Assembly (NCBI GenBank): GCA_020073485.1 | Contig: JAIQFB010000024.1 | Location: forward strand, 1 to 64,000 | DNA from: Terriglobia bacterium | GTDB lineage: Bacteria; Acidobacteriota; Terriglobia; Acidiferrales; UBA7541 | DNA: 64,000 nt | Direction of reading: 5' to 3' | In this document: positions 1 to 64,000 of the stretch, in pieces | How the letters are laid out: each line of letters opens with the position of its first letter | Numbering within the stretch: the first letter of the stretch is position 1 | Program-made: the position numbers and the translations under genes | The notes under the pieces: generated by a model | Databases searched by the model: none | What the model saw: the letters and a program-made list of their open reading frames with translations, nothing else | What the model was told of the DNA's origin: nothing

Positions 1-147
1 CAGGAACTGGGCACCGAAGAGCAGAAAGCCGAATTCCTGCCGCCGGCGGTGCGCGGCGACTGGATCGGCGCGCTGGGCATCAGCGAACCGGGCGGCGGAT
101 CAGACGTCGCCGCCGTCAAGAAACGCGCGCGCGTGGAAGGCGGTGAT
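1..147 (+). pseudogene. Acyl-CoA dehydrogenase, internal fragment
   Basis: The first frame, open from the window edge, reads as the middle domain of an acyl-CoA dehydrogenase. It carries the family's flavin/substrate motif [15 protein letters not shown], followed by a region ending near VEGGD. In the family this is followed by a conserved strand such as YVINGSKTFIT. Here homology stops abruptly at about base 145 and the reading frame runs on into antisense of an acyl-CoA synthetase. The 5' part lies outside the window. The gene is therefore 3'-truncated, either by a real rearrangement or by a misassembly. Such enzymes oxidise acyl-CoA thioesters and would fit a catabolic locus with the neighbouring ligase. 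Confidence 0.6.
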
Positions 148-498
148 CTCCGTACCAAGAAATTCCTGGGTGAAAAACAGAGCCCGGGCACCGCTTTTTC
201 GCAACGCATCCGCGGCGTCGACGCTCCGGAGGCGCGTGTTCATAGGGGCGAACATGAGCCCTGCAAGCGCACACCCGAATGCGAGTTCCAGAAATACCGC
301 ACCATTGGGAAGCCATACGGCCACCCGGTCTCCTGGCACGAGCCCGCTTGCGGTGAGATAGCCCGCCATCGCTGTCGCGCGCTCGGCCAATGTCCGGTAA
401 CTAATGGCCTCGTCGTAAATAACGAAAGCCGCCCGGTCGACGTAGCGATCCGAGGCGCGGAATAACAGTTCGCCTAGGGTCTGCGCACCTTCGATCAT
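148..498 (-). pseudogene. AMP-forming acyl-CoA synthetase, N-terminal fragment
   Basis: The protein from the ATG at 498 has the N-terminus of the AMP-binding ligase family: [19 protein letters not shown], then [19 protein letters not shown] and PMNTRLR, ending near [10 protein letters not shown]. These match roughly the first 115 residues of a 500-550-residue enzyme, so the ATP/AMP-binding and C-terminal domains are gone. Homology ends at about base 148, where antisense acyl-CoA dehydrogenase sequence begins. A Shine-Dalgarno-like AGGA precedes the ATG. It lies 45 bases downstream of the binding-protein gene on the same strand and was probably the last gene of that transport operon, activating the imported acid to its CoA ester (inference). 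Confidence 0.65.
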
Positions 499-543
499 GG
501 CTTCCTCATGACCGCTCGGAACAATCGCGCAACCGCTCGAGCC

Positions 544-1629
544 TCAATGCTTGCTCTCGTCCCATTTCACCCCGAGGGTTTCGTACGCGCGCAACAACGG
601 CCGTATGTCCACATACGTCGAGTACTCGTTCGACGTATCAAGCTTGATCATTCCGCTTGTCCGCAAGATTGCGAGTTGCCGCACGATCAGGCGCCGCGGA
701 ATGTCGAGCACGTTGACGAAGGGCAATTCCCGGCCGTAGTAGCCGCCCCGGGTCTCCCAGAAAGCCTTCGCACGTTCCGGTGTGTATTTCATCGACTTGC
801 TGACGATGTCGAGCACTTCGGTGCTGTTCTTGCCCATCTGCTCGTTCATCCACAGGCGCGCCTGCAGGAAGGCGCGCAGAAAGCGCGTCACCACATCGGG
901 GTTCTTGCGCAGGAAATCACTGTTGACGCCGATTGCGGAGGATAGCCCGATATCGACACGCTCGAGGGTGGTGTGGGTACCGATCACGTCGACCTTGGCA
1001 CGCTCGCGCGCTAATTGATAGCCGTCCGGTGACGCGAGGATCACGTCGACCTGCTTCTGGATTAGAGCACCCGCCATCTGCGCAAACGGTATGAAGGTAA
1101 GCGTCACGTCCTTGTCCGGATTAAGCCCGGCAGCCATGAGTTGCTCGCGCATCATGTAGGTGTAGGAAGACCCAATGTCGTTTATGGCAATCCGCTTTCC
1201 GCGCATATCGGCGATTCTCTTGATACCTTCCCCGCTGCGCACGACCGCATACACTGCTTCCCAGGAGTGGCCGGCTTTGTCGATGAAGGTGTATTCATAC
1301 CCGGACACCATCAGCGTTTTCGCGCCCTTCGCAGTAGCGAGGACCGAAGAAAGCGGAGTGGTGTTGCCCAAGTCCAGGTTGCCCGCCGCGAGGGCTTCGG
1401 ACACCGGACCGCTTCCCGCGAGAAACACCTTTTCGACGTTGAGGCTCTCCTTGCGGAAAAAGCCGCGCTCCTCCGACACGATGAAAGTCGGAAACGCGAG
1501 TCCAGTGATGTAGCCGAACCGGATCGTCGCCGGTGCCATGTCGAGGGCTTTGGTTTGCGCCATTACCGGTTGCGGCGAGAACGCCGCGCAGACCACCGCA
1601 GCGAAGACCCACATTGAGTGTTTCAACAT
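544..1629 (-). CDS. ABC transporter substrate-binding protein (SsuA/TauA/NMT1-like)
   Basis: This 361-residue periplasmic binding protein belongs to the nitrate/sulfonate/taurine/thiamine-precursor (NMT1-SsuA) class. The start at 1629 is chosen because AGGAGG lies just upstream and the next residues form a signal peptide (MLKHSMWVFAAVV, cleavage near VMAQ). A longer reading frame upstream has neither. The mature part has the usual opening, IRFGYITGLAFPTFIVSEERG, and the ADMRGKRIAI region typical of the fold. Its stop is 45 bases from the ligase fragment, and the permease gene ends 41 bases upstream of its start, so all are probably one operon. The substrate cannot be read from sequence; the ligase suggests a carboxylic acid rather than a sulfonate. 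Confidence 0.85.
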   Translation of the reverse strand: MLKHSMWVFAAVVCAAFSPQPVMAQTKALDMAPATIRFGYITGLAFPTFIVSEERGFFRKESLNVEKVFLAGSGPVSEALAAGNLDLGNTTPLSSVLATAKGAKTLMVSGYEYTFIDKAGHSWEAVYAVVRSGEGIKRIADMRGKRIAINDIGSSYTYMMREQLMAAGLNPDKDVTLTFIPFAQMAGALIQKQVDVILASPDGYQLARERAKVDVIGTHTTLERVDIGLSSAIGVNSDFLRKNPDVVTRFLRAFLQARLWMNEQMGKNSTEVLDIVSKSMKYTPERAKAFWETRGGYYGRELPFVNVLDIPRRLIVRQLAILRTSGMIKLDTSNEYSTYVDIRPLLRAYETLGVKWDESKH

Positions 1630-1670
1630 GTCATTCCTCCTCTTTGCTTGTTTATTGTCCGTCAGCTTAC

Positions 1671-2417
1671 TTAGATCGTTTCGGTATCCTGCCAAGCGAT
1701 CAGATGTCGGCCCAGCCAACCGAGCAAACGATCGACCGCGAATCCGAGCGTGGCAACCAGTACGATGCCCGCATACATGGTTTCGGCTTCAAAAGTGCGT
1801 TGCGAATAGATGATGCGGAAACCCAGTCCGTTGTTGGCGGTGAGCATTTCGGCTGCGACCGTCAGCAGGAACGCGTAGCCCGTTGCGACTCTGAGGCCTG
1901 TGAAGATGAATGGCATCGCCGCCGGTACCATCACTCGCATCAGGAGCTGTAGCGCGTTGGCGCCCTTAGTGCGCGCGTTCCAGATCAGGAAGCGGTCGAC
2001 TCCGCGCATGCCAGCGTAGGTATTGATCGCCACTGGGAAGAATGCCGAAACCGCGATGAGTGCGACTTTGGAGGCTTCTCCAAGACCGAGCCAAACCATG
2101 AGTAGCGGGAACAGCGCAAGTTTCGGCGTCGGGAATAACGCCGCGACCAGCGGATCGAGGAAGCTCTCGGCCGCGCGGTAGCGCGCCATCGCCATGCCGA
2201 TGATCAGGCCTACCGATGCGCCGAGTATGAGGCCGGCAAAGGCGCGCCCCAGCGAATATGCCGCATCGGTCGCCAGCAGCTGGTAGTTCGCAACGAGCGC
2301 CTGCATGGAGGCAGAGAAGGACGGGAGAAAGAGCGGATCCACAAGCCCGGCGCGCGCCGCCATCTCCCACACGATCAACACGACCGCGATCGGGTAGAGC
2401 TTCAAGAAGCCTTTCAC
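1671..2417 (-). CDS. ABC transporter permease (SsuC/TauC-like)
   Basis: A 248-residue inner-membrane permease of the binding-protein-dependent type, with about six hydrophobic segments starting at LYPIAVVLIVWEMAA. The conserved cytoplasmic coupling loop falls around residues 130-165 (GVDRFLIWNARTKGANALQ). The length is normal for SsuC/TauC proteins. The start is a GTG at 2417 with GGAGG close upstream, and it overlaps the ATPase stop by four bases (GTGA), which implies translational coupling. With the ATPase and binding protein it makes a complete importer. The substrate is unknown. Confidence 0.85.
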   Translation of the reverse strand: MKGFLKLYPIAVVLIVWEMAARAGLVDPLFLPSFSASMQALVANYQLLATDAAYSLGRAFAGLILGASVGLIIGMAMARYRAAESFLDPLVAALFPTPKLALFPLLMVWLGLGEASKVALIAVSAFFPVAINTYAGMRGVDRFLIWNARTKGANALQLLMRVMVPAAMPFIFTGLRVATGYAFLLTVAAEMLTANNGLGFRIIYSQRTFEAETMYAGIVLVATLGFAVDRLLGWLGRHLIAWQDTETI

Positions 2418-3229
2418 GCGCCTCCTCCCTCACGGATCAGGGCCCAGATTTCCGTGCGAAGATCGGCGACCACCGGGCCGGTGCGCATGGCGGCGGAACG
2501 CGGGAATGGCAGCGGCACGGAAAACTCGCGGATAATCCGCCCGGGGCGCGGCGACATCACGATGACGCGTTGTCCCAAGTAGATCGCTTCCTCGATGCTG
2601 TGCGTTACCAGAAGAATCGTCTTGCCGCTCTCCTGCCAGATGCGCAGCACCTCGTCCTGGAGCGTCTCCCGGGTGAGCGAATCGACCGAGCCAAGCGGCT
2701 CGTCCATCAGCACTACTTCGGGATCGCAGGCGAACGTTTGCGCGATCGCGACACGCTGCTTCATGCCGCCTGAGAGCTCTTTCGGCAGGCGCTCGTCGAT
2801 GCCTTCGAGCCCAACCATGTGCAGGTACTTGCGCGCAATGCGGGCGCGCTCTGCCGCCGTACCGATCCGCCTCATCTCCAGTCCGAAGACTACGTTCTCG
2901 AGCGCGGTGCGCCAAGGGAAGATGCGGAATTCCTGAAAGATGATGCCGATCTTGGGGTCTGGCCCGTTGACAGGGCTGCCGTCGACAAGGATCCGGCCCG
3001 AGCTTGGCACTAGAAGGCCTGCGATCATGTATAGAAGTGTGCTCTTGCCGCAGCCGCTTGGCCCGATGATCGAGACGATTTCGCCATTCTGGACCGCAAG
3101 GTCCACAGCGCGAAGGGCCGTGACCTTGCCCTCGCGCTTCGTCTCGAAGTGCTTGGTGATCCCCTCCACCTGGACTTGGGCTATGAGTCCCTCAGAGCCC
3201 ACCGCCGGTGTCTCGCCCCGTCGATCCAC
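2414..3229 (-). CDS. ABC transporter ATP-binding protein (SsuB/TauB-like)
   Basis: A 271-residue ABC ATPase with every catalytic motif: Walker A GPSGCGKST at residues 56-64, Q-loop Gln99, signature LSGGMKQR at 152-159, Walker B VVLMDEP at 172-178 and the switch histidine at 210. It energises the permease encoded directly downstream. The GTG at 3229 is the only plausible start that keeps the first beta strand (VQVEGITKHF). It is the first gene of the ATPase-permease-binding protein-ligase operon. No promoter is obvious in the 314-base gap upstream. Confidence 0.88.
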   Translation of the reverse strand: MDRRGETPAVGSEGLIAQVQVEGITKHFETKREGKVTALRAVDLAVQNGEIVSIIGPSGCGKSTLLYMIAGLLVPSSGRILVDGSPVNGPDPKIGIIFQEFRIFPWRTALENVVFGLEMRRIGTAAERARIARKYLHMVGLEGIDERLPKELSGGMKQRVAIAQTFACDPEVVLMDEPLGSVDSLTRETLQDEVLRIWQESGKTILLVTHSIEEAIYLGQRVIVMSPRPGRIIREFSVPLPFPRSAAMRTGPVVADLRTEIWALIREGGGA

Positions 3230-3543
3230 GGCGCTTTATTTCGGCTCTGGAAATCTACCCATGATTCCGCCGAAGGGCCCATCACGCCATTCGAGCGCAG
3301 CCTTCAATCCCTTTGCTTCCCTGACCTTCGAGAACGGACGATGTCTAGTGGGAAACAACTCTTCAGCCAGCGGAAGTATCAGCCACGACCGATATTTGCA
3401 AATTAGTGTGTCAACTGTCTTGAGAAGTTTCTTCTTCAAAAGGATCTGTTTCAAGCTGTTTTTTCACCTGTTCGCCGAGAGGTGCGAGTTGAATTATTCA
3501 AAGTGTGTACTCTTCAACCGTCTTAACGCACCAACTGATCGTT
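3230..3543. other. Intergenic gap of 314 bases
   Basis: This AT-richer stretch separates the transporter operon from the LivJ-like gene. It can encode a 72-residue minus-strand frame (3236-3454, Lys-rich start), but that frame has no recognisable motif and is not called. It presumably holds the transporter operon's promoter. No convincing sigma70 hexamers or terminator were found. Confidence 0.3.
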
Positions 3544-4767
3544 TCAGTACAACGTCCCGCCTATGTAACGGCCGATAATTATCCAAGAAAGTAAGCCGTT
3601 GACCGGACGAATGGCCCAGAAATCGAAATCGGAGAACACGCGATCACCGGCGGCATTAAGAGTCGTGGAACCAGTGACGCCCGTATACGAATTGGCAGTC
3701 GCGACAAATGCTGCCTTGAGCGCAGCAAAGTTCTTGCCCGCTTGAGATTGTTGCAGGGCGCGGTATGTGAGAAAGAGGGCATCGTACGCCGCGAGTGCGA
3801 ATGCGTCGGGAGCGACGCCGCTGACGTGCTGTATTTCTGTCGCGAGCGGCTGCCAAGCACTCTGATTGGCTGGATCGAGGCCGAACAGCGGGTTGGGGTA
3901 ACCCACGCTAGCCGCGAAGGCGGCACCGACCGGAGCGGAAAGCAACGCGGAGCTATTGGCCATTCCGTCGCTGCCATACCAGGTGCTGGTATTCAGCACC
4001 GCATCAGTGAAAGCCATTTCAAAGATGTCCACGACCTTATCGAAAGCAGCTAGGTAGACTGCCACTGTGGATGGATTCGCGCTGGCGCGAGCGTATGCCA
4101 CCTCCCTGCTAACGGCTGCTATCGCGGCCGTGAAGTCGGTCGTGGCCGGATCGTAACGATAACCATCGGCGACAGCCCCGCCGCGCGCGATGAAGGCAGC
4201 TCGCACAGAGTCGTGCAGGCCATCATTGCCTGCATCGCCGCGCCAGAATGGCACGAGGGTGCGGATGCCATCGTGCCACATCAAGGCAACGGTCGCCTGC
4301 GCTTCGAGCGTATCGTCCGGACAGAGGCGAAAAACGTTATCTCCTGCAATGGCCAGCGACGACGCGGTGCTCCCTTGGCTGATCAGCAGGATGTCATGCG
4401 CATTTGCGTAGGGTCTCAGTAGCGCCAGTTCGGCACTCGACTGAGGCCCGATGACGACCGTTACGCCTTTCTGGGCTAACTCCTTCAATGCTTCCAACGC
4501 CAGTTCCGGAACGAGATGGGTGTCTCGCACTAAGAGCTCGATCCGATACCCAGCATGCGCGGCGTCGGATTGTGCATTGATCTTTGCAGAGCCGATCTCC
4601 AGCGCCACCTCGGTATTCCTGCCGAGCGTGGACCACAATCCAGTCAGTGAAACGAGTACGCCAATACGCAACTTTTTTTGGACATAAAGATCGCTTGCCG
4701 TAGCCGTGCTGCATGCAAGTACCAATATCAATCCACAACTAGTGCAGAAACGGATGCAGCGGTTCAT
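3544..4767 (-). CDS. Branched-chain amino acid-type ABC binding protein (LivJ-like)
   Basis: A 407-residue type I periplasmic binding protein. GGAGG precedes the ATG at 4767, and residues 1-25 form a signal peptide (SCGLILVLACSTATAS). The mature protein opens with LRIGVLVSLTGLWSTLGRN, the standard first strand and loop of the Leu/Ile/Val-binding family, and later has VVIGPQSSAELALL. No LivHMGF permease or ATPase genes follow it in the window, so it is an orphan receptor here. The long insertion with many Ala and Ser is typical of proteobacterial and archaeal members with poorly defined ligands. Confidence 0.8.
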   Translation of the reverse strand: MNRCIRFCTSCGLILVLACSTATASDLYVQKKLRIGVLVSLTGLWSTLGRNTEVALEIGSAKINAQSDAAHAGYRIELLVRDTHLVPELALEALKELAQKGVTVVIGPQSSAELALLRPYANAHDILLISQGSTASSLAIAGDNVFRLCPDDTLEAQATVALMWHDGIRTLVPFWRGDAGNDGLHDSVRAAFIARGGAVADGYRYDPATTDFTAAIAAVSREVAYARASANPSTVAVYLAAFDKVVDIFEMAFTDAVLNTSTWYGSDGMANSSALLSAPVGAAFAASVGYPNPLFGLDPANQSAWQPLATEIQHVSGVAPDAFALAAYDALFLTYRALQQSQAGKNFAALKAAFVATANSYTGVTGSTTLNAAGDRVFSDFDFWAIRPVNGLLSWIIIGRYIGGTLY

Positions 4768-5076
4768 ATGCGCCTCCAGCTATCGTGGCCTTTGGATTGG
4801 GCTTTGGGCCCATCTGGGGGCATTTCGCGATTGAAATCATTTTGGCTCAGGTCAAGGGCTGACTCCCGGAGTATCCGCTTGCTATGAGGAAGGGAAAGCG
4901 GACGCTGGGGTGCCGTCTTGTGACTTCACCTGAACTCCCGTTTCGGCACTGCAGCCACTGGCCGTGCGAGATGCCGACGTCTTTCAACGTAGGTACTTCC
5001 ACAAAGGAACTCCCTCGTGCACGTTGATTGTCGTCGGGATCTTTGGCACCAGCAAAATTGCGCAGCCAGTCGCTCG
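4768..5076. other. Intergenic gap of 309 bases with a possible gene remnant
   Basis: No intact gene is visible. On the minus strand around 4955-5011 the frame reads EVPTLKDVGISHGQW, which recalls the C-terminal part of TctC/Bug tricarboxylate receptors (VPTLKE.G...GQW). The resemblance is short and the reading frame is lost after it, so it is recorded only as a possible scar. Confidence 0.2.
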
Positions 5077-5481
5077 TCAAGAGCTGGCGCGGTGGGCTCC
5101 AACGGCGAACGTTTCCGCTTTCAACTGCTTTCGAAGATATTGGTCCTCCCCCCGAACCCAGTCTTCCCGGGCGGGGGAGAAGAAAATGACCCACACGGTG
5201 TCTTCCAAGGCGACGACCGAATGGGGCACGTTCGGTGGGACCACGAGAACTTCGCCGGCGTTGACTACAACTTCGCGGTCGTCGAAGACGTACTTCACAG
5301 CGCCGGAAATGATCGAAGAGTACTCTTCGTTGACATGGGAATGGCGCACTATTGCGCCACCACGTTTGATAAACAATTGCGCCAGGGTTCCTTTCTCTCC
5401 GAAGACTGCCTGGCGAGACAATGAATCGTTTAACTTTTCTACTTCTTTGGTCTTCCACGATATTTTTTGAATTTCGCTCAT
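5077..5481 (-). CDS. Single-domain cupin protein
   Basis: A 134-residue beta-barrel cupin. The first metal-binding motif is HSHVNEEYSSIISG with two His and a Glu, followed by PPNVPHSVVA of the second motif. The tail, SPAREDWVRGEDQYLR, is common in small cupins beside catabolic genes. The ATG at 5481 is chosen because AGGGGAG lies seven bases upstream; an in-frame ATG at 5499 lacks this. The protein probably binds a divalent metal, as an isomerase or dioxygenase-like enzyme or a ligand sensor. The reaction cannot be told from sequence. Confidence 0.75.
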   Translation of the reverse strand: MSEIQKISWKTKEVEKLNDSLSRQAVFGEKGTLAQLFIKRGGAIVRHSHVNEEYSSIISGAVKYVFDDREVVVNAGEVLVVPPNVPHSVVALEDTVWVIFFSPAREDWVRGEDQYLRKQLKAETFAVGAHRASS

Positions 5482-6120
5482 AAATTTCTCCCCTGACATT
5501 TTAGGCCATCCGAAACCGGGACGGCGTCAACCCTTCTCAGATTCTTTGGGACACGATTCGGCTTACCGGATCTTCTTCCGCGCATCGATTTTGCTTGATT
5601 AGATCGCAATGGATGTGCGCTGTGTCACCGCTCAATGTGACGCGTGCCGTCGCGCTCACAGGGCCGCAAAGTCCACAGACTTGTCGCCGAAAAGCAAGAT
5701 CGAAGCAAAATCGCATGCGAAAGGACGGTGCCCGGTCGAAGTATGCGTTTTTCTTGGGGAGGTGGCGCGCCGAAGGCAACGGGAATGAAACGGCTTGCCT
5801 ACCTGGGGATTGATTGGAGCCAAGTCCTGATAAACGGTCTTCTTGGAAACTGGGAATTTCACCGGATTCCGACGACCCGATCCGGGAGTATCAAGCACTT
5901 CGGGACAAGAATCACTAAGACCCGTGACGGGTGTCACAGAACATTCTTGGTCCGCAAGTTAAATAAAATCCCAATCAGTTCCTCACAACAAGGAGCGGGG
6001 CCGGATACTGGGATATTCGGCCCTTCTTTATTTATTTCAAGCGGTCCGGTGCGCGAGGAGCGTATTCAGCCCGATAAACGGCCTATCGAAAACTGGCCCG
6101 CCACCGTCAAAACACCGCCC
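5482..6120. other. Intergenic stretch between the catabolic genes and the polymerase cassette
   Basis: No gene is supported. From 5820 there is a copy of the CCAAGTCCTGATAAACGG repeat that recurs at 47.9, 52.8, 54.7 and 55.0 kb. DNA shared with the acidobacterial part therefore begins by 5820 at the latest. Short frames here have no recognisable protein features. Confidence 0.4.
5820..5860 (+). repeat. Dispersed repeat family 1, copy A (left arm only)
   Basis: It begins CCAAGTCCTGATAAACGG and continues with TCTTCTTGGAAACTGGGAA, a diverged match to the left arm of the complete hairpin at 52792-52873. No right arm is visible nearby. Confidence 0.65.
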
Positions 6121-6149
6121 TTGATATTCGCCTTTTATTCGCCTATAGT
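6121..6149 (+). promoter_or_regulatory. Sigma70-like promoter with an 11-bp-period direct repeat
   Basis: TTGATA (6121-6126), a 17-base spacer and TATAGT (6144-6149) form a near-ideal promoter 45 bases before the RecA-like gene. The spacer holds two copies of TATTCGCC (6125-6132 and 6136-6143), exactly 11 bases apart, so both lie on one face of the helix and overlap the -35 and -10 regions. The layout ATTC-N7-ATTC mirrors the direct-repeat LexA box of Alphaproteobacteria (GTTC-N7-GTTC). LexA control is inference; another repressor could read the repeat. Confidence 0.6.
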
Positions 6150-6193
6150 GGACTTCGATCGAGACGCACCCCCGAGGAGCGCGCCCCATAGCC

Positions 6194-6949
6194 ATGGCTT
6201 CAGACCCCATCCCGGCTGCACTGGCCACTCGCCGTTCCCCGACAGCAACTCGGAGAGGCCTCGCCATCACCGTCCCGCCCGGATCGAACGCCGCGGCATC
6301 CGCGGGAGCGCGCTCCGCTGCGGCGGATGCCCCTGATCTGGCCGCGCCGCCTCCCGCACCGCGTCCCTGGGCGCTGCCGCCGCGCGGCCTGGCGCTGTTT
6401 TACGGCCGCCCGGAGACGCCGCGCCTGTTCCATTATTTTCTGCCGCGCCTGCTGGCCGAAGGCAAGCAGGTGCTGTGTCTGGACGGCGCCAACCGCTTCG
6501 ATCCGCTGCTGATCGCCCGCCTGGCGCGGCAGCGGGGCATCGCCCCGGCGGATTTCAACCGCGCAATCCGCGTCGCGCGCGCCTTCACCTGTTTTCAGCT
6601 GACCGAATTGCTGGCGCGCGTCCCGCGCCTGCTGGAAAAATTCTCCGCCGACGCCCTGCTGGTCACCGCGCTGCCCGATCTCTACTTCGACGAGGACGTG
6701 CGCGAGCGCGACGCCGCCGTGGCCTTTGGCCACGCCCTGCACGCCCTGCGCGCGCTCGCCCCATTGCCGCTGGCCGTCGCGGTCTTTTCCGACGCCACGT
6801 CCTTTGAAACCCCGCGCCGCGCCATGTTCGCGCAACTCGCCGCGCAAGCGAGCGAACTCTGGCGTTTCGCCCTAGATGCCGAAACCGCCCAACTGCGTCT
6901 GACGGGCGAGAAGAGGGAAGACAGGTTGCAGGTGATGGGTAACAGATAG
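6194..6949 (+). CDS. RecA/RadA-fold protein of a PolB cassette, P-loop degenerate
   Basis: This 251-residue protein has a low-complexity Ala/Pro-rich N-terminus (about 1-60) and then a RecA-like core. LFYGRPETPRLF at 69-80 stands where Walker A should be but lacks GK[ST]. VLCLDGANRFDPLLIARLA (93-111) and VARAFTCFQLTELL (127-140) are hallmarks of RadA/Rad51-like accessory proteins. DALLVTALPDLYFDEDV (about 154-170) occupies the Walker B region. It is first in the cassette with the small protein at 7180 and the polymerase at 7607. It is probably a catalytically dead recombinase paralogue that loads or positions the polymerase, comparable in role to ImuA. Its start is supported by position only; GAGGAG lies rather far upstream. 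Confidence 0.7.
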   Translation: MASDPIPAALATRRSPTATRRGLAITVPPGSNAAASAGARSAAADAPDLAAPPPAPRPWALPPRGLALFYGRPETPRLFHYFLPRLLAEGKQVLCLDGANRFDPLLIARLARQRGIAPADFNRAIRVARAFTCFQLTELLARVPRLLEKFSADALLVTALPDLYFDEDVRERDAAVAFGHALHALRALAPLPLAVAVFSDATSFETPRRAMFAQLAAQASELWRFALDAETAQLRLTGEKREDRLQVMGNR

Positions 6950-6983
6950 CGGGTTGCAGGTAACAGGGATTCTAGGCTCCGCG

Positions 6984-7165
6984 GTTTTCTCTGTGCCCTC
7001 TGTGCCCTCCGTGGTCTCTATGTTAAAGCTTTTTCTCCGCCCGCAAAAAGGCTCTCAACACAGAAACCACGGAGAACACAGAGAAGAGGCCGATAAAATC
7101 TCAAATATGAAATTTCAAATTGTGAATCAACATTTCTAATCTCAAATTTCAAATTTGAAATCACG
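6984..7165. repeat. Two dispersed inverted repeats between cassette genes 1 and 2
   Basis: At 6984-7086 the arms TCTCTGTG..CTCCGTGGT and ACCACGGAG..CACAGAG face each other around a short spacer. At 7097-7165 several copies of the ATTTCAAATTTGAAAT palindrome follow. Both are non-coding repeat types seen between acidobacterial genes. Together they separate the RecA-like gene from the next by 230 bases. Confidence 0.6.
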
Positions 7166-7179
7166 AATCACAGACTTTC

Positions 7180-7830
7180 ATGGGCCGCACGCTTCCCACA
7201 TTCCGCCAGCTGATCGACGACGCCATCGCGCGCTGGTCGAAATTCCGCCGAGCCCTGCGCCGCGAGGACCAGGAATATTTCGACCGCCTGTTTCGCCGCG
7301 TGCGTTCCTACACCCAGGCGGCCACCTACCAGGCCAGCGACAACCCCATGGAAGCCATCCTGCTCTCCATCGCCCTCGATCAGGAAAAGCGCTTGGACGT
7401 CCTGGAGCGCACCGTGCACCTGCCGGAACTGTCTGTGGGCTCTACTTTTACGCTCGACGCCCGGACGCAGCTGGAGCCCGGCAGCCCGCCCGAAGCGATT
7501 GTGGACTGTACTTTTACGCTGCACGCTTCCAGTGAAGCGTGCAGCCCACTAGAAACGGGTGTGGGCTCTACTTGGAGCCCACCTGAAGAATATTTGGAGC
7601 AATTCGATGTCCCTCGAAGCACTGATAAAAATGAGCACCCCGGCACGCATCCTCAGCCGGACCCCAGCCAGCAACTCAACCCAGTCCAGCGGCCCAACCC
7701 CGGCCGCCAGCGCCACACCCGCCAGCAGTCGGACACAACTGCATGGCTGGATTTTCGATCTCTACCCGAGCCCGCACGGGATGAAGCTGTGGCTGATAGA
7801 GCCGAACCAAAAACGCCACCAGCTGATTGA
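7180..7830 (+). CDS. Small cassette protein resembling haloarchaeal DUF8156
   Basis: The first about 80 residues look conserved: MGRTLPTFRQLIDDAIARW, then FRRALRREDQEYFDRLFRRV, DNPMEAILLSIALDQEKRLD and VLERT. From memory this closely resembles the short haloarchaeal family DUF8156 (MGRTNPTFRD.., YRRALR..DQ..FD.LF), whose function is unknown. Residues from about 84 on are repeat-derived: VGSTFTL, VDCTFTL and VGSTWSP are three in-frame copies of one DNA repeat, followed by Pro/Gln-rich sequence. The frame runs 224 bases past the polymerase start at 7607. The functional protein may be only the N-terminal part, with a tail created by repeat insertion. It probably acts with the polymerase. Confidence 0.6.
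   Translation: MGRTLPTFRQLIDDAIARWSKFRRALRREDQEYFDRLFRRVRSYTQAATYQASDNPMEAILLSIALDQEKRLDVLERTVHLPELSVGSTFTLDARTQLEPGSPPEAIVDCTFTLHASSEACSPLETGVGSTWSPPEEYLEQFDVPRSTDKNEHPGTHPQPDPSQQLNPVQRPNPGRQRHTRQQSDTTAWLDFRSLPEPARDEAVADRAEPKTPPAD
7435..7582 (+). repeat. Triplicated repeat with perfect hairpins inside coding sequence
   Basis: GTGGGCTCTACTTTTACGCT at 7435 recurs at 7501 with two changes and, truncated, at 7561. The steps of 66 and 60 bases preserve the reading frame. A perfect 12-bp stem with a CAGT loop (GCTGCACGCTTC / GAAGCGTGCAGC) spans 7518-7545, and an 8-bp stem (GTGGGCTC / GAGCCCAC) spans 7561-7582. The element sits at the end of the small gene, just before the polymerase start. Confidence 0.75.
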
Positions 7831-9988
7831 CCGCTTCGCGCCCGTTTTTTACGCGTCCGGCCCGGACGCCGTGCTGCGCCGCCTGCGCGAAGCCATCGCC
7901 CGCCAGCCGCACGCTCTCTCGTGCCGCCACACCGAGCGCATCGATCTGTGGCAGCCCGCTTTCGCCGCGAACGACGGGGCGAAAGCAGGCCTGTGCCCGG
8001 TCCTCGAAATCGAAGTCGCCCGCGCCAGCGAATATTCCTCCTGGACGCGCTGGGTACGCCAGTTTGACGCCTCGCTGCGTCTCTACAACAGCGACCTCAT
8101 GCTCGCCTCCATGTACTGCTGGCAGCGCAACATTTTTCCGCTGGCTCGCGTCGATGCCGAAGTCGATGCCGAGGGCCGCGTCCTCGCCCTCGAATGCTGC
8201 GACACCGAATGGGCCCTCGACTACGAACTCCCGCCGCTCGAAATCCTGCGCATACGCCTCGGCGGACACCGCCGCATCGATCCCACGCACGGCGCCGCCT
8301 TTGGGCAAGGCGCCGCCCTCGAAATCGAAGTGGACGGCCGCGAATTCGAGCTCGACGAATCCGGCGAGCCCGCCGCCGTCGCCTTCCAGCACCTGCTCGC
8401 GCGCCACGATCCCGACCTGATCCTCAGCGACTGGGGCGACGCCACCATCCTCCCGCGCATCTCCGAACAGGCCGCGCGCCTGCGCCTGCCCCTCACGCTC
8501 AACCGCGATCCCGACGCCATCGTCCACCAGAGCCGCGCGCGCAGCTTCATGAGCTACGGCCGCATCCTGTTCAAAAACAGCGCCATCACCCTGTGCGGCC
8601 GCCTGCACGTCGACACGCAGAATTCCTTCATCGCCGATAAATGCGATCTCTCCGGACTCTGGGAACTTGCGCGCGTCACCAAGCTCCCCGTGCAGTACGC
8701 CTCGCGCACCTCCACCGGCACGGGCATCTCCTACATGCAGATGGAACTCGCCTGGCGCGATGGCGTCCTCATCCCCGAACAAAAAGCCGAGCCCGAGGAT
8801 CCCAAGCCGCCCGACGAACTCCTCCTCGCCGACCGCGGCGGCTTGGTCTTCACTCCCAAAATCGGTTTCCATGCCAACGTCGTCGAGCTGGATTTCGTCA
8901 GCGAATATCCCAGCATCATGGCGCGCTTCAACATCTCTCCCGAAACGATCAACTGCCCGTGCTGTCCCGGCGCTCCGCGCGTCCCCGAACTCGGCTACCG
9001 CGTCTGCCAGCGCCGCCGCGGCATCACCAGCCGCGTAGTCGAACGCCTCATCGCCAAGCGCACCGAACTGAAGCAGCGGCTGCGCGATGCGGAGAAAGAA
9101 ACAGCGGCGCGATTGAAACTCCAGCGCGACGCCCTCAAATGGCTCCTGGTCTGCTGCTTCGGTTACACCGGCTATAAAAACGCGCGCTTCGGAAAAATCG
9201 AGGCGCACGAAGCCATCAACGCCGTCGCCCGCGAAACGCTCCTGGTCGCCAAGGAACTGGCCGAGGACCGCGGCTACGAAATCCTGCACGCCCTGGTCGA
9301 TTCTCTTTACGTGCGCAAACCGGGAGCCGCGCGCGCCGATTTTGAATCGCTCACCGAAGAAATCGCCGCCCGCACCGGCCTCCCGCTCGCGATCGAAGCC
9401 GTCTATCGTTACGTCGTGTTCCTGCCGTCCCGGCAATTCGCCGACGTCCCGGTGCCCAACCGTTTTTTCGCCGTCGCCGAAGACGGCGCCCTGAAAGTGC
9501 GCGGCCTCGAGTTGCGCCGCCATGACACCCCGCCGCTCATCGCGCGCATGCAGCAGGAAGCCCTCGACATCGTCGCCGAAGCGCACGATTTCCCCAGCTA
9601 CGCCGCAAAGCTGGAAGAAGCCCGCGAACTCCTGCGCCGCTATGAAGAATCGCTGGCCGACGGCAGCGTGGCCATCGAGGACTTGATCGTCAGCAAGCGC
9701 CTCACTCGCGAGCCCCGCGAATACAGCAAAGCCAATCAGACCGCCATCGCCGCGCAGCAATTGCTGGGCAGCGGCGTGCGCCTGCGCCCCGGCCAGACCG
9801 TCGAATACATCATCACCGACGCCCGCAACCGCGTCCCCAACGACCGCGTCCGCGCCTACGCCCTCTGGGACGGCTGGTTCGGCTACGACCGCCGCAAATA
9901 CACCGAACTCCTCCGCGACGCCTTCGAGCCCCTCGCGCTCTGTGTCGCTGAGCAAGCCCCTCCTCGCACACGCAAAATCCTAAAATGA
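7607..9988 (+). CDS. Family-B DNA polymerase with decayed exonuclease (PolB2/Dpo2-like)
   Basis: A 793-residue family-B DNA polymerase. Motif A is DFVSEYPSIMARF with the metal-binding Asp429. Motif B is KWLLVCCFGYTGYKNARFG starting at Lys511, with Cys replacing the usual N/S. Motif C is HALVDSLYV with Asp565; the first Asp of canonical DTDS is replaced but the catalytic one is kept. Between A and B lies a CPCC..C cluster that could bind metal. The N-terminal 3'-5' exonuclease region is present but lacks DxE (LEILRIRL where FDIE is expected) and exo II (PDLILSDWGDAT), so proofreading is predicted lost. The ATG at 7607 is preferred; GTG 7559 lies inside the repeat and ATG 7631 is also possible. 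Family-B polymerases are uncommon in bacteria. A damage-tolerance role is likely. Confidence 0.85.
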   Translation: MSLEALIKMSTPARILSRTPASNSTQSSGPTPAASATPASSRTQLHGWIFDLYPSPHGMKLWLIEPNQKRHQLIDRFAPVFYASGPDAVLRRLREAIARQPHALSCRHTERIDLWQPAFAANDGAKAGLCPVLEIEVARASEYSSWTRWVRQFDASLRLYNSDLMLASMYCWQRNIFPLARVDAEVDAEGRVLALECCDTEWALDYELPPLEILRIRLGGHRRIDPTHGAAFGQGAALEIEVDGREFELDESGEPAAVAFQHLLARHDPDLILSDWGDATILPRISEQAARLRLPLTLNRDPDAIVHQSRARSFMSYGRILFKNSAITLCGRLHVDTQNSFIADKCDLSGLWELARVTKLPVQYASRTSTGTGISYMQMELAWRDGVLIPEQKAEPEDPKPPDELLLADRGGLVFTPKIGFHANVVELDFVSEYPSIMARFNISPETINCPCCPGAPRVPELGYRVCQRRRGITSRVVERLIAKRTELKQRLRDAEKETAARLKLQRDALKWLLVCCFGYTGYKNARFGKIEAHEAINAVARETLLVAKELAEDRGYEILHALVDSLYVRKPGAARADFESLTEEIAARTGLPLAIEAVYRYVVFLPSRQFADVPVPNRFFAVAEDGALKVRGLELRRHDTPPLIARMQQEALDIVAEAHDFPSYAAKLEEARELLRRYEESLADGSVAIEDLIVSKRLTREPREYSKANQTAIAAQQLLGSGVRLRPGQTVEYIITDARNRVPNDRVRAYALWDGWFGYDRRKYTELLRDAFEPLALCVAEQAPPRTRKILK

Positions 9989-10352
9989 CTTCGCAGCGAG
10001 AGCAGTTCCTTTTGTAGAGGCCGTTCACGGTGAACGTTCACGCTGAACCGCCCGCTTTTCGGGCAGGCATCCTTTCCGCTTTCAAATCTCAAATTTCAAA
10101 TTTGAAATTCACTCCTCTCCCGATCTGGCGACGCTTCTCGCCGGGCCTGCCCTCCGATGTAAGCCCGAGAGAAATCCTGGCCCGGATGAAAAAATGCGGT
10201 GTTGACTCGTTCGTCTTATTTGTCGTCATGCAAACAGGGATCCCCCCCCAAAAAAAAGTTCAGGCTCACCCCCCTGTCCCATTTCTGATCCTTTGGACAC
10301 CTACTTCGGCAAGAAAAACATCCGATAATTGCATCTAACCATCTAAGAAACT
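9989..10352. other. Intergenic stretch with a palindrome pair and a repeat
   Basis: No gene is seen. It holds the tandem GTTCAC-type palindromes at 10023-10048, one copy of the ATTTCAAATTTGAAAT element at 10081-10110, and a homopolymeric patch (eight C, then eight A) near 10243. The diguanylate cyclase promoter should be here, but no strong hexamers were found. Confidence 0.4.
10023..10048. promoter_or_regulatory. Tandem 13-bp palindromes, possible operator
   Basis: GTTCACGGTGAAC is followed directly by GTTCACGCTGAAC. The two units differ at one base and each is an inverted repeat of GTTCA. Adjacent dyads of this kind usually bind cooperative dimeric repressors. It lies 35 bases after the polymerase stop and 305 bases before the diguanylate cyclase. 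The bound protein is unknown. Confidence 0.4.
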
Positions 10353-11642
10353 ATGGGAGAAGCCGAAGCGCTAACGCTTGTGAGGCGGGCCGCACGCAGT
10401 GTGTGGGTCATTGCATTCGCCTGTGTCGCCTTCCTCGGCCTGGGCCACTTCTTGCGCCAGCTCAACATCATCCTGAATCCGCTGGCCTGGTCTGCCGCGG
10501 AGATCATCGCGGCCCTGCTATGCTTCACCATCGCCGCCAACGTTCTGGTGCGCGATCACGGCACCGGAAACCGCGTTTCGCTCCTGCTAGGCCTCACCTT
10601 CGGCATCACCGGCATCATCCACTTGGGAGCGATCTTCGAGTTCTACCACGATTTCGCGAAACACTCGGAGCAGCTCCGCATCCCGCTCTCCTGGATGACG
10701 GGCCAGACGCTTCTGGGCCTGCTCTTTCTGGCTGCCTACGCCATCAACAAGCACCTCCCGTGGCCCCGGGGTCCCAGAAAAAATATCTTTGCCGTCCTCG
10801 CCACCGTCGTCGCCACCCTGTGCCTGATCACCATCGTGCTCCTGCTGTTTCCCAACGAGCCGCCCATTCACCCTCATAGCGCCATCCCGCGCGCCTGGGA
10901 TTTGCTTCCCGCCGCTGTCTTTCTGGCCGCCGCATTTGTCCTGAACCGCAGGACCGATCACGACCGCCTCGCCTTTGACGCCGTCCTGGTCTGGGTCGCC
11001 GGACTCAATGCGGCCGGCCACCTGATCGCTTCGCAATCCTCCCACTTGCTGGATGCCGCCGCCGGCGGCGCCGTGCTGCTCAACACCATCAGCTACCTGA
11101 TCCTTCTCGGCGCCACGCTGCTCGACAACGTCCAAATCTTCCGCCAGGTCCGCATCCTGGCCATCAGCGACAGCCTCACCGGCCTCGCCAATTACCGCCG
11201 ATTGGTCGACGTCCTGCAATCCGAACTCGAACGCTCGGGACGCACCAACCGCTCCTTTTCCGTCCTGCTGATGGACCTCGACGGCCTCAAGCGCATCAAC
11301 GACAAATACGGCCACCTGGCCGGAAGCCAGGCACTGTGCCGCGTCGCTTCCATCCTGCGCCTGAATTGCCGCTCGATCGACACCGCCGCGCGCTACGGCG
11401 GCGATGAATTCGCCCTCGTCCTCCCCGAAACAAAGGAATACGCCGCCCAGCAAGTCGCCGAACGCATCCGCAACTGCCTGCTCGCGGACCAGGAAGCCCC
11501 CCGTCTCAGCCTGAGCGTCGGCATCGCCACGTTCCCCCAATGCGGCTCCACCGTCCAGCAGTTGCTCGAACACGCCGACCGCGTCCTCTACGAAATGAAA
11601 AGCGAATCCAAAGGCCGCCGCGCCCAAAATTACGGCCGGTAG
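10353..11642 (+). CDS. Membrane diguanylate cyclase (GGDEF)
   Basis: A 429-residue protein with about seven to eight hydrophobic segments in residues 15-265, then a GGDEF domain. The active-site motif YGGDEF ends at residue 353 and is intact. RSID at 340-343 stands five residues before it and matches the inhibitory I-site (RxxD), so product feedback is expected. DSLTGLANYRRL, opening the domain, and LLMDLDGLKRINDKYGH, binding GTP and metal, are also standard. It makes cyclic di-GMP from two GTP. The membrane part resembles MASE-type sensors, but its signal is unknown. No EAL domain is present. Confidence 0.88.
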   Translation: MGEAEALTLVRRAARSVWVIAFACVAFLGLGHFLRQLNIILNPLAWSAAEIIAALLCFTIAANVLVRDHGTGNRVSLLLGLTFGITGIIHLGAIFEFYHDFAKHSEQLRIPLSWMTGQTLLGLLFLAAYAINKHLPWPRGPRKNIFAVLATVVATLCLITIVLLLFPNEPPIHPHSAIPRAWDLLPAAVFLAAAFVLNRRTDHDRLAFDAVLVWVAGLNAAGHLIASQSSHLLDAAAGGAVLLNTISYLILLGATLLDNVQIFRQVRILAISDSLTGLANYRRLVDVLQSELERSGRTNRSFSVLLMDLDGLKRINDKYGHLAGSQALCRVASILRLNCRSIDTAARYGGDEFALVLPETKEYAAQQVAERIRNCLLADQEAPRLSLSVGIATFPQCGSTVQQLLEHADRVLYEMKSESKGRRAQNYGR

Positions 11643-11733
11643 CCCGCAGTTCTCGCCAGGCAATAGCTGCAAACGTTTCTCAGTACTCAGTGGGATTAAA
11701 AACTGTGCGGGACGCTGCTTGCTGGTACAGGCC

Positions 11734-13293
11734 TTACTCCGCCTTCACAAACCGCAGAAAATCGTAATCCCCGGTCGGCGAAAGCTGAACGTTGCTGATC
11801 CTATTCCGGTGTACGCAAATGTTGTCCTGATACCACAAGCTCACGTACGGCGCATCTTCCGCCACGTCTTTTTGAATTTCACTGAAGAGCTTCCTGCGTT
11901 TCTCCAAATCGGTTTCGTTGCGCGCCCGGTCCATCAGCGCGTCCAGCGCCGCGTTCCGGTACCGCCCGCGATTGGCACCTAGCGGCGGAATCCTCTTCGA
12001 GCTGAAAACAAACTCAAAAAACTCCGGGTCGCTATTGACCCCGATCCACTTGAGCGTGGACATCTGAAAACTTCCGCGCGTGAGGTCCGCAAACAAAGTC
12101 GCAATCTCCATCGGCTTCAGTTCCAGGTCCACGCCCACCGCGCGCCATTGCTCCTGCAGGGCTGTGCCCAAAAGCCGCGTCGATTCCTCCGTCGAGGTTT
12201 TCATGTTCACTTTCAATCTCATCCCGTTCTGCGCCGCCGAGCGCGGGTATCCAGCCGCATCGAGCAACTGCTCAGCCCGCTGCGGCTCAAATCCGAAATG
12301 TTCGATCCCCGGCTCGTACGCCCAGGTGTTCGGCGGCAGCGGCCCGTCGGCCTCCCGCGCCTGCCCCCGCAACAGGTAACGGATAATCTCCTGCCGGTTG
12401 GTGGCCAGCGCTAGCGCCTGTCGCACTTCGCGTTTCGCCAGCGCCGGGTCGTCGAAATTAAACACAATGTAGGAATAATTATTCCCCGGCTGCTCGGTGA
12501 CCTCGATCCCGGGTTGCGATTTCAAAACAGGAATCATGTCCGGCGTCAGTGAGGTCAGCTCCAGGTCGGCCGTGCCTTTGCGCAACTCTAGAGCGCGGAC
12601 AATCGCCTCCGGTACCACGCGGAAATTGACCTGCGAAAGCTTCGCCGGAGCCCGGAAATACGCGTCGTTTCGCTCGATCAGCACATGATCGTCCTGCTGC
12701 GCGCTCACAAACCGGAACGGCCCCGTCCCGATGGGATGATTCGCGAAATCGCTTCCGGACCCCGCCGGCACAATGCCCACCGCAGGCCTGCAAATATCCA
12801 GCAAAAACCCGCCGTCCGCTTCGCTCATGTGAAAAATTACCGTCGCCGGATCGGGCGTCTCAATGGATTTGATGAGCACATACGCCCCGCGCTTGGGCGA
12901 AGTCACGCTCCGGTCCAGAATCGAATCAAACGTATATTTCACATCCGCCGAAGTAAGCGCTCTGCCGTCGTGAAATTTCACGCCGGAGCGCAGGTGAAAC
13001 ACATACGTCAGCGCGTCGGGCGTCTCCCATCGCTCCGCCAGATCCCCGTGCGGAATCCGGTGCTCATCCAGTTCCACCAAACTGTCAAACAGTAATCCAT
13101 CAATTCTCTCGGATTGCCCGTCGGTCCCGATCCGAGGATCCAAATTGGTCGGCATCGATTCAATCAGAAAATTGACAACGCCAGGTTGAGTCGCAACGGT
13201 CCGGGAGCAGGAGGAAAGTGAGAGCAGCAAGAGAAGGGAAGTAAAGGAAATCAAGGAAGTAAAGGACGTGAAGGAAAAAGCGTCGCGAAACAT
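11734..13293 (-). CDS. Peptide-type ABC binding lipoprotein (family 5, OppA/DppA-like)
   Basis: A 519-residue extracytoplasmic solute-binding protein. The start at 13293 is chosen because it gives a hydrophobic leader ending in a lipobox (SLLLLLSLSSC), predicting an acylated lipoprotein; the frame upstream is repeat-derived Arg/Cys-rich sequence. Family features include LAERWETPDALTYVFHLR, GVKFHDGRALTSADVKYTFD and the C-terminal YVSLWYQDNICV. It lies 160 bases downstream of anmK on the same strand. A neighbour in peptidoglycan recycling suggests it may bind muropeptides or cell-wall peptides. No cognate permease or ATPase genes are in the window. Confidence 0.82.
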   Translation of the reverse strand: MFRDAFSFTSFTSLISFTSLLLLLSLSSCSRTVATQPGVVNFLIESMPTNLDPRIGTDGQSERIDGLLFDSLVELDEHRIPHGDLAERWETPDALTYVFHLRSGVKFHDGRALTSADVKYTFDSILDRSVTSPKRGAYVLIKSIETPDPATVIFHMSEADGGFLLDICRPAVGIVPAGSGSDFANHPIGTGPFRFVSAQQDDHVLIERNDAYFRAPAKLSQVNFRVVPEAIVRALELRKGTADLELTSLTPDMIPVLKSQPGIEVTEQPGNNYSYIVFNFDDPALAKREVRQALALATNRQEIIRYLLRGQAREADGPLPPNTWAYEPGIEHFGFEPQRAEQLLDAAGYPRSAAQNGMRLKVNMKTSTEESTRLLGTALQEQWRAVGVDLELKPMEIATLFADLTRGSFQMSTLKWIGVNSDPEFFEFVFSSKRIPPLGANRGRYRNAALDALMDRARNETDLEKRRKLFSEIQKDVAEDAPYVSLWYQDNICVHRNRISNVQLSPTGDYDFLRFVKAE

Positions 13294-13453
13294 GGTTCGC
13301 ACCCAATGGTCCGATGGCCTGCGACGACAGGGAATTGAGCAACTAGCGGAGGTATAGGATGTAGAGGAAAACCCGCCTCGAAGCATCGATCGCCAGTCCG
13401 AAAATCCCAATCCTCCACTTCCTTTACCTCGTAAACTTCCTTTACCCCCTGCC
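13294..13453. repeat. GGAAGTAAAGGA repeat element between the SBP gene and anmK
   Basis: On the + strand, GGGAAGTAAAGGAAATCAAGG and related units lead (partly inside the SBP signal-peptide codons) to CTTCCTTTACCTCGTAAACTT in the opposite sense at 13419-13447. Similar sequence occurs at 17465-17605. It is an imperfect inverted repeat with no coding content. Confidence 0.5.
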
Positions 13454-14626
13454 TCACCCCGCATAACACACCTTGCCCAGAACCACCGCCGCCTTCGCCC
13501 CCGTCGCCCCCGGCACATTCGCAGGCCGCCGGTGCAGCGTCTGGTACCCCAGCACCGCAAACGCAAACGCTTCCTTCGCGTCGCCCGGCACACCGAATTC
13601 GCCCGAGTCGCGCAGGCGCACTCCCTGCAATCCCGACTCAAGCTGCGCCATCAGCAGCGGATTCCGCGCTCCGCCCCCGGAAACGATTAATTCGGAAATC
13701 CTCGCGCGCGGCGACACAAACCGGTGAACCGCATCCAGAATCGACAGCGCCGTGAAAATCGTCGCCGTGCGCACCAGATCTTCCGCCTTTGCGCCCCGGG
13801 CTTCCCGCCGCCCCAGCAGCGCGCGAACAAATTTCTCCCCGTACTGCTCGCGCCCCGCAGTCTTCGGCGGAGTTTTCCTTAAAAAAGGATCGCGAAGCAG
13901 ATGATCCAGCAACCCAGGCAGCAGCGTTCCGTGCCGCGCCATCTCCGCATCCCGGTCGAACGTTTTCCTGCCCCCAGTGAACCGCCGCACCAGCGCATCC
14001 ATCACCATATTTCCCGGCCCGGTATCGAACGCAAACACATCGCCAATTTCCGCGCCCGCCGGAATCGCCGTGATGTTGGCGATCCCTCCGATGTTCAACG
14101 CCGCGCGTCCCACCCGCCCGCTGCGATACATCAATAAATCGACAAACGGCACCAGCGGCGCCCCTTGCCCGCCCGCCGCCATATCCGCCGGGCGAAAATC
14201 CCCCACCGTCGTGATCCCCGTCAGCCCCGCAATCACCGAAGGCTCCCCGATCTGCAGCGTCGAAGCGATCCGCTCGCCGCAAAATCTTGCAGGGATCCCT
14301 TGATGAAAAATCGTCTGCCCGTGCGAGCCGATCACCTCGATGCGCGCGGGCGAAACACGAAACTTCCTCAATGCCGCCAGCGCGGCCTCGCCAAATGTCT
14401 TCCCCAGCAGAAAATTAAGCTGGCTGATCTCACCAGTAGTTACGGCGCGCCCTTCACCCAGCCGCAAGATCGCCTCACGCACCCGCGCAGAAAAGGGAAT
14501 CGCCGCAAAGTTTTGCAGCTTTGCCCCGCGCCCCGATATCCGCACCAGCGCCACATCAATCCCGTCCGCCGACGTCCCCGACATGATCCCCAGGGCCAAA
14601 ACGCCTTTTTTGTGGGAAGCCTTCAT
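13454..14626 (-). CDS. anmK: Anhydro-N-acetylmuramic acid kinase
   Basis: A 390-residue kinase of peptidoglycan recycling. It opens and phosphorylates 1,6-anhydroMurNAc to MurNAc-6-phosphate in the cytoplasm. Signature segments are GIMSGTSADGIDVALV (13-28), GSHGQTIFH (100-108), ALNIGGIANIT, FDTGPGNMVMDAL with the catalytic Asp region, and SGGGARNPLLMA near the end. The length is normal. Its ATG overlaps the mutS stop by four bases (ATGA), so the two are translationally coupled, an unusual pairing of DNA repair with wall recycling. The peptide-binding lipoprotein follows on the same strand. Confidence 0.95.
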   Translation of the reverse strand: MKASHKKGVLALGIMSGTSADGIDVALVRISGRGAKLQNFAAIPFSARVREAILRLGEGRAVTTGEISQLNFLLGKTFGEAALAALRKFRVSPARIEVIGSHGQTIFHQGIPARFCGERIASTLQIGEPSVIAGLTGITTVGDFRPADMAAGGQGAPLVPFVDLLMYRSGRVGRAALNIGGIANITAIPAGAEIGDVFAFDTGPGNMVMDALVRRFTGGRKTFDRDAEMARHGTLLPGLLDHLLRDPFLRKTPPKTAGREQYGEKFVRALLGRREARGAKAEDLVRTATIFTALSILDAVHRFVSPRARISELIVSGGGARNPLLMAQLESGLQGVRLRDSGEFGVPGDAKEAFAFAVLGYQTLHRRPANVPGATGAKAAVVLGKVCYAG

Positions 14627-17322
14627 AAAATCTGCTTCTTCATCTCCGCCAGCAAATTCAGCGCATCCAGCGGCTTCATATTGTCCAGATCCGCCTCGCG
14701 CAGCGCCTCCAGCACCTTGCGGTCCAGAGGCGTAAACAGCGCCTGCTGTTCCGGCGCAGGTTCACCCGGCGCGCCCGATCCCGGCGTCAGCCGCTCACTC
14801 AACTGGTGCTCCGCCTGTTCATGCCGCTCCAGAACTTCCCGCGCCCGCGCGATCACCGTGCCCGGCAGCCCCGCCATCCGCGCCACTTCAATGCCATAAC
14901 TCTTGTCCGCGCTCCCGGTCTCCACGCGCTTCAAAAATACAATCCCCGTCGCGGTCTCCCGCGCTGACACATGCACATTCTTGATCCCCGGCAGCAGGTC
15001 GGCAAGCTCGGTCAACTCGTGATAGTGCGTGGCAAACAACGTCCTCGATTTCGTTTCACTCGACAAATGTTCCACCACGGCCCACGCGATCGACAGCCCG
15101 TCAAACGTCGCCGTCCCGCGCCCCACTTCGTCCAGCAACACCAAGCTTGCGGGCGTCGCCGTATTCAAAATCGCCGCGACCTCCGTCATCTCCACCAGAA
15201 ACGTCGATCGCCCGCGCGCCAGATTGTCCGACGCCCCGATGCGGGTAAAAATCCGGTCGCTCACCGGCAGCCGCGCCTGGCTGGCCGGCACGAACGATCC
15301 CATCTGCGCCATCAGCACAATTAGCGCCGCCTGCCGCAAATACGTAGACTTGCCGCCCATGTTCGGCCCCGTTATCAGCAAAATCTGCTGCCCCGCATCG
15401 TCCAGATACATATCATTGGGCACAAACCGTTCGCCGCGTTGCTGCAGCAGTTGTTCGATCACCGGATGACGCCCCGCCACAATCATCATCTGGTTATCGT
15501 CCGCGAATTCCGGCCGCACATAATTCCGCGAAGCCGCCAGGCGCGCAAAATTGCCAAGCACATCCAATTGCGCCACCCCCGCCGCCGTCCGCCGCAGCCG
15601 CGCCGCCTGCTCCCCGATCCACAACCGCAATTCCACAAACAGCCGCCGCTCGATCTCCGCGATCCGTTCATCGGCGTCCAGCACCTGCCGTTCGTACTCC
15701 CGCAATTCCGGAGCCGTAAAGCGTTCCGCGTTCACCAGCGTCTGCTTGCGCTCAAAATCCGCGGGCACCAGATGCAAATTCGGCTTGGTCACCTCAATGT
15801 AATACCCAAACACCTGGTTAAACCGAATCTTCAGCGAACCGATCCCGGTGCGCTTGCGTTCGCGCTCCTCCATCGCTGCGATAATCTGTTTGCTGTGCTG
15901 CGAAAGATCGCGCAGCCGGTCCAGCTCCTCGTGATACCCGCGCCGGATCACTCCCGGATCGGAAGCCAGCGCAGGAGGATCGTCCGACAGCGCCGCTTCA
16001 ATCCGTTCGCGCACGTCCCCGAGCGCGTCCATCTGCTCATGCAGCGCCGCAAGCCGCGCCGAAGTGCAATTTTCCAGATACTTCCGCACCAGCGGTATCC
16101 GCGTGAGCGACTGCCGCAATCCCAGCAAATCGCGCGGAGACGCCACGCCCAGCGTCACGCGCCCCGCCAGCCGCTCAAGATCCTGCACCCCCGCCAGGTT
16201 GTGCCGGATTTCCTCGCGCAGCACCGTGTGCGTTTTCAACTCTTCGACCGCTGCGAGGCGCGCATCGATCTCCTCGCGGTTCACCTGCGGCCGCAGAATC
16301 CATTGCCTCAGGAGCCGCGCTCCCATCCCTGTCGCGGTTTCGTCCAGCGCCGTGAGCAGCGTCGGAGAATTTCCGCGCCCCGCATCCTCCGAAAAAATCG
16401 GCGCCACCAGTTCCAGGTTCCGCACGGTCACCGCGTCCAGCACCAGCGCGTCCGCCTGCTCGTAATACCGCACCCGGTCCATGTGCCCCAGCGCCGTTTC
16501 AAAATGGTTGCTGTTTTCCGGACCCTTGGCCGAAGTTTCCCGCAGGTAGTGAACCAGCGCCCCCGCCGCGCACACTGCCTGCGGATGCCCCGCCAGGCCG
16601 AACCCGTCGAGCGTCGCCACTCCAAACTGTTCCCGCAGCATCCGTTCGGCATAGTCCGCGCGAAACACCCACTCCTCAATGCGCGTTTCCACCGCGTCGC
16701 GCATCTCCCCGCGCGTTCCGGGACTGTGCGCGCCGCCGTCCCCGTCCGCCGAGCTGCTGGAAAACAGGCCGGCTTGCCGCGGCAACAAAATTTCGCGCGG
16801 CTTCAGCCGCTGCAACTCATCCCGCACTTTCTCGTCCGCGTCCGCGCCGGAAAATTCAGTGACCAGAAATTCCCCCGTGGTCACGTCCGCATACGCCAGC
16901 CCCACCGGCGTTCCCGACGCGCCGCGCGCCAGCGCCGCCAGATAACTGTTTTCCTTCGGTTCCAGAACGTTCGTACTGGTCACCGTTCCCGGCGTGATCA
17001 CGCGCACCACTTCGCGCCGCACCAGTTTTTTCCCTGGCCCCGGCAATTCCATCTGGTCGCAAACGGCGATCTTGTACCCAGCGCGCAGCAGGCGCGCGAT
17101 ATATCCCTCGGCCGCATGGTAGGGAACTCCGCACATCGGCACCGGCTCGCCCTTCTCCCGGTTCCGCGAAGTCAGCGTGATGGAAAGTTCGCGCGACGCC
17201 GCAATCGCATCCTCGTAAAACAGTTCGTAGAAATCGCCCAGGCGGAACAATACCAGCGCGTGCGGATAACGCGTCTTGATCCCTTGATATTGCCGCATCA
17301 GCGGAGTGGCTGGTTCAGTCAT
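14623..17322 (-). CDS. mutS: DNA mismatch repair protein MutS
   Basis: An 899-residue MutS. The N-terminal mismatch-binding domain is intact (LFRLGDFYELFYEDA, the Phe-x-Glu wedge region). The C-terminal ATPase has Walker A GPNMGGKST near residues 652-660, Walker B LVLLDEVGRGTATFDG and FATHYHEL. It recognises mispairs and recruits MutL. The ATG at 17322 is preferred because it gives MTEPATPLMRQYQ, the standard N-terminus; a further 28 upstream residues are unconserved. It is first in the mutS-anmK-lipoprotein operon. The acidic linker near residues 215-235 (SSSADGDGGAHSPGTRG) is a family-variable loop. Confidence 0.97.
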   Translation of the reverse strand: MTEPATPLMRQYQGIKTRYPHALVLFRLGDFYELFYEDAIAASRELSITLTSRNREKGEPVPMCGVPYHAAEGYIARLLRAGYKIAVCDQMELPGPGKKLVRREVVRVITPGTVTSTNVLEPKENSYLAALARGASGTPVGLAYADVTTGEFLVTEFSGADADEKVRDELQRLKPREILLPRQAGLFSSSSADGDGGAHSPGTRGEMRDAVETRIEEWVFRADYAERMLREQFGVATLDGFGLAGHPQAVCAAGALVHYLRETSAKGPENSNHFETALGHMDRVRYYEQADALVLDAVTVRNLELVAPIFSEDAGRGNSPTLLTALDETATGMGARLLRQWILRPQVNREEIDARLAAVEELKTHTVLREEIRHNLAGVQDLERLAGRVTLGVASPRDLLGLRQSLTRIPLVRKYLENCTSARLAALHEQMDALGDVRERIEAALSDDPPALASDPGVIRRGYHEELDRLRDLSQHSKQIIAAMEERERKRTGIGSLKIRFNQVFGYYIEVTKPNLHLVPADFERKQTLVNAERFTAPELREYERQVLDADERIAEIERRLFVELRLWIGEQAARLRRTAAGVAQLDVLGNFARLAASRNYVRPEFADDNQMMIVAGRHPVIEQLLQQRGERFVPNDMYLDDAGQQILLITGPNMGGKSTYLRQAALIVLMAQMGSFVPASQARLPVSDRIFTRIGASDNLARGRSTFLVEMTEVAAILNTATPASLVLLDEVGRGTATFDGLSIAWAVVEHLSSETKSRTLFATHYHELTELADLLPGIKNVHVSARETATGIVFLKRVETGSADKSYGIEVARMAGLPGTVIARAREVLERHEQAEHQLSERLTPGSGAPGEPAPEQQALFTPLDRKVLEALREADLDNMKPLDALNLLAEMKKQIL

Positions 17323-17406
17323 GCAGTTGTGCAGCGCCGCAATCGCGCGCCGATTTTGTTTTTTCCCGTAGTGTCCCGGCAGATGCGCCGCGTTAAGTCC
17401 GCCCAA

Positions 17407-17635
17407 CGAAAACCCGCCGCGCGGTTACAGGAAGTTTATACCCCGTACTCTTCGCTCCTGTCGAGCAATGCAGGAGAGTAGAAGTGAGGGAAGCTGATGA
17501 AATAAAGGAAAACGCGTCTCCCAACTGCGGCCCCCGCGCCGATTTTTCCGTTCCCTTACATCCTTTACCCCCTCTATTTCCTTTACTTCCTTACTTCTCC
17601 CTCATAAAAAAATCGCGTAAACCCGCATTCTTCGC
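17407..17635. repeat. Repeat-bearing gap upstream of mutS
   Basis: AGGAGAGTAGAAGTGAGGG and AATAAAGGAAAACGC at 17469-17512 face CCTTTACCCCCTCTATTTCC and CTTTACTTCC around 17562-17590. This is the same kind of element as at 13294-13453. No gene is visible. Confidence 0.5.
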
Positions 17636-17664
17636 TTGACAAAGATTTCAACACCGTTTACCTA
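17636..17664 (+). promoter_or_regulatory. Sigma70-like promoter of the PRC/MgtE_N/CBS gene
   Basis: TTGACA at 17636-17641 is a perfect -35. A 17-base spacer leads to TACCTA at 17659-17664, an acceptable -10. The next start codon on this strand with a good ribosome site is at 18043, so the transcript would carry a leader of about 370 bases. Confidence 0.55.
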
Positions 17665-17699
17665 GTGAGTTGGAGTTATTTTGCGTGGCCATGAGCGAA

Positions 17700-18042
17700 T
17701 CTGAAGAGCTAGAGCCCTTCCCTAGTAGCAAACGAGTGGTGTCCCGGCGTTTCCAGTCGGCCCTGATCTCAGGCCCGGCCTCTCTGGACCGCCCCAATGG
17801 GACACGGTGCCGCAAAGACCTCGGGTAATCGGGAGTTCTCCCTCACCCGCGGCCGGGCGGCGCCCTGCTGGCGGGTTTCAAGCCTTTGGGTTTCAATCAT
17901 CAATAGATACCGCAAGCTGTTGGCGTTTCCGTGCCTTGGTGCGAATCCCGGCTTGGAATACGCGGCCCGTGTCTCCATATTTAAAATTTCGGTCAGAATC
18001 CGCGGCCCTCGACACACCATCGGCTGCGGGAAGGGAGGCGAA
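17700..18042 (+). promoter_or_regulatory. Long structured 5' leader, candidate metal riboswitch
   Basis: The leader between the promoter and the metal-transport genes folds readily by eye. GTGTCCC at 17739 pairs perfectly with GGGACAC at 17799 and encloses a CCTGA..TCAGG hairpin. AGTAGC (17724) before it and GCAAAGACC (17812) after it recall the two conserved loops of the yybP-ykoY Mn2+ riboswitch (AGUAGC and GCAAGACC). A second hairpin follows at 17823-17853 (CGGGT and GGGAG pairing with CTCCC and ACCCG). Assignment to yybP-ykoY is tentative; the match was made from memory. Confidence 0.35.
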
Positions 18043-19281
18043 ATGCTGCATGCGACGGATCTTTTGGGCGGAGAAGCGTACGACCGCGACGGCCATTTCG
18101 TCGGCCACGTCACCGAACTGTTTATCGAGCCCGCCGACCAGCCCAACCGCGTCGCCCGCGTCCTTCTGGGCCGCGGCAAATACCTTCCCCTGGTTGCGCG
18201 CTACGATACCCTGGCGTTTGTCGCCCCCGGCGTCATTCGCCTCAACGTTCTCGAAAAGCAGCTCGAACACTACGAGCCCAACGAAGGCTGGCTTTCCCTG
18301 CGCAAGGATTTGCTCGACCAGCAAATCATCGATACCAGCGGCCGAAAAGTCGTCCGTGTGAATGACATCGATTTATCCGAGCACCGCACCAACGGCAACG
18401 TCGAACTCCGCGTCACCCAAGTCGACGTCGGCCTCACCGGCGCCGCGCGCCGCCTGTTGCACGGCATCGCTTCGCCGAATCTCGTCCGCAGCCTGGCCAC
18501 CAAGCTGCCCACCCGCGTCATTCCCTGGGAATTCGTCAACCTGATCGAGCCGGACCCGCTGCGCCGCGTCAAGCTCCGCATCACCCACCAGAAACTCGAG
18601 CGCATGCATCCCGCCGACCTGGCCGACATCATGGAAGATCTGTCCCCGGTCCAGCGCCAGTCCATCGTCGCCTCCCTCGACGAAGAAACCGCCGCCGAGG
18701 CCCTGGCCGAACTCGACAAGCGCCTGACCACGCAGATCGTCGAAGGCCTCAACCCGGAAAAGGCCGCCGACATCCTGGAAGAAATGGACCCCGACCAGGC
18801 CGCCGACGTCCTGGCCGACTTGACTCCCGAAAGCTCGCGCGAAGTCCTGCGCGAAATGCCCGGCGAAGAAGCCCGCGAAGTCCGCGAACTGCTGAAGTTC
18901 GACGAGAATTCCGCCGGCGGCATGATGAACACCGATTTCATTTTCGTCGGCGAAAAAGCCACCCGCGACGAAGTCGTCGACTGGATCCACGAAAAAGACG
19001 TGGACCTCGAGCAGCTCGACACCGTCTTCCTTATCAACGAGGACGCCAAATTTTCCGGCGCCGTCGCCGTCGGCCGCCTGCTTTTCGCCCCCTCCAACGA
19101 ACCCATGGAGGCCCTGAAATCCGAGCCGTTACTCTCGGTGCCGCCCGATGCCGAAGAAAAGGAAATTTTTGAGATTTTTGACAAGTACAACCTGCACAGC
19201 CTTGTCGTAGTCGACAAAGACGGCCGCCCCATGGGCGCCATCGAAGTCGACGACATAGTGACGCGTTTGCGCAATCGATAG
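18043..19281 (+). CDS. PRC-barrel / MgtE_N / CBS-pair regulatory protein
   Basis: A 412-residue soluble protein. Residues 1-65 and about 85-140 look like two PRC-barrel units (LLGGEAYDRDGHFVGHVTEL; LLDQQIIDTSGRKVVRV). Residues about 190-295 are helical repeats of the MgtE N-terminal domain (HPADLADIMEDLSP, EKAADILEEMDPDQAADVL). Residues about 300-412 form a CBS pair ending in DKDGRPMGAIEVDDIVTRL. In MgtE these cytoplasmic domains sense Mg2+ and gate the pore; here the transmembrane part is absent. The NRAMP-like gene follows on the same strand and is probably the channel it controls (inference). The start at 18043 has GGGAGG seven bases upstream. Confidence 0.85.
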   Translation: MLHATDLLGGEAYDRDGHFVGHVTELFIEPADQPNRVARVLLGRGKYLPLVARYDTLAFVAPGVIRLNVLEKQLEHYEPNEGWLSLRKDLLDQQIIDTSGRKVVRVNDIDLSEHRTNGNVELRVTQVDVGLTGAARRLLHGIASPNLVRSLATKLPTRVIPWEFVNLIEPDPLRRVKLRITHQKLERMHPADLADIMEDLSPVQRQSIVASLDEETAAEALAELDKRLTTQIVEGLNPEKAADILEEMDPDQAADVLADLTPESSREVLREMPGEEAREVRELLKFDENSAGGMMNTDFIFVGEKATRDEVVDWIHEKDVDLEQLDTVFLINEDAKFSGAVAVGRLLFAPSNEPMEALKSEPLLSVPPDAEEKEIFEIFDKYNLHSLVVVDKDGRPMGAIEVDDIVTRLRNR

Positions 19282-19375
19282 ATTGGTTTCTGACGTGTGC
19301 GGGCACTAGCGACAGCTCGCAGGAAAATAGGGAAGTGTACGAGTTCGGAATGTGTTGGTGTGGTGCGATTCCTTA

Positions 19376-19457
19376 GGAGGTCGGGGCTTCAGCCCCGATG
19401 AAAAGTATCCTTCGATCAGGGGTTTTAACCCCTGAAGCTTCAGGGCTAAAGCCCGCA
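19376..19457. repeat. GGGGCTTCAGCCCC repeat (family 2)
   Basis: GGTCGGGGCTTCAGCCCCGA is followed by GGGGTTTTAACCCCTGAAGC and CAGGGCTAAAGCCC. Each is a small palindrome. The same modules recur at about 34.4, 44.4, 57.1 and 63.2-63.5 kb. This copy lies between the regulator and the NRAMP gene. Confidence 0.75.
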
Positions 19458-19474
19458 AGAGGAAAGTCGAAATC

Positions 19475-20860
19475 GTGGCAGTGCTCGGCAAACCCGAAGA
19501 AGACAAACAGCCGATCGAGAGCCCGGCTCCGGTCGAACGCTGGAAGCTCATCCCGGGCTGGGTCGAGCCCTGGCGCGCTCGCTTAGCCGGCTGGAGCAAG
19601 CGCACGCGCTTCTGGCGCCGCCGCTTACTGCTGTTCCTGGCCGTCGTCGGCCCCGGCGTCATCACCTCCAACGTCGACAACGACGCCGGCGGCATCTCCG
19701 TCTACGCCCAGGCCGGAGCCATGTACGGCTACGCCTTGCTCTGGTCGCTCATTCCCATGACCATCGCTCTCTACGTCACCGAGGAAATGTGCGCCCGCAT
19801 GGGCGTGGTCACCGGCAAGGGCCTCTCCGACCTGATTCGCGAGGAGTTCGGATTTCGTCCCACTTTTTTCTTGATCCTTGCCGGCCTGGTTGTGGACATG
19901 GGCAACGTTTGCGCCGAGTTTGCCGGCGTGGCTGCTTCCATGCAGATTTTCCATATTTCCAAATATATCTCCGTGCCGCTGGCCGCTCTGGCGGTCTGGC
20001 TTCTCGTATTGCGCGGAACCTACCGGCAGGTCGAAAAAATATTCCTGGCGGCTTGCGTGCTCTATCTCTCCTATGTCGCATCCGCGTTTCTTGCCAAACC
20101 CGATTGGCTGGCGGCTGCTCACGACACCGTGATTCCAACCTTGCACATGGATGGCGGCTATTTGCTCATGCTGACCGCCCTCATCGGCACAACCATCGCC
20201 CCTTGGCAATTTTTCTACCTGCAGGCCGGCTTCGTCGAAAAGCGCGTCCTGGCCCGCCAATATAAGCAGGCCCGCGCGGACGTCCTGGTCGGCAGCGTCA
20301 GCTGCATGGCTATCGTCTTCTTCATTATCGTCTGCACCGGAGCCACGCTGTACGTTTCCGGCCACCACAATATCGTCGATGCCGGAGACGCGGCGCAGGC
20401 ACTCGCTCCCCTGGCCGGAAAATGGGCTGGCATGCTCTTCGCCTTCGGTCTGCTCAATGCCTCGCTGTTTGCCGCATCCATCCTGCCCTTGTCCACCGCT
20501 CATGTGATCTGCGAGGGAATGGGATTTGAAGCCGGCATCGACCACAAATTCAACGAGGCGCCGATCTTCTACAGCCTGTACACCGGAATGATCGTTGTGG
20601 GTGCCGCCATCATCCTCATCCCCAAGGCTCCGCTGGAAAAAATTCTCATTCTTTCGCAAGTGGGCAACGGCGTGTGGCTTCCGGTGGTCCTCGTTTTCAT
20701 GCTCCTGCTGGTCAATCGCCGCGACCTGATGAGCGAGTACGTCAACAACCGCACCATGAACGTCGTCGGCTGGGTCACCGCCGCCGCCGTCATCATCCTC
20801 ACCTTCGTTCTCGTCTACGTCACCATCCTGCATCCCAACGTACTCCCCGGCGCCGGCTAG
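19475..20860 (+). CDS. NRAMP-related divalent metal transporter
   Basis: A 461-residue membrane protein with about eleven hydrophobic helices after a 45-residue charged cytoplasmic N-terminus. The first helix carries SNVDNDAGG (66-73), where Mn/Fe NRAMPs have DPGN. The helix-6 motif reads GTTIAPWQFF (238-247), where they have MPHN, so the metal-binding Met is Ala. These are the positions that set metal preference. Loss of Met is reported for NRAMP-related Mg2+ transporters, so Mg2+ rather than Mn2+ or Fe2+ is possible. The start is a GTG at 19475. It follows the MgtE_N/CBS protein by 193 bases. Confidence 0.8.
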   Translation: MAVLGKPEEDKQPIESPAPVERWKLIPGWVEPWRARLAGWSKRTRFWRRRLLLFLAVVGPGVITSNVDNDAGGISVYAQAGAMYGYALLWSLIPMTIALYVTEEMCARMGVVTGKGLSDLIREEFGFRPTFFLILAGLVVDMGNVCAEFAGVAASMQIFHISKYISVPLAALAVWLLVLRGTYRQVEKIFLAACVLYLSYVASAFLAKPDWLAAAHDTVIPTLHMDGGYLLMLTALIGTTIAPWQFFYLQAGFVEKRVLARQYKQARADVLVGSVSCMAIVFFIIVCTGATLYVSGHHNIVDAGDAAQALAPLAGKWAGMLFAFGLLNASLFAASILPLSTAHVICEGMGFEAGIDHKFNEAPIFYSLYTGMIVVGAAIILIPKAPLEKILILSQVGNGVWLPVVLVFMLLLVNRRDLMSEYVNNRTMNVVGWVTAAAVIILTFVLVYVTILHPNVLPGAG

Positions 20861-21100
20861 TTTCTCCGATATAACAAAAATGAACGCCCGCCTTTCGCAG
20901 ATTTCACCGCGCATTCATCTGCGATTAATTGAGCCCGCGTATTTCTCTTTGCGCGCGCCGGAGCTTGCGTCCCCAAGCAGACTGCCGCCCCGGCCTGCAC
21001 GAGTCGCCTGGCTCTGAGACTCAGGTCCTGATTCCGAAAATTTTAGGTTTCGCGCTGGCCGTCGCCTCGGCGGCGAGCCGCCCGGAACAAAGGAGAACTG

Positions 21101-22711
21101 ATGCGCACGAAGTGTGTCTTCTCGAAGTATATCTACACGTTTACCGCTCTGCTGGCGCTCCTCGCCTTTGCCCTAGCCGCTCCACGCACTCTATGGGCGC
21201 ATGACGACGCCGATGATGCCCCCACCAAAACTCCCATCAAACATGTCGTCGTGATCTTCCAGGAAAACGTTTCCTTCGACCATTATTTCGCCACCTACCC
21301 TCACGCCAAGCCCAACGCCGATGGCTCCGTCTTTTTCAAAAAGGCGAAGGACGGCACGCCTCGCGTGAACAACCTGGAAAGCGCCGGCTTGCTCACCAGC
21401 AATCCGAACGGCGTGAATCCCTTCCGCATGGACCGCGCCTTCCCCAACACCTGCGACCAGGACCACGTGTACGGCGACGAGCAGTTTGTATTTCACGGCG
21501 GATTAATGGACGGCTTTGCGGGCACCAAGCCCGGCAGCACAGCCCTCTATAGCTGCAACGACCCCCACTACGGCAAATTCAGCGTCATGGGCTACTTCGA
21601 CGGCAACACCGTCACCGCCCTCTGGAATTACGCGCAGAATTTCGCCATGAGCGACAACCACTATGGCACCACGTTCGGTCCCTCCACGCCCGGCCTTCTC
21701 AACCTGCTTTCCGGAACCACCTATGGCGGCACAATCAAATTGAATTCGCCCGCGGGATTTATTTCCGGCGGCACGACCTTCGGCACCGTCATCGGCGACG
21801 CTGATCCCTACGGGGATAAGTGTTCCGGTGCGACGCGCGGCCAGGTCCAGATGACCGTCAATCCAAGCGTCGGAGATCTCCTGAACACCGCCGGTCTAAC
21901 CTGGGGCTCTTTCATGGGCGGCTTCAACAGCTGCACCGCGATCACCACGGGTCTCACTGGCCTCGCCTCGAGTACCGATTACATTCCTCACCACGCCTTC
22001 ACCCAATACTGGGCCTCCACGCTCAATCCCAATCACACGCCCCCGGCCTCGACCAGCATGATCGGCAAGTCCGACGGCGTCTCCAATCACGAATATGACC
22101 TGAGCTTGTTCTTCACCGCGCTCAACGAGCATCGCCTGCCCGCTGTCAGCATCCTGAAGGCCCCTGCCTACGAGGATGGTCACGCGGGATATTCCGACCC
22201 GATCGACGAGCAGTTCTTCCTGGTGAATACGATCAACGCGCTCATGAAGTCGGACGAATGGAAGGAAACTGCCGTGATCATCACCTGGGATGATTCGGAC
22301 GGATGGTATGACCATGTCATGGGGCCAATTATCAATCAATCCAACGCTCCAGAAGACCAGCTTCTAGGTCCGAAAAATTGCGGCACCCCGAAGCCGGTCG
22401 ATTCTAAAGGCGACATTCAGAATGCCCGCTGCGGATACGGCCCGCGCATTCCTCTGATGGTGATTTCGCCGTACTCCAGGAAGAACTACGTCGACCATCG
22501 AGTGCTCGACTTTTCCTCCATTCTCCGCTTCATCGAGGACAATTGGAGCTTGGGCCGCATCGGTAACGGTTCCACCGATGCTGTCGCCGGTTCGCTCTTC
22601 GGCATGTTCGACTTCGACGACCACGACCATGGCCGCCACGACCGCGATTCCAAACTCATCCTCGACCCGGTCTCGGGCCGCATCATTGATGGTGATTTTG
22701 ATTCGGAGTGA
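21101..22711 (+). CDS. Secreted phosphoesterase (phospholipase C / acid phosphatase family)
   Basis: A 536-residue protein of the phosphoesterase family (PF04185 type: bacterial phospholipase C and AcpA-like acid phosphatases). AAAGGAG precedes the ATG, and residues about 12-33 form a signal peptide (TALLALLAFALAAPRTLWA). The family opening IKHVVVIFQENVSFDHYFATYP contains the metal-binding Glu-Asn, and VIITWDDSDGWYDHV supplies the second metal site. It probably hydrolyses phosphate esters or phospholipids outside the cytoplasm. The C-terminus ends in an Asp/His-rich stretch (DFDDHDHGRHDRD). It is monocistronic by spacing. Confidence 0.85.
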   Translation: MRTKCVFSKYIYTFTALLALLAFALAAPRTLWAHDDADDAPTKTPIKHVVVIFQENVSFDHYFATYPHAKPNADGSVFFKKAKDGTPRVNNLESAGLLTSNPNGVNPFRMDRAFPNTCDQDHVYGDEQFVFHGGLMDGFAGTKPGSTALYSCNDPHYGKFSVMGYFDGNTVTALWNYAQNFAMSDNHYGTTFGPSTPGLLNLLSGTTYGGTIKLNSPAGFISGGTTFGTVIGDADPYGDKCSGATRGQVQMTVNPSVGDLLNTAGLTWGSFMGGFNSCTAITTGLTGLASSTDYIPHHAFTQYWASTLNPNHTPPASTSMIGKSDGVSNHEYDLSLFFTALNEHRLPAVSILKAPAYEDGHAGYSDPIDEQFFLVNTINALMKSDEWKETAVIITWDDSDGWYDHVMGPIINQSNAPEDQLLGPKNCGTPKPVDSKGDIQNARCGYGPRIPLMVISPYSRKNYVDHRVLDFSSILRFIEDNWSLGRIGNGSTDAVAGSLFGMFDFDDHDHGRHDRDSKLILDPVSGRIIDGDFDSE

Positions 22712-22934
22712 ACAATATTTATGGGAGAAGATTCCGGCCCGCCCGGCGCTGCATCCGGGCGAGCCGGGATCTTCGCTTCCTCGCGGCGATTTTTCCGCGA
22801 GCGCTTCGGATCTCCTGCATTTGACGCAAAGGTTATCCCCGGCGTGTTGCGCCCTGTGATGCCGTATGTTAACTTTTCAGGATCGTGGGTATTGTGTCTT
22901 CAATTCGCCGCACGCAGCTTCCGGGAATAATCGC

Positions 22935-23729
22935 GTGAACGTACCGGAATCCCTCAAACCCTCGAACCTCGCGGAAGAGCGGCTAGTCCGCGAAATCGAT
23001 GGTGACCGTCTCCCGCAGCACATTGCCGTGATCATGGATGGCAACGGCCGCTGGGCCCGCAAGCGCCATTTGCCCCGCGTCGCCGGACATCGTGCGGGAG
23101 TGCAGTCCGCTCGCACCATCATCGAAACCTGCGCGCGCCTGCAGATTCCCGCGCTCACTCTCTACGCCTTCTCCATGGAAAATTGGCGCCGCCCCAAGGC
23201 CGAAATCGATTTCCTCATGCGCCTGCTCCGCGATTACCTCCGCCGCGAGCTTCCCGTCATCCAGCGCAACAATATCCGCCTCCTGATCATCGGCCGCCCC
23301 GACCAGTTGCCCGAAGCCGTCCGCAATGACGTCGAGCGCGCCATGGCCCAGACCGCCGAAAATACCGGCATGAAGCTGGCCGTGGCCCTCAACTACGGCG
23401 GCCGCGCCGAGATCGTCGACGCCTTCAACCGCATCCTGGATCAAGCGCGCCGCAACGGCCTCGCCAGCGCCGTGGTCGACGAGGAAATGATTTCGCAAAA
23501 TCTCTACACCGCCGGCCTGCCCGATCCCGATCTTCTGATCCGCACCAGCGGCGAAATGCGCGTCTCCAATTTTCTCCTCTGGCAAATCGCCTACGCCGAA
23601 ATTTATGTCACCGAAACCCTTTGGCCGGATTTCACCCGCGCCCAGCTCTACGAGGCCCTGCTCGATTTCCAGAAGCGTGAACGCCGTTACGGCGGCCTGA
23701 CCGAATCACGCCAGAAAATCACCGCCTGA
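22935..23729 (+). CDS. uppS: Isoprenyl (undecaprenyl diphosphate) transferase
   Basis: A cis-prenyltransferase that extends farnesyl diphosphate to the C55 carrier for wall synthesis. HIAVIMDGNGRWA contains the catalytic Asp (residue 35 from the GTG start), and TLYAFSMENWRRP and LIRTSGEMRVSNFLLWQIAY...PDF are classic. The GTG at 22935 is preferred: it gives 264 residues, near the family norm. An in-frame ATG at 22866 would add 23 unconserved residues without a ribosome site. It begins the envelope gene series uppS-cdsA-dxr-rseP, although here the genes are separated by repeat-bearing spacers rather than tightly packed. Confidence 0.93.
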   Translation: MNVPESLKPSNLAEERLVREIDGDRLPQHIAVIMDGNGRWARKRHLPRVAGHRAGVQSARTIIETCARLQIPALTLYAFSMENWRRPKAEIDFLMRLLRDYLRRELPVIQRNNIRLLIIGRPDQLPEAVRNDVERAMAQTAENTGMKLAVALNYGGRAEIVDAFNRILDQARRNGLASAVVDEEMISQNLYTAGLPDPDLLIRTSGEMRVSNFLLWQIAYAEIYVTETLWPDFTRAQLYEALLDFQKRERRYGGLTESRQKITA

Positions 23730-24040
23730 CCGTGCCGCCCCTTCCGAAAAAAGTTTCCTATCCCGGCACACACGAATTTATTCCTGATCTCCTCGCGCCC
23801 ATCTTGCGCGAAAGTATTTGCAGCGAGTGGGCAGGAAATTGGTGGCACAGGCTTTTTACCCTGAGAAAGTCGAAGGGCAGCCTGTGCGGTTTTGCTTCAA
23901 GCCGGGCCCCGAGCGAACAAGCTGAAGCGTGTACCACCAGAACCCGCGTAGGCAACGCATGGGTATCATAGACCGAGGGCAGCCGTTCACCGGGCGGAGG
24001 TGATTTTCACCCGGCGCGCCCAGCACCGTGAAGGAGCTTC
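23730..24040. repeat. uppS-cdsA spacer with a GGCACAGGCT repeat (family 4)
   Basis: At 23842-23895 there is GTGGCACAGGCTTTTTACCC, then GAGAAAGTCGAAGGGCAGCC and TGTGCGGTTTT. GCACAGGCT and AGCCTGTGC form an inverted repeat with an inner CCCT/AGGG. A near-identical copy lies at 27800-27854 after rseP. No gene is seen in the 311 bases. Confidence 0.7.
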
Positions 24041-24910
24041 ATGATTTCCGGAACAACACTGCGCGTACTGACGGCCTCGATCCTGATCCCCCTGGTCGTC
24101 GCCGCCGTCTGGTGGGCGCCCACCTGGCTGGTCGCGGCCATTGCCGCGCTGGTCGCCGTTGCCGCGCTCACTGAATTTTTCGACATGGGCGCCCGCCTCG
24201 GATTTCAAGCCTACCGGATTTGGACCTGCCTGGCCGCTCTGGGCATTCTGGCCGAGCAATGGGTCGCCTCGCAGGCCGCCAGCATCAGCAATCTGGGAGA
24301 TCTGCTCTATCAGGCCCGCTCTCCCCGCCTCACCCTCGATCTGGTTTTGTTCTTGTTTCTGCTGGGCCTGGCCATCATCGTCCTCGGCAGCCGCCGCCCT
24401 CTTGCCGAATCGCTTGCTTCGGTTGCCATCAGCGCCGCAGGACTCGTGGTCATCGTCCTTCCGTTCAGTGCCGTCGTCCGCTTGCATGGCGTCGATGTTT
24501 CCGGCCCGCGCCTCCTGCTGTTCACGCTGGTGCTGGTCTGGGTCGGCGACACCGCGGCCTATTTCGCCGGCCGCGGTTTCGGCCGCATAAAATTGTGCCC
24601 GCAGATCAGCCCCAACAAGACCTGGGAAGGCGCCATCGCCAATCTGCTTGCCGCATTGCTCGTGGGAGCCCTGTTTGGATACTGGACGCGCATCCAGCCC
24701 TCGCATATGCTGGCTATGGCGGCCCTCGGCAGCGTGGCCGGGCAGATCGGCGATCTCTTCAAATCCACTTTCAAGCGCAGTGTCGGCGTAAAGGATTCCG
24801 GAACGATCATCCCGGGACATGGCGGAATCTATGACCGCATCGACGCCCTGATCTTCGCCGCCCCCGCAGTCTGGTACTATTTCGAGTGGGTCGTCGTGCG
24901 AAAGTTTTAA
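24041..24910 (+). CDS. cdsA: Phosphatidate cytidylyltransferase
   Basis: A 289-residue integral membrane enzyme that makes CDP-diacylglycerol from phosphatidate and CTP. AAGGAG precedes the ATG. About seven hydrophobic helices are visible. The C-terminal family signature is complete: SPNKTWEGA in the preceding loop, then FKSTFKRSVGVKDSGTIIPG and HGGIYDRIDALI. The size is normal. It sits between uppS and dxr, as in many bacteria. Confidence 0.93.
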   Translation: MISGTTLRVLTASILIPLVVAAVWWAPTWLVAAIAALVAVAALTEFFDMGARLGFQAYRIWTCLAALGILAEQWVASQAASISNLGDLLYQARSPRLTLDLVLFLFLLGLAIIVLGSRRPLAESLASVAISAAGLVVIVLPFSAVVRLHGVDVSGPRLLLFTLVLVWVGDTAAYFAGRGFGRIKLCPQISPNKTWEGAIANLLAALLVGALFGYWTRIQPSHMLAMAALGSVAGQIGDLFKSTFKRSVGVKDSGTIIPGHGGIYDRIDALIFAAPAVWYYFEWVVVRKF

Positions 24911-24956
24911 CGCGGGTTGTAAGATTCGGCCCCTGCCGTGCGGTGTAGCCCCTTAG

Positions 24957-25050
24957 GAGCGGGCGTGAGAATTCCCGAATCTTTGTAGGGCACGGCTTCA
25001 GCCGCGCCGTAGAGCGCGCAATATCAATGCGGCTTTAGCCGCTGGCGGCG
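24957..25050. repeat. Dispersed GGCTTCAGCCGCGCC / CGGCTTTAGCCG repeat
   Basis: TAGGGCACGGCTTCAGCCGC and GCGGCTTTAGCCGCTGG flank a short spacer upstream of dxr. The same arrangement recurs at 27945-28012. It belongs with the family 2 hairpins. Confidence 0.6.
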
Positions 25051-25071
25051 CAAAGACATGGAGCATCTGTT

Positions 25072-26259
25072 TTGAAACAAATTTCCATCCTCGGTTCCAC
25101 CGGATCGATCGGCAAGCAAACCCTCGCCGTCGTCGAAGCCATGCCCGACCGCTTCGCCGTCGTGGCCCTGGCCGCCGGAAACAATCTCGACGAATTGACA
25201 CGCCAGGTCCTGCGTCACCGTCCCGAACTGGTTTCCGTAGCCACCGCCCCGCTCGCCACGGACCTTGCCACCCGTTTGCGCTCCGCTGGCCTGGAAAAAT
25301 TGCCGGAGATTCAGCACGGCGCCCCCGGCCTCACCGCCGTTGCAACGCATCCCGCCGCCGCAGTCCTGGTTTCCGCAGCCGTGGGCGTGGTCGGCCTTGA
25401 AGCCACTTACGCAGCGGTAAAAGCAGGGAAGCAGGTCGCCCTTTCCAATAAAGAAGTCCTGGTCGCCGCCGGCGAACTCGTCATGGCCGCCGCCCGCCAG
25501 GCCAACGTCGAACTGCTCCCCGTCGATAGCGAGCACAACGCCATCCACCAATGCCTGCGTGCCGGCCGCCACTCCGAAGTCAAGCGCCTGATTCTCACCG
25601 CCTCCGGTGGCCCGTTCCGCAAAACGCCCCTTGCCGAAATGGCCGCGGCCACCCCGGAGCAGGCCCTGGCCCATCCCAACTGGCGCATGGGCCGCCGAAT
25701 CACCATCGACTCCGCCACCCTGGTAAATAAAGGTTTCGAGGTTATCGAGGCTCACTTGCTTTTCGACATGCGCCCCGACCAGATTGACGTCGTCATCCAC
25801 CCGCAGTCCACGGTGCACTCCATGGTCGAGTATGTGGACGGGTCCATCTTGGCGCAACTCGGCCCAGCGGATATGCGCATGCCCATCCAATATGCGCTAA
25901 CCTACCCGGAGCGGGCCGCATCTAAGGATATAGCCCTGGACTGGAGCAAGTTGCGCCGCCTCGATTTCGCGAAAGTTTCGACGCGGCGTTTTCCGTGTCT
26001 GCGCCTGGCCCGCGAAGCGCTGAAAAAGAAAGGCGCGTATCCCTGCGTTTTTAACGCAGCCGATGAAGTGGCCGTTGAGGCCTTCCTCGATCGCCGCTTG
26101 CCGTTCCCGGGCATCGCCGAAGTGATCGAGCGCGTACTGGCCCGCACGCCGCGCACGAAAATCGCGGCGATCGCCGACGTCCTCGCCGCCGACGCCGAGG
26201 CCCGCCGCATGGCCCGCGAGGAGATTGCGAAATTGCCCGCGAAAGCGGCAGCGGTATAA
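25072..26259 (+). CDS. dxr: 1-deoxy-D-xylulose 5-phosphate reductoisomerase
   Basis: A 395-residue enzyme of the non-mevalonate isoprenoid pathway. It converts DXP to MEP with NADPH. The N-terminal ISILGSTGSIGKQTL (4-18) is the NADPH site. LPVDSEHNAI has the metal-binding Asp and Glu, TASGGPF follows, and MGRRITIDSATLVNKG is the conserved substrate loop. The start is a TTG at 25072, the only initiation codon that preserves the beta strand; GGAG lies upstream. It supplies precursors for the uppS product encoded nearby. Confidence 0.95.
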   Translation: MKQISILGSTGSIGKQTLAVVEAMPDRFAVVALAAGNNLDELTRQVLRHRPELVSVATAPLATDLATRLRSAGLEKLPEIQHGAPGLTAVATHPAAAVLVSAAVGVVGLEATYAAVKAGKQVALSNKEVLVAAGELVMAAARQANVELLPVDSEHNAIHQCLRAGRHSEVKRLILTASGGPFRKTPLAEMAAATPEQALAHPNWRMGRRITIDSATLVNKGFEVIEAHLLFDMRPDQIDVVIHPQSTVHSMVEYVDGSILAQLGPADMRMPIQYALTYPERAASKDIALDWSKLRRLDFAKVSTRRFPCLRLAREALKKKGAYPCVFNAADEVAVEAFLDRRLPFPGIAEVIERVLARTPRTKIAAIADVLAADAEARRMAREEIAKLPAKAAAV

Positions 26260-26464
26260 AGTTTTCGATAGGTGTTTCGAGCACGGGAAATTCGCGCATT
26301 TTGCGATTTCGCAACAAGCAAATAGTGTTGTGATTCCGAACGAAGTGAGGAATCCCTCCTGGATCGCAGTCTCATCGGGATTTCTCAGCGCGCCGCACGC
26401 AGCGCAACGACAGCGGCAAGGTCAATGTAACTCGGCCAGTTGCCCGCACCCTTAGGAGAAGAAC

Positions 26465-27781
26465 GTGTCGGATTTTCTAGTCATGGCTGGTTCGGTCGCA
26501 GTCGTCCTCGGCGTCATGGTCCTCGTTCACGAGTGGGGACATTTCATCGTCGCCAAATCCTTCGGCGTCCGCGTCGAAATTTTCTCCATCGGCTTCGGCC
26601 CCCGCCTCTGGGGCTGGAAGCGCGGCGACACCGACTACCGCATCAGCGGACTCCCCCTGGGCGGCTACGTGAAAATGGCCGGCGACAATCCCCTGGAAGA
26701 CCGCAAAGGCGATCCCGACGAATTCTTGTCCAAGCCGCGCTGGCAGCGCGTCCTGATCGCCCTCGCCGGACCCACCATGAACATCGTCCTGTCGGTTCTC
26801 CTGGTCGCCGGCATCTACATGCGCGGCAGCAAGCAGCCCGCGTTCCTCGACCGCACCATGGTTCTGGCCGGGGTTTTGGAAAATTCGTCCGCGCAAAAAG
26901 CCGGGCTCGCCCCCGGCGATCACATCGTCGACGTGAACGGCGTCAGCGACCCCACTTGGGATCGCGCCCAGCTCGAGTTGATGTCCACCTTGCCCGGCCA
27001 CTCCATTTCTCTCGTCGTCGACCGTAACGGTCAGAAAATTTCCACCTCCGTCGCCGCCAGTCCCTCGGTCGAAGATGTCTTCGGATATCCCACCGACCGC
27101 CTCCTGATCGCCGCCGTCAGCCCGGGAACTCCCGCCGACCGTAGCGGACTGCAGGCCGGCGATGAAATTCTGAAGGTCAACGGAACTGCGCTCGCCAACG
27201 GCGCCGAATTCCCGCCCATCGTCGAAAAAACCCAGGGCGCGCCCCTGGAACTCGACGTCCTGCGCGGCGACCGCACCTTGCACCTCACCGTCCGCCCGGC
27301 AAACGTGGGCACCACCAGCGGCGCCCCGCGCTGGCAGATCGGAGTCATGCGCACCGGCGAACTGGTCGACCGCCGCCTCTCGTTCGGCCCCGCCATCCTC
27401 GAATCGGCCGGCATGAACGCCCTCATGGCCCGCCAAATCGTCTTCGTCGTGGTCGAGTTGTTCCGCGGCCACATGTCTCTGAAACAACTCGAAGGCCCGC
27501 TGGGCATCGCCAAGGAATCCGGCCGCGCCGCGCGCCAGGGAATTTCCGAACTCCTTTCCCTCATGGCCATGATCGGCGTGAACCTCGCCGTCCTGAATCT
27601 TCTCCCCATCCCGCCCCTCGACGGCGGCCACATCCTCATGCTTTTCATCGAAGGCACCATCCGTCGCGATCTCAGCGTGCGCGTCAAGGAGCGCTTCGTC
27701 ACCGTCAGCATGGTCTTCCTGTTGCTGGTCTTCGCCATCGTTATGTACAATGACGTTTTGCGCCTGATTCCGCACCGCTAA
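26465..27781 (+). CDS. rseP: Site-2 intramembrane zinc protease RseP
   Basis: A 438-residue inner-membrane metalloprotease. The active site HEWGH lies at residues 22-26 in the first helix, with the third zinc ligand in NLLPIPPLDGG (Asp386). Two PDZ domains occupy about 130-205 and 215-295 (AGLAPGDHIVDVNG; SGLQAGDEILKVNG). It trims anti-sigma factors or signal peptides in the membrane. The start is a GTG at 26465 with TTAGGAG upstream. It ends the envelope series with uppS, cdsA and dxr. Confidence 0.95.
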   Translation: MSDFLVMAGSVAVVLGVMVLVHEWGHFIVAKSFGVRVEIFSIGFGPRLWGWKRGDTDYRISGLPLGGYVKMAGDNPLEDRKGDPDEFLSKPRWQRVLIALAGPTMNIVLSVLLVAGIYMRGSKQPAFLDRTMVLAGVLENSSAQKAGLAPGDHIVDVNGVSDPTWDRAQLELMSTLPGHSISLVVDRNGQKISTSVAASPSVEDVFGYPTDRLLIAAVSPGTPADRSGLQAGDEILKVNGTALANGAEFPPIVEKTQGAPLELDVLRGDRTLHLTVRPANVGTTSGAPRWQIGVMRTGELVDRRLSFGPAILESAGMNALMARQIVFVVVELFRGHMSLKQLEGPLGIAKESGRAARQGISELLSLMAMIGVNLAVLNLLPIPPLDGGHILMLFIEGTIRRDLSVRVKERFVTVSMVFLLLVFAIVMYNDVLRLIPHR

Positions 27782-27799
27782 TAGCGGGAAGAGTTTTTT

Positions 27800-28012
27800 G
27801 TGGCACAGGCTTTTTACCCTGAGAAATTCGAAGGGCAGCCTGTGTGGTTTTTGCAATAGCAGATGGGATGCAGTCGGAATTGCGGTGCACAGACCCGCGC
27901 GGCAGGGAATTGCTCTGCGATAATTTTTTTGCGGCGGAAAATCTTTGTAGGGCACGGATTCAGCCGTGCTATTTCATGCGCAAAATAAACGCGGTTTTAG
28001 CCGCTTGCGCTT
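27800..28012. repeat. Family 4 repeat copy plus GGATTCAGCCGTGC / GCGGTTTTAGCCGC repeat
   Basis: At 27800-27854 stands the second copy of the GGCACAGGCTTTTTACCC element. At 27945-28012 TAGGGCACGGATTCAGCCGT and GCGGTTTTAGCCGC repeat the module seen before dxr. Together they fill most of the gap between rseP and the Fur gene. Confidence 0.7.
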
Positions 28013-28051
28013 GGAATTGGATGTTACAGCGCAGGATTCCCGCGGATTACC

Positions 28052-28549
28052 ATGCCCACCACCGCCCATCGCGTCTCCGCCGGAGAACGCATCAACGCCC
28101 ACGAGCGCCCCGGCCGCCTCCAGGAGGCCCTGGAAAAGCGCGGCGTCCGCCTCACCCGCCAGCGCAAAATCCTCCTCACCGTGATGGACAGCGCCGAGCG
28201 CCACCTCGACGCCGGAGCCATCCTCGAGCGCGCCCAGAAGCTCGACCCTCGCGTCCACAAAGTCACCGTCTACCGCACCCTCGACCTGCTCAAGCGCAAC
28301 GGCCTCATCGACGAACTGGACCTCCTCCACCTGCGCGGCGACCAGCATTTCTACGAAAGCCACGGCCCCCGCGACCATATCCACGTCGCCTGTCTGAAAT
28401 GCGGCAAAGTCCGCGAATTTGAGTCCGAACTTTACGAAAAACTAAAAAAACAAATCGAAAAAGACTGCAACATCGAAATCACCCTAACCAGAACCGAAGT
28501 TGGCGGTTACTGCGAAAATTGCAGAAGGCAACGGCCGAAGGCAATCTGA
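28052..28549 (+). CDS. Fur-family transcriptional regulator
   Basis: A 165-residue metalloregulator. The winged helix spans about 20-100 (GVRLTRQRKILLTVM; HKVTVYRTLDLL as recognition helix). The dimerisation and metal part has DHIHVACLKCG, giving the H-x-H regulatory-site residues and the first Cys pair of the structural zinc, and CENC near the end giving the second. The 28-residue N-terminal extension is longer than in E. coli Fur. It could be Fur, Zur or PerR; the sequence alone does not settle the metal. It stands alone on its strand. Confidence 0.87.
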   Translation: MPTTAHRVSAGERINAHERPGRLQEALEKRGVRLTRQRKILLTVMDSAERHLDAGAILERAQKLDPRVHKVTVYRTLDLLKRNGLIDELDLLHLRGDQHFYESHGPRDHIHVACLKCGKVREFESELYEKLKKQIEKDCNIEITLTRTEVGGYCENCRRQRPKAI

Positions 28550-28854
28550 GGAAGTACAGGAAGCAGAGGAAGTTAAGCAAGCAAGGGATCGGACTTTCGA
28601 TCCCGCGGCGTTTGGGTGGATTGCTTTTTCATTTGTCGTTCTTTCTCTATTGCCTGTATTCCACCCTTCAAGTCACAAATCTCCCGCCCAAGATTTAAGA
28701 ATTCAAATCTGAAATTTGTCAGCTCTTCGCTCGCCCGCGAAACTCGGATTGCGCATCGACGGCTTGATATCAAATCTCAAATTTGAAATTTTCCGGTTTC
28801 TTGTCCGTCCGCCAATTTCAGATTTCCTGTCGAAGGTTTGAAATTTCTTCCCCC
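28550..28854. repeat. Intergenic stretch with ATTTCAAATTTGAAAT-type repeats (family 3)
   Basis: TCAAATCTCAAATTTGAAAT at 28770 is a full copy. Partial copies lie at 28711-28728 and 28817-28850. The gap separates the convergent Fur and ribF genes. No gene or classical terminator was found in it. Confidence 0.6.
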
Positions 28855-29808
28855 TCACACCTTGCCCCGCACCTCCCCAAAATATTCCTTCGCCCGCGCA
28901 ATATCCCGCCCAATTTGCTCCAGCAGCGCCTCCGCCCCCGAAAACTTCATCTCCTCCCGAATCCGCGAGTGAAACCGCACCTCCATCCGCCCGCTCGAAA
29001 TCAGTTCGCTGAACTCGAACAGGTGGCTCTCCACCGTCACGCCGTGCCCGTCAAACGTGGGCCGCGTCCCCACATTGGTCACCGAAAAATACGTCCTGCC
29101 CGCCACCACGGATTCGGTCGCATAAACGCCGAGCTTCGGCAGCAATTCCTGCTCGGGACTTAAATTCAGCGTAGGCACCAGAATCTGGCGCCCGCGCCCC
29201 GCCCCCGCGCGAATCTCCCCGCTCAACGAAAACGCCCGCCCCAGCAGCGGAATCGCCTCCCCCACATTCCCGCTCAAAACCGCGTTGCGCACCGCGGTGC
29301 TGGAAACCACGCGCCCCCCGATTTCCACCGGCGCCACAATTTCCACCGCAAACCCATGCGCCTTTCCATACTCGCTCAGCAACTTCACATTCCCGGCCCC
29401 GCGGTACCCGAAACAGAAATTCTCCCCCACCAGAATCGTTCCGGCCGAAAGTCCCTCCACCAGAATTCGCTGCATGAACTCCTCGGGCGAAACCTGCGAC
29501 AGCGCGCGATCGAACCGCAGCACCAGCGCCGCGTCCAGTCCCAGCTCCTCCATCCCCGCCAGCCGCTGCCCAAGCGTCTGAATCATCGCCGGCGCAATCT
29601 CTGGCCGCAGCAGGCGCAGCGGATGCGGATCAAACGTGATCACCAACGACCGCTGCCCGCTCGCCCGCGCCCGTTCCGCCAGCAGCCGCAGAATTTTCTG
29701 GTGCCCCAGATGCAGCCCGTCAAAATTGCCCACCGAAATCGCCGCGCGCGCGCCCATCCCAAATCGCGCGCCCCATTCTTCGGTCGAATGCAGCACCGCC
29801 ATTGCCAT
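28855..29808 (-). CDS. ribF: Bifunctional riboflavin kinase / FAD synthetase
   Basis: A 317-residue bifunctional enzyme. The N-terminal adenylyltransferase half has AISVGNFDGLHLGHQKIL with the nucleotide-binding HLGH, then TFDPHP and SSTAVRNAV. The C-terminal riboflavin kinase half has LLPKLGVYAT, then NVGTRPTF and VESHLFEF with the catalytic Glu region. It makes FMN and then FAD from riboflavin. Its ATG overlaps the upstream MBL gene stop (ATGA), so the two are co-translated. A second ATG at 29802 is equally possible. Confidence 0.95.
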   Translation of the reverse strand: MAMAVLHSTEEWGARFGMGARAAISVGNFDGLHLGHQKILRLLAERARASGQRSLVITFDPHPLRLLRPEIAPAMIQTLGQRLAGMEELGLDAALVLRFDRALSQVSPEEFMQRILVEGLSAGTILVGENFCFGYRGAGNVKLLSEYGKAHGFAVEIVAPVEIGGRVVSSTAVRNAVLSGNVGEAIPLLGRAFSLSGEIRAGAGRGRQILVPTLNLSPEQELLPKLGVYATESVVAGRTYFSVTNVGTRPTFDGHGVTVESHLFEFSELISSGRMEVRFHSRIREEMKFSGAEALLEQIGRDIARAKEYFGEVRGKV

Positions 29809-30572
29809 CAGATCGCCACCTCGAAGTGAAGTCCGTCGTACGCCAGCGCGACATTTGCAAACCCCGCGTCGATCAGCCGCTGGTTGGTTTCCGCGTGCGG
29901 CAGTTCATGCGCAATGTGCGTGAACCACGCCCGCCGCGGCTTTAGCTCCCGCACCAGCTCCAGCGCCTGCTCCACCGTCTGGTGCATCGGGTGCGGCGCG
30001 TCGCGCAGAGCGTCCAGCACCAGATCGTCGAGCCCGGCCAGCAGCGGCTTCGACGATTCCGGCAGCACGCTGAAATCGGTAAGGTATGCCGCCGCCCCAA
30101 ACCGGAATCCCAGCACTCCAATATCCCCGTGCCGCGCCGGGATCGGCACCACGCGCACCCCGATCACCTCAAACGGCCCGTCAATCTCGTGCAGCTGGAC
30201 CTGCGGAATCGTGCTGATGGCCGGAAGCCCGTCAAACACGTATGCGAACGTGCGCTTCAACGTCGCAAGCGTCTCCGCCGACGCATACACCGGCAGCGCG
30301 GATTTCTGCCGCATGTTGAACGGCCGTATATCGTCGAACCCCAGAATGTGATCGGCATGAGCGTGCGTGAACAGCACCGCGTCCAGCCGTTCCAGTCCCA
30401 CGCGGAGCGCCTGCGTCCGGAAATCGGGAGTCGTGTCGATCACCATCGTCCCGCCCTTGTGCACCAGCAGCACGGAAGGACGCAATCGATTGTCCCGGGG
30501 ATCCCGGGAAGTGCACACACGGCAATGGCAGGTGAGCGTCGGCACACCCATGGATGTGCCGGAGCCGAGCAC
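29808..30572 (-). CDS. PhnP-like MBL-fold metal-dependent hydrolase
   Basis: A 254-residue metallo-beta-lactamase-fold protein. THAHADHILGFDDI carries the HxHxDH zinc motif. VLGSGTSMGVPTLTCHCRVC at the N-terminus is typical of PhnP/RNase Z-like phosphodiesterases; it has two of the Cys that bind a structural zinc in PhnP. Later ligands are PARHGDIG and WFTHIAHEL. It probably hydrolyses a cyclic phosphodiester or nucleotide ester; the substrate is unknown. The GTG at 30572 gives a slightly short N-terminus, as codons for LELT precede it without any start codon. It is coupled to ribF. Confidence 0.82.
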   Translation of the reverse strand: MLGSGTSMGVPTLTCHCRVCTSRDPRDNRLRPSVLLVHKGGTMVIDTTPDFRTQALRVGLERLDAVLFTHAHADHILGFDDIRPFNMRQKSALPVYASAETLATLKRTFAYVFDGLPAISTIPQVQLHEIDGPFEVIGVRVVPIPARHGDIGVLGFRFGAAAYLTDFSVLPESSKPLLAGLDDLVLDALRDAPHPMHQTVEQALELVRELKPRRAWFTHIAHELPHAETNQRLIDAGFANVALAYDGLHFEVAI

Positions 30573-30621
30573 GGTAAGTTCAAGTACGGAATGGGATGTG
30601 GCGGGCAGGAGAGACCCTCGG

Positions 30622-31152
30622 TTACGGCCGGGACTTGGCCTGTTCTTTGAGCGCGGCGGCCGTGGCGGCCTTGGTCATTTCCATATAGGCCAGCTTCAAA
30701 TTCCCCAGCACATCCACCAGCAGATTGTCTTCTTCCGGAGCGAGATTTCCCATCGTCTTCTCGCGCAGCGTGTCCAGCATGTCGATCATCTCGCGCGCGC
30801 CTTCCAGATCCAGCATAGGCTGCCCCGTGCGCGGGTCCGCGTATCCGCCCAGCAGCATGGCCGCATTCTGCCCCAGCGAACGCACCAGATTCTCGAATGC
30901 CGCCGACCGCTTGGGCGTTTCCGCCGGCGAAGCCGCAGCAGGCACCGCGCCCCCCGGCACAAGTTTCGGTCCCGGCGCTGCCGATCCCGGTGCGGGAGCC
31001 GCAGTGCGAGCGGCGGTAGCAGCGCTGGCACTCGCCGCCGCTTCGTGCTCCCGATCCTGCTGCTCGGCCACTTCCTTGCGCAACTCACCTTCGGCCGTGA
31101 ACAGCCGCCGGTCTACCACCTTAAAAGTTTCGTCGTGTTTGGATTCGGACAA
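30622..31152 (-). CDS. DUF1844 domain protein
   Basis: A 176-residue protein of the DUF1844 family. A charged start (FKVVDRRLFTAEGELR) is followed by an Ala/Pro-rich linker (about 35-85) and a conserved helical part, FENLVRSLGQNAAMLLGG, LDLEGAREMIDMLDTLREKT and LLVDVLGNLKLAYME. Its function is unknown. In acidobacteria it often sits near housekeeping genes. It is 49 bases upstream of the MBL gene on the same strand and probably first in the DUF1844-MBL-ribF operon. Confidence 0.78.
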   Translation of the reverse strand: MSESKHDETFKVVDRRLFTAEGELRKEVAEQQDREHEAAASASAATAARTAAPAPGSAAPGPKLVPGGAVPAAASPAETPKRSAAFENLVRSLGQNAAMLLGGYADPRTGQPMLDLEGAREMIDMLDTLREKTMGNLAPEEDNLLVDVLGNLKLAYMEMTKAATAAALKEQAKSRP

Positions 31153-31243
31153 CGGGTTCTCCCTCAGCCATTCCTCAATTCATTCGCGTTGAGCCAGCAG
31201 TTTAGCACCCCCCCGCGCGCCCTAACAAGTGTTGACATCTTAC

Positions 31244-31367
31244 GTAGGACAGGCACTCTTGCCTGTCTCTTTCCCGCAAAGCACGGAGGTGAAACCACAG
31301 GAAGAATGCCCTCGAATCCATTCGCTCTGTCGCACACTCAGGGACAGGCAAGAGTGCCTGTCCTACC
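31244..31367. repeat. Facing copies of GTAGGACAGGCACTCTTGCC
   Basis: GTAGGACAGGCACTCTTGCC at 31244 and its reverse complement ending at 31367 face each other about 75 bases apart. Each copy is itself palindromic (GACAGGCA / TGCCTGTC). The element lies between the divergent DUF1844 and mazG genes. Confidence 0.7.
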
Positions 31368-31450
31368 AAGCTTCCCCCTTGTGAATTGCCGCCCCGTGCC
31401 GTACAGTTTTTCTTCGCGCCTATTTCAAATTCTGGAGCTTACTGGCCGCC

Positions 31451-32437
31451 TTGCCTCCCCGAAAATCAAAGAAAAAAAAGAAATCGCCCCGTCCGGCCCG
31501 CAACGAGCACGGAGGTCCAAAGTCTGCGCGCCGACATGCCGCCACGAAATCACCCGTCCCAAAACCAAACCGCAAACCCACCGGCGATCTCTTCCAGGCC
31601 TTGGTCGACGTCCAAGCCCGTCTCCGCGCCCCCGGCGGTTGCCCCTGGGACCGCCAGCAAACTCACGCCACACTAAAAACATTTCTGATCGAAGAGACCT
31701 ACGAAGTCCTCGACGCCCTCGAATCAGGCAACTCACAAGAACTCGCCGAAGAACTCGGCGACCTCCTGCTCCAAATCCTCTTCCACGCCGATCTCGCCCT
31801 GGAAGCCGGCACCTTCGATATCTCCGACGTCATCACCGGCATTCACGACAAAATGATCCGCCGCCACCCCCATGTCTTCGGCAACGTAAAAGCCGACACG
31901 CCCGCCGAAGTCCTAAAAAACTGGGCCCAACTCAAAGCCCAGGAAAAACTAGCCGCCTCCGGCGAGACCGCCGCAGAAAAACCTATCGCCCCCTCCGCCC
32001 TGGACGGCGTCCCGCGCAGCCTCCCAGCCCTGCTCGAAGCCTACCAACTGACCCGCCGCGCCGCCCAAGTCGGCTTCGACTGGGAAACCGTCGACGGAAT
32101 TTTCGACAAAATGCAGGAAGAGACCTCCGAACTTCGCGCAGCCCTCAAGGCCTCCCCTCCGCGCAAAGACAATCCGCCAATCGGGGAAGCGGCCGAGGAA
32201 GAAATCGGCGACATCCTGTTCGTGGCCGTCAATCTCGCAAGATTTCTCGGCTACGATCCTGAAGTAGCACTTAAGAAATCGAATCTGAAATTCAAGTCAC
32301 GCTTTCAGTTGATGGAAAAAGTGGCTCTCCAGTCGGGTGTGTCCCTCGCTCAGCTTTCTAAAGTGGAACTTGAAGTCCTCTGGGAATCCGCAAAAATTAA
32401 ATCGAAGTCTCCTGCCGAACCCGTGAGCCAGCCATGA
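31451..32437 (+). CDS. mazG: Nucleoside triphosphate pyrophosphohydrolase MazG
   Basis: A 328-residue protein with two MazG domains. The first has GGCPWDRQQTHATLKTFLIE, EETYEVLDAL and EELGDLLLQILFH, holding the EExxE..ExxD metal-binding residues. The second (about 195-310) has EETSELRAAL and EEEIGDILFVAVNLAR. It hydrolyses NTPs, including damaged nucleotides, to NMP and pyrophosphate. The start is a TTG at 31451. The first 40 residues are a Lys/Arg-rich extension not seen in E. coli MazG. Its stop overlaps the GNAT gene start by four bases. Confidence 0.93.
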   Translation: MPPRKSKKKKKSPRPARNEHGGPKSARRHAATKSPVPKPNRKPTGDLFQALVDVQARLRAPGGCPWDRQQTHATLKTFLIEETYEVLDALESGNSQELAEELGDLLLQILFHADLALEAGTFDISDVITGIHDKMIRRHPHVFGNVKADTPAEVLKNWAQLKAQEKLAASGETAAEKPIAPSALDGVPRSLPALLEAYQLTRRAAQVGFDWETVDGIFDKMQEETSELRAALKASPPRKDNPPIGEAAEEEIGDILFVAVNLARFLGYDPEVALKKSNLKFKSRFQLMEKVALQSGVSLAQLSKVELEVLWESAKIKSKSPAEPVSQP

Positions 32438-33234
32438 AGCTGCGGGGAAGAGGAAAAACGAAACGCACTCTCCATCTGAACGGAGAACTTCGCAACGGGA
32501 TCTTGATCCGCTCCTGTCACGGCATCGCGGAATTTGAAGCCTGCGTCCTGGTCGAGCGAAACGTCTGGCAATCGGCTGACGTGGACGTTGTCCCCATCCC
32601 CTTGTTCGTGGTCGCCGCGGAAACCGGCGGCCAGGTCATCGGCGCATTTCACGGCAAGGAACTGGTCGGCTTCACGATGGCCATCGCCGGATGGCGCGAC
32701 CGCAAGCCGTTCCTGCACTCGCACATGACCGCTGTCCTCAGCGCCTACTGGGATCGCGGCATCGGTCGCCGCCTCAAGCGTTTTCAGCGCGACGACGCCC
32801 TGTCCCGTGGCATTCACCTGATCGAGTGGACCTTCGATCCCCTGATCACCAAAAACGCCTACTTCAACTTTATGCGCCTCGGCGCCATCGCCCGCCGCTA
32901 TCTCCCCAACGCCTACGGCATCACCACCAGCCCGCTGCATGCCGGCCTTCCCACCGACCGCCTGGTCGCCGAATGGCACCTGCGCTCCGCGCGCGTTTTG
33001 CGCGTCCTGGCAGGCAAGCGCGCCACCCCGGCATTTTCAAAAAAGGCGGCGCGCATCACCATTCCCGCGTCGCTCGAAGAACTAAAGGCAACCGACCCCG
33101 CAGCCGCCGCGAAAATTCAGTCCGAACTGCGCGCCCAGTTCCAGCACTGGCTCGGCAAAGGATATGCCGCCACGGCCGTCGCCCCCGGCAAATCGGGCGT
33201 CGACTACATCCTCGAACCCTGGAAGTCTCTGTGA
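32434..33234 (+). CDS. GNAT-family acyltransferase paired with N-acylamino acid racemase
   Basis: A 266-residue protein with a GNAT fold. The acetyl-CoA loop region includes YWDRGIGRRLKRFQRDDAL (about 106-124), preceded by the beta-strand GKELVGFTMAIAG. Its GTGA overlap with the racemase shows coupling. In Deinococcus and Geobacillus relatives such an enzyme N-succinylates or acylates D-amino acids, which the racemase then converts to L-forms before deacylation. That assignment is by context; the acyl donor here is not known. Confidence 0.78.
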   Translation: MKLRGRGKTKRTLHLNGELRNGILIRSCHGIAEFEACVLVERNVWQSADVDVVPIPLFVVAAETGGQVIGAFHGKELVGFTMAIAGWRDRKPFLHSHMTAVLSAYWDRGIGRRLKRFQRDDALSRGIHLIEWTFDPLITKNAYFNFMRLGAIARRYLPNAYGITTSPLHAGLPTDRLVAEWHLRSARVLRVLAGKRATPAFSKKAARITIPASLEELKATDPAAAAKIQSELRAQFQHWLGKGYAATAVAPGKSGVDYILEPWKSL

Positions 33235-34337
33235 AAATTCAAAGAATCACCTTGCGCGAAATCCGCATGCCCCTGGTGACGCCGTTTGAAACCAGCTTCG
33301 GCCGCCTCACCGGCCGCCGCATGCTCTTGGTCGAGGCCGATGCCGACGGCGTTTCCGGCTGGGGCGAATCAGTCGCCGGGGAAGGCCCCTTCTACGCCCC
33401 CGAAACGGTCGAGACCGCCTGGCACATCCTCCGCGATTTCATCTGGCCACTGCTCAAGGATCGCGAATTCGCATCCGCCTCTGAACTCTGGGAGATCCTC
33501 GCCCCCATTCGCGGCCACAATATGGCCAAGGGCGCGATCGAATCGGCCGTGTGGGACGCCGAGGCCCGCCAGAAAAACATCCCGCTCTGGAAACTTATCG
33601 GCGGCGTGCGCAACGAAATCCCCTGCGGCGTTTCCATCGGCATTAAACCAACGCTTGAGGAATTAGTTTCAACCGTCGAGCGCGAACTGGCCGCCGGATA
33701 CCAGCGCATCAAAATAAAAATCAAGCCGGGGAAAGACATCGAGCCCGTCGAAACCCTGCGCCAGCGTTTCCCGCGCATCCGCCTGATGGTCGACGCCAAC
33801 TCCGCCTACCGCCTCCCGGATTGGCCGCACCTGAAGCGCCTGGAAGCCTACTACTTGATGATGATCGAGCAGCCACTCGGCTGGGACGACCTCTACAGCC
33901 ACGCCGAATTGCAGCGCAAACTGGAAACCCCAATCTGCCTGGATGAATGCATCCACACGCTGGAACACGCCCGCGCCGCCATCGAACTCGGCGCCTGCCG
34001 CATCATCAACATCAAGCTCGGCCGCGTCGGAGGCTACACCCCGTCCAAACAAATTCACGACCTCTGCAAATCCCGCCAGATCCCGGTCTGGTGCGGCGGC
34101 ATGCTCGAATCCGGAATCGGCCGCGCCCACAACATCGCCCTCTCCACGCTCGAAAATTTCTCTCTCCCCGGAGACGTCACCGCCAGCCGCCGCTACTGGA
34201 CCGAAGACATCATCGAACCAGAGGTTGAAGTTTCTCCGCAGGGCACCATCCACGTCCCCGCCGCCCCCGGCATCGGCTACACCCCGCGCCTCGACCGCAT
34301 CGAAAAAATTTCCGCAAGAAAAGAGATTCTGAGCTAA
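33231..34337 (+). CDS. menC: N-acylamino acid racemase / o-succinylbenzoate synthase (enolase superfamily)
   Basis: A 368-residue member of the OSBS/NSAR group in the enolase superfamily. Metal ligands fall at Asp188 (DANSAY), Glu213 (IEQPL) and Asp238 (LDECI), almost the same numbers as in Amycolatopsis NSAR. The acid/base lysines are in KIKIKPG and IINIKLGR. The N-terminal cap starts MPLVTPFETSFG. The GTG at 33231 overlaps the GNAT stop. No men genes are nearby, and the GNAT neighbour favours amino acid racemisation over menaquinone synthesis. Confidence 0.87.
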   Translation: MKIQRITLREIRMPLVTPFETSFGRLTGRRMLLVEADADGVSGWGESVAGEGPFYAPETVETAWHILRDFIWPLLKDREFASASELWEILAPIRGHNMAKGAIESAVWDAEARQKNIPLWKLIGGVRNEIPCGVSIGIKPTLEELVSTVERELAAGYQRIKIKIKPGKDIEPVETLRQRFPRIRLMVDANSAYRLPDWPHLKRLEAYYLMMIEQPLGWDDLYSHAELQRKLETPICLDECIHTLEHARAAIELGACRIINIKLGRVGGYTPSKQIHDLCKSRQIPVWCGGMLESGIGRAHNIALSTLENFSLPGDVTASRRYWTEDIIEPEVEVSPQGTIHVPAAPGIGYTPRLDRIEKISARKEILS

Positions 34338-34385
34338 TCCAATTGTTCCGGCTGCTGTCCTGGTTTGAAATTTCCGTGAGGAATC

Positions 34386-34511
34386 GGAGGTCCGAGCTTC
34401 AGCTCGGACATTCACGCTTCGTGGGTTGTGGGCTTTAGCCCCTGAAGCTTCATGGGTTAAAACCCCATTTCCGGGGATCCTTTTCGTCGGGGCTGAAGCC
34501 CCGACCTCCGA
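34386..34511. repeat. Family 2 repeat cluster
   Basis: GGTCCGAGCTTCAGCTCGGA, GGGCTTTAGCCCCTGAAGC, GGGTTAAAACCCC and GTCGGGGCTGAAGCCCCGAC follow one another between the racemase and the dehydrogenase gene. The outer GGAGGTC and GACCTCC ends are also inverted, so the cluster could fold as one cruciform. Confidence 0.75.
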
Positions 34512-34602
34512 AATCTACTCGCTCTTCAAATTAGGACAGCGCCTTTTTCCGCCCTGCGTTGACCCCACCCGGCCGCCATGTTAGCGTTGCGCCCGAATCG
34601 CC

Positions 34603-35679
34603 ATGTCGGAAACGGAAATCTCGCAAGATCCCAAGCGCATCGCCGTAATCCCCGGCGATGGCATCGGCGTCGAAGTCACTCGCGAAGCTGTGAAAGTCCT
34701 CCGGGCCGCGACTCCCGAAAAACTTCAATTCACCGAATTCGATTGGGGCGCCGACCGCTACCTGCGCGACGGCACCTCGCTGCCCGCCGGTGCCGTCGAA
34801 ATGTTTCACCGCGACTTCGACGCCATCCTGTTTGGCGCGGTAGGCGATCCGCGCGTCCCCTCCAATCAACACGCCGCCGATATCCTCCTGGGCCTGCGCG
34901 CCAAACTCGACCTCTACGTCAACCTCCGCCCCGTCGAACTTCTCGACGATGCCCTAACCCCGCTGCGCAATCGGGCCACAAAGGATGTCCACTTCACCGT
35001 CGTCCGTGAAAACACCGAAGGCCTCTACGTCGGCGCCGGCGGCCATTTCCAGCGCGGTACCCCGCACGAAGTGGCCATCCAGGAAGACGTCAACACGCGC
35101 CGCGGCGTTGAGCGCATCATCCGCTACGCCTTTGAATTCGCCCGCAGCCGCCACCTGCGCCGCGTCTGCATGAGCGACAAATCCAACGCCCTCACCTTCG
35201 GTCATGAGCTTTGGCTGCGCGTATTCAAGGAATTGAAGAGCGAGTACGCGGACGTCGAATCGCGCCACCTCTACGTCGACGCCCTGGCCATGGAACTGGT
35301 CCGCGATCCCACCCAGTTCGACGTCATCGTCACCTGCAACCTGTTCGGCGACATCTTGAGCGACCTCGGTTCTCAGCTCGCCGGCGGCCTGGGCCTTGCT
35401 CCCTCCGGCAATATCCACCCCGGCCGAGTCTCGCTGTTTGAGCCCGTACACGGTTCCGCACCCAATATCGCCGGGAAAAACATCGCCAATCCCGCGGGCT
35501 CCGTGTTGTCCTCCGCCCTGATGCTCGATCATCTAGGCATGCCCGCGACGGCAAATCTACTGCGCGACGCCGTGAGCGCCTCGATCCGTGAGAAGCAGAC
35601 GACTCAGGATATTGGCGGAAATTTAGGAACGCGCGAGGCCGGAGACTGGCTCGCGGAATTTGTCGCCACTCGCGCTTAG
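34603..35679 (+). CDS. leuB: 3-isopropylmalate dehydrogenase-like enzyme
   Basis: A 358-residue beta-decarboxylating dehydrogenase. RIAVIPGDGIGVEV is the NAD-site opening, and NLFGDILSDLGSQLAGGLG and FEPVHGSAPNIAGKNIANP are family signatures. The substrate loop reads VRENTEGLYVG, which is common to homoisocitrate/isocitrate-type and some bacterial LeuB enzymes rather than the VRELTGGIYFG of E. coli LeuB. 3-isopropylmalate oxidation in leucine synthesis is likeliest, but a related hydroxyacid is possible. It is not with other leu genes. Its stop overlaps the convergent rhomboid stop. Confidence 0.82.
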   Translation: MSETEISQDPKRIAVIPGDGIGVEVTREAVKVLRAATPEKLQFTEFDWGADRYLRDGTSLPAGAVEMFHRDFDAILFGAVGDPRVPSNQHAADILLGLRAKLDLYVNLRPVELLDDALTPLRNRATKDVHFTVVRENTEGLYVGAGGHFQRGTPHEVAIQEDVNTRRGVERIIRYAFEFARSRHLRRVCMSDKSNALTFGHELWLRVFKELKSEYADVESRHLYVDALAMELVRDPTQFDVIVTCNLFGDILSDLGSQLAGGLGLAPSGNIHPGRVSLFEPVHGSAPNIAGKNIANPAGSVLSSALMLDHLGMPATANLLRDAVSASIREKQTTQDIGGNLGTREAGDWLAEFVATRA

Positions 35680-36365
35680 ACCGTCGCCGCTCGCCGCTGC
35701 TTCGGCCGCTTGCCGACCACTAGAATCGCCCCCAACAAAAACCCTCCCACGTGCGCCCACCAGGCCACGCCCCCTTGGTCGGTCATCCCCAGCGAAGCCA
35801 CGCCGCTGAAAAACTGAATAAAGAACCAGTACCCGAGCATCAGGAACGCCGGAATGCGGATGGTAAAGAATAGGAAGAGTGCCGGAATCAGCGTGGTCAC
35901 CCGCGACCTCGGATACAGAACAATGAATGCCCCCATGATCCCGGAAATCGCTCCGCTGGCCCCCACCGTGGGAATCTTCGAGCCCCAGCTGAACGCCGTG
36001 TGCACCACGGCCGATCCAATTCCGCATATAAAGTAGAAAATGAGATATTGAAAATGTCCCAGCGCCTCCTCCACGCTGCCTCCAAACACCCATAGAAACA
36101 GCATGTTCCCCAGCAGGTGCATCCACCCGCCATGCAAAAACATGCTGGTGAAATAGGGAAGAATGGTCTGGCCGAGGGAGGCGCCGTGTTTGGTGAACAG
36201 TAGTTCCACATGCGACGGCGTCAGGCCAAATGTGAAGATGAACTTGTTTCCAGCCTTGGGCGACAGCGTCAACTCATAAAAGAATGCCAGCGAGTTGGTG
36301 ACTATCAACAGGACCGTGACGACAGCAGCCCGCATCCTCACAATGTCCACGCGAAGGGGAATCAT
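35676..36365 (-). CDS. Rhomboid-family intramembrane serine protease
   Basis: A 229-residue protein with six to seven hydrophobic helices. The catalytic Ser138 is in GASGAISG and His205 in WWAHVGGFLLG. His83 and Asn87 of HGGWMHLLGN form the oxyanion-side motif. It cleaves transmembrane segments of unknown substrates. The ATG at 36365 has GGAGG upstream and overlaps the pfkB stop by four bases, so it is coupled to the kinase gene. The family length is normal. Confidence 0.93.
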   Translation of the reverse strand: MIPLRVDIVRMRAAVVTVLLIVTNSLAFFYELTLSPKAGNKFIFTFGLTPSHVELLFTKHGASLGQTILPYFTSMFLHGGWMHLLGNMLFLWVFGGSVEEALGHFQYLIFYFICGIGSAVVHTAFSWGSKIPTVGASGAISGIMGAFIVLYPRSRVTTLIPALFLFFTIRIPAFLMLGYWFFIQFFSGVASLGMTDQGGVAWWAHVGGFLLGAILVVGKRPKQRRAATV

Positions 36366-37336
36366 CTTGCCCTCCTCCCGGCCTCGGCAAGCTGATCCTC
36401 GGTAAACGCGCGCGGCCTGCGCGCGCCCTTGCGAACGAACTGCTCGATCTTCTTCAGCGGAGCAATCCCGCCGCGCGCCCCCGCCCCCAGACACGAAAGC
36501 CCAGCCGCCGCGCAGCAAAATGCCAGCAGTTCCGGCAACTGGAACCCGCGCACGATGCCGTAAGCAAACGCGCCATGAAAAATATCGCCCGCGCCCGTGG
36601 TATCCACGGGCTTGACGTCAAATGCAGGGCAGTAGTGGAACTTCGAGCCGTCCCAGGCCAGGACGCCATCCTCGCCCAAGGTCGCCGCCGCGAGCCGGTT
36701 TCCAAACCTTGCCGCAAGCTTGGGAAGGGACGCGAAAAGATCGGCGTCTCCGAACAGTCGTCCGGGAAAATCCCGCGAAGTGATGGCGTAATCCACATGC
36801 TCAAGTAACACTTCCACTCCTGGATACAGGTTGTCGAGGTCAACCGTTACTGGAATCTTCGCCTGTCGGGCCCATCGCGCGGCCGTCGCCGCCGCCCGGC
36901 AGTCGTGGCCGTCCACATGAAGCAGCCTCGAACGGACGACCCACTCCTTGCGTATCTCCCGGGGAAGCAGTTCCAGACGCGCGTCCCGCTTCCAGAGCAC
37001 CGTGCGTTCGCCGGTCTGCTCGTCGACCAGAATGAAAGAGGACTGGCTCTGGCAATTGTGGACCACGCTCCAGTGCGCCTCGACCCCGGAGCGTTTCATT
37101 TCCTCCTGCTGAAGTTTCCCCCAGGGGTCATCGCCGATCTTTCCGGCGTAGCGCGCTTTCAATCCCCAGCGCGCGCAGGCGGTGACGGCGCTGGCGACCT
37201 GCCCCCCGGGAAGCACCTCGGAGAAGCGAAACTCGACTTTGGAGTTGAAGGCGGGGAAGTGCGGAAGCCGGATGATCGTGTCGGTGGCATTCAGGCCAAC
37301 GCCCACGATATCCACGAGAGGAAGAGCTTTCGCCAC
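36362..37336 (-). CDS. PfkB-family carbohydrate kinase
   Basis: A sugar kinase of the ribokinase/PfkB family, 324 residues from the GTG at 37336. The N-terminal VDIVGVGLNATDTIIRL and LPGGQVASAVTACARWG form the substrate region. DTTGAGDIFHGAFAYG contains the catalytic Asp and anion hole of signature 2. It phosphorylates a sugar or nucleoside, but the substrate is not evident. The start is uncertain: the frame is open 47 codons further, but those residues are unlike any kinase. Coupling to rhomboid is by ATGA overlap. Confidence 0.83.
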   Translation of the reverse strand: MAKALPLVDIVGVGLNATDTIIRLPHFPAFNSKVEFRFSEVLPGGQVASAVTACARWGLKARYAGKIGDDPWGKLQQEEMKRSGVEAHWSVVHNCQSQSSFILVDEQTGERTVLWKRDARLELLPREIRKEWVVRSRLLHVDGHDCRAAATAARWARQAKIPVTVDLDNLYPGVEVLLEHVDYAITSRDFPGRLFGDADLFASLPKLAARFGNRLAAATLGEDGVLAWDGSKFHYCPAFDVKPVDTTGAGDIFHGAFAYGIVRGFQLPELLAFCCAAAGLSCLGAGARGGIAPLKKIEQFVRKGARRPRAFTEDQLAEAGRRAR

Positions 37337-37638
37337 CCAGACACTGTACGAAAAAATACGAAGGACGCAAGGGAAATGCGGGAGATGTGCGTCCGATAAT
37401 TTTTCAGGGCGCGTTTGCGAGTAAACATATTCTTGAAGGAGCTGCAGGAGCGCGTAAACACACGGCTTGCGCGGCAAGGTTTTGCGCGTGGTAGTGATGG
37501 ATTGATGTGATGGTAAGATTTTTTCATGGTTCCTAATTGATTCAGTTCATCGGGTGTGGTAAGTAACGAATTCAAGATTTCGTCGCGCGATTCTGCTTGC
37601 GTGTGATTCCCGGTCGGTCGGCGCGCCGACAAACAGAG
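37337..37638. other. Divergent intergenic region between pfkB and recO
   Basis: This is an AT-richer gap of 302 bases, near where the strand composition bias of the window changes sign. I searched it for DnaA boxes (TTATCCACA type) and found none. No clear promoter hexamers, RNA gene or repeat was recognised. Confidence 0.4.
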
Positions 37639-38412
37639 ATGCCAGTCAAGGAGTCGGAAGCGATCGTCCTGCGCAGTTTTCCGCTGGGTGAAGGCGACCG
37701 CGTGGTCAGCTTTCTCGACCGCCAGTCCGGCCGCGTCAAAGGCGTGGCGCGGGGAGCGCGGCTCACCAAGAGCCGCTTTGGCTCGACGCTCGAGTTGCTT
37801 TCCTACATCCGCATCTGGTATTTCGAGCGCGAAAACAGGGACCTGGTTCGCATCAATCAGTGCGAATTAATCGAGTCCTTCATGGACGTGCAGGCCGACT
37901 ACTCGTCGGGCATCGCCATGGCCCTGGTGAGTGAGGTTACCGAGGCCGTGCTCGGCGAAAAGGAACCTGCCGATCCGCAGTTTCGGCTGGTCCTGCTGAC
38001 CGCGCGCGCTATTCGCGCCCACGGGCCTTCGCCGGCCGTGCTTGCTTATTTTTGCTTGTGGACGGCAAGGCTCGGAGGCTGGCTCGGACCGCTGGATCGC
38101 TGCTCGCGCTGTGGCCGGTTGGTCGAGCAGGAGAGTTTATTTACGTCACCGGGGAATCCGGAGCTTTGCTGCTCGGATTGCCGGGACGGCTGGATGAAAC
38201 AAATATCTAAAGAATCACTTTTAGTTGGGCGGATGGCGCTTTCCGGGACCCTGGAACGATTGTTGAAGGAAAATCCATCGCCAGAGGCGCCCAAAGAAAT
38301 CTTAAGTTATGGTTTAGATGTTTTGGAGCATCACATCGAAAAGAAATTGATCTCAAGAAAAATCTTATTTCTGGGAGAGAGTGGATCCGTTGAAATCGAA
38401 TCTAAAGAATAA
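37639..38412 (+). CDS. recO: DNA repair protein RecO
   Basis: A 257-residue RecO. The N-terminal OB fold reads [20 protein letters not shown] and [12 protein letters not shown] four-cysteine zinc module lies near residues 155-180 (CSRCGRL and CCSDC). It loads RecA on gapped DNA with RecF/RecR. The ATG at 37639 matches the family start; 14 upstream codons are ignored. It overlaps the following glyQ start by 32 bases, so the recO-glyQ-glyS genes form an operon. Confidence 0.93.
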
Positions 38413-39361
38413 GATTAACATTGCGAAGAAGGGACCGACGTTTCAAAACCTCATCCTTCAGTTGCAAAAATATTGGGGCGACCGCGGCTGCGTGATCCAG
38501 CAACCCTACGACGTGGAAGTCGGAGCAGGCACCATGCACCCGGAAACTTTCCTCCGCGTCCTGGGACCGAGGCCCTACCGGGTGGCCTACGTGCAGCCGT
38601 CTCGTCGGCCCGCCGACGGTCGCTACGGCGAAAATCCCAACCGCCTCTTTAAACACCACCAGCTCCAGATCATTCTGAAGCCTGCCCCGGCCGACGTCCA
38701 GGACCTGTACCTGCAGAGCCTGGCGGCCATCGGCCTGCGCCTTGCCGACCACGACGTGCGCTTTGAGGAAGACAACTGGGAGTCGCCCACACTCGGCGCC
38801 TGGGGCATCGGCTGGCAGGTGCTCCTCGACGGCCTCGAGATCACGCAGTTCACTTACTTCCAGCAGAGCGGCGGCATTGACCTCGATCCGGTATCGGTCG
38901 AGCTGACCTACGGTCTCGACCGCATCTGTTCCTACCTGCAGGGCGTCGACAGCGTCTACGACGTGCGCTGGTCGGACGATCGCTCCTACGGCCAGGTTCG
39001 CCTGCTCGAGGAGCAGGAATTTTCGGCCTACAACTTCGAATACGCCGATCCGGTGGTGACGCGCAAGCTTTTCGAGTTGCATGAGAAGGAAGCCGGGCAG
39101 CTGCTTGACCGCTACAAGGGGCAGGGAGACAAGCGCGATCCACGGTTTCCTCTGCTCGCGGCATACGACCACTGCCTGAAATGTTCGCACCTATTTAACC
39201 TGCTGGATTCGAGGGGCGTGATCTCGACCACCGAGCGCGCCCAACTGATCGGCCGTGTGCGCCAGATCGCCTGCCGCACCGCCGCCGAGTTTCTCGCGAA
39301 ACAAAAGCAATCGGAATCGCTGCAGGAAAATACTACGGTAACGACAGGGGCCACCCGATGA
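38381..39361 (+). CDS. glyQ: Glycyl-tRNA synthetase alpha subunit
   Basis: A 326-residue class II synthetase subunit of the bacterial alpha2beta2 glycine enzyme. [39 protein letters not shown] and [19 protein letters not shown] are the standard N-terminal segments and contain motif 2 residues. The start is a GTG at 38381 with GGGAGAGA just before it; TTG 38390 is an alternative. It overlaps recO and, by ATGA, glyS. The C-terminus has a Thr-rich tail of about 15 residues. Confidence 0.96.
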
Positions 39362-41499
39362 AGGGCGCGATGGATTTTCTGTTTGAGATCGGCTGCGAGG
39401 AAATACCCGCAGGGATGCTGCTGGGGGCCGTTAAAGAACTTCAAGCAATACTTGAGAAATATCTAAAGACCTATAATTTATTACTTGAAGCGCCTGTCGA
39501 AACCCTCGGGGCGCCTCGCCGGCTGGCGGCATCTTGCGCCAGCATTCGAGACAGGCAACCTGACGAAGTCAAAGAGCTAACCGGGCCGCCAAAATCGGTG
39601 GCGTACGACCCTGCAGGAAAGCCCACGCGCGCGGCCGAAAGTTTCGCCCAAAAAATTGGCATCCCAGTCGCCAAATTGACATTGGTGAACACCCCCAAAG
39701 GCGAATACCTTTCGGCCAAGCAGGTGATTAAGGGAAAGTCTGCAGCGGAAATCCTGGAGGATTTTCTTCCGCGCGCGGTGGCCGAGATTACCTGGCCGCG
39801 GAGCATGTACTGGACCGGCGCGGACGGCCTGCGTTTCATCCGGCCGATCCGGTGGGTGGTGGCGCTGCTGGGCGGCAAGCCCTTGAAATTTACTCTGGGC
39901 GACGCCCGGGCGGGGAACTTCACGGCAGGGCACCGTTTCCTGGGCAAATCGAAGATCCCGGTGCGCTCGGCCAAGGAGTATGTCCAGAAGTTGCGCGCCA
40001 ACTTCGTGCTGGTCCGCGCAGAGGAACGCAGAAAGAAGATTGAAACGGAACTCGCAAAACTGGCCGGGGGCAAGGGCTTGCGCATCCATGAGGACGCGCA
40101 TTTGCTGGACCTGGTGACCTATCTGAACGAGTACCCCACCGCAATTATGGGGGGATTCGATCCTGGGTACCTGGAATTGCCGGACGAGATCCTGATTACG
40201 GTGATGCGCGGGCATCAGAAATACTTTGCGCTGGAAAAGAAGGACGGGTCGCTCGCGCCGCACTTCCTGGCCATCATTAATCTGGATAAGGACCGCGCGG
40301 GTTTGATCCGCGCGGGACACGAGCGGGTGCTGCGGGCGCGGTTTGCGGACGCGAGGTTTTTCTGGGAGACGGACCAGAAATGTCGGCTCGCCGACTATCT
40401 GCCCAAATTGTCCGCCGTAACTTATCAGGCGAAGCTCGGAAGCTATGGCGACAAGGTCGAACGCGTGCGCGCCCTGGCCCGGTGGCTGGCCGAGCAATGG
40501 TTTGCCAGCGGTATACCGCAGGCCAGCGTCGGAGCAGCCGACCGCGCCGCCGAACTTGCCAAGTGCGACCTGGTCACGGACATGGTTCGCGAGTTTACCG
40601 AACTGCAAGGAGTGGTTGGCGGTCTGTACGCAAAAGCTCAAGGAGAACCTGAAGAAGTGGCCTGGGCTGTTTACGATCAATACAAGCCTGCCGGGCTGGA
40701 CGATCCCATTCCGCGAAACCTGACAGGGCAGGCGCTGGGTCTGGCCGACAAGATGGATTCGCTGGTCGGCTGCTTTGCCGTGGGGCTGATTCCTTCGGGT
40801 TCAAGTGATCCTTTCGCTTTGCGCCGGGCGGCCATGGGCATTGTGAAAATTCTGGTTGAAACCAAATTGCCAGTTTCACTTTCACTGATGATCGCGCGGT
40901 CGGCCCGCACACTCGAAAGCTCGGGACGCAAGATTCCGGTTTCACCGGAAGTGGAGAAACAGGTCCTGGAGTTCCTGCTCGACCGCGCCCGGTTTGTGCT
41001 GAAGGAACGGGCGGGCCTGGCTTATGACGAGATCAACGCGGGGCTGGCCGCCGGCGCGGACGATCTGGTGGACGCGGTGCGGCGCATCGAAGCCGTGAAG
41101 GCCATCCGCAAGACGAAAAACTTCGAGCCGCTGGCCGTGTCCTTCAAACGCATCCGCAAAATTCTGGACAAGGCCGGACCGGAATCGGGTTGGAAGCTTG
41201 CGGCAGTGCGCGCGGACCTGTTTGCCGAGGACGCCGAGTTGGACCTCTACCAACGCGCCGCGGAGGTGGCCAAGGAAGCGGATCACTACAAGCGGGAGAG
41301 CCGCTACCGCGAGGCGCTGCAGAAGATCGCGGGGTTGCGTCCGGAGGTGGACAAATTCTTTGAAGAAGTCATGGTAATGGCCGAGGACGAGAACGTGCGC
41401 AAGAACCGGCTGACGCTGCTCGCGGGATTGCTCGCGGAATTTTCGACGATCGCGGATTTCTCGGAAATCGCGGCGGCGGAGCCGGGGAAGTCAACCTAA
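39358..41499 (+). CDS. glyS: Glycyl-tRNA synthetase beta subunit
   Basis: A 713-residue beta subunit that supplies tRNA recognition. It opens with [17 protein letters not shown], has [10 protein letters not shown] near residue 45, the [12 protein letters not shown] segment, and [10 protein letters not shown] in the HD-like domain. The C-terminal anticodon-binding region ends in [19 protein letters not shown]. The length is normal. It is coupled to glyQ by overlap and is followed by ppdK after 98 bases. Confidence 0.96.
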
Positions 41500-41597
41500 A
41501 GTATAGCTTGAGGTGTGATTGGAATTGAATTTTGTCGGCGGGCCGACATGGAAGCGATTGGCGACAACACGGAAGCAATCCTAAGGAGACGACAGTC

Positions 41598-44306
41598 GTG
41601 AAATACGTATACTTTTTTGGCGCGGGAAAAGCGGAAGGCGACGGCGGGATGAAGGAAATCCTGGGAGGCAAGGGGGCGGGGCTGGCGGAAATGACCCGCA
41701 TCGGCCTGCCGGTGCCGGCCGGCTTCACCATTTCCACCGAATGCTGCGACTACTACCTGAAGCATAAGCAGACGTACCCGAAGTCTCTGGCTGCGGAAGT
41801 GAAAAAGAATCTGGCGCGCCTGGAAAAAGCCACGGGAAAGAAACTGGGGGACGCGAAGGATCCGCTGCTGGTGAGCGTGCGCTCGGGTTCGGCGAGGTCG
41901 ATGCCGGGGATGATGGAAACGATCTTGAACCTCGGGCTGAACAGCAAGTCGGTGGAGGCGCTGGCGCGGAACTCGAAGAACGACCGGTTTGCCTGGGACG
42001 CCTACCGTCGCTTCGTGCAGATGTACTCAACCGTGGTGATCGGTCTATCTAAAGAAGAGCTTGAAGAAAAATTGCGCGCCATGAAGACGCGCCGCGGCGT
42101 AAAGGACGACACGCAAGTGCCGGCCGAAGGTTGGCGGGAGCTAGTCGGCGAATACAAGGATCACTTCAAGAAGAAGACGGGCAAGGAATTTCCGGAGGAT
42201 CCGGAAGAACAGCTATGGGGCGCGATCGGCGCGGTGTTCGGTTCGTGGATGGCGGAAAAGGCTGTGACCTACCGGCGCGTGGAGCGCATTACCGGGCTGT
42301 TGGGCACGGCCGTGAACGTGGTGCAGATGGTGTTCGGCAATCTTGGGGAAAGTTCCGGCACAGGCGTGTGCTTTACGCGCGACCCATCGACCGGCGGGAA
42401 GAGCTTCTATGGCGATTTCCTGATCAACGCGCAGGGCGAAGACGTCGTGGCCGGAATCCGCACGCCCATGCACCTGAACGAAATGGCCGTGCGCATGCCG
42501 AAAGTGTATCCGCAGCTGGAAAAAGTGAGAAAACTGCTGGAAAAGCATTACCGGGACATGCAGGACATGGAGTTCACGGTCGAAGAAGGCACGCTGTACA
42601 TGCTGCAAACGCGCGTGGGAAAGCGCACGCCCGCGGCCACGTTCCAGATCGCGGTGGACATGGCCAACGAGAAGCTGATCACCAAGGAAGAAGCGATCGA
42701 CCGCATCAAGGAAGAAGACATCGACCGGCTATTCTTTCCGATTGTCGATCCCTCCGTGCCGAAGGCCGAACTCGCGAAACGAAAAATCGCCTCGGGCATC
42801 AATGCCGTGCCAGGAGCCGCGATGGGCAAGGCTGTGTTTACGGCGGAAGAAGCCGAGGCCATGGCCGCCAAGGGCGAAAAGGTGATTCTGATCCGGCGCG
42901 AAACCAGCCCGGAGGACGTGGGCGGGATGTTTGTGGCCCAGGGGATTGTGACCGCCACCGGCGGCAAGACCAGCCACGCGGCGGTGGTGGCGCGAGGCTG
43001 GGGCAAGTGCTGCATCGTCGGGTGCGAGAATCTGGACGTCGAGTACGTATCCAAAATCGCGCATGCCAACGGGAAGACCATTCGCGAAGGCGATTGGGTG
43101 ACGCTGGACGGCAATGACGGTGTCGTCTACGAAGGTCAAGTAAAGCTTTCAAGTCCGGAGCTTCCGAAAGCGTTTTCCACGCTGATGGGCTGGGCGGACA
43201 AAGTCCGCAAGATCGGCGTGCGCACCAACGCGGACACTCCGCACGATGCAGTCAAGGCTCGCGAGATGGGCGCCGAGGGTATCGGGCTCACTCGCACCGA
43301 GCATATGTTCTTCAAGGACTTTGAATTTCCGGAGAAAAGCGTCGAGCGGCAACTGGCGATTCAGGAAATGATCATCGCGGAGACGCCGACGGCCAGGAGA
43401 ATGGCGCTGGACAAGTTGCTGCCATATCAGCGGCGGGATTTTTCGGGAATCTTCAAGGCCATGGACGGGTTTCCGGTGACCATCCGCCTGATCGATCCTC
43501 CGCTGCACGAGTTTGTGCCGCACGAGCGGGAGAAGCAGGAGGAGCTTGCAAAGAAGATCGGCATCGATGTGGAGGTGGTGATCCGCAGGGTTGAACAGTT
43601 GCATGAGGCCAACCCGATGCTCGGTCACCGGGGCTGCCGGTTGGCGATCACCTATCCGGAAATCCTTGAGATGCAGGTGCGAGCGATCCTTGAGGCGGCG
43701 GTGGAATGCAAGAAGCAGAGAATTAAAGTAATACCTGAGATTATGATTCCGCTGGCCATGGACCGCAAGGAACTTAAACTTCTGGTGGATGCCACTAACC
43801 GGGTGGCGCAAGAGGTGATTAAGGAAACTAAAGTAAAGGTTGATTATCTGGTCGGGACCATGATCGAGATTCCGCGGGCTGCGCTGCTGGCGGACGAGAT
43901 CGCGGAGGTGGCCGAATTCTTTTCCTTCGGGACCAACGACCTGACGCAGATGACCATGGGGCTTTCCCGGGATGACGCGGGACGGTTCCTGCCCGACTAC
44001 GTGGACGAAAAGAAGGCGGGAATTTTCGCGAACGATCCGTTCCAGACGCTCGACGAGAAGGGCGTGGGCATGCTGATCCGCTGGGGAATCGAGAAGGGGC
44101 GAGCGACGCGACCGAAGCTGAAGATCGGAATCTGCGGCGAGCACGGCGGGGATGCGGCGAGCGTGAAGTTCTGCCACCGGGTGGGGATGAATTACGTGAG
44201 CGCATCGCCGTTCCGGGTGCCGGTGGCGCGGCTGGCGGCGGCGCAGGCGGTGATTGAGGAACGCGCGGCCGCGGCGCGGTCGAAGAAGAAAGAGAAGAAA
44301 GGCTAG
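41598..44306 (+). CDS. ppdK: Pyruvate, phosphate dikinase
   Basis: A 902-residue enzyme that interconverts pyruvate, ATP and phosphate with phosphoenolpyruvate, AMP and pyrophosphate. The ATP-grasp part has GGKGAGLAEMTRIGLPVP and VSVRSGSARSMPGMMETILN. The phosphohistidine domain has GGKTSHAAVVARGWGK with the catalytic His460. The TIM barrel ends in GICGEHGGDAASV with the catalytic Cys. The GTG at 41598 is chosen: AAGGAGACGAC precedes it and the protein then starts KYVYFFGAGKAEG. It follows glyQS on the same strand. Confidence 0.96.
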   Translation: MKYVYFFGAGKAEGDGGMKEILGGKGAGLAEMTRIGLPVPAGFTISTECCDYYLKHKQTYPKSLAAEVKKNLARLEKATGKKLGDAKDPLLVSVRSGSARSMPGMMETILNLGLNSKSVEALARNSKNDRFAWDAYRRFVQMYSTVVIGLSKEELEEKLRAMKTRRGVKDDTQVPAEGWRELVGEYKDHFKKKTGKEFPEDPEEQLWGAIGAVFGSWMAEKAVTYRRVERITGLLGTAVNVVQMVFGNLGESSGTGVCFTRDPSTGGKSFYGDFLINAQGEDVVAGIRTPMHLNEMAVRMPKVYPQLEKVRKLLEKHYRDMQDMEFTVEEGTLYMLQTRVGKRTPAATFQIAVDMANEKLITKEEAIDRIKEEDIDRLFFPIVDPSVPKAELAKRKIASGINAVPGAAMGKAVFTAEEAEAMAAKGEKVILIRRETSPEDVGGMFVAQGIVTATGGKTSHAAVVARGWGKCCIVGCENLDVEYVSKIAHANGKTIREGDWVTLDGNDGVVYEGQVKLSSPELPKAFSTLMGWADKVRKIGVRTNADTPHDAVKAREMGAEGIGLTRTEHMFFKDFEFPEKSVERQLAIQEMIIAETPTARRMALDKLLPYQRRDFSGIFKAMDGFPVTIRLIDPPLHEFVPHEREKQEELAKKIGIDVEVVIRRVEQLHEANPMLGHRGCRLAITYPEILEMQVRAILEAAVECKKQRIKVIPEIMIPLAMDRKELKLLVDATNRVAQEVIKETKVKVDYLVGTMIEIPRAALLADEIAEVAEFFSFGTNDLTQMTMGLSRDDAGRFLPDYVDEKKAGIFANDPFQTLDEKGVGMLIRWGIEKGRATRPKLKIGICGEHGGDAASVKFCHRVGMNYVSASPFRVPVARLAAAQAVIEERAAAARSKKKEKKG

Positions 44307-44344
44307 AAGCCAGTCCGCGAATGGCCAGCGATCCAACGATCCCG

Positions 44345-44412
44345 GGGGCCAGTGGCTAAAGCCCCTGGTTTTCAGGCCTGTAGATGTCGCGGCTAAGGCC
44401 GCGATTCACAAA
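44345..44412. repeat. Family 2-type repeat (GGCTAAAGCCCC, GCGGCTAAGGCCGC)
   Basis: CCAGTGGCTAAAGCCCCTGG and GTCGCGGCTAAGGCCGCGA follow each other downstream of ppdK. The same pair occurs at 57127-57195. Confidence 0.7.
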
Positions 44413-44568
44413 GATCGGCCCAAGAATGTCAAAGAGCGTTGGTCATTGATTAGATCGGATTCGATCGCCCGCGGTTTGTATTCAGTGCGGGGCATGGGCG
44501 CGAATATAGTCGGCCCGCCGACCAATCTGTCTTGAACAAAATTTGCGGTACGATGTTTCGAGGTACGT

Positions 44569-45204
44569 GTGGCGCAAGGTCTGGTCATAGGGATTTGCGG
44601 GGGAACGGGATCGGGAAAGACGACGATCACCGAGCGGATTATTTCCGTGCTGCCCGCGGGCAATGTCCTGGTGCTGCAGCAGGACCACTACTACAAGGAT
44701 TTTCCGAACCTTCCGCCGGAAAAACGGGCGCAGCAAAATTTCGACCATCCGGATTCGTTCGACTCGCCGCTGCTGATCGAGCACGTGAGACAGCTTCGCA
44801 CGGGCATGGCCATCGAGCGCCCGGTCTACGATTTCGCGCACCACAAGCGGCAGCCGTTTACGGCGCGCCTGGAGCCGCATCCGGCGATTATCGTGGAGGG
44901 TATTCTTGTGTTTGAGTCGCAGGCCCTGCGCGAATTGATGGACATCAAAATTTTTGTGGATACCGACGCCGACCTGAGATTCATCCGGCGGCTGGGACGA
45001 GACATTCGCGATCGGGGCAGGACCGTCGAGTCGGTGGTGCAGCAGTATCTGGCCACGGTCCGGCCCATGCACCAGGAATTTATCGAGCCTTCCAAGCGGT
45101 TCGCCGATGTGATTATCCCCGAAGGCGGATACAACGGCGTGGGCATCGACTTGGTGATTCAAAAAATCAGGTCGTTGGTGGCTGGCGGAGAGGACGTGGC
45201 ATAA
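44569..45204 (+). CDS. udk: Uridine kinase
   Basis: A 211-residue P-loop kinase for pyrimidine salvage (uridine/cytidine to UMP/CMP). Walker A is GGTGSGKT at residues 11-18. LQQDHYYKDFPNLPPEKRAQ, FDHPDSFDSPLL and YDFAHHKRQP are the uridine-binding segments. VEGILVFE and RLGRDIRDRGR are conserved later. The start is a GTG at 44569. It stands between two spacers with its own probable promoter. Confidence 0.95.
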   Translation: MAQGLVIGICGGTGSGKTTITERIISVLPAGNVLVLQQDHYYKDFPNLPPEKRAQQNFDHPDSFDSPLLIEHVRQLRTGMAIERPVYDFAHHKRQPFTARLEPHPAIIVEGILVFESQALRELMDIKIFVDTDADLRFIRRLGRDIRDRGRTVESVVQQYLATVRPMHQEFIEPSKRFADVIIPEGGYNGVGIDLVIQKIRSLVAGGEDVA

Positions 45205-45292
45205 GAAATACTCCGCTGAATCTCCGCGCACGTCCTCACCGGCGCCGGATTTCGTAAATTTCAGACCACATTTCCCTCGGAATTCGTCCAAT

Positions 45293-47818
45293 TTGGGCCG
45301 GATCGGGTTAAAATCAGCCGGTCATTCACTGGAGTCCCAGTCAGGAGAGAGTACGATACGATTTTCCCATGGGAAGGGATTTGCCGCGGCGCTCCTGCTG
45401 CTTGTCTTTCTGGGGCGGGCGCTTGCCGCGCCGCAATCGACCGGCGGCATGGCGGAACTTCGCGGGCAAGTGGTGGACGAGAACGGGCAGCCGGTGTCGC
45501 GGGTGGAACTGGAGTTTGTCCCGGAATCGGGAAACGCGGTGACCGTGTTCAGCGATGCCGCCGGTCGATTTGAAATCGGGCAACTCAGCGGCCTCAAGGT
45601 TCTGATGTCGGTGTCCAAGCCCGGATTCTTCCGCATCAAGGACCGGCCGGTGGATCTCTCTCCGGGAAGCAACGAAATTTCCCTCACGGTTAATCATGAA
45701 ACGGAAATTCAAGAGAAACTGGATGTGCAATCGTCTCCGGTGGAGATCGACCCAGATTCAACAAGTCATCAAGAATCTCTAGTGCAACATGAGATATTGA
45801 ACGCGCCGGTGGCGGCGAGCCATGATCTCCAGCAAAGCTTGAGAATTATTCCGCAAGTCGTTGCGGATTCTAATGGAAGACTTCATGTGGCAGGGGCGCG
45901 GCAGGGTCAAACGGAAGTGTTACTTGATGGATTTGAGATCAATGACCCGGCGACCGGGGCGTTTAATTCCAGGGTGAATGTGGATTCGGTGAGGGCGGTG
46001 ACGATCGAGACCGGCGGGTATGGCGCGCAATACGCGCATGCCGGAGCCGGGATCCTGTCGCTGGACACGCAAGCGGGGGACGACCGCGTGCGGTTCGGGA
46101 TCACGAATTTTGTTCCGGAGGCCAACCTTCAGCAAGGGACGCATTTTGGAAATTGGTACCCGCGGGTGACGTTTTCCGGGCCGATCAAGAAGGGGAAGAT
46201 CTGGTTTTCGGACGCGATGACCATCGAGCACACCTTTCGCCTGGTGAAGGAGCTTCCCCGGGGACAGAACACGGACTCGCAGTGGGCGGGCGACAACCTG
46301 ATCCGCATGCAGGCGAACCTTTCCGCGAACAACATTCTGCAGGGCAGCTTCCTATTCAACCAGTTGAGCGACCCGGCGCTGGGGCTGGGCCCGTTAACTC
46401 CGCTTTCGACGACCACGAACAGTCAATCGCGGCGCTACTTCGTGTCGGTGAAGGACCAGATCTGGGCGGGCCGGACGCTGTTTACGCTGGGTGCGGCAGT
46501 GGACACGGGGCACAACAATACGAATCCGCTGGGAACGGCGCCGTACGTGGTGGAGCCGTCGTCGGCGTCCGGGAATTATTTTCAGGCGTTGGCGCAGAAG
46601 TCGCGGCGGGTGCAAGTGATCGGGGACATGACCACGCGGCCGCTGGGGGGGCTGGGAACGCACACGATTTCGGCGGGGTGGAACGTGGCGGCGATCGATT
46701 TTTCGCAACAGGCGTCGCGAAGTGAAATCGATTTTCAACGCGCGAACGGGACGCTGTCGGACCGCGCCACGTTCAGCGGGAATCCGGCGTTCGACGAAAC
46801 CAATGCGCAGGCCGGAGGATATGTCCAGGATTTGTGGAGGCCGGTGAAACAAGTGGCATTGTCGGCGGGCGTGCGCGCCGACTGGGACCGCCTGATTCAC
46901 AAACACATCTTCGGGCCGCGCATCGCCATGAACTGGGTTCCCAAGGGCGACGGCCGCATGAAATTGACGCTGGCGCTGGGGGAACACTACCAGCCGCTGA
47001 ACCTGGCGATCATGAGTCTTGGCCTGGACCAGCGGCGCAGCGACACCTTTTACGATGCGACGGGGCTGGTGGCGCTGGGGCCGCCGACGGTGACAACGTT
47101 CGTCACGCCGCTGAGCGCGCTGGAGGAGCCGCGGACATATAACGCGACGGCCGAGTGGGACGAAAAAATTTTCGAGAAGACTTTTTTCGGAGCGTCTTTT
47201 TTACTGCGCGAATCGCGGGACGGATTTGCGTGGGAAACGCAATTTTCCCAGACGCAGCCGCAGGTGACGCTGCTGCTGCAGAATAACCGGAACGACCGGT
47301 ACATCGCGGGGGAAGTGTGGGTGCGGCGGGCGTTTGGAGACAATACGCAGATCGCGGTGGACTACACCAGGTCGCGCGCCAGCTCGAATGAAGTGCTCGA
47401 TCCGACGCTGGCGCAGCTGATCCTGGCGCCGCAGCAAGGCGGGCCGCTGCTGTGGGACACGCCGAACCGGTTTGTGTCCTCCGGGTGGACGCCGGTGCCG
47501 TTCTGGGGGCTGCTGCTGAGCGGGTTCCTGGAATACCGCACGGGGTTTCCGTTTACCGTGGTGAACGAGCTGCAGCAACTGGCCGAGCCGGTGAACAGCC
47601 GGCGGTTTCCGGGCTATTTCAGCCTGAATCTGGGGCTGGAGAAGCGATTTAAATTCCGGGGGCATGAGTGGGCGGTGCGGTTGACCGCGGTGAATGCCAC
47701 CGGGCACAACAATCCGAACACGGTGGTGAACGACAAGGATGCGCCGAATTTCCTGGCGATGTCGGGGGGGCAGAGCCGGGCGTTTACGGTGAGGTTGAGG
47801 CTCGTGACGCAGAAGTGA
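45293..47818 (+). CDS. TonB-dependent receptor with carboxypeptidase-like N-domain (Oar-like)
   Basis: An outer-membrane receptor of up to 841 residues. A signal peptide (FAAALLLLVFLGRALAA) is followed by a regulatory-like beta domain (ELRGQVVDENGQPVSRVELE, about 55-135), a plug (RQGQTEVLLDGFEINDPATG) and a long barrel ending in FTVRLRLV. Acidobacterial relatives are often 1000-1200 residues, so this is a short form. The start is unclear. TTG 45293 lies too far upstream of the signal peptide, while a good AGGAGAGA near 45346 is followed in frame only by ATA; the nearby ATG at 45369 is out of frame. It could import a glycan or siderophore; the ligand is unknown. Confidence 0.8.
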   Translation: MGRIGLKSAGHSLESQSGESTIRFSHGKGFAAALLLLVFLGRALAAPQSTGGMAELRGQVVDENGQPVSRVELEFVPESGNAVTVFSDAAGRFEIGQLSGLKVLMSVSKPGFFRIKDRPVDLSPGSNEISLTVNHETEIQEKLDVQSSPVEIDPDSTSHQESLVQHEILNAPVAASHDLQQSLRIIPQVVADSNGRLHVAGARQGQTEVLLDGFEINDPATGAFNSRVNVDSVRAVTIETGGYGAQYAHAGAGILSLDTQAGDDRVRFGITNFVPEANLQQGTHFGNWYPRVTFSGPIKKGKIWFSDAMTIEHTFRLVKELPRGQNTDSQWAGDNLIRMQANLSANNILQGSFLFNQLSDPALGLGPLTPLSTTTNSQSRRYFVSVKDQIWAGRTLFTLGAAVDTGHNNTNPLGTAPYVVEPSSASGNYFQALAQKSRRVQVIGDMTTRPLGGLGTHTISAGWNVAAIDFSQQASRSEIDFQRANGTLSDRATFSGNPAFDETNAQAGGYVQDLWRPVKQVALSAGVRADWDRLIHKHIFGPRIAMNWVPKGDGRMKLTLALGEHYQPLNLAIMSLGLDQRRSDTFYDATGLVALGPPTVTTFVTPLSALEEPRTYNATAEWDEKIFEKTFFGASFLLRESRDGFAWETQFSQTQPQVTLLLQNNRNDRYIAGEVWVRRAFGDNTQIAVDYTRSRASSNEVLDPTLAQLILAPQQGGPLLWDTPNRFVSSGWTPVPFWGLLLSGFLEYRTGFPFTVVNELQQLAEPVNSRRFPGYFSLNLGLEKRFKFRGHEWAVRLTAVNATGHNNPNTVVNDKDAPNFLAMSGGQSRAFTVRLRLVTQK

Positions 47819-48165
47819 GGCGGTGTCGAGGGATTCCATCTGATAAAGGAGATCGTTGAAGCTGCGTGGACTCCCGCAGGCTTGTAATTTGGCCTTACAT
47901 TCGCCGTTGTCGGGGCGGAATGCCACATTCCGAGAAGACGACTTCACGGGACTTGGCGAAGATTCGTGGAGGTTTCGTTGTATGGCATTCTTCAGCCTGG
48001 GTCTTAGGATTTAGTCCTATGTTTCGGTGAACCTAACTCAGAACAACCGGATGGATGAGCCTATGATTTCAACTTAATTTTTTGATTGAGGTCCGGAATG
48101 CTGACACAGGTTACGTTTTGTGCCGAGTCCTAACGTTCCGGTTTCGGAGTCTCAAATCTGGCAAC
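47819..48165. repeat. Convergent intergenic gap with repeat family 1, copy B (right arm)
   Basis: CCACATTCCGAGAAGACGAC at 47923 leads to TTCACGGGACTTGG, ending at 47956. This is the right arm of the hairpin at 52792-52873 without its left partner. No gene is visible in the remaining bases between the receptor and the metalloprotease. Confidence 0.65.
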
Positions 48166-48858
48166 TTACGGCATTTTGCTGTCGGTGACGCGCCGAAACA
48201 CTTCTGTCCGAATGACTTCAGCCTGCTGGGATGTGAAAAGCAGACATCCATAGGCGGCATTCTGCAAATCCTTGAGATTCCAACCGCCTCGCATGAGGCC
48301 GGTCGCGGAGTGGGACGCGATGTTCAGCAACACGTGACCGAGTTCGTGCGCAATCACATGGCCCAGGATCTGGGCCGTAGTTGCTGGCCTGCGCCCGCTG
48401 CCTTCGAATCGCGCCCTCAACTGACTCTGGGCAAGGGCTTCGACGCGGTTGTAGAATACGTATACCAATTGGCGGTTACGTTCCGTGCCGGGTGTGAAAC
48501 CCATCACCTTGCTGGGAAGGCCGAAGCGGTCGGCCATCGAGCCCGTGTAGATGCTGACCCAGATGTGGGAGAGGGGGAACGCGCCCTGGTGCGCCAAAGT
48601 TTCATTGTTATTTTCTGAAGTCAATGCATCATCGACCCAGCGGCTTTCCACCCCTGCTTTCCGGAAAATCTCCATCGCTACTTTTTCCGCTTCCGCCAGC
48701 ATCTTGTCGTCAACTTCTGCATTGTTGTGGATGCGAACTGTGACCGTCAATCTGGCTCGTGGCGAATCAGCCGCTGCGCTCCGATTCACTCCCGCAAAAC
48801 CTGTTGCCAGAACCAGCGCCAAGGTCAAAACCCAGCTTACTTTGGTTGTCGTTTTCAT
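48166..48858 (-). CDS. Secreted zinc metalloprotease-like protein
   Basis: A 230-residue protein from the ATG at 48858, which has AGGAGAAAAC upstream. Residues 1-30 form a signal peptide (VLTLALVLATGFAGV). VIAHELGHVLLNIASHS holds the zinc motif HELGH (171-175) with a further His at 183, two residues later than the metzincin spacing. GLMRGGW follows and could serve as a Met-turn. The N-terminal half (LTVTVRIHNNAEVDDKMLAE) is unrecognised. It resembles small acidobacterial putative peptidases of unknown target. It is divergent from the ECF sigma gene. Confidence 0.65.
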   Translation of the reverse strand: MKTTTKVSWVLTLALVLATGFAGVNRSAAADSPRARLTVTVRIHNNAEVDDKMLAEAEKVAMEIFRKAGVESRWVDDALTSENNNETLAHQGAFPLSHIWVSIYTGSMADRFGLPSKVMGFTPGTERNRQLVYVFYNRVEALAQSQLRARFEGSGRRPATTAQILGHVIAHELGHVLLNIASHSATGLMRGGWNLKDLQNAAYGCLLFTSQQAEVIRTEVFRRVTDSKMP

Positions 48859-48962
48859 GACGTTTTCTCCTGTCCTCACCTAGAAAGGCGGGAACGGAGG
48901 GCAAAAACATGAACGTCATAAAGAAACTTATTAATTTCCTCCTAACTCAATAAGGGGGCGGG

Positions 48963-48971
48963 TGTTATACT
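48963..48971 (+). promoter_or_regulatory. Extended -10 promoter element for the ECF sigma gene
   Basis: TGTTATACT at 48963-48971 is an extended -10 (TGn plus TATACT), 37 bases before the sigma factor's ATG. A -35 is not obvious, which is common for extended -10 promoters. Confidence 0.55.
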
Positions 48972-49007
48972 CTGGCTAATCTCGCGGAACGCGAAGAGGC
49001 AGGGGTT

Positions 49008-49610
49008 ATGAAGCAAGCGATGACGGCCCCGTCGCCCGAGCAAGTCACCCAGCTACTAAAAGCCTGGAGCCTGGGGCAAGACGCAGCGCTCGAGGAATTA
49101 GCTCCTCTGGTCCACCAGGAATTGAGACGCTTGGCTCGCCGGTACATGTACGGCGAGCGCGCAGGGCACACACTGCAAACCACGGCACTGGTTAACGAAG
49201 CCTACTTGCGCTTGGTGAATTCCCGCCAGGTCAACTGGCAGAATCGCGCCCACTTCTTCGCCATTTCCGCACAATTGATGCGCCGGATTTTGGTGGATTA
49301 CGCCCGCGCACGTGGCTACCAGAAGCGCGGAGGCGGGGTACCCAAGATCACGCTCGACGAAGCTTTTATGCGACCGCAAGGAAAAGGCCGAGACCTGATG
49401 AAGCTGGATGATGCGCTCAAAGCGCTGGCCGAGATTGATCCTCGAAAGGGCAAGGTCGTGGAGCTGCGCTTTTTCGGAGGGCTAAGCGTTGAGGAAGCCG
49501 CGGAAGTGCTCAAAGTTTCTCCCGACACGGTCCTGCGCGATTGGAGGCTAGCGAAGGCTTGGCTGGCGCGGGAAATGGGGAAGGCCGAGGCGATTAGAAA
49601 TGGCGCCTGA
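49008..49610 (+). CDS. ECF-type RNA polymerase sigma factor (TIGR02999-like)
   Basis: A 200-residue sigma-70 family factor. Region 2 spans about 35-95 (LRRLARRYMYGERAGHTLQT, TTALVNEAYLRLV, NRAHFFAISAQLMRRILVDY). Region 4 spans about 130-185 (VELRFFGGLSVEEAAEVLKV, SPDTVLRDWRLAKAWL). This pattern is that of the acidobacterial/planctomycete ECF group usually paired with Ser/Thr kinases. Its stop overlaps the kinase start by 11 bases, so phosphorylation by the neighbouring kinase may control it (inference from the family). Confidence 0.9.
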   Translation: MKQAMTAPSPEQVTQLLKAWSLGQDAALEELAPLVHQELRRLARRYMYGERAGHTLQTTALVNEAYLRLVNSRQVNWQNRAHFFAISAQLMRRILVDYARARGYQKRGGGVPKITLDEAFMRPQGKGRDLMKLDDALKALAEIDPRKGKVVELRFFGGLSVEEAAEVLKVSPDTVLRDWRLAKAWLAREMGKAEAIRNGA

Positions 49611-52530
49611 ACGATGGCAGAAAATCGAGCAAGTGTATCACGCAGCGCTGGAACGCGAAGAAAGCCAGCGAGCAGCTTATCTCCACGAGATCTGCGCGGG
49701 CGATGAGGCAATGCGGCGGGAAGTCGAATCGCTTCTTCGCCATGAAAAAGGAGCAAACAGTTTTCTAGATGCGCCGGCAGTGGAGGCAGCGGCAAAGATG
49801 TTGGGCGAAGAGCGAGACCAGTCAATGATCGGGCGTCAGCTTGGCTCCTACCAAGTCGTTTCCTTACTTGGCGCGGGCGGTATGGGCGCGGTGTATCGGG
49901 TGCGCGACACGCGCTTAGGGCGTGATGTCGCCGTCAAGGTCTTACCCGCGTTTCTGTCGCACGATCCCGACTCACTGCGGCGATTCGAACAGGAAGCGCG
50001 GGCAGCCGGAGCGCTGAACCATCCCAACATTCTTGCGGTTCACCAGTTGGGCACCTTTGAAGGCGCACCGTATCTGGTATCGGAGTTGCTGGAGGGCGGC
50101 ACGCTACGGGAGCAGCTGGTGCGCGGCCCTCTGCCACTTCGCAAAGCGATTGATTGCGGAGTGCAGATCGCGCACGGCCTTGCGGCGGTGCATGAGAAAG
50201 GGATCGTGCACCGCGATCTGAAGCCGGAGAACGTGTTCGTGACGAAAGACGGACGAGTGAAGATTCTCGATTTTGGCTTGGCGAAACTCACGCAACACCA
50301 ATCCGCTTTGGATCAGAATGCCTCCACGGCAAGCGACGGAACCGAGCCGGGGGTGGTGCTGGGCACCATCGGCTACATGTCACCGGAACAAGTGCACGGA
50401 AACCCAGCCGATCATCGCGCCGATATTTTCGCTTTCGGCGCGATTTTGTACGAGATGTTGTCAGGAAAACGCGCGTTCCACAAGCCTACTTCGGCAGAGA
50501 CGATGACCGCAATTCTGAACGAAGACCCCGCCGCGATTTCTCATCTCGTGCCAATGGTCCCTCCTGCGCTGCAGAGAGTTGTGCATCGTTGTTTGGAAAA
50601 GAACCCGGAGCAGCGTTTCCAGTCAGCTTCGGACTTGGCATTTGCGCTGGAGGCACTATCGGATTCCAGCAGCGGTTCGGCAGCGGCTATCGCACGGCCG
50701 GGCTCACGCCGCACCTTTCTACGGGCCGGCGCAGCCCTGGTTCCTCTGCTAGCAGCTCTTGCTGGAACCATTTGGTGGATGAAGCAGCCGCCGAGAGCGA
50801 CGCCGGCTCCGAGCCTGACGCGGTTAACATGGGATTCGGGGCTTACCACCGATCCCGCGCTATCCCCAGACGGAAAAATGTTGGCGTACGCCTCGGATCG
50901 TAGCGGCGAAGGCCACCTCGATATCTACGTGCAACAAGTGGGCGGAAGCGAGCCGCTACGCTTGACCCAAGGGCCGGGCGACAAGCGCGCGCCTGCATTT
51001 TCGCCCGACGGGACCACCATTGCGTTCGATTCTGTGGACAGCCACGGCATCAATCTAGTTTCGACTCTGGGTGGCATCGCCAGGAAACTCGTCCCGGACG
51101 GCCAGGGGGCACAGTTCTCTCCCGATGGTAAGTGGATCGCTTATTCGAAAGGAGACGTTGGGGTGGTCGGCCTCAATATTCCCGGCTATGCGAGCATGTA
51201 TGTGGTCGCCTCGGCTGGAGGAGTTCCCAGGCAGGTACGCCCCGACTTTTTTGCCGCACTTTATCCCGTTTGGTCGCCCGATGGGCAACACCTGCTGTTT
51301 CTTGGCAATCCTGATGCCGACAAGCCCGCAGAAGAAACTGTCGATTGGTGGGTAACGCCCCTCGGCGCAGGTATGGCGGTAAAGACGGGCGCATTAGAAG
51401 CCAGCCGCGAAGCAAAGCTCCGCGGCGATTCCCAGGGTTATCCTTGGGCGCTAGCCACGCCGGCTTGGGAGCCCGATGGCAGCGGGCTCGTCTTCTCTGC
51501 CCGGTCTGGTGACAGCGTCAACCTGTGGCGGATGGAGATCTCACCGAGGACATTCAAGGTCATCGGCGGTCCTCAGCGGCTGACCTCTGGTCTGCAGCGT
51601 GAAGAGCGCCCATCCCTAGTTTCCGGCGCCAAAGGCACTATTCGGGTCGCGTTTACCAGCATCACCGAAAACCTTGCGGTTTGGAGTCTCCCCATTAAGC
51701 CGAATGAAGGCAAAGTCATGGGTGAGCCGCAACAGTTGACTCATGATGCCGGTGGAGACTTCATGCCCCATGTCTCACGCGATGGCGGCAGAGTGGTTTT
51801 TATTTCGACGAGACCGGGCAAACAAGAAATCTGGACCAAGGATCTGCGGAGCGGACAGGAATCCGCAATTACTGCAACTCGCGTGAACAAATACGTCCCT
51901 ACATTCTCGCCTGACGGTTCCCTGGTCAGCTTCAGCACCGCCCCGCCGTGGGACGTTTATGTTGTGCCTGGTACCGGTGGCGTCGCGGACATGGTATGCG
52001 AGGGATGCGGCGAGGCAACCGACTGGTCGTCGGATGGGAAACGCATTATTGGCAATACTGTGGACGGTCGGGCGTGGGTGTTGGATCTAGCCTCGAGGCG
52101 TAAGAGCGACTTACTCACAACCCGCCGCTGGATCGCTACAGATTCGTTTTCTCCTGACAACCGATGGTTCAGCTTCGTGGATGTGGGTCCCGGTCGTTAC
52201 CGCGCGTACATAGCGCCTGCGAGTGACGCCCCGGTTCCAGAGAGCGCCTGGATCGCCATTATGGACGGCGGCGAGGCTCAAGCCTGGTCTCCCGATGGCA
52301 ACTTGCTTTACGCCATTTCCTACCGAGACGAGCACTGGTGCCTTTGGGCACAGCGCTTGCACCCAGCTACGAGGCAGCCAGTAGGTGCACCGATTGCACT
52401 CCTCCACTTCCACAAAGCGCGAGTCTCGCTGCCATCCGACTCCGAGCTCAGTATAGCGGGCAACAAGTTGGTCTTCAGCATGGGCGAGCGCGCCGGCAAC
52501 ATCTGGATGGCGGACTGGAAAGAGCGCTGA
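49600..52530 (+). CDS. Transmembrane Ser/Thr kinase with TolB-like beta-propeller
   Basis: A 976-residue protein. Residues 1-75 form a helical N-domain (ERWQKIEQVYHAALERE) seen in this kinase group. The kinase domain follows: LLGAGGMGAVYRV, Lys113, HRDLKPEN with Asp205 and DFG at 223-225. One transmembrane helix lies at about 373-393. The rest is a propeller of PD40/TolB repeats (LSPDGKMLAYASDRSG, FSPDGTTIAFDS). The propeller is probably periplasmic and senses a ligand or partner. The start overlaps the sigma gene. A broken copy of a related C-terminus follows at 52553. Confidence 0.92.
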   Translation: MAPERWQKIEQVYHAALEREESQRAAYLHEICAGDEAMRREVESLLRHEKGANSFLDAPAVEAAAKMLGEERDQSMIGRQLGSYQVVSLLGAGGMGAVYRVRDTRLGRDVAVKVLPAFLSHDPDSLRRFEQEARAAGALNHPNILAVHQLGTFEGAPYLVSELLEGGTLREQLVRGPLPLRKAIDCGVQIAHGLAAVHEKGIVHRDLKPENVFVTKDGRVKILDFGLAKLTQHQSALDQNASTASDGTEPGVVLGTIGYMSPEQVHGNPADHRADIFAFGAILYEMLSGKRAFHKPTSAETMTAILNEDPAAISHLVPMVPPALQRVVHRCLEKNPEQRFQSASDLAFALEALSDSSSGSAAAIARPGSRRTFLRAGAALVPLLAALAGTIWWMKQPPRATPAPSLTRLTWDSGLTTDPALSPDGKMLAYASDRSGEGHLDIYVQQVGGSEPLRLTQGPGDKRAPAFSPDGTTIAFDSVDSHGINLVSTLGGIARKLVPDGQGAQFSPDGKWIAYSKGDVGVVGLNIPGYASMYVVASAGGVPRQVRPDFFAALYPVWSPDGQHLLFLGNPDADKPAEETVDWWVTPLGAGMAVKTGALEASREAKLRGDSQGYPWALATPAWEPDGSGLVFSARSGDSVNLWRMEISPRTFKVIGGPQRLTSGLQREERPSLVSGAKGTIRVAFTSITENLAVWSLPIKPNEGKVMGEPQQLTHDAGGDFMPHVSRDGGRVVFISTRPGKQEIWTKDLRSGQESAITATRVNKYVPTFSPDGSLVSFSTAPPWDVYVVPGTGGVADMVCEGCGEATDWSSDGKRIIGNTVDGRAWVLDLASRRKSDLLTTRRWIATDSFSPDNRWFSFVDVGPGRYRAYIAPASDAPVPESAWIAIMDGGEAQAWSPDGNLLYAISYRDEHWCLWAQRLHPATRQPVGAPIALLHFHKARVSLPSDSELSIAGNKLVFSMGERAGNIWMADWKER

Positions 52531-52552
52531 TCTACGCGCTCACAGTGAAGGG

Positions 52553-52755
52553 TCGGTGGAGAGTAAGCCCCGGATGCTTTTTGATGGACCGTACAATCCG
52601 GCCGGGGTTCGGTCCTCTACTACGACGTGTCTTCGGATGGCCAGCGCTTCCTGATGCTCAAGCCCATCGAGCAGGCGGCCGGGTTGACGCAAATCAACGT
52701 CGTGCTGAACTGGTTTGAAGAGTTAAAGCAAAAAGTTCCCACAGGGAAGAAATGA
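52553..52755 (+). pseudogene. Remnant of a second kinase-propeller C-terminus
   Basis: Two adjoining frames together read SVESKPRMLFDGPYNPAGVRS, then YYDVSSDGQRFLML and INVVLNWFEELKQKVPTG before the stop. That is the characteristic end of acidobacterial Ser/Thr kinases with propellers. A frameshift near 52615 separates the parts and there is no start. It is probably left from a tandem duplication in which the rest was deleted. Confidence 0.75.
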
Positions 52756-53248
52756 ATCCAGCGTAGTTGGCAATAGCATCTCCTTCCGAGGCCAAGTCCT
52801 GATAAACGGGCTTCTCGGAATGTGGGAATCCGCCGAAAAGCCACATTCCGAGAAGACGACTTCACAGGCACTGGAAGCGATGAGCTACTCTAATAGCTCG
52901 AAGTGTGCGTCGCGGGTCTAAGTCCCTAAAGAGTTGGCTTGGCGACAGTGGTCGCGCCTGCCTGGTGCCACGCAAACTCTCCGTCGTGGTGGAGATCATA
53001 AATTGCGAGTGCTCCGCCGATCCGCTTAATACCAAAGGCTGTGCCCCCTATGCGGAAGATAATGCCCCTACCTCTCTCAGAATCGTGCGCCAGAATCCCC
53101 CGGTATGGTGAGGAAGAGAAAAGCGGGATCTGCGCTCTGTTAAGAAGGCTAGTGACCAGAATCACATACTTCGCGACGCTCCCTAGTCAATCCTGTCTTG
53201 GTGTTGAGGCCCAATTGAAAGGATTCCTCAGAGGGGAGGCAAACGAAC
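52756..53248. other. Degraded intergenic stretch
   Basis: It contains the complete family 1 hairpin (52792-52873). On the minus strand, 52926-53165 could encode 79 residues (RIGGTAFGIKRIGGALAIYD and LHHDGEFAWHQAG), which look protein-like but match no family I know. It is not called as a gene because no ribosome site was found. Confidence 0.35.
52792..52873. repeat. Dispersed repeat family 1, copy C (complete hairpin)
   Basis: The left arm runs CCAAGTCCTGATAAACGG, then GCTTCTCGGAATGTGG. The right arm runs CCACATTCCGAGAAGACGAC, then TTCACAGGCACTGG. CTTCTCGGAATGTGG and CCACATTCCGAGAAG pair over 15 bases around a short loop, giving a MITE- or REP-like element without coding capacity. Confidence 0.8.
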
Positions 53249-53401
53249 ATGAAAAAGAATATTCCGAAGAATAAGCAGAAAAATAAGATAGCGATTTCCC
53301 GTAAACACAAGGGCCAAACTAGGCGAAAACCCCGCTGGAATGAAACGGCCGTTATTCACCAAGGCATTTACTACGAGCCGGGACAGCTTGAGAAGCCGTG
53401 A
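53249..53401 (+). CDS. Small basic protein of unknown function
   Basis: A 50-residue ORF with an excellent ribosome site (GAGGGGAGG nine bases before the ATG). The first half is strongly basic (MKKNIPKNKQKNKIAISRKH). The second half reads RWNETAVIHQGIYYEPGQL, which looks like a folded beta strand pair. Its stop overlaps a GTG (GTGA) that opens a longer form of the methyltransferase frame, suggesting translational coupling. No family was recognised. The basic start could bind nucleic acid. Confidence 0.5.
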   Translation: MKKNIPKNKQKNKIAISRKHKGQTRRKPRWNETAVIHQGIYYEPGQLEKP

Positions 53402-53478
53402 CCCAACAATCATCGGATGGGATTCGTTGGGCAGAAGGAAGCATGCGCACATCCGATGGGGGTAGAATTAATAGAGTT

Positions 53479-54102
53479 ATGTCCGCCGACGATGTAAAGA
53501 CACATTGGGAGAAAGTCTATACCACCAAGGCGCCAGACCAGGTCAGTTGGTATCGTCCACATCTGGAAATGTCGCTTTCTCTAATCGAGCGGGCAGCACG
53601 TGGAGTTTCAGCGTCCATCATTGATGTTGGCGGCGGCGAATCGACCCTCGTCGATGACCTCCTTGCACGCGGCTATCAAAACATCACCGTTCTTGACATA
53701 TCGCAAGCCGCAATCGACGTGACGAAGAAACGTCTGAAAGAAGCCGCCGACCGCGTTCACTGGATCACAGCCGACATCACCACAGTGGAGCTCGCGCCAG
53801 CCACATATGACGTTTGGCATGACCGCGCCGTCTTCCATTTTCTCACCTCGGCGGAGAAGCGTGTTGCCTATGTCAATGCTGTGGTACGCGCGGTCAAGCA
53901 CGGCGGCCACGTCATTGTCAGCACGTTTGGCCCGGAAGGTCCTACAAGATGCAGCGGGCTCGAAGTCATGCGTTATGACGCTGATTCGCTTCATCACCAA
54001 TTTGGCGCACGATTCCGCCTCGTTGAGAGTTCCAAGGAGCTGCATCACACCCCATCTGGAACCATGCAGCAATTCCTCTACTGCTACTGGCGGATCGACT
54101 AA
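53479..54102 (+). CDS. Class I SAM-dependent methyltransferase
   Basis: A 207-residue methyltransferase. ASIIDVGGGESTLVDDLLA is motif I with the glycine-rich SAM loop, ITVLDISQAAID is motif II, and the motif with VWHDRAVFHFLT follows. Its N-terminus HWEKVYTTKAPDQVSWYRPH is typical of a group near thiopurine-methyltransferase-like enzymes. The ATG at 53479 matches the family start; a GTG at 53398 would add 27 residues and couple it to the small basic ORF. The substrate is unknown. Confidence 0.85.
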   Translation: MSADDVKTHWEKVYTTKAPDQVSWYRPHLEMSLSLIERAARGVSASIIDVGGGESTLVDDLLARGYQNITVLDISQAAIDVTKKRLKEAADRVHWITADITTVELAPATYDVWHDRAVFHFLTSAEKRVAYVNAVVRAVKHGGHVIVSTFGPEGPTRCSGLEVMRYDADSLHHQFGARFRLVESSKELHHTPSGTMQQFLYCYWRID

Positions 54103-54295
54103 AGCCTCGCTGTGCTATTTTCGCCTCTCGTGAGCAGCCGAAAGATCCACAACCAAATACCCATTTCTTGCACCTTTGCGATTGTGGCCCGAGCGACGGC
54201 GCACCGGGAAGTAATTCACCTCCTGTTTGTCTAGCGGCTACTCTTAGATAATTATCCAGAAGAGGTATTTTGACCGCCTGAGTTGGATTCCGGAT

Positions 54296-54320
54296 GATAA
54301 ACATGGTTATCGGAATGTGG
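54296..54320 (+). repeat. Possible degenerate family 1 left arm
   Basis: GATAAACATGGTTATCGGAA followed by TGTGG aligns with GATAAACGGTCTTATCGCTA and TGTGG of copy D. The first segment (CCAAGTCC) is not preserved. Confidence 0.3.
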
Positions 54321-54387
54321 CCAAAGCTACCTGGGGCCAAAAATCTAGTTTCCGATAAGAGGTGGCTGGCTAACTATCAGCAGGGCA

Positions 54388-54603
54388 TCACTCATGCTGA
54401 ATAAACCGTTTCACAAGCGCTAGATACTTGCGGTGTTGATTCGCTTCATCTCGTAGGTCATTGATCAGTTTTCGGCAAGCATGTTTTTTCGGCTCATTCT
54501 TCAAGTCCGGAATCATTTTTTCCAGCTTGTCAGCTCGCCCCTCTATCTTCTTTACCTCATCTTCGAGATATTTGATATGAGCGTTCCAAGAATCATCTGC
54601 CAT
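54388..54603 (-). CDS. Small coiled-coil hypothetical protein
   Basis: A 71-residue acidic/basic helical protein, MADDSWNAHIKYLEDEVKKI and then LEKMIPDLKNEPKKHACRKL. Heptad-like Leu/Ile spacing suggests a coiled coil over about residues 8-35 and 45-65. A G-rich stretch precedes the ATG. No family was recognised. It stands alone between repeat-bearing gaps, and its G+C is lower than that of its large neighbours. Confidence 0.45.
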   Translation of the reverse strand: MADDSWNAHIKYLEDEVKKIEGRADKLEKMIPDLKNEPKKHACRKLINDLRDEANQHRKYLALVKRFIQHE

Positions 54604-54731
54604 TTTACTGCCCCCATGAAATAGATCCCCAGTGTCGGAAAACCAAGCGTCTTTATCTATTCTCGGGCCGACCAGAGTTTAACGATGGCTATTCCTCTCC
54701 GCAATCATTCCGCGAATTGAAGGCGAGTGAT

Positions 54732-54766
54732 CCAAGTCCTGATAAACGGTCTTATCGCTATGTGGG
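54732..54766 (+). repeat. Dispersed repeat family 1, copy D (left arm)
   Basis: CCAAGTCCTGATAAACGGTC followed by TTATCGCTATGTGGG. The second half is diverged from the complete copy. It lies just upstream of the small membrane protein gene. Confidence 0.65.
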
Positions 54767-54783
54767 GTGCTAGTATTCCGGGA

Positions 54784-55047
54784 ATGAAGCGAAAAATCAT
54801 TAGCTGGGCAGGTGTGGGCTTTCTCGTCGCGTGTGCTTGGACGCTGTACGCATTTGCCACAGCCCCGGATTACGAGATTCGCATGACCGGAATACAACAC
54901 CTTGTTTTGATTTGCGCTTACATAACTTGTCCAGCCATTTATGCTGGCTTTCGTTTCTATTGGATACTACCCCTAAATGCTGCGACCTATGCTCTGATCG
55001 GGATTATCGTAGAAAGAGTCCGACGAAAAAGATCCCAAGTCCTGTGA
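54784..55047 (+). CDS. Small membrane protein lying between two family 1 repeats
   Basis: An 87-residue protein with three predicted helices: IISWAGVGFLVACAWTLYAF, HLVLICAYITCPAIYAGF and LPLNAATYALIGIIV, then a basic tail. The ATG at 54784 is chosen since upstream codons belong to repeat copy D. The last residues (SQVL) and the stop are encoded inside copy E, so the present C-terminus was made by the repeat. Function unknown. Confidence 0.5.
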   Translation: MKRKIISWAGVGFLVACAWTLYAFATAPDYEIRMTGIQHLVLICAYITCPAIYAGFRFYWILPLNAATYALIGIIVERVRRKRSQVL

Positions 55048-55123
55048 AACGGTCTTCTCGGAATGTGGGAAATCGACCGATCCGGCCCCAAGGGCACATT
55101 CCGAGAAGACTTCTCGGGACTTT
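55035..55123. repeat. Dispersed repeat family 1, copy E (complete hairpin)
   Basis: The left arm runs CCAAGTCCTGTGAAACGG and TCTTCTCGGAATGTGG. The right arm runs CACATTCCGAGAAGACTTCT and CGGGACTT. The paired arms are like copy C; the loop (AAATCGACCGATCCGG region) is different. Confidence 0.78.
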
Positions 55124-55244
55124 CTATGCACTCTTACGAGTGGCGATACCTCGACTGGATGAAGTCTTCCGCTGACTCCACTCGCCATTTACTCTCCATC
55201 TAACCGCACTGGAAAGTGAGCTGACGGAAGTGGCAACCGGCAAA

Positions 55245-55278
55245 GCAAAAAGGGCCGGTTCGCTCCGGCCCTTTTTGC
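55245..55278. terminator. Bidirectional intrinsic terminator
   Basis: GCAAAAAGGGCCGG and CCGGCCCTTTTTGC form a perfect 14-bp stem around TTCGCT. A-tract and T-tract flank the GC core, so it can end transcripts from either side. It serves the PQQ dehydrogenase gene that ends 25 bases away. Confidence 0.92.
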
Positions 55279-55302
55279 TTCTTGTTGCCTAACGCGAAGC
55301 GA

Positions 55303-56526
55303 TCACTTGGGTGTCACATGGATCAGGGCGCCGGGATTGGCGTCTTCCAGCATCCACAGCGAGCCATCGGGGCCTTCTTCCACATCGCGGATGCGATGAC
55401 CAACTTGCCAGCGCTCGGCGGTTTTTGCGCCGCCATGGCCGTCAAAGACGATGCGGACGAGCGACATGGTGGCCAGGCCGCTGACGAAGCCGCTGCCGTT
55501 CCATTGCGAAAAGGTCTGGGTGCCGGTGTAGAACATCAGATTGCCCGGCGCGATCACCGGGACCCAATAGAGCACCGGCATCGCAAAGTCGGGCTGCGTG
55601 CTGGGATTGGGAATGGGCACGCCGTTATAGTTCTGACCAAAGGAGACGAGAGGCCAGCCATAATTCCTGCCCTTCTCGATCAGGTTCAGCTCGTCGCCGC
55701 CGCGCGGACCATGCTCGACCTCCCACAATTCGCCGGTAGGCGAAAACGCCATGCCATAGGGCGTGCGGTGGCCGCTGGTCCAGGTTTCAGCAGGTGTCAG
55801 GTTGGGGCCGGGAAAGGTATAGGTGCTTACCACCTTCGCGGTTTTGGCGGCTTCGGTGTCACTCGGCGGATCGATCAGGGGAATGGTGGCCGCGCCGGTC
55901 TGGCCGAAGTTGGGATTGCCGGGGGCGGGTTTGCCGTCGAGCGTCAGGCGCAGGATCTTGCCTTCGGGCTGGTTTGGATCCTGGGCGGGGGTGAAGCGCT
56001 GGCGGTCGCCTACGGTAAGGAACAGATACTGGCCATCGGGCGAGAAGGCGATCTGCGCGCCTTCCTGGCCGCCCTTGCCCTTGGGCATCTGGCGCCACAG
56101 CACCTCGAAGTTTTCCAGTTTAGCCGAGGTGGCGGTGGTAGTCAGTTTGGCGCGGGCCAGTGCCAGGCCGCCGCCATAATCACCCGGCTCGGCATAGGTG
56201 AGATAGATACTCTGGTCGGTGGCGTAATGGGGCGAGACGAAGACGCCCAGCATTCCGTTCTGGCCCTGCCAATAGACTGCGGGCGTATTGCCCACCATCG
56301 CGATCTTCTCTCCCTGCTGGGACACAAGCCAAACGGGCCCGACCTTTTCGGTGATCAGCATGCGGCCATCGGGCAGGAAGGCCAGCCGCCAGGGCAATTC
56401 AAAGGTGTTCACCGTGGTCATGGTGAAGGGCACGCTGGCTTCGGGCTTCTGTTCGCCCACATTGACTTGGGCCCAGGCCGCCGCCGACGCCAGGGTGATA
56501 AGCAACGCCGCTTTCGCCAATTTCAT
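55303..56526 (-). CDS. PQQ-dependent aldose sugar dehydrogenase (YliI/sGDH-like)
   Basis: A 407-residue secreted beta-propeller. Residues 1-19 form a signal peptide (AALLITLASAAAWA). FELPWRLAFLPDGRMLITEK opens the propeller, FLTVGDRQRF and TSGHRTPYGMAFSPTGELW follow, and EHGPRGGDELNLI with NYGWP is the family signature at the PQQ and calcium site. It would oxidise aldose sugars in the periplasm, passing electrons to a quinone or cytochrome. Its leader has three AAGGAG sites. It differs in style from its neighbours, resembling alphaproteobacterial versions, so transfer is possible. Confidence 0.88.
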   Translation of the reverse strand: MKLAKAALLITLASAAAWAQVNVGEQKPEASVPFTMTTVNTFELPWRLAFLPDGRMLITEKVGPVWLVSQQGEKIAMVGNTPAVYWQGQNGMLGVFVSPHYATDQSIYLTYAEPGDYGGGLALARAKLTTTATSAKLENFEVLWRQMPKGKGGQEGAQIAFSPDGQYLFLTVGDRQRFTPAQDPNQPEGKILRLTLDGKPAPGNPNFGQTGAATIPLIDPPSDTEAAKTAKVVSTYTFPGPNLTPAETWTSGHRTPYGMAFSPTGELWEVEHGPRGGDELNLIEKGRNYGWPLVSFGQNYNGVPIPNPSTQPDFAMPVLYWVPVIAPGNLMFYTGTQTFSQWNGSGFVSGLATMSLVRIVFDGHGGAKTAERWQVGHRIRDVEEGPDGSLWMLEDANPGALIHVTPK

Positions 56527-56562
56527 CGTTATTTCTCCTTATTATTTCTCCTTATTTCTCCT
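56527..56562 (-). promoter_or_regulatory. Triplicated Shine-Dalgarno tract
   Basis: On the coding strand the bases before the dehydrogenase ATG contain AAGGAGAAATAA in three consecutive, slightly overlapping copies. Only the last is at normal spacing from the start codon. It looks like a small tandem duplication. Confidence 0.75.
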
Positions 56563-57258
56563 TGCTTCCAAGCGTCCGACCTAAAGCGATCCAACGCGCC
56601 GTTGCCGATCTTATACTACCGTGAGAGTCAAGCTAAATAAGCGCGCCATGAAAGGCTTCAGGTGCGCGGAGAGTCCTTAAGAAAGAGGAGCGCGTCGAGA
56701 TAAAAACAAATGTGGGCAACGTCATCTTTCCGACTTGGCCCAAGGGTTGCCAGATTGTGAACTCGGACAGACCACCGCTTCGATCCATGCCGCTGTTAAG
56801 AAAGACAAAGCAGACGTGAGTGCGATCTCGGTTCAACTGAATCCAACGATGCCGCAGGCGCCGCTGCGATTGACGAGCTGGCGCCGACAATTCGGCTTTA
56901 TGCTAACAGTCAGGACAAGGTGAACACCGCTGAGTTTTCGGCCAACCATCCTTCTTCCCGCGAGTTGGTCCATGGTCGCGATCTCGGTGGAAGTTCTAGT
57001 GAAACGCAATCACAGGATTGAGTCGACTGTTTCGGCTGCTCGTGATCACAGCGGACGCATCGTGTACCGGACAGGTTAGGTTTCTAGAAGCTATTTCATA
57101 AATGATCGGGCACACGCACCGTATGGTCCGCCAGGGGCTAAAACCCTGTTCTTCTAGGCGTCCCGATGTCACGGCTGAAGCCGCGACCCACAAGACCTAT
57201 TTATGAGATGGCTTGTATTCACCGGTCATCAGTCAACGGTCACCGATTGCCGCCTCTG
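56563..57258. other. Intergenic stretch between the dehydrogenase and lptFG
   Basis: Nothing coding is convincing in about 700 bases. A family 2-type pair (CCAGGGGCTAAAACCCTG; GTCACGGCTGAAGCCGCGAC) sits at 57127-57195. Frames of 60-85 residues exist on both strands but lack ribosome sites and recognisable motifs. Confidence 0.4.
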
Positions 57259-59580
57259 TCATGTCGGCATTTTCAAATAAAAGTAGAGGCCAAGAAAAGC
57301 AAAGATGGTGTCGGGGGCCCAGCCGGCCATTAGGGGCGGGAGTTGGCCTACGGCGCCCATGGCTTCGGTCAGGGCGGAGGCGGCCCAGTAGACGATGGCG
57401 ATGCCTACGCCGAGGGCAAGTCCGCCGACGGCGCCGCGGGTTCCCACCAGGATGGAGAAGGGGATCGCGAGCAAGATGATGATGGGCGCGATGAGGGGGA
57501 AGGAAAGTTTCTTTTGCAGTTGGACGGAAAGGCGCGCGACGTCGAATCCCGCCTGGCTCAATTCTCCGATGTAGCGTTTCAATTCCCACCAGGTCATTTG
57601 ATAGGACTGGCGGACCTCGCGGTTGAAGTAAGAGGGCTGCTCGTTGAGTTCCTGCAGGGCGTTGGCCAGGAAGGGCTCGAAGCGGGTTACCTTTCCGTGG
57701 TCGAAATCGCGGACCCAGCCGGATTCCAGGATCCAGAGTCCCTGTTGGGTATCCCAGTGGGCGCGGGCGGCGAAGATGCGGCGGCGAATCTCGAACGTGG
57801 CGGGGTTCACCTCGAAGACGTTCAGACCACCGAACAATTCGCGGTCGGGATCGAAGAGTTCGTAATTGTAGACTTTGGCGCTTTCGCCGAAGATCCACTG
57901 GCGATTTGGATTGTAGTAGGTTTGCGCGGGGCGGCCCTTGATTTCGTTGCGCAGGGCGTCCTGGCGCTGGTTGGCGTAGGGCAGGTAGGTGTCATCGAGC
58001 AGGACCAGTCCGCCAGCGAGGAAAAGTCCGGCCAGAAGCAGCGGCAGGGAGATGCGGTACAGGCTGATCCCGCCGGCCTTGAAGGCGACCAGTTCGTTGT
58101 TCTTGGTCATCACGCCGAGGGTGATGAGGACGGCCACCAGAGCGGCCAGCGGAGCGAGCTGGTAGAACAGGTAGCTGGCGAGATAGACAAAATAGGTGAC
58201 CACGTCGAGCAGACCCGTGCGGTGGTGAGCGATGTCGTCAAGCAAATCGAAAAACGTGAAGACTTCAAACAGCAAAATGAAGCCGATGGTCAGCAGAATG
58301 AAATAGTAGAAAAAACTGCGCATGACATACATGTCGAGGAGTTGCGGAATGCCGGCGCGCTTTTTTCGCTTCGAGGGGAAACGTCCGGCGGGCGGGGCGC
58401 CGTTTTTTACCGGAGGAGCGATGGTGGGCTTGCGGTGAAATAATTTCCAGATGCGCCAGGACGCGATCCAGGCAAAGACGGCGGCGGAGCGGCTACTGCC
58501 CGGCATGCGCTCCAGGCGAGGGAGCAGGATCAGGCCCAAGCCCGCGGTGAAAAAATTGGCGGCCCATATGCCGGCCCAGACGGGGACGGTGCCTTGGCGG
58601 GCAAGGCCGGCGCCGAGCGTGAACAGCAGATAGTAGCCGCTGACCAGGAGCAGGGTGATCAGGAATCCGGCGGCGCGGCCGCCGCGGCGGGGACGCGCGC
58701 CCAGGGGCATGGCCAGCAGGGCAAAAGAAATGCAGGCGAAGGGGAACGAGATGCGGCGCTGGATTTCGACGCGCACCTCGGGCTGGGTCTTGCGTTCGCG
58801 CCACAGCGCGGTCATGGTGCGGCCGGGAATGCCCGGCTCTGCGGCGCGGTCGACCTCGCTGCCTTTGATTTCCACGGGCAAATCGCGCTCGCCGAACGAA
58901 GAGATGGAATAGCGCCCCGGATCGCTGAGCGAGAATTCATGAACGCTTCCGTTACGCAGGTGTAACTCCAGCTTGCCCTCTTTGGGGTCGGCAATTACAA
59001 TCGCTTCTTCGGCGAGAGTCAGCCGGGAAACGTCCTTGCTGTCGGTCCCGGCCAGGAAAACCCCCTTCCAATGTGTGGAAGCCGAATCGATGTCATTGAT
59101 GTAGAGGACCATGTGCGGGAACCTCTCGTCAAAGACGCGAGGCGCGACCTGGTGGGAAGCTTGTCCAGCGCGCAACTGGTCCTCGATGTTACGGAAGGTG
59201 CGCACGGAAAGCGGCCCGAGCCAGAGAGTCATGACGAAGGTGAGCAGAGTGGCGCCGCCGGCCAGGATTCCCACGGGAACCATCAAGCGGCGGCGGCCCA
59301 TTCCGAGGGCGCTCATGGCAATGAGCTCGCTATCGGCGGACAGGCGGCCAAGGGCAATGAGTACGCCGACCAGAACGCCGATGGGCAGCGTGAAACTGAG
59401 AATCGCGGGAAACGTGGAGAGAAATAAAATGCCGATGGTGGACCAGGAGGCCGGGTGGCGCACCACCAGATCCATCAGGCGGACGAGCTGCGGCACGAAG
59501 AAGACGAACGAAAAAATTCCGAGTCCCAGGAGCGCGTGGGAAAAAATCTGCCGGCAAATGTATCGGTCAATTAGGCGCAT
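57259..59580 (-). CDS. Fused LptF-LptG lipopolysaccharide export permease
   Basis: A 773-residue protein made of two YjgP/YjgQ permeases in tandem. The first (about 1-385) starts MRLIDRYICRQIFSHALLGL and has the helices, a beta-jellyroll-like periplasmic part and two closing helices. After a Pro/Lys-rich linker (about 385-415) the second begins MYVMRSFFYYFILLTIGFIL and repeats the plan, with MTKNNELVAFKAGGISLYRI as its coupling helix. In E. coli these are separate LptF and LptG that extract LPS with LptB. The ATG at 59580 is divergent from the GH57 gene 57 bases away. I read no stop between the halves. Confidence 0.9.
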   Translation of the reverse strand: MRLIDRYICRQIFSHALLGLGIFSFVFFVPQLVRLMDLVVRHPASWSTIGILFLSTFPAILSFTLPIGVLVGVLIALGRLSADSELIAMSALGMGRRRLMVPVGILAGGATLLTFVMTLWLGPLSVRTFRNIEDQLRAGQASHQVAPRVFDERFPHMVLYINDIDSASTHWKGVFLAGTDSKDVSRLTLAEEAIVIADPKEGKLELHLRNGSVHEFSLSDPGRYSISSFGERDLPVEIKGSEVDRAAEPGIPGRTMTALWRERKTQPEVRVEIQRRISFPFACISFALLAMPLGARPRRGGRAAGFLITLLLVSGYYLLFTLGAGLARQGTVPVWAGIWAANFFTAGLGLILLPRLERMPGSSRSAAVFAWIASWRIWKLFHRKPTIAPPVKNGAPPAGRFPSKRKKRAGIPQLLDMYVMRSFFYYFILLTIGFILLFEVFTFFDLLDDIAHHRTGLLDVVTYFVYLASYLFYQLAPLAALVAVLITLGVMTKNNELVAFKAGGISLYRISLPLLLAGLFLAGGLVLLDDTYLPYANQRQDALRNEIKGRPAQTYYNPNRQWIFGESAKVYNYELFDPDRELFGGLNVFEVNPATFEIRRRIFAARAHWDTQQGLWILESGWVRDFDHGKVTRFEPFLANALQELNEQPSYFNREVRQSYQMTWWELKRYIGELSQAGFDVARLSVQLQKKLSFPLIAPIIILLAIPFSILVGTRGAVGGLALGVGIAIVYWAASALTEAMGAVGQLPPLMAGWAPDTIFAFLGLYFYLKMPT

Positions 59581-59637
59581 TGAAGACAGGGCACATTCTA
59601 GCACGCCGGCGAATCCGGTAACGGGGGCGGTGCGCGC

Positions 59638-61827
59638 ATGAATCGCGTGCACCTGATGATGTTGTGGCACATGCACCAGCCGCAGTATCGCGACCCCACG
59701 ACGGGGCGCTACGTGCTGCCGTGGACCCGGCTGCACGCGCTGAAGGATTACTGGGGAATGGTGCGCGTGATCGAGGAATTTCCGCGGGTGCACGCGACGT
59801 TCAACATGGTGCCTTCGCTGTGCGCGCAGCTGGAGGAGTACGCCAGCGGAAAATTCGACGAGACGTGGTACACGGCGGCGTTCCGGCCGGCCGCGCAGCT
59901 TTCGGCGGAAGATAAATCGGAAATTCTGACGCGGGCATTCCAGCTGAATTACGATCACCTGCTGGCGCGATGGCCGCGGTACATCGAATTGCATTCGTGG
60001 GTGAGTTCGCAGGGCGGGGACCGGGCCAAGCAATCGTTCGGCGAGCGCGACTGGCGCGATCTGCAGGTGCTTTCGCAGCTGGCGTGGATGGACGAGGAAT
60101 ACCTGGCGAGCGATCCGGTGGTGTCGCGGCTGGCGCGCAAGGGCGCGGATTTTACGGAAGCGGACAAACAGCAACTGGCCGAAAAGAATATTGAATTGCT
60201 GGGGCGCGTGTTGCCCGAATACCGCAAGGCGGCGGCCACGGGCCAGATTGAAATTTCAGCCACGCCGTTCTATCACCCCATTCTCCCGCTGCTGTGCGAT
60301 ACCGATATCGCGCGAATCTCGAATCCGGGAACGCCGCTGCCGGCGCCGGCGTTTCGGCATCCGGAAGACGCCCGGGAACAACTGGTGCGCGCGCGGCGCT
60401 ACCACGAAAGAGTGTTTGGAAAACTGCCCGAAGGGCTGTGGCCCTCGGAGGGTTCGGTGTCCGAGCAGGCGTTGGGGATCGCTGCCGAGCTTGGGTTCAA
60501 GTGGTTTGCCACCGACGAAGGCGTGCTGGGCCGGACGCTGAGCGCGGGATTCGGGCGCGACGCCGCAGGCGTGCCGGACAACGCGGACAAGATGTATTCG
60601 CCGCTGCGCGTGCGCGTGGGTGGCAGGGAAATGGTGGGATTCTTCCGCGATCATTATTTGTCCGACCTGGTGGGATTTGTGTATAGCCGGATGGATTCGG
60701 GCGCGGCGGCCGAGGATCTGTATCAGAGGATCCGGGCGATCGGGGAGCGCGTATCGATCGGGCGGCCGCTGACCGTTTCGCTGATTCTGGACGGGGAAAA
60801 CGCTTGGGAATATTTTCCGGGCAACGGGCGGGAATTTTTGCGGCAGTTTTACCGGCGCATCGACAACGATCCGGATATCACGGCCATGACGGCGAGCGAG
60901 GCGGCGGTTGCGGCTGGGGACATCCCGCGAAATAACGGAATTTTTCCGGCGTCGTGGATCAGCGCGAATTTCGATATATGGATCGGCTCGGGCGAAGACG
61001 TGACGGCGTGGGAACATTTGAATCGCGCGCGCGATTTTTACCAGCAGCAGGCGGACAACGCGGCCAAGGGATTTCCGAAAGCGCCGACGGCCAAGCAACT
61101 GGCGGCGTCTTATGAGGCGGTGTTGGCGGCCGAGGGCAGCGACTGGTGCTGGTGGTATGGGCCGGAACACAGTTCGGCGAACGACGCGGAGTTCGACGCG
61201 TTCTACCGGAAATTGCTGACCGAGGTGTACGTGTCGCTGGGGGCCGAGGCGCCGGACGTGCTGGCGGGGCCGATCAAGCGGCAGCCGGAGCGAGCGCTGA
61301 TTCTGCCGCCTTCGGCGCAACTGAAGGTGAAAATCGACGGGCGCGAAACGACGTATTTCGAGTGGATGGGGGCGGGGCTGTATTCTTCCGACCACCGCAG
61401 CAGCGCCATGCACGGGCGGCTGAACCTGTTGCACGAAATCCGGTATGGATTCAGCGAGAAAGAGTTTTACCTGCGCGTGGACATGTTTCCCGGGGCGCTG
61501 GCGGAGATGCACGACGCCGAATTCCGGATCACGCTGCGGGCCGAACAGGAGTTGCGCGTGGTGATCCGCATGGAGGAAAGCCGCGTGAAGGGTTACCTGG
61601 TGGAATCGCGCGACTTGTGCCTGCTGGGGCCGGATGAGGTTGTGAAAGTGGCGTGCGACAAAATCCTGGAGGTGGCGGTGGCCAGGGAAATGCTTTTGCT
61701 GGGGAACCGGAAGTCGATTTCGCTGGGCGTGGCGCTGTGGGAGGGCGGGTTGCCGGTGGATCTGCTGCCGGAAGAGGGGATGATGGAGATTCAGATGGGG
61801 GAAGAGTATTTTGGGTGGAATGTGTAA
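59638..61827 (+). CDS. Glycoside hydrolase family 57 protein
   Basis: A 729-residue enzyme. MMLWHMHQPQYRDP is the GH57 opening with the conserved HQP. LPEGLWPSEGSVSEQAL contains the likely nucleophile Glu271. LILDGENAWEYFPGNGREFL holds later conserved residues, and WCWWYGPEHSSANDAEFDA precedes a C-terminal DUF1926-like beta domain. GH57 enzymes act on alpha-glucans (alpha-amylase, 4-alpha-glucanotransferase, branching). The exact reaction is not clear. No signal peptide is present, so it is cytoplasmic, probably in glycogen metabolism. Confidence 0.9.
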   Translation: MNRVHLMMLWHMHQPQYRDPTTGRYVLPWTRLHALKDYWGMVRVIEEFPRVHATFNMVPSLCAQLEEYASGKFDETWYTAAFRPAAQLSAEDKSEILTRAFQLNYDHLLARWPRYIELHSWVSSQGGDRAKQSFGERDWRDLQVLSQLAWMDEEYLASDPVVSRLARKGADFTEADKQQLAEKNIELLGRVLPEYRKAAATGQIEISATPFYHPILPLLCDTDIARISNPGTPLPAPAFRHPEDAREQLVRARRYHERVFGKLPEGLWPSEGSVSEQALGIAAELGFKWFATDEGVLGRTLSAGFGRDAAGVPDNADKMYSPLRVRVGGREMVGFFRDHYLSDLVGFVYSRMDSGAAAEDLYQRIRAIGERVSIGRPLTVSLILDGENAWEYFPGNGREFLRQFYRRIDNDPDITAMTASEAAVAAGDIPRNNGIFPASWISANFDIWIGSGEDVTAWEHLNRARDFYQQQADNAAKGFPKAPTAKQLAASYEAVLAAEGSDWCWWYGPEHSSANDAEFDAFYRKLLTEVYVSLGAEAPDVLAGPIKRQPERALILPPSAQLKVKIDGRETTYFEWMGAGLYSSDHRSSAMHGRLNLLHEIRYGFSEKEFYLRVDMFPGALAEMHDAEFRITLRAEQELRVVIRMEESRVKGYLVESRDLCLLGPDEVVKVACDKILEVAVAREMLLLGNRKSISLGVALWEGGLPVDLLPEEGMMEIQMGEEYFGWNV

Positions 61828-61892
61828 TTCGAGTTCGAGTCTAGAATCCTTCCGCGGGACTCAATGATGGCCAGTCGTTTCTGAAGCAAAAA

Positions 61893-63014
61893 TCAAAACA
61901 ATTTAATCGCGAGAGAACTTGGGCGGGTTCCGACCGGGATCATGGTCATGAGGCTTTGCGTGCGGATGCGGATTACGGCCAGGTCGGCGGAGTCTTCGTT
62001 GGCGACGAGCAGGAGGTCGCCGCTGGGGTCGATGGCGCAGGGGCCGGGATGGCGGCCGGTGAGGATGGGGGGAAGAAGGTGGCGGGTGGCCATTTCGATG
62101 GGGGTGACGCTGTTGGCGGTGGCGTCGGAGACGTAGACGAGGTCGGCGTTGCCGAGCATGGCGGCGCTGGTGGGGGAAGAGCCGAGGACCATGGAATCGG
62201 AAACTTCGGTCCTCCAGGTGTCGACGATTTCCAGGCCGTGCGAGGCGGGGACGTTGACGTAGAGTTCGCCGCCGTCGGGTTTCATGAGCAGGGCGGAGGG
62301 AGTTCCGGTGAGGCGCAGGTTGGCGACCAGGACGCGGCGGCGGAGATCGACGGCGGAGATTTCGCTGGAGGCCGCCGAGGAGACGAATGCGCCGGAACTG
62401 TCGGGGAGGACGGCGATTTGCTCGGGGTGGGCGGCGACGCCGATGGTGGCGAGCAAATTAAGACTGGCCGCATCGAAAATTTGCAGAGTCGAGTCTTCGC
62501 GATTGGGGACGAGGACTTGTTTGCCGTCCGGGGTGAGGTGCGCGAGCCAGGGATGGCGGCCGGTGTGAGCACGCGCGAGAATTTGTCCGGTGCGGCAGTC
62601 GATGGCAACGAGCGTGGCTGATCCGGAAGCGGCGACGAAGGCGCGGGCGCCGTCCTGGGAGAAATCCACGGCGAAGGGCGAGACGCCGACGGGGATACGC
62701 GCGGCGACGCGGCCGGTGGGGGCGTCGATGACGAATGCGTAGCCGCCTTCGGTGGACACGCCCCAGACTTGTTTGAGAACGGGATTGGCGCGCAGGCCGG
62801 AGGGAGCGCCGCCGACCGGGATGGTGGCGATGTTTCCCATGCGGATCAGGTCGATGACGGAGACGGTTCCGTCGCCGGAGTTGCCGACGTAGGCGTAGAG
62901 GCGAAGGTCCGGGCGGAGGAAGGACGGGCGGTATTCGCGGGCGATTTCGACCGAGGCCGAGGCCAGGATGAGCACGGCGACGAAGAGAAGGCGGTAATTT
63001 AGGCGGCGCGCCAT
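61893..63014 (-). CDS. YncE-like YVTN beta-propeller protein
   Basis: A 373-residue propeller. The ATG at 63014 starts MARRLNYRLLFVAVLILASA, a membrane anchor or uncleaved signal. Repeats of the YVTN type follow, such as LYAYVGNSGDGTVSVIDL, GGYAFVIDAPTGRVAARI and LVYVSDATANSVTPIEMATR, about seven in all. Such proteins are periplasmic scaffolds or DNA/ligand-binding proteins of unclear function. A longer open frame to 63266 lacks a ribosome site and is repeat-like. Confidence 0.82.
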   Translation of the reverse strand: MARRLNYRLLFVAVLILASASVEIAREYRPSFLRPDLRLYAYVGNSGDGTVSVIDLIRMGNIATIPVGGAPSGLRANPVLKQVWGVSTEGGYAFVIDAPTGRVAARIPVGVSPFAVDFSQDGARAFVAASGSATLVAIDCRTGQILARAHTGRHPWLAHLTPDGKQVLVPNREDSTLQIFDAASLNLLATIGVAAHPEQIAVLPDSSGAFVSSAASSEISAVDLRRRVLVANLRLTGTPSALLMKPDGGELYVNVPASHGLEIVDTWRTEVSDSMVLGSSPTSAAMLGNADLVYVSDATANSVTPIEMATRHLLPPILTGRHPGPCAIDPSGDLLLVANEDSADLAVIRIRTQSLMTMIPVGTRPSSLAIKLF

Positions 63015-63608
63015 TTCAAGGGAATGATTCTGCCACAGAGGCGCGCAGAGGCGGAGGGGAAACACGAGGGCGGGCGAGGATTGCGGGCAATCGCCTCGCG
63101 CGCGCTCAGGCCGGCGCTCTGCAACTTCTTTTAGCCAGCCAAAATTCGGGCGGCGTCCGAATTTGAAGACCCGTCGGATTTCAGAGGCCGGAGTTTCAGA
63201 GCCTGGGTGAGATTTACGACTCAAAGACGCCAGCGGCTGAAGCCGAACTGATTTTTCGTACTTCACGGCACGGCTGAAGTTGTGCCCTACAAAAAGGTTG
63301 GATCTTGCCAGCCTCAGACGGACTCTTCAGCCCCGATGAAGCGCATTGTGGGACGGGGCGCGGGGTGAATCTCAAATTTCAAATTTGAGATTTGAAAGGG
63401 GGATTGACCCCTGAAGCTTCAGGAGCTAAAGCCCACAGAAACGAAGCGTGGATGTCCGAGCTGAAGTTCGGACCTCCGACTGCTCACGGAAATTTCAAAG
63501 CTGGCTTGTACCAAAATTTGCACTAAAGCCTAAATCTGTTCTGCCGATTGGGGTAGGGAATATAGGCTGAACGCGAAAAATGTTTAACCCAGCGCATTTG
63601 AAAAACGA
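63015..63608. repeat. Repeat-packed intergenic region
   Basis: From 63225 there is CAGCGGCTGAAGCCG and then CACGGCTGAAGTTGTGCC. At 63369-63398 is CTCAAATTTCAAATTTGAGA, a full family 3 palindrome. At 63408-63475 are CCCCTGAAGCTTCAGG, AGCTAAAGCCC and GTCCGAGCTGAAGTTCGGAC. Four repeat types are stacked before the radical SAM gene. The first 200 bases can be read as antisense extension of the propeller gene but show no function. Confidence 0.65.
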
Positions 63609-64000
63609 ATGCAGCCCGCGTTTGCCTCCAAGCATCCAAACGACATGGCCCAAGCGGCGCCGAATCCGAGTATCCGACCGCGCGAGTTATTCGCTGCGTG
63701 GGGGAGAATCCTGACGGGCAACGCTCCCATGCTTTCCATCGAGATTACGCGGGAGTGTCCGCTGAGTTGCCAGGGATGCTACGCGTATGGGGATTCGCAT
63801 CTGGGTGGTGGAGTCACGCTCAGCGAGTTGAACGACCTGCGCGGGGATGATCTGGTGGAGGGAGTGCTGGGGCTGGTGCGCAAACACAAGCCGCTGCATG
63901 TGTCGCTGGTGGGCGGGGAGCCGATGGTGCGGCATCGCGAATTGGGGCGGATACTGCCGGCGCTGAGCAAGATGGGCGTGTTTGCGCTGGTGGTGACGAG
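63609..64000 (+). CDS. Radical SAM protein, N-terminal part (cut by window end)
   Basis: The frame from ATG 63609 (or ATG 63645, MAQAAPNPS) reaches MLSIEITRECPLSCQGCYAY, which has the CxxxCxxC iron-sulfur motif of radical SAM enzymes. It then reads VTLSELNDLRGDDLVEGVL, KPLHVSLVGGEPMVRHREL (the GGE SAM-binding motif) and stops at the window edge. Acidobacteria have several such hypothetical radical SAM proteins. The substrate is unknown, and the rest of the protein is needed to place it. Confidence 0.85.
   Translation, partial: MQPAFASKHPNDMAQAAPNPSIRPRELFAAWGRILTGNAPMLSIEITRECPLSCQGCYAYGDSHLGGGVTLSELNDLRGDDLVEGVLGLVRKHKPLHVSLVGGEPMVRHRELGRILPALSKMGVFALVVT

Follow-up and report, generated by a model that had tools for sequence, protein, structure and literature searches.

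Positions 6121-9988 of the window, as we call the whole 64,000-nucleotide stretch of a soil acidobacterium that was analyzed, carry three neighbouring genes that encode an error-prone DNA-copying machine of a known kind, obtained by bacteria from archaea. The best explanation, to which we assign a probability of about 80%, is a bacterial PolB2 mutasome operon under predicted SOS control. Since the promoter contains a predicted site for the DNA-damage repressor, the operon is probably switched on upon DNA damage, and damage-induced, mutagenic translesion synthesis is the most likely role of its predicted product. A preliminary description of this DNA had considered such a bacterial system largely undescribed. 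This has to be corrected: Makarova 2014 (PMC4104785) reports the linkage of the three genes in several bacteria, in some together with lexA, Timinskas 2025 (PMC11791011) models a heteropentameric "PolB2 mutasome" with the bacterial gene order iRadA-PPB2-PolB2, and PMC12926913 describes a bacterial G2/PolB2 group of B-family polymerases. In the literature searched, bacterial PolB2 mutasomes rest on computation, and we found no experimental work on bacterial PolB2. What is new here is the regulatory part, namely a LexA-box-like repeat in the operon promoter, which sharpens the former "probably damage-related" to a specific, experimentally testable prediction. If true, the SOS switch of bacteria has acquired control of an archaeal mutagenesis machine, which possibly replaces a second DnaE.

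Gene order and co-occurrence

As the preliminary description had stated, the open reading frames place three co-oriented genes on the forward strand: iRadA (6194-6949), PPB2 (7180-7830) and PolB2 (7607-9988). The same order was found in 19/21 related loci; the exceptions are L041, which starts at PPB2 at a contig end, and L043, which shows no partner. In addition, iRadA and PPB2 of L028 lie in one shared, disturbed frame, and iRadA of L031 is cut by the contig end. Many of the compared genomes are incomplete metagenome-assembled genomes. The family-wide survey revealed iRadA in 16/89 genomes, and these are exactly the 16 with long PolB2 matches, which confirms the co-occurrence of polymerase and partner.

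The PolB2 polymerase

The polymerase gene is open from GTG 7559, the start of the longest open reading frame, but ATG 7607, preceded by GGAG, is the likelier start and yields a protein of 793 amino acids. It matches the Pfam family DNA_pol_B (E=7e-28), and its top two NCBIfam hits are "type B" models at 390 and 355 bits (both below the model cut-offs), followed by the next model at 151 bits; one of these two models scores 1431 bits with the PolB2 of Haloarcula. In the phylogenetic tree, PolB2 was split from Pol II and PolB3 with 99/99 support and the window polymerase was placed beside chromosomal acidobacterial PolB2, with a reference set of no more than two PolB2 from haloarchaea, a single Pol II and a partial PolB3, and with the warning that the long haloarchaeal and outgroup branches meet. 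The profile scores agree, and the assignment to a PolB2/Dpo2-like polymerase stands. A related polymerase does occur in Leptospira phages, and a replicative or phage family-B enzyme beside unrelated genes was therefore considered. However, the two phage loci inspected are PolB2 themselves and carry the same two partners, exonuclease patterns are absent from the window protein, and the tree groups it with chromosomal sequences. Based on the tree, the partners at the phage loci and the co-occurrence with iRadA, we take this reading as refuted and give it practically no weight.

The sequence motifs were compared in an alignment of 23 of the 28 picked PolB2 sequences. The PolB2-specific D(K/R)GG motif described in PMC11791011 is found at 8828-8845 (D409-R410); its aspartate is present in 23/23 aligned bacterial PolB2 and followed by K or R in 22/23 (Q in L038), and the motif is absent from the aligned Pol II and PolB3 rows. 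The polymerase motifs, previously described as intact, are so only in part. Motif A (LDFVSEYPS, 8888-8914; core DFVSEYP) retains its catalytic aspartate and motif B is present, but motif C (ALVDSLY, 9290-9310) has lost the first aspartate of DxD and reads HALVDS as compared to YGDTDS in Pol II, a state shared with most PolB2. A search with ExoI/II/III patterns gave no match in the first 400 residues, in line with the decayed exonuclease noted earlier.

The altered motif C, the missing exonuclease and a RadA-like partner that lacks a P-loop could together be taken to mean that PolB2 is catalytically dead and that the complex plays a structural or regulatory part at stalled forks, as the family was read in 2008/2014. 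Yet Dpo2 of Sulfolobus islandicus, in which the same aspartate is missing (PMC7390963, PMC11791011), is described in PMC8764526 as a robust polymerase, and residues D429, K511 and D565 are invariant in all 23 aligned sequences, a conservation that a dead enzyme would not require. We therefore regard a dead enzyme as unlikely and expect the PolB2 of this operon to be an active polymerase.

Partner proteins and intergenic repeats

Searched against the PDB, the family profile of iRadA hit chains of RadA, Rad51 and DMC1 (E=3e-10 for the best), and its AlphaFold model matched RadA (E=4e-10). A pattern search for the Walker A motif was empty, so that the earlier reading as a RecA-like protein without a P-loop is supported by profile and predicted structure. 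Model confidence (pLDDT) is below 50 at residues 1-4, 8-41 and 242-251; the model leaves residues 8-41 unfolded and shows no domain ahead of the core, i.e. the N-terminal RadA domain is lacking. A simple QLxLF-like pattern revealed no beta-clamp motif in iRadA or PolB2 of the window; this is not a required feature, and only a fraction of PolB2 mutasome members carry a clamp-binding motif in either protein.

PPB2 is an arCOG07300-like small helical partner. Its first ~84 residues (conserved core at ~7180-7431, beginning with MGRT) represent the conserved family, with MGR at the N-terminus in 24/24 aligned sequences (24 of 27 found) and a nearly invariant T4; the remaining ~130 residues form a lineage-specific tail that overlaps the polymerase gene. 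The preliminary description had likened the first 80 residues of the protein to haloarchaeal DUF8156. The haloarchaeal relationship was recovered, since on two plasmids of haloarchaea a small gene adjoining PolB2 also matches the PPB2 family (E=1.7e-25 and 4.6e-22). The name DUF8156 was not confirmed and was dropped: neither Pfam nor NCBIfam gave such a hit for the window protein, and none was obtained for the haloarchaeal proteins (Pfam for both, NCBIfam for one).

The genes for iRadA and PPB2 are separated by a gap of 230 bp (6950-7179) with short repeats, among them an inverted repeat at 6998-7024/7057-7083 and a AATTTCAAATTTGAAAT-type repeat that recurs near 10093. A wide gap was also observed in the same-genus loci L025, L026 and L035, not in L027, and beyond the genus the two genes are mostly close together. 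Inside the PPB2 tail and shortly before the likely start of PolB2 lies a REP-like hairpin, GTGGGCTC-TACTTG-GAGCCCAC (7561-7582), which gives 72 genome-wide matches when up to three mismatches are allowed (palindromic sites partly counted on both strands) and 0 in the control. This invasion of gap and tail by repeats, together with the loss of the M-x-L-x-GW start that other genera show and of the clamp motif, might indicate a decaying copy of the operon. However, the three reading frames are uninterrupted, the promoter and its operator have been preserved, the repeats found are confined to linkers, and the proteins are 68-89% identical to their same-genus counterparts (iRadA 77-80%, in an alignment of 22 of the 25 sequences found; PPB2 68-80%; PolB2 82-89%). 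Decay thus appears quite improbable.

As to the surroundings, the same-genus loci L025 and L035 share the downstream GGDEF gene, and L025 alone also has the two genes that follow it. An antisense open reading frame opposite PolB2 (7676-9955, 759 aa) is taken as a mechanical consequence of DNA with 64% G+C. Two side readings were dismissed: a defence system, for which PADLOC matched PolB2 to a single model ("HEase") and neither of its partners to any, and a tRNA-anchored island, as neither a tRNA nor an Rfam match at the gathering threshold was found in the window.

Promoter and predicted LexA operator

The operon is preceded by a promoter (6121-6149) with the -35 box TTGATA (6121-6126), a 17-bp spacer (6127-6143) and the -10 box TATAGT (6144-6149). 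It differs at one position from the family consensus, which was drawn from related operons plus the window site itself, and is the only match in the 64 kb (0.00 expected); related operons show the same arrangement. The spacer holds the direct repeat TTCGC-N6-TTCGC (6127-6142), the predicted LexA operator, which gives substance to the "inducible-looking" promoter of the preliminary description.

This operator footprint is found upstream of lexA in 30/30 family loci examined (one per genome, from 85 genomes with a match), whose 104,682 bp contain just 31 such strings on both strands. Upstream of acidobacterial iRadA genes, 17/23 carry a perfect repeat, 4/23 one with a single mismatch and 2/23 none, compared to 0/1619 perfect and 1.2% one-mismatch repeats in sampled windows elsewhere in the loci, all counts coming from related loci that are not independent of one another. 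The genes without a box are those of L032, where the start assignment is unsure, and G017, where iRadA misses its middle. The 23 genes comprise 20 plus G019:C68, G055:C273 and G017; same-contig duplicates under two identifiers, loci with a contig end inside iRadA (L011/L189, L016/L192, L031) and loci showing no iRadA (L018, L019, L022-L024) were excluded. Because the repeat precedes lexA in every locus examined and iRadA in 17/23 cases versus 0/1619 in the control, LexA repression and SOS induction of the operon, as predicted from this operator, are very probable. Outside Acidobacteriota, none of the five loci with an iRadA start (of eight) had the repeat, and in three Nitrospirota loci lexA lies immediately upstream of the operon instead.

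Perfect copies of the extended motif exist at just two places in this genome, the PolB2 operon and the region immediately upstream of lexA, which is encoded at G000:C7:83462-84088. With two mismatches allowed, its genome-wide count does not exceed the control (12 versus 11), and the argument for the operator consequently rests on position. The bare repeat occurs 51 times as compared to 24 in the control; a count by eye gave 10/51 whose spacer begins with Y-T-T like that at lexA, so that chance probably accounts for most of the 51 sites. LexA proteins of other groups recognise other motifs, and with an operator predicted from sequence the repeat might belong to another repressor or be a mere conserved part of the promoter, leaving the operon free of LexA control. 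Besides its constant presence before lexA, several findings speak against this: a perfect box precedes dinB in the four same-genus loci compared, and a one-mismatch form lies 125-143 bp upstream of recA, a gene recognised by eye. The other 26 Y-family loci count against LexA control, with a perfect box in 0/26 and a one-mismatch box in 3/26. A 2006 paper on the LexA box of Acidobacterium capsulatum reportedly links that lexA to Alphaproteobacteria. Moreover, TTCGC-N6-TTCGC has the same direct orientation and 11-bp period as the alphaproteobacterial LexA box GTTC-N7-GTTC given in PMC3323433. Altogether, we judge a repeat unrelated to LexA very improbable and retain LexA control as the preferred prediction.

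Other polymerases in the genome

The 97%-complete genome contains one DnaE match and one Y-family match, the latter reading as a dinB with a broken frame, and thus homologues of DnaE2 and ImuB were not found. Across the family, a second DnaE was found in 5/16 genomes with PolB2 and in 50/71 without (p=0.008, Fisher), and at 90% completeness in 4/11 and 31/37, respectively (p=0.004, Fisher); these tests exclude G006 and G029, count Pfam matches rather than proven DnaE2 and ignore relatedness. PolB2 is hence found preferentially in genomes without a detected second DnaE. At slightly less than even odds, the archaeal-type PolB2 mutasome has come to hold the seat of the SOS mutasome in part of the family, where it would have been placed under control of the host LexA box (in Nitrospirota, behind lexA instead) and occurs mostly where a second DnaE is missing; here it would be the only intact translesion polymerase system detected.

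Proposed mechanism

In undamaged cells, LexA would occupy the TTCGC-N6-TTCGC repeat in the promoter spacer and thereby prevent transcription. RecA on single-stranded DNA would trigger LexA self-cleavage, and iRadA, PPB2 and PolB2 would be made together. A PPB2 trimer and one iRadA may then dock on PolB2, as modelled by others for the family, with iRadA placed where a Rad51 neighbour would bind and the MGRT arm of PPB2 near the D(K/R) motif. PolB2, lacking an exonuclease, would extend primers past lesions and leave mutations behind. For the archaeal Dpo2, PMC7390963 reports damage-inducibility and a role as source of targeted mutagenesis, and PMC8764526 characterizes it as an efficient mismatch extender without proofreading.

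Comparison with known systems

The window operon shares with the PolB2 mutasome, as presented in PMC11791011 and PMC12926913, the three genes and their order, the MGRT arm, the D(K/R) motif, the loss of the DxD aspartate and of the exonuclease motifs, and the P-loop-less RadA fold. It differs in that no beta-clamp motif was found, in the long PPB2 tail overlapping polB2, and in its predicted mode of control, through a LexA box within the promoter while lexA itself lies at another place in the genome, not through an adjacent lexA gene. The Dpo2 operon of Sulfolobus islandicus has the same PolB2 type, partners and damage-inducibility (here predicted), but the window PolB2 is bacterial and has 793 instead of 555 residues, and predicted LexA control takes the place of the archaeal Orc1/Cdc6-type response.

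ImuA-ImuB-DnaE2 is the bacterial SOS mutasome, a LexA-controlled cassette that combines a RecA-fold partner with an error-prone polymerase. The parallel in layout drawn in the preliminary description is upheld by the PolB2-like polymerase, the RecA-fold partner and the small partner gene. The shared features, in part after PMC12926913, are the LexA-controlled cassette (predicted here), the RecA-fold partner and the error-prone polymerase; in contrast, the polymerase families are unrelated (C there, B here) and a Y-family subunit is absent from the window operon. By analogy, the operon would work like ImuA-ImuB-DnaE2 and is not a member of it. A further parallel, taken from PMC11791011, is Pol V (UmuD'2C-RecA), likewise a mutasome that includes a RecA-fold partner along with a small, oligomeric subunit; its polymerase belongs to the Y family, and the RecA fold is the sole common part.

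Identity of the three proteins

Three co-oriented open reading frames at 6194–6949, 7180–7830 and 7559–9988 (the last in its longest form) encode a RadA/Rad51-fold protein without a P-loop (iRadA), its small partner PPB2 and a family-B polymerase of the PolB2 type. Judging from sequence, this operon is a bacterial PolB2 mutasome, the iRadA-PPB2-PolB2 complex modelled by others. The top two NCBIfam models for the polymerase scored 390 and 355 bits, both under their cut-offs (third model, 151 bits), and the same two rank highest for Haloarcula PolB2. In a tree of 29 polymerases, 27 PolB2 sequences, haloarchaeal ones included, were split with 99/99 support from E. coli Pol II and P. furiosus PolB3, whose branches are long enough for the program to issue a warning. 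Motifs A, B and D(K/R) are present, motif C reads HALVDS, and a pattern search of the protein found no exonuclease pattern. The closest structures to its model (mean pLDDT 85) are archaeal family-B polymerases. We assign gene 3 as PolB2. It is the only match to a family-B polymerase model in this 5.05 Mb genome (46 contigs) and is 90% identical in the nearest named relative, a Terriglobia (Acidobacteriota) MAG.

For the first protein, a single-sequence search gave a weak Rad51 match (E=0.02); a profile of 22 relatives matched RadA, Rad51 and DMC1 structures (best E=3e-10), and the AlphaFold model (mean pLDDT 80) resembles RadA/Rad51 (best E=4e-10). The Walker A pattern was absent in a search of the protein, and gene 1 is iRadA. 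Gene 2 is PPB2: an MGR(T) start and about 84 residues are common to 24 aligned relatives, and in two haloarchaeal plasmids their profile hits the small neighbour of PolB2 (E=1.7e-25 and 4.6e-22); the iRadA profile matches weakly there (E=3.7e-7 and 1.5e-5).

In several other genera, PolB2 begins with M-x-L-x-GW (region 7607–7750 here). Since this genus lacks the methionine of that motif, the start must be further upstream, most likely at the ATG at 7607, which is preceded by GGAG. The upstream start adds about 45 low-complexity residues, and their coding overlaps the PPB2 tail in this genus. A REP-like hairpin, GTGGGCTCTACTTGGAGCCCAC, lies at 7561–7582 and has 72 genome matches with up to three mismatches (palindromic sites being in part listed twice; control, 0). 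Related-looking repeats, judged by eye, are translated in frame in iRadA of a same-genus relative (L025).

Distribution in bacteria and phages

All three genes are present with their order kept in 19 of 21 related loci. Locus L041 starts at PPB2 at a contig end, and for PolB2 from an unclassified bacterium (L043), with about 5.9 kb of upstream sequence, neither of two scans detected iRadA or PPB2. Among 89 genomes of the acidobacterial family, 18 match PolB2, 16 of them with long matches, some divided among pieces or contigs; the G006 match is an 88-residue fragment with a stop, and that of G029 consists of pieces, 42–45% identical, on a short contig. The genomes with iRadA (16/89) are precisely the 16 with long PolB2 matches. 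A single frame fuses iRadA with PolB2 in G055 (L016), and iRadA of G017 (L010) lacks its middle part; both may reflect assembly error or decay.

Four Leptospira phage records match PolB2. The two inspected phages, of the LE1 type, carry the complete set (L166, 3180–6445; L167, 3195–6268) under the annotations hypothetical protein and DNA polymerase family B. The profiles match their iRadA (E=5e-16 and 7e-17) and their PPB2, which has an MGRT start (E=9e-17 and 3e-19), identifying both loci as a PolB2 mutasome carried by phage. In PHROGs, unnamed families match iRadA and PPB2.

A predicted LexA operator in the promoter

Upstream of iRadA lies a sigma-70-like promoter, TTGATA-TTCGCCTTTTATTCGCC-TATAGT (6121–6149). 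The 17 bp between its two boxes form a direct repeat, TTCGC-N6-TTCGC, with an 11-bp period. Through this predicted LexA operator, the operon is very probably tied to the SOS response. The repeat occurs perfectly upstream of 17/23 acidobacterial iRadA genes and with one mismatch upstream of 4/23; it was not found in L032 and G017 (2/23). These genes are non-redundant with enough upstream DNA, 20 being searched within 300 bp and three within 400 bp. In 1619 random overlapping 300-bp windows taken elsewhere in the 20 loci, the perfect repeat was never seen and the one-mismatch form in 1.2%; shuffled upstream regions gave 0.1% and 1.2%. None of five non-acidobacterial loci had the repeat.

Allowing no mismatch, the extended motif occurs in this genome only at the PolB2 operon and just upstream of lexA. 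The latter gene is present in 85/89 family genomes; all 30 fetched lexA loci carry the repeat at most 150 bp from the gene's start, and their 104,682 bases hold only 31 copies. Other boxes of this genome include a perfect LexA-type one before dinB and, with one mismatch in the repeat, one before recA. Two points count against the operator reading, however: with two mismatches allowed, the extended motif occurs 12 times genome-wide versus 11 in the control, and perfect dinB boxes appear in 4/4 loci fetched in this genus but in 0/26 elsewhere.

Two tandem LexA-type boxes (G000:C45:241399–241448, L063) precede a radical-SAM gene, a candidate SOS gene resembling the Rv2578c/PA0069 families at scores under their cut-offs. 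Another box (G000:C21:51864–51882, L064), oriented opposite to the gene, lies about 19 bp before a DEAH helicase ORF with an MrfA Zn-binding domain (MrfA-type). PMC7739468 demonstrated a LexA regulon in Balneolaeota that includes a helicase and a radical-SAM gene.

Other polymerases

This genome has one DnaE match and one Y-family match. The latter, dinB (L105, 1350–2554; G000:C41), is 94 bases shorter than the copy in the same-genus G084, which breaks the frame and may be an assembly error. A second DnaE match was found in 5/16 genomes with PolB2 versus 50/71 without (Fisher p=0.008, relatedness ignored and G006 and G029 excluded). Mutation-making is a putative function of this PolB2.

Comparison with known systems

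The preliminary description had considered such a bacterial system largely undescribed. PMC2527604 (2008) already names a small set of bacterial PolB2 homologues, PMC4104785 reports that the three genes are linked in archaea and in several bacteria, with lexA joining them in some, and PMC12926913 treats bacterial G2/PolB2; PMC7390963 and PMC8764526 describe archaeal PolB2 activity and mutagenesis. PMC11791011 sets out the mutasome model and gives the gene order, the MGRT arm, the D(K/R) motif and the enrichment of lexA; in a term search, its main text contained none of 'phage', 'SOS box', 'promoter', 'Leptospira' and 'Acidobacteri'. The operon directly follows lexA in three Nitrospirota loci, which agrees with the bacterial lexA neighbourhoods in PMC4104785 and PMC11791011. 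Literature on the acidobacterial LexA motif leads to PMC8565304, PMC3323433 and PMC7739468; a paper from 2006 whose title concerns the LexA box of Acidobacterium capsulatum is cited in the last two, so LexA boxes as such are not new to Acidobacteriota. For such a box at a PolB2 operon, our searches on PolB2 with LexA/SOS and on the acidobacterial motif gave no report. Altogether, mutasome identity and likely architecture were already known from others, and what is added here is the predicted operator and the tendency of PolB2 to occur in genomes with no second DnaE match.

Follow-up and report, generated by a model that had tools for sequence, protein, structure and literature searches.

A conserved TTCGC direct repeat as the predicted LexA operator of the iRadA-PPB2-PolB2 mutasome operon in Acidobacteriota

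Introduction

The promoter of a three-gene cassette ending in a B-family DNA polymerase carries a short direct repeat between its -35 and -10 hexamers, which raises the question of whether a regulator reads this repeat and, if so, whether the polymerase belongs to the SOS response. Bacterial PolB2 has long been called inactive. In Escherichia coli, Pol II (polB) is an SOS-inducible B-family polymerase, and the ImuA-ImuB-DnaE2 cassette is an SOS-controlled mutagenesis cassette that combines an inactive RecA-fold partner with an error-prone polymerase. The LexA box of the Alphaproteobacteria, GTTC-N7-GTTC, is a direct repeat found at the promoters of lexA, recA, and the mutagenesis cassette. A sequence-only reading of the window (the whole 64,000-nucleotide stretch of DNA analyzed here) had likened the repeat to this box, as ATTC-N7-ATTC, and suggested that the cassette would then fall under the SOS or a related damage response. 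In published cases, bacterial PolB2 has been tied to the SOS response through a neighboring lexA (PMC11791011; PMC4104785), and iRadA-PPB2-PolB2 is the only operon order known in bacteria (PMC11791011). Among the archaea, Sulfolobus PolB2/Dpo2 is reported to be damage-inducible (PMC7390963).

Results

The repeat and its promoter

The sequence TATTCGCC occurs exactly at 6125–6132 and again at 6136–6143, a period of 11, and the resulting arrangement TATTCGCC-TTT-TATTCGCC (6125–6143) occupies the 17-bp spacer of a sigma-70-type promoter, TTGATA-17-TATAGT at 6121–6149 (10/12 match; positions 6120–6149 read CTTGATATTCGCCTTTTATTCGCCTATAGT). The description of a repeat set one helical turn apart between a good -35 and a good -10 is therefore borne out. 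A pattern scan of 5900–6250 returned this promoter-like site as its single match, with 0.2 expected (Table 1). Taken alone the repeat is unremarkable, as 8-mer repeats at a lag of 11 number 2 in the 64-kb window against 1.3 expected, and ATTC-N7-ATTC was rejected as a motif because its frequency there is that of chance (2 matches vs. 2.3 expected). A hairpin resembling a terminator, followed by a T-rich tail, lies ~100 bp ahead of the promoter (5997–6024) and possibly insulates the cassette against upstream transcription.

Table 1. Coordinates of the promoter, putative operator, and genes of the cassette
Feature	Position in window	Strand	Basis
-35 hexamer TTGATA	6121–6126	+	pattern scan; relatives keep TTGAC
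Putative LexA operator core TTCGC-CTTTTA-TTCGC	6127–6142	+	repeat, genome matches, conservation in relatives
-10 hexamer TATAGT	6144–6149	+	pattern scan; 17-bp spacer
iRadA-like gene, first of cassette	6194–6949	+	operon position and published description
PPB2-like small helical subunit	7180–7830	+	diagnostic N-terminal MGRT (PMC11791011)
PolB2-type B-family DNA polymerase	7646–9988	+	open frame from 7559, homology from 7646

The cassette

The cassette corresponds to the PolB2 mutasome operon already known from bacteria, and the order iRadA-PPB2-PolB2 is present in the window and in all 17 relative loci for which the PolB2 sequence was reached. The iRadA-like protein has an inactive RadA/RecA fold without a GKT/GKS P-loop at YGRPETPRL, and a search against Pfam and NCBIfam gave no match; assignment of this gene as ImuA was rejected, as it matched no family model and iRadA better fits the operon order and the published description. 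The N-terminal MGRT of PPB2 is shared by the window (7180) and 12 relative loci. The polymerase is closest to archaeal B-family enzymes and its motif C reads LVDSL, such that the first Asp of DxD is lost and the distal one kept; the same first Asp is replaced in 9/9 aligned PolB2 sequences, while the distal Asp (D552) is invariant. The lexA of this genome is on another contig than the cassette. In agreement with published work, the PolB2 cassette of Nitrospirota and several other phyla is immediately preceded by lexA (L227, L230, L231, L243, L253, and L267, among others). A gene for a MASE3-GGDEF diguanylate cyclase follows the window cassette on the same strand after ~360 bp (10353–11642).

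The box in its own genome

Within the 5.05-Mb genome, a draft of 46 contigs, TTCGCNTTTTNTTCGC has 5 exact copies where a first-order Markov model predicts 0.16 (P about 9e-7; the genome-wide statistics are pattern searches set against a Markov expectation), and the background rate is 0.0085 sites with at most one mismatch per 250 bp. One-mismatch boxes lie just upstream of recA (TTTGCTTTTTCTTCGC, C7:75611) and of the only convincing lexA (TTCGCTTTTACTTCGC, C7:83465). Other good boxes precede a Hrq1/MrfA-like DEAD helicase, a PA0069/Rv2578c-like radical SAM gene (two boxes), Pol IV, a DinB-superfamily gene, and a lysozyme-like protein, and several of the box-bearing genes serve typical SOS functions. 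Lists compiled at 2–3 mismatches were discarded as mostly noise (88 matches vs. 72 for the reversed pattern), and matches within coding sequence (L030, L031, and L034) or at L026 and L033 were taken as chance.

Conservation in relatives

Orthologous genes from up to 60 related genomes, which a scan of named genomes placed in the Acidobacteriota (Terriglobia), were examined for the box in their upstream DNA; a match was defined as TTCGC-N6-TTCGC half-sites carrying at most one mismatch at a spacing of N6. Absence of the repeat upstream of orthologous cassettes, lexA, and recA would have counted against the sequence-only reading, but all three carry the box: in 19/19 relatives for the polymerase cassettes (upstream of iRadA), 30/30 for lexA (29/30 by scan, the thirtieth being a locus clipped by a contig end where the box is present), and 22/25 for recA. 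At recA the box takes a constant variant with TTTGC as its first half-site, and the three genomes without it belong to one genus, g5 (L134, L135, and L138). The Hrq1/MrfA-like helicase carries the box in 19/19 relatives (16/16 by scan and a further 3 at clipped loci, where the boxes are exact). The spacing of the site is fixed, with spacings of 2 to 13 other than N6 matching at 0–6 loci per set and inverted half-sites at N6 matching at 0–1.

A wider, mostly class-level set of lexA genes gave the box in 18/20; family f5 has divergent LexA proteins, and its member L128 is without the box. The independent scan of named genomes recovered it in 13/14 acidobacterial PolB2 loci with upstream DNA, and the gp2 cassette L211 had no match at up to 2 mismatches. 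Upstream of Pol IV the box is kept only within the genus (4/30), and this gene was rejected as a conserved target beyond it. Among individual loci, L072 was rejected as an orthologous cassette (23% identity, adjoining a divergent lexA), L078 is cut by a contig end, and L068 has no match from its gene start, with an exact box in the same gene region of L220.

The recognition helix of LexA and the half-site

The LexA of this genome can be aligned over its full length with LexA proteins of known structure, and inspection of its sequence shows AAG where cleavage is expected, together with the Ser (GSSM) and Lys (TLKRY) positions. Helices were compared among lexA genes from other classes and from two Sumerlaeota genomes. 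The half-site covaries with the recognition helix: a TTCGC-type direct repeat accompanies 14/15 ATVHKH helices and 0/16 other helices, a difference (Fisher P 6e-8) that is uncorrected for ancestry, and since related genomes are non-independent samples, the binomial and Fisher values overstate the evidence. Some LexA proteins with SLNAxxKH-like helices have TTCAC-N6-TTCAC at lexA, and those with SAAGIxDH have no direct repeat there.

At individual loci, TTCAC-N6-TTCAC lies upstream of lexA in L164, L166, L177, and L182, from other acidobacterial families, whose non-ATVHKH helices end in KH. The lexA promoters of family f13 (L159, L161, and L170; helix SAAGIxDH) contain a palindrome-like TACCGTAA...TTCGGTA. 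In the Sumerlaeota (L255, L265, L337, and L338), the PolB2 cassettes carry TTTCGCTTTTATTTCGCC, and lexA has TTCRC-type direct repeats and an identical SLATVHKH helix, a likeness that would reflect either common ancestry or a transferred regulatory code.

Discussion

Because the comparison upstream of cassettes, lexA, and recA came out in favor of the SOS assignment, we read the repeat as very probably the operator through which LexA controls the iRadA-PPB2-PolB2 mutasome genes, with LexA binding and damage induction inferred from sequence. The earlier placement of the cassette under the SOS response is supported in the same way by the box at lexA, recA, the helicase, and orthologous cassettes, and induction by damage would follow as a prediction. 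A LexA dimer would contact the two TTCGC half-sites from one face of the helix within the -35/-10 spacer, and RNA polymerase would be excluded while LexA covers the spacer. DNA damage would then activate RecA, leading to RecA-stimulated self-cleavage of LexA and to derepression of the operon jointly with recA, lexA, and the Hrq1/MrfA-like helicase, after which the PolB2 complex may perform error-prone translesion synthesis.

The conserved sequence could instead represent a strong promoter, consisting of a spacer and an extended -10, that is common to damage genes. Such a reading draws on the lexA and cassette promoters, where the box fills the spacer between -35 and -10 with CTAtaa following it, but sigma-70 spacers are normally without sequence conservation and the box is independent of promoter position. 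At the helicase promoters the box is inverted (in all but one locus) and nearly always comes immediately after a CTAG-type element resembling a -10, and because it is both inverted and outside the promoter spacer there, we do not regard it as a promoter element. The sequence downstream of the recA box also differs and the box changes along with the LexA recognition helix, which together leave the promoter explanation very unlikely.

It is also conceivable that the site is read by a different damage-responsive regulator, one that the promoters of lexA, recA, and the cassette have in common, as LexA-independent damage regulons exist, for example under the WYL activators of mycobacteria (PMC10693628). 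Such a regulator would have to account for a site at lexA itself in all 30 relatives, in the classical position for autoregulation, and for half-site letters that track the LexA helix (ATVHKH with TTCGC, SLNAxxKH-like with TTCAC, and SAAGIxDH with no direct repeat), and we consider it very unlikely as well. A repeat that arose by chance and regulates nothing would fit its unexceptional frequency, when taken by itself, in 64 kb, but its place and spacing are kept at every one of the 19 orthologous cassettes; conservation has already refuted this explanation, and its probability is negligible.

With the repeat read as a LexA operator, its nearest formal counterpart is the alphaproteobacterial LexA box, which is likewise a direct repeat with an 11-bp period at lexA, recA, and a mutagenesis cassette. 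That part of the original comparison stands, whereas the half-site does not: here it is TTCGC with a T-rich middle, in the phylum Acidobacteriota (class Terriglobia), and not GTTC or ATTC. Conservation does not extend to the G of GTTC, the commonest letter at position -1 being A (37%; the logo was built from sites chosen by pattern) and the window having ATTC, such that the box falls outside the GTTC-N7-GTTC motif despite equal 11-bp geometry. The Balneolaeota motif TTACACATATTTTWTACATA, supported by gel shift, is also a direct-repeat LexA motif outside the Alphaproteobacteria, with a half-site that differs from TTCGC, and LexA sites of the direct-repeat kind have evolved on more than one occasion (PMC7739468).

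The cassette shares with the published PolB2 mutasome operons its three genes and their order, the MGRT of PPB2, and the replaced first Asp of DxD, but where the SOS link in those operons is a neighboring lexA, here it is a predicted operator acting in trans. The likeness to ImuA-ImuB-DnaE2 extends to the inferred SOS control, the inactive RecA-fold partner, and a polymerase predicted to be error-prone; unlike that cassette, the second gene is PPB2-like and the third a B-family PolB2, with no DnaE2 or ImuB. E. coli Pol II is similarly a B-family polymerase and is SOS-inducible, as PolB2 is predicted to be, but the PolB2 of the window is closest to archaeal enzymes, has a degenerate DxD, and is accompanied by two partner genes.

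By 2021, 17 LexA motifs had been reported from many phyla (PMC8565304). A search of the open-access literature found no published LexA motif for the Acidobacteriota. On balance, it appears likely that much of the Acidobacteriota, and the Sumerlaeota with them, use an undescribed LexA code in which S[L/A]ATVHKH reads TTCGC-N6-TTCGC, with a sister code of TTCAC-N6-TTCAC for SLNAxxKH-like helices, inverted sites in one family, and an archaeal-derived PolB2 mutasome under SOS control in trans. The motif can readily be used to predict SOS genes in a phylum that is abundant in soil, and provides direct sequence evidence consistent with bacterial PolB2 acting as an SOS polymerase even without a neighboring lexA. 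The paired changes in helix and half-site make the way in which LexA alters its code directly testable.

In this genome, the PA0069/Rv2578c-like radical SAM gene has two inverted boxes ~15 bp apart (C45:241402–241448; L024/L025), one of them inside its TTGACA/AATACT promoter spacer, and the enzyme is possibly under strong SOS control. An exact box (C28:197047–197062; L023) lies just upstream of the gene for a small lysozyme-like (SLT) protein with a hydrophobic N-terminus, which would be unusual as an SOS-controlled cell-wall enzyme.
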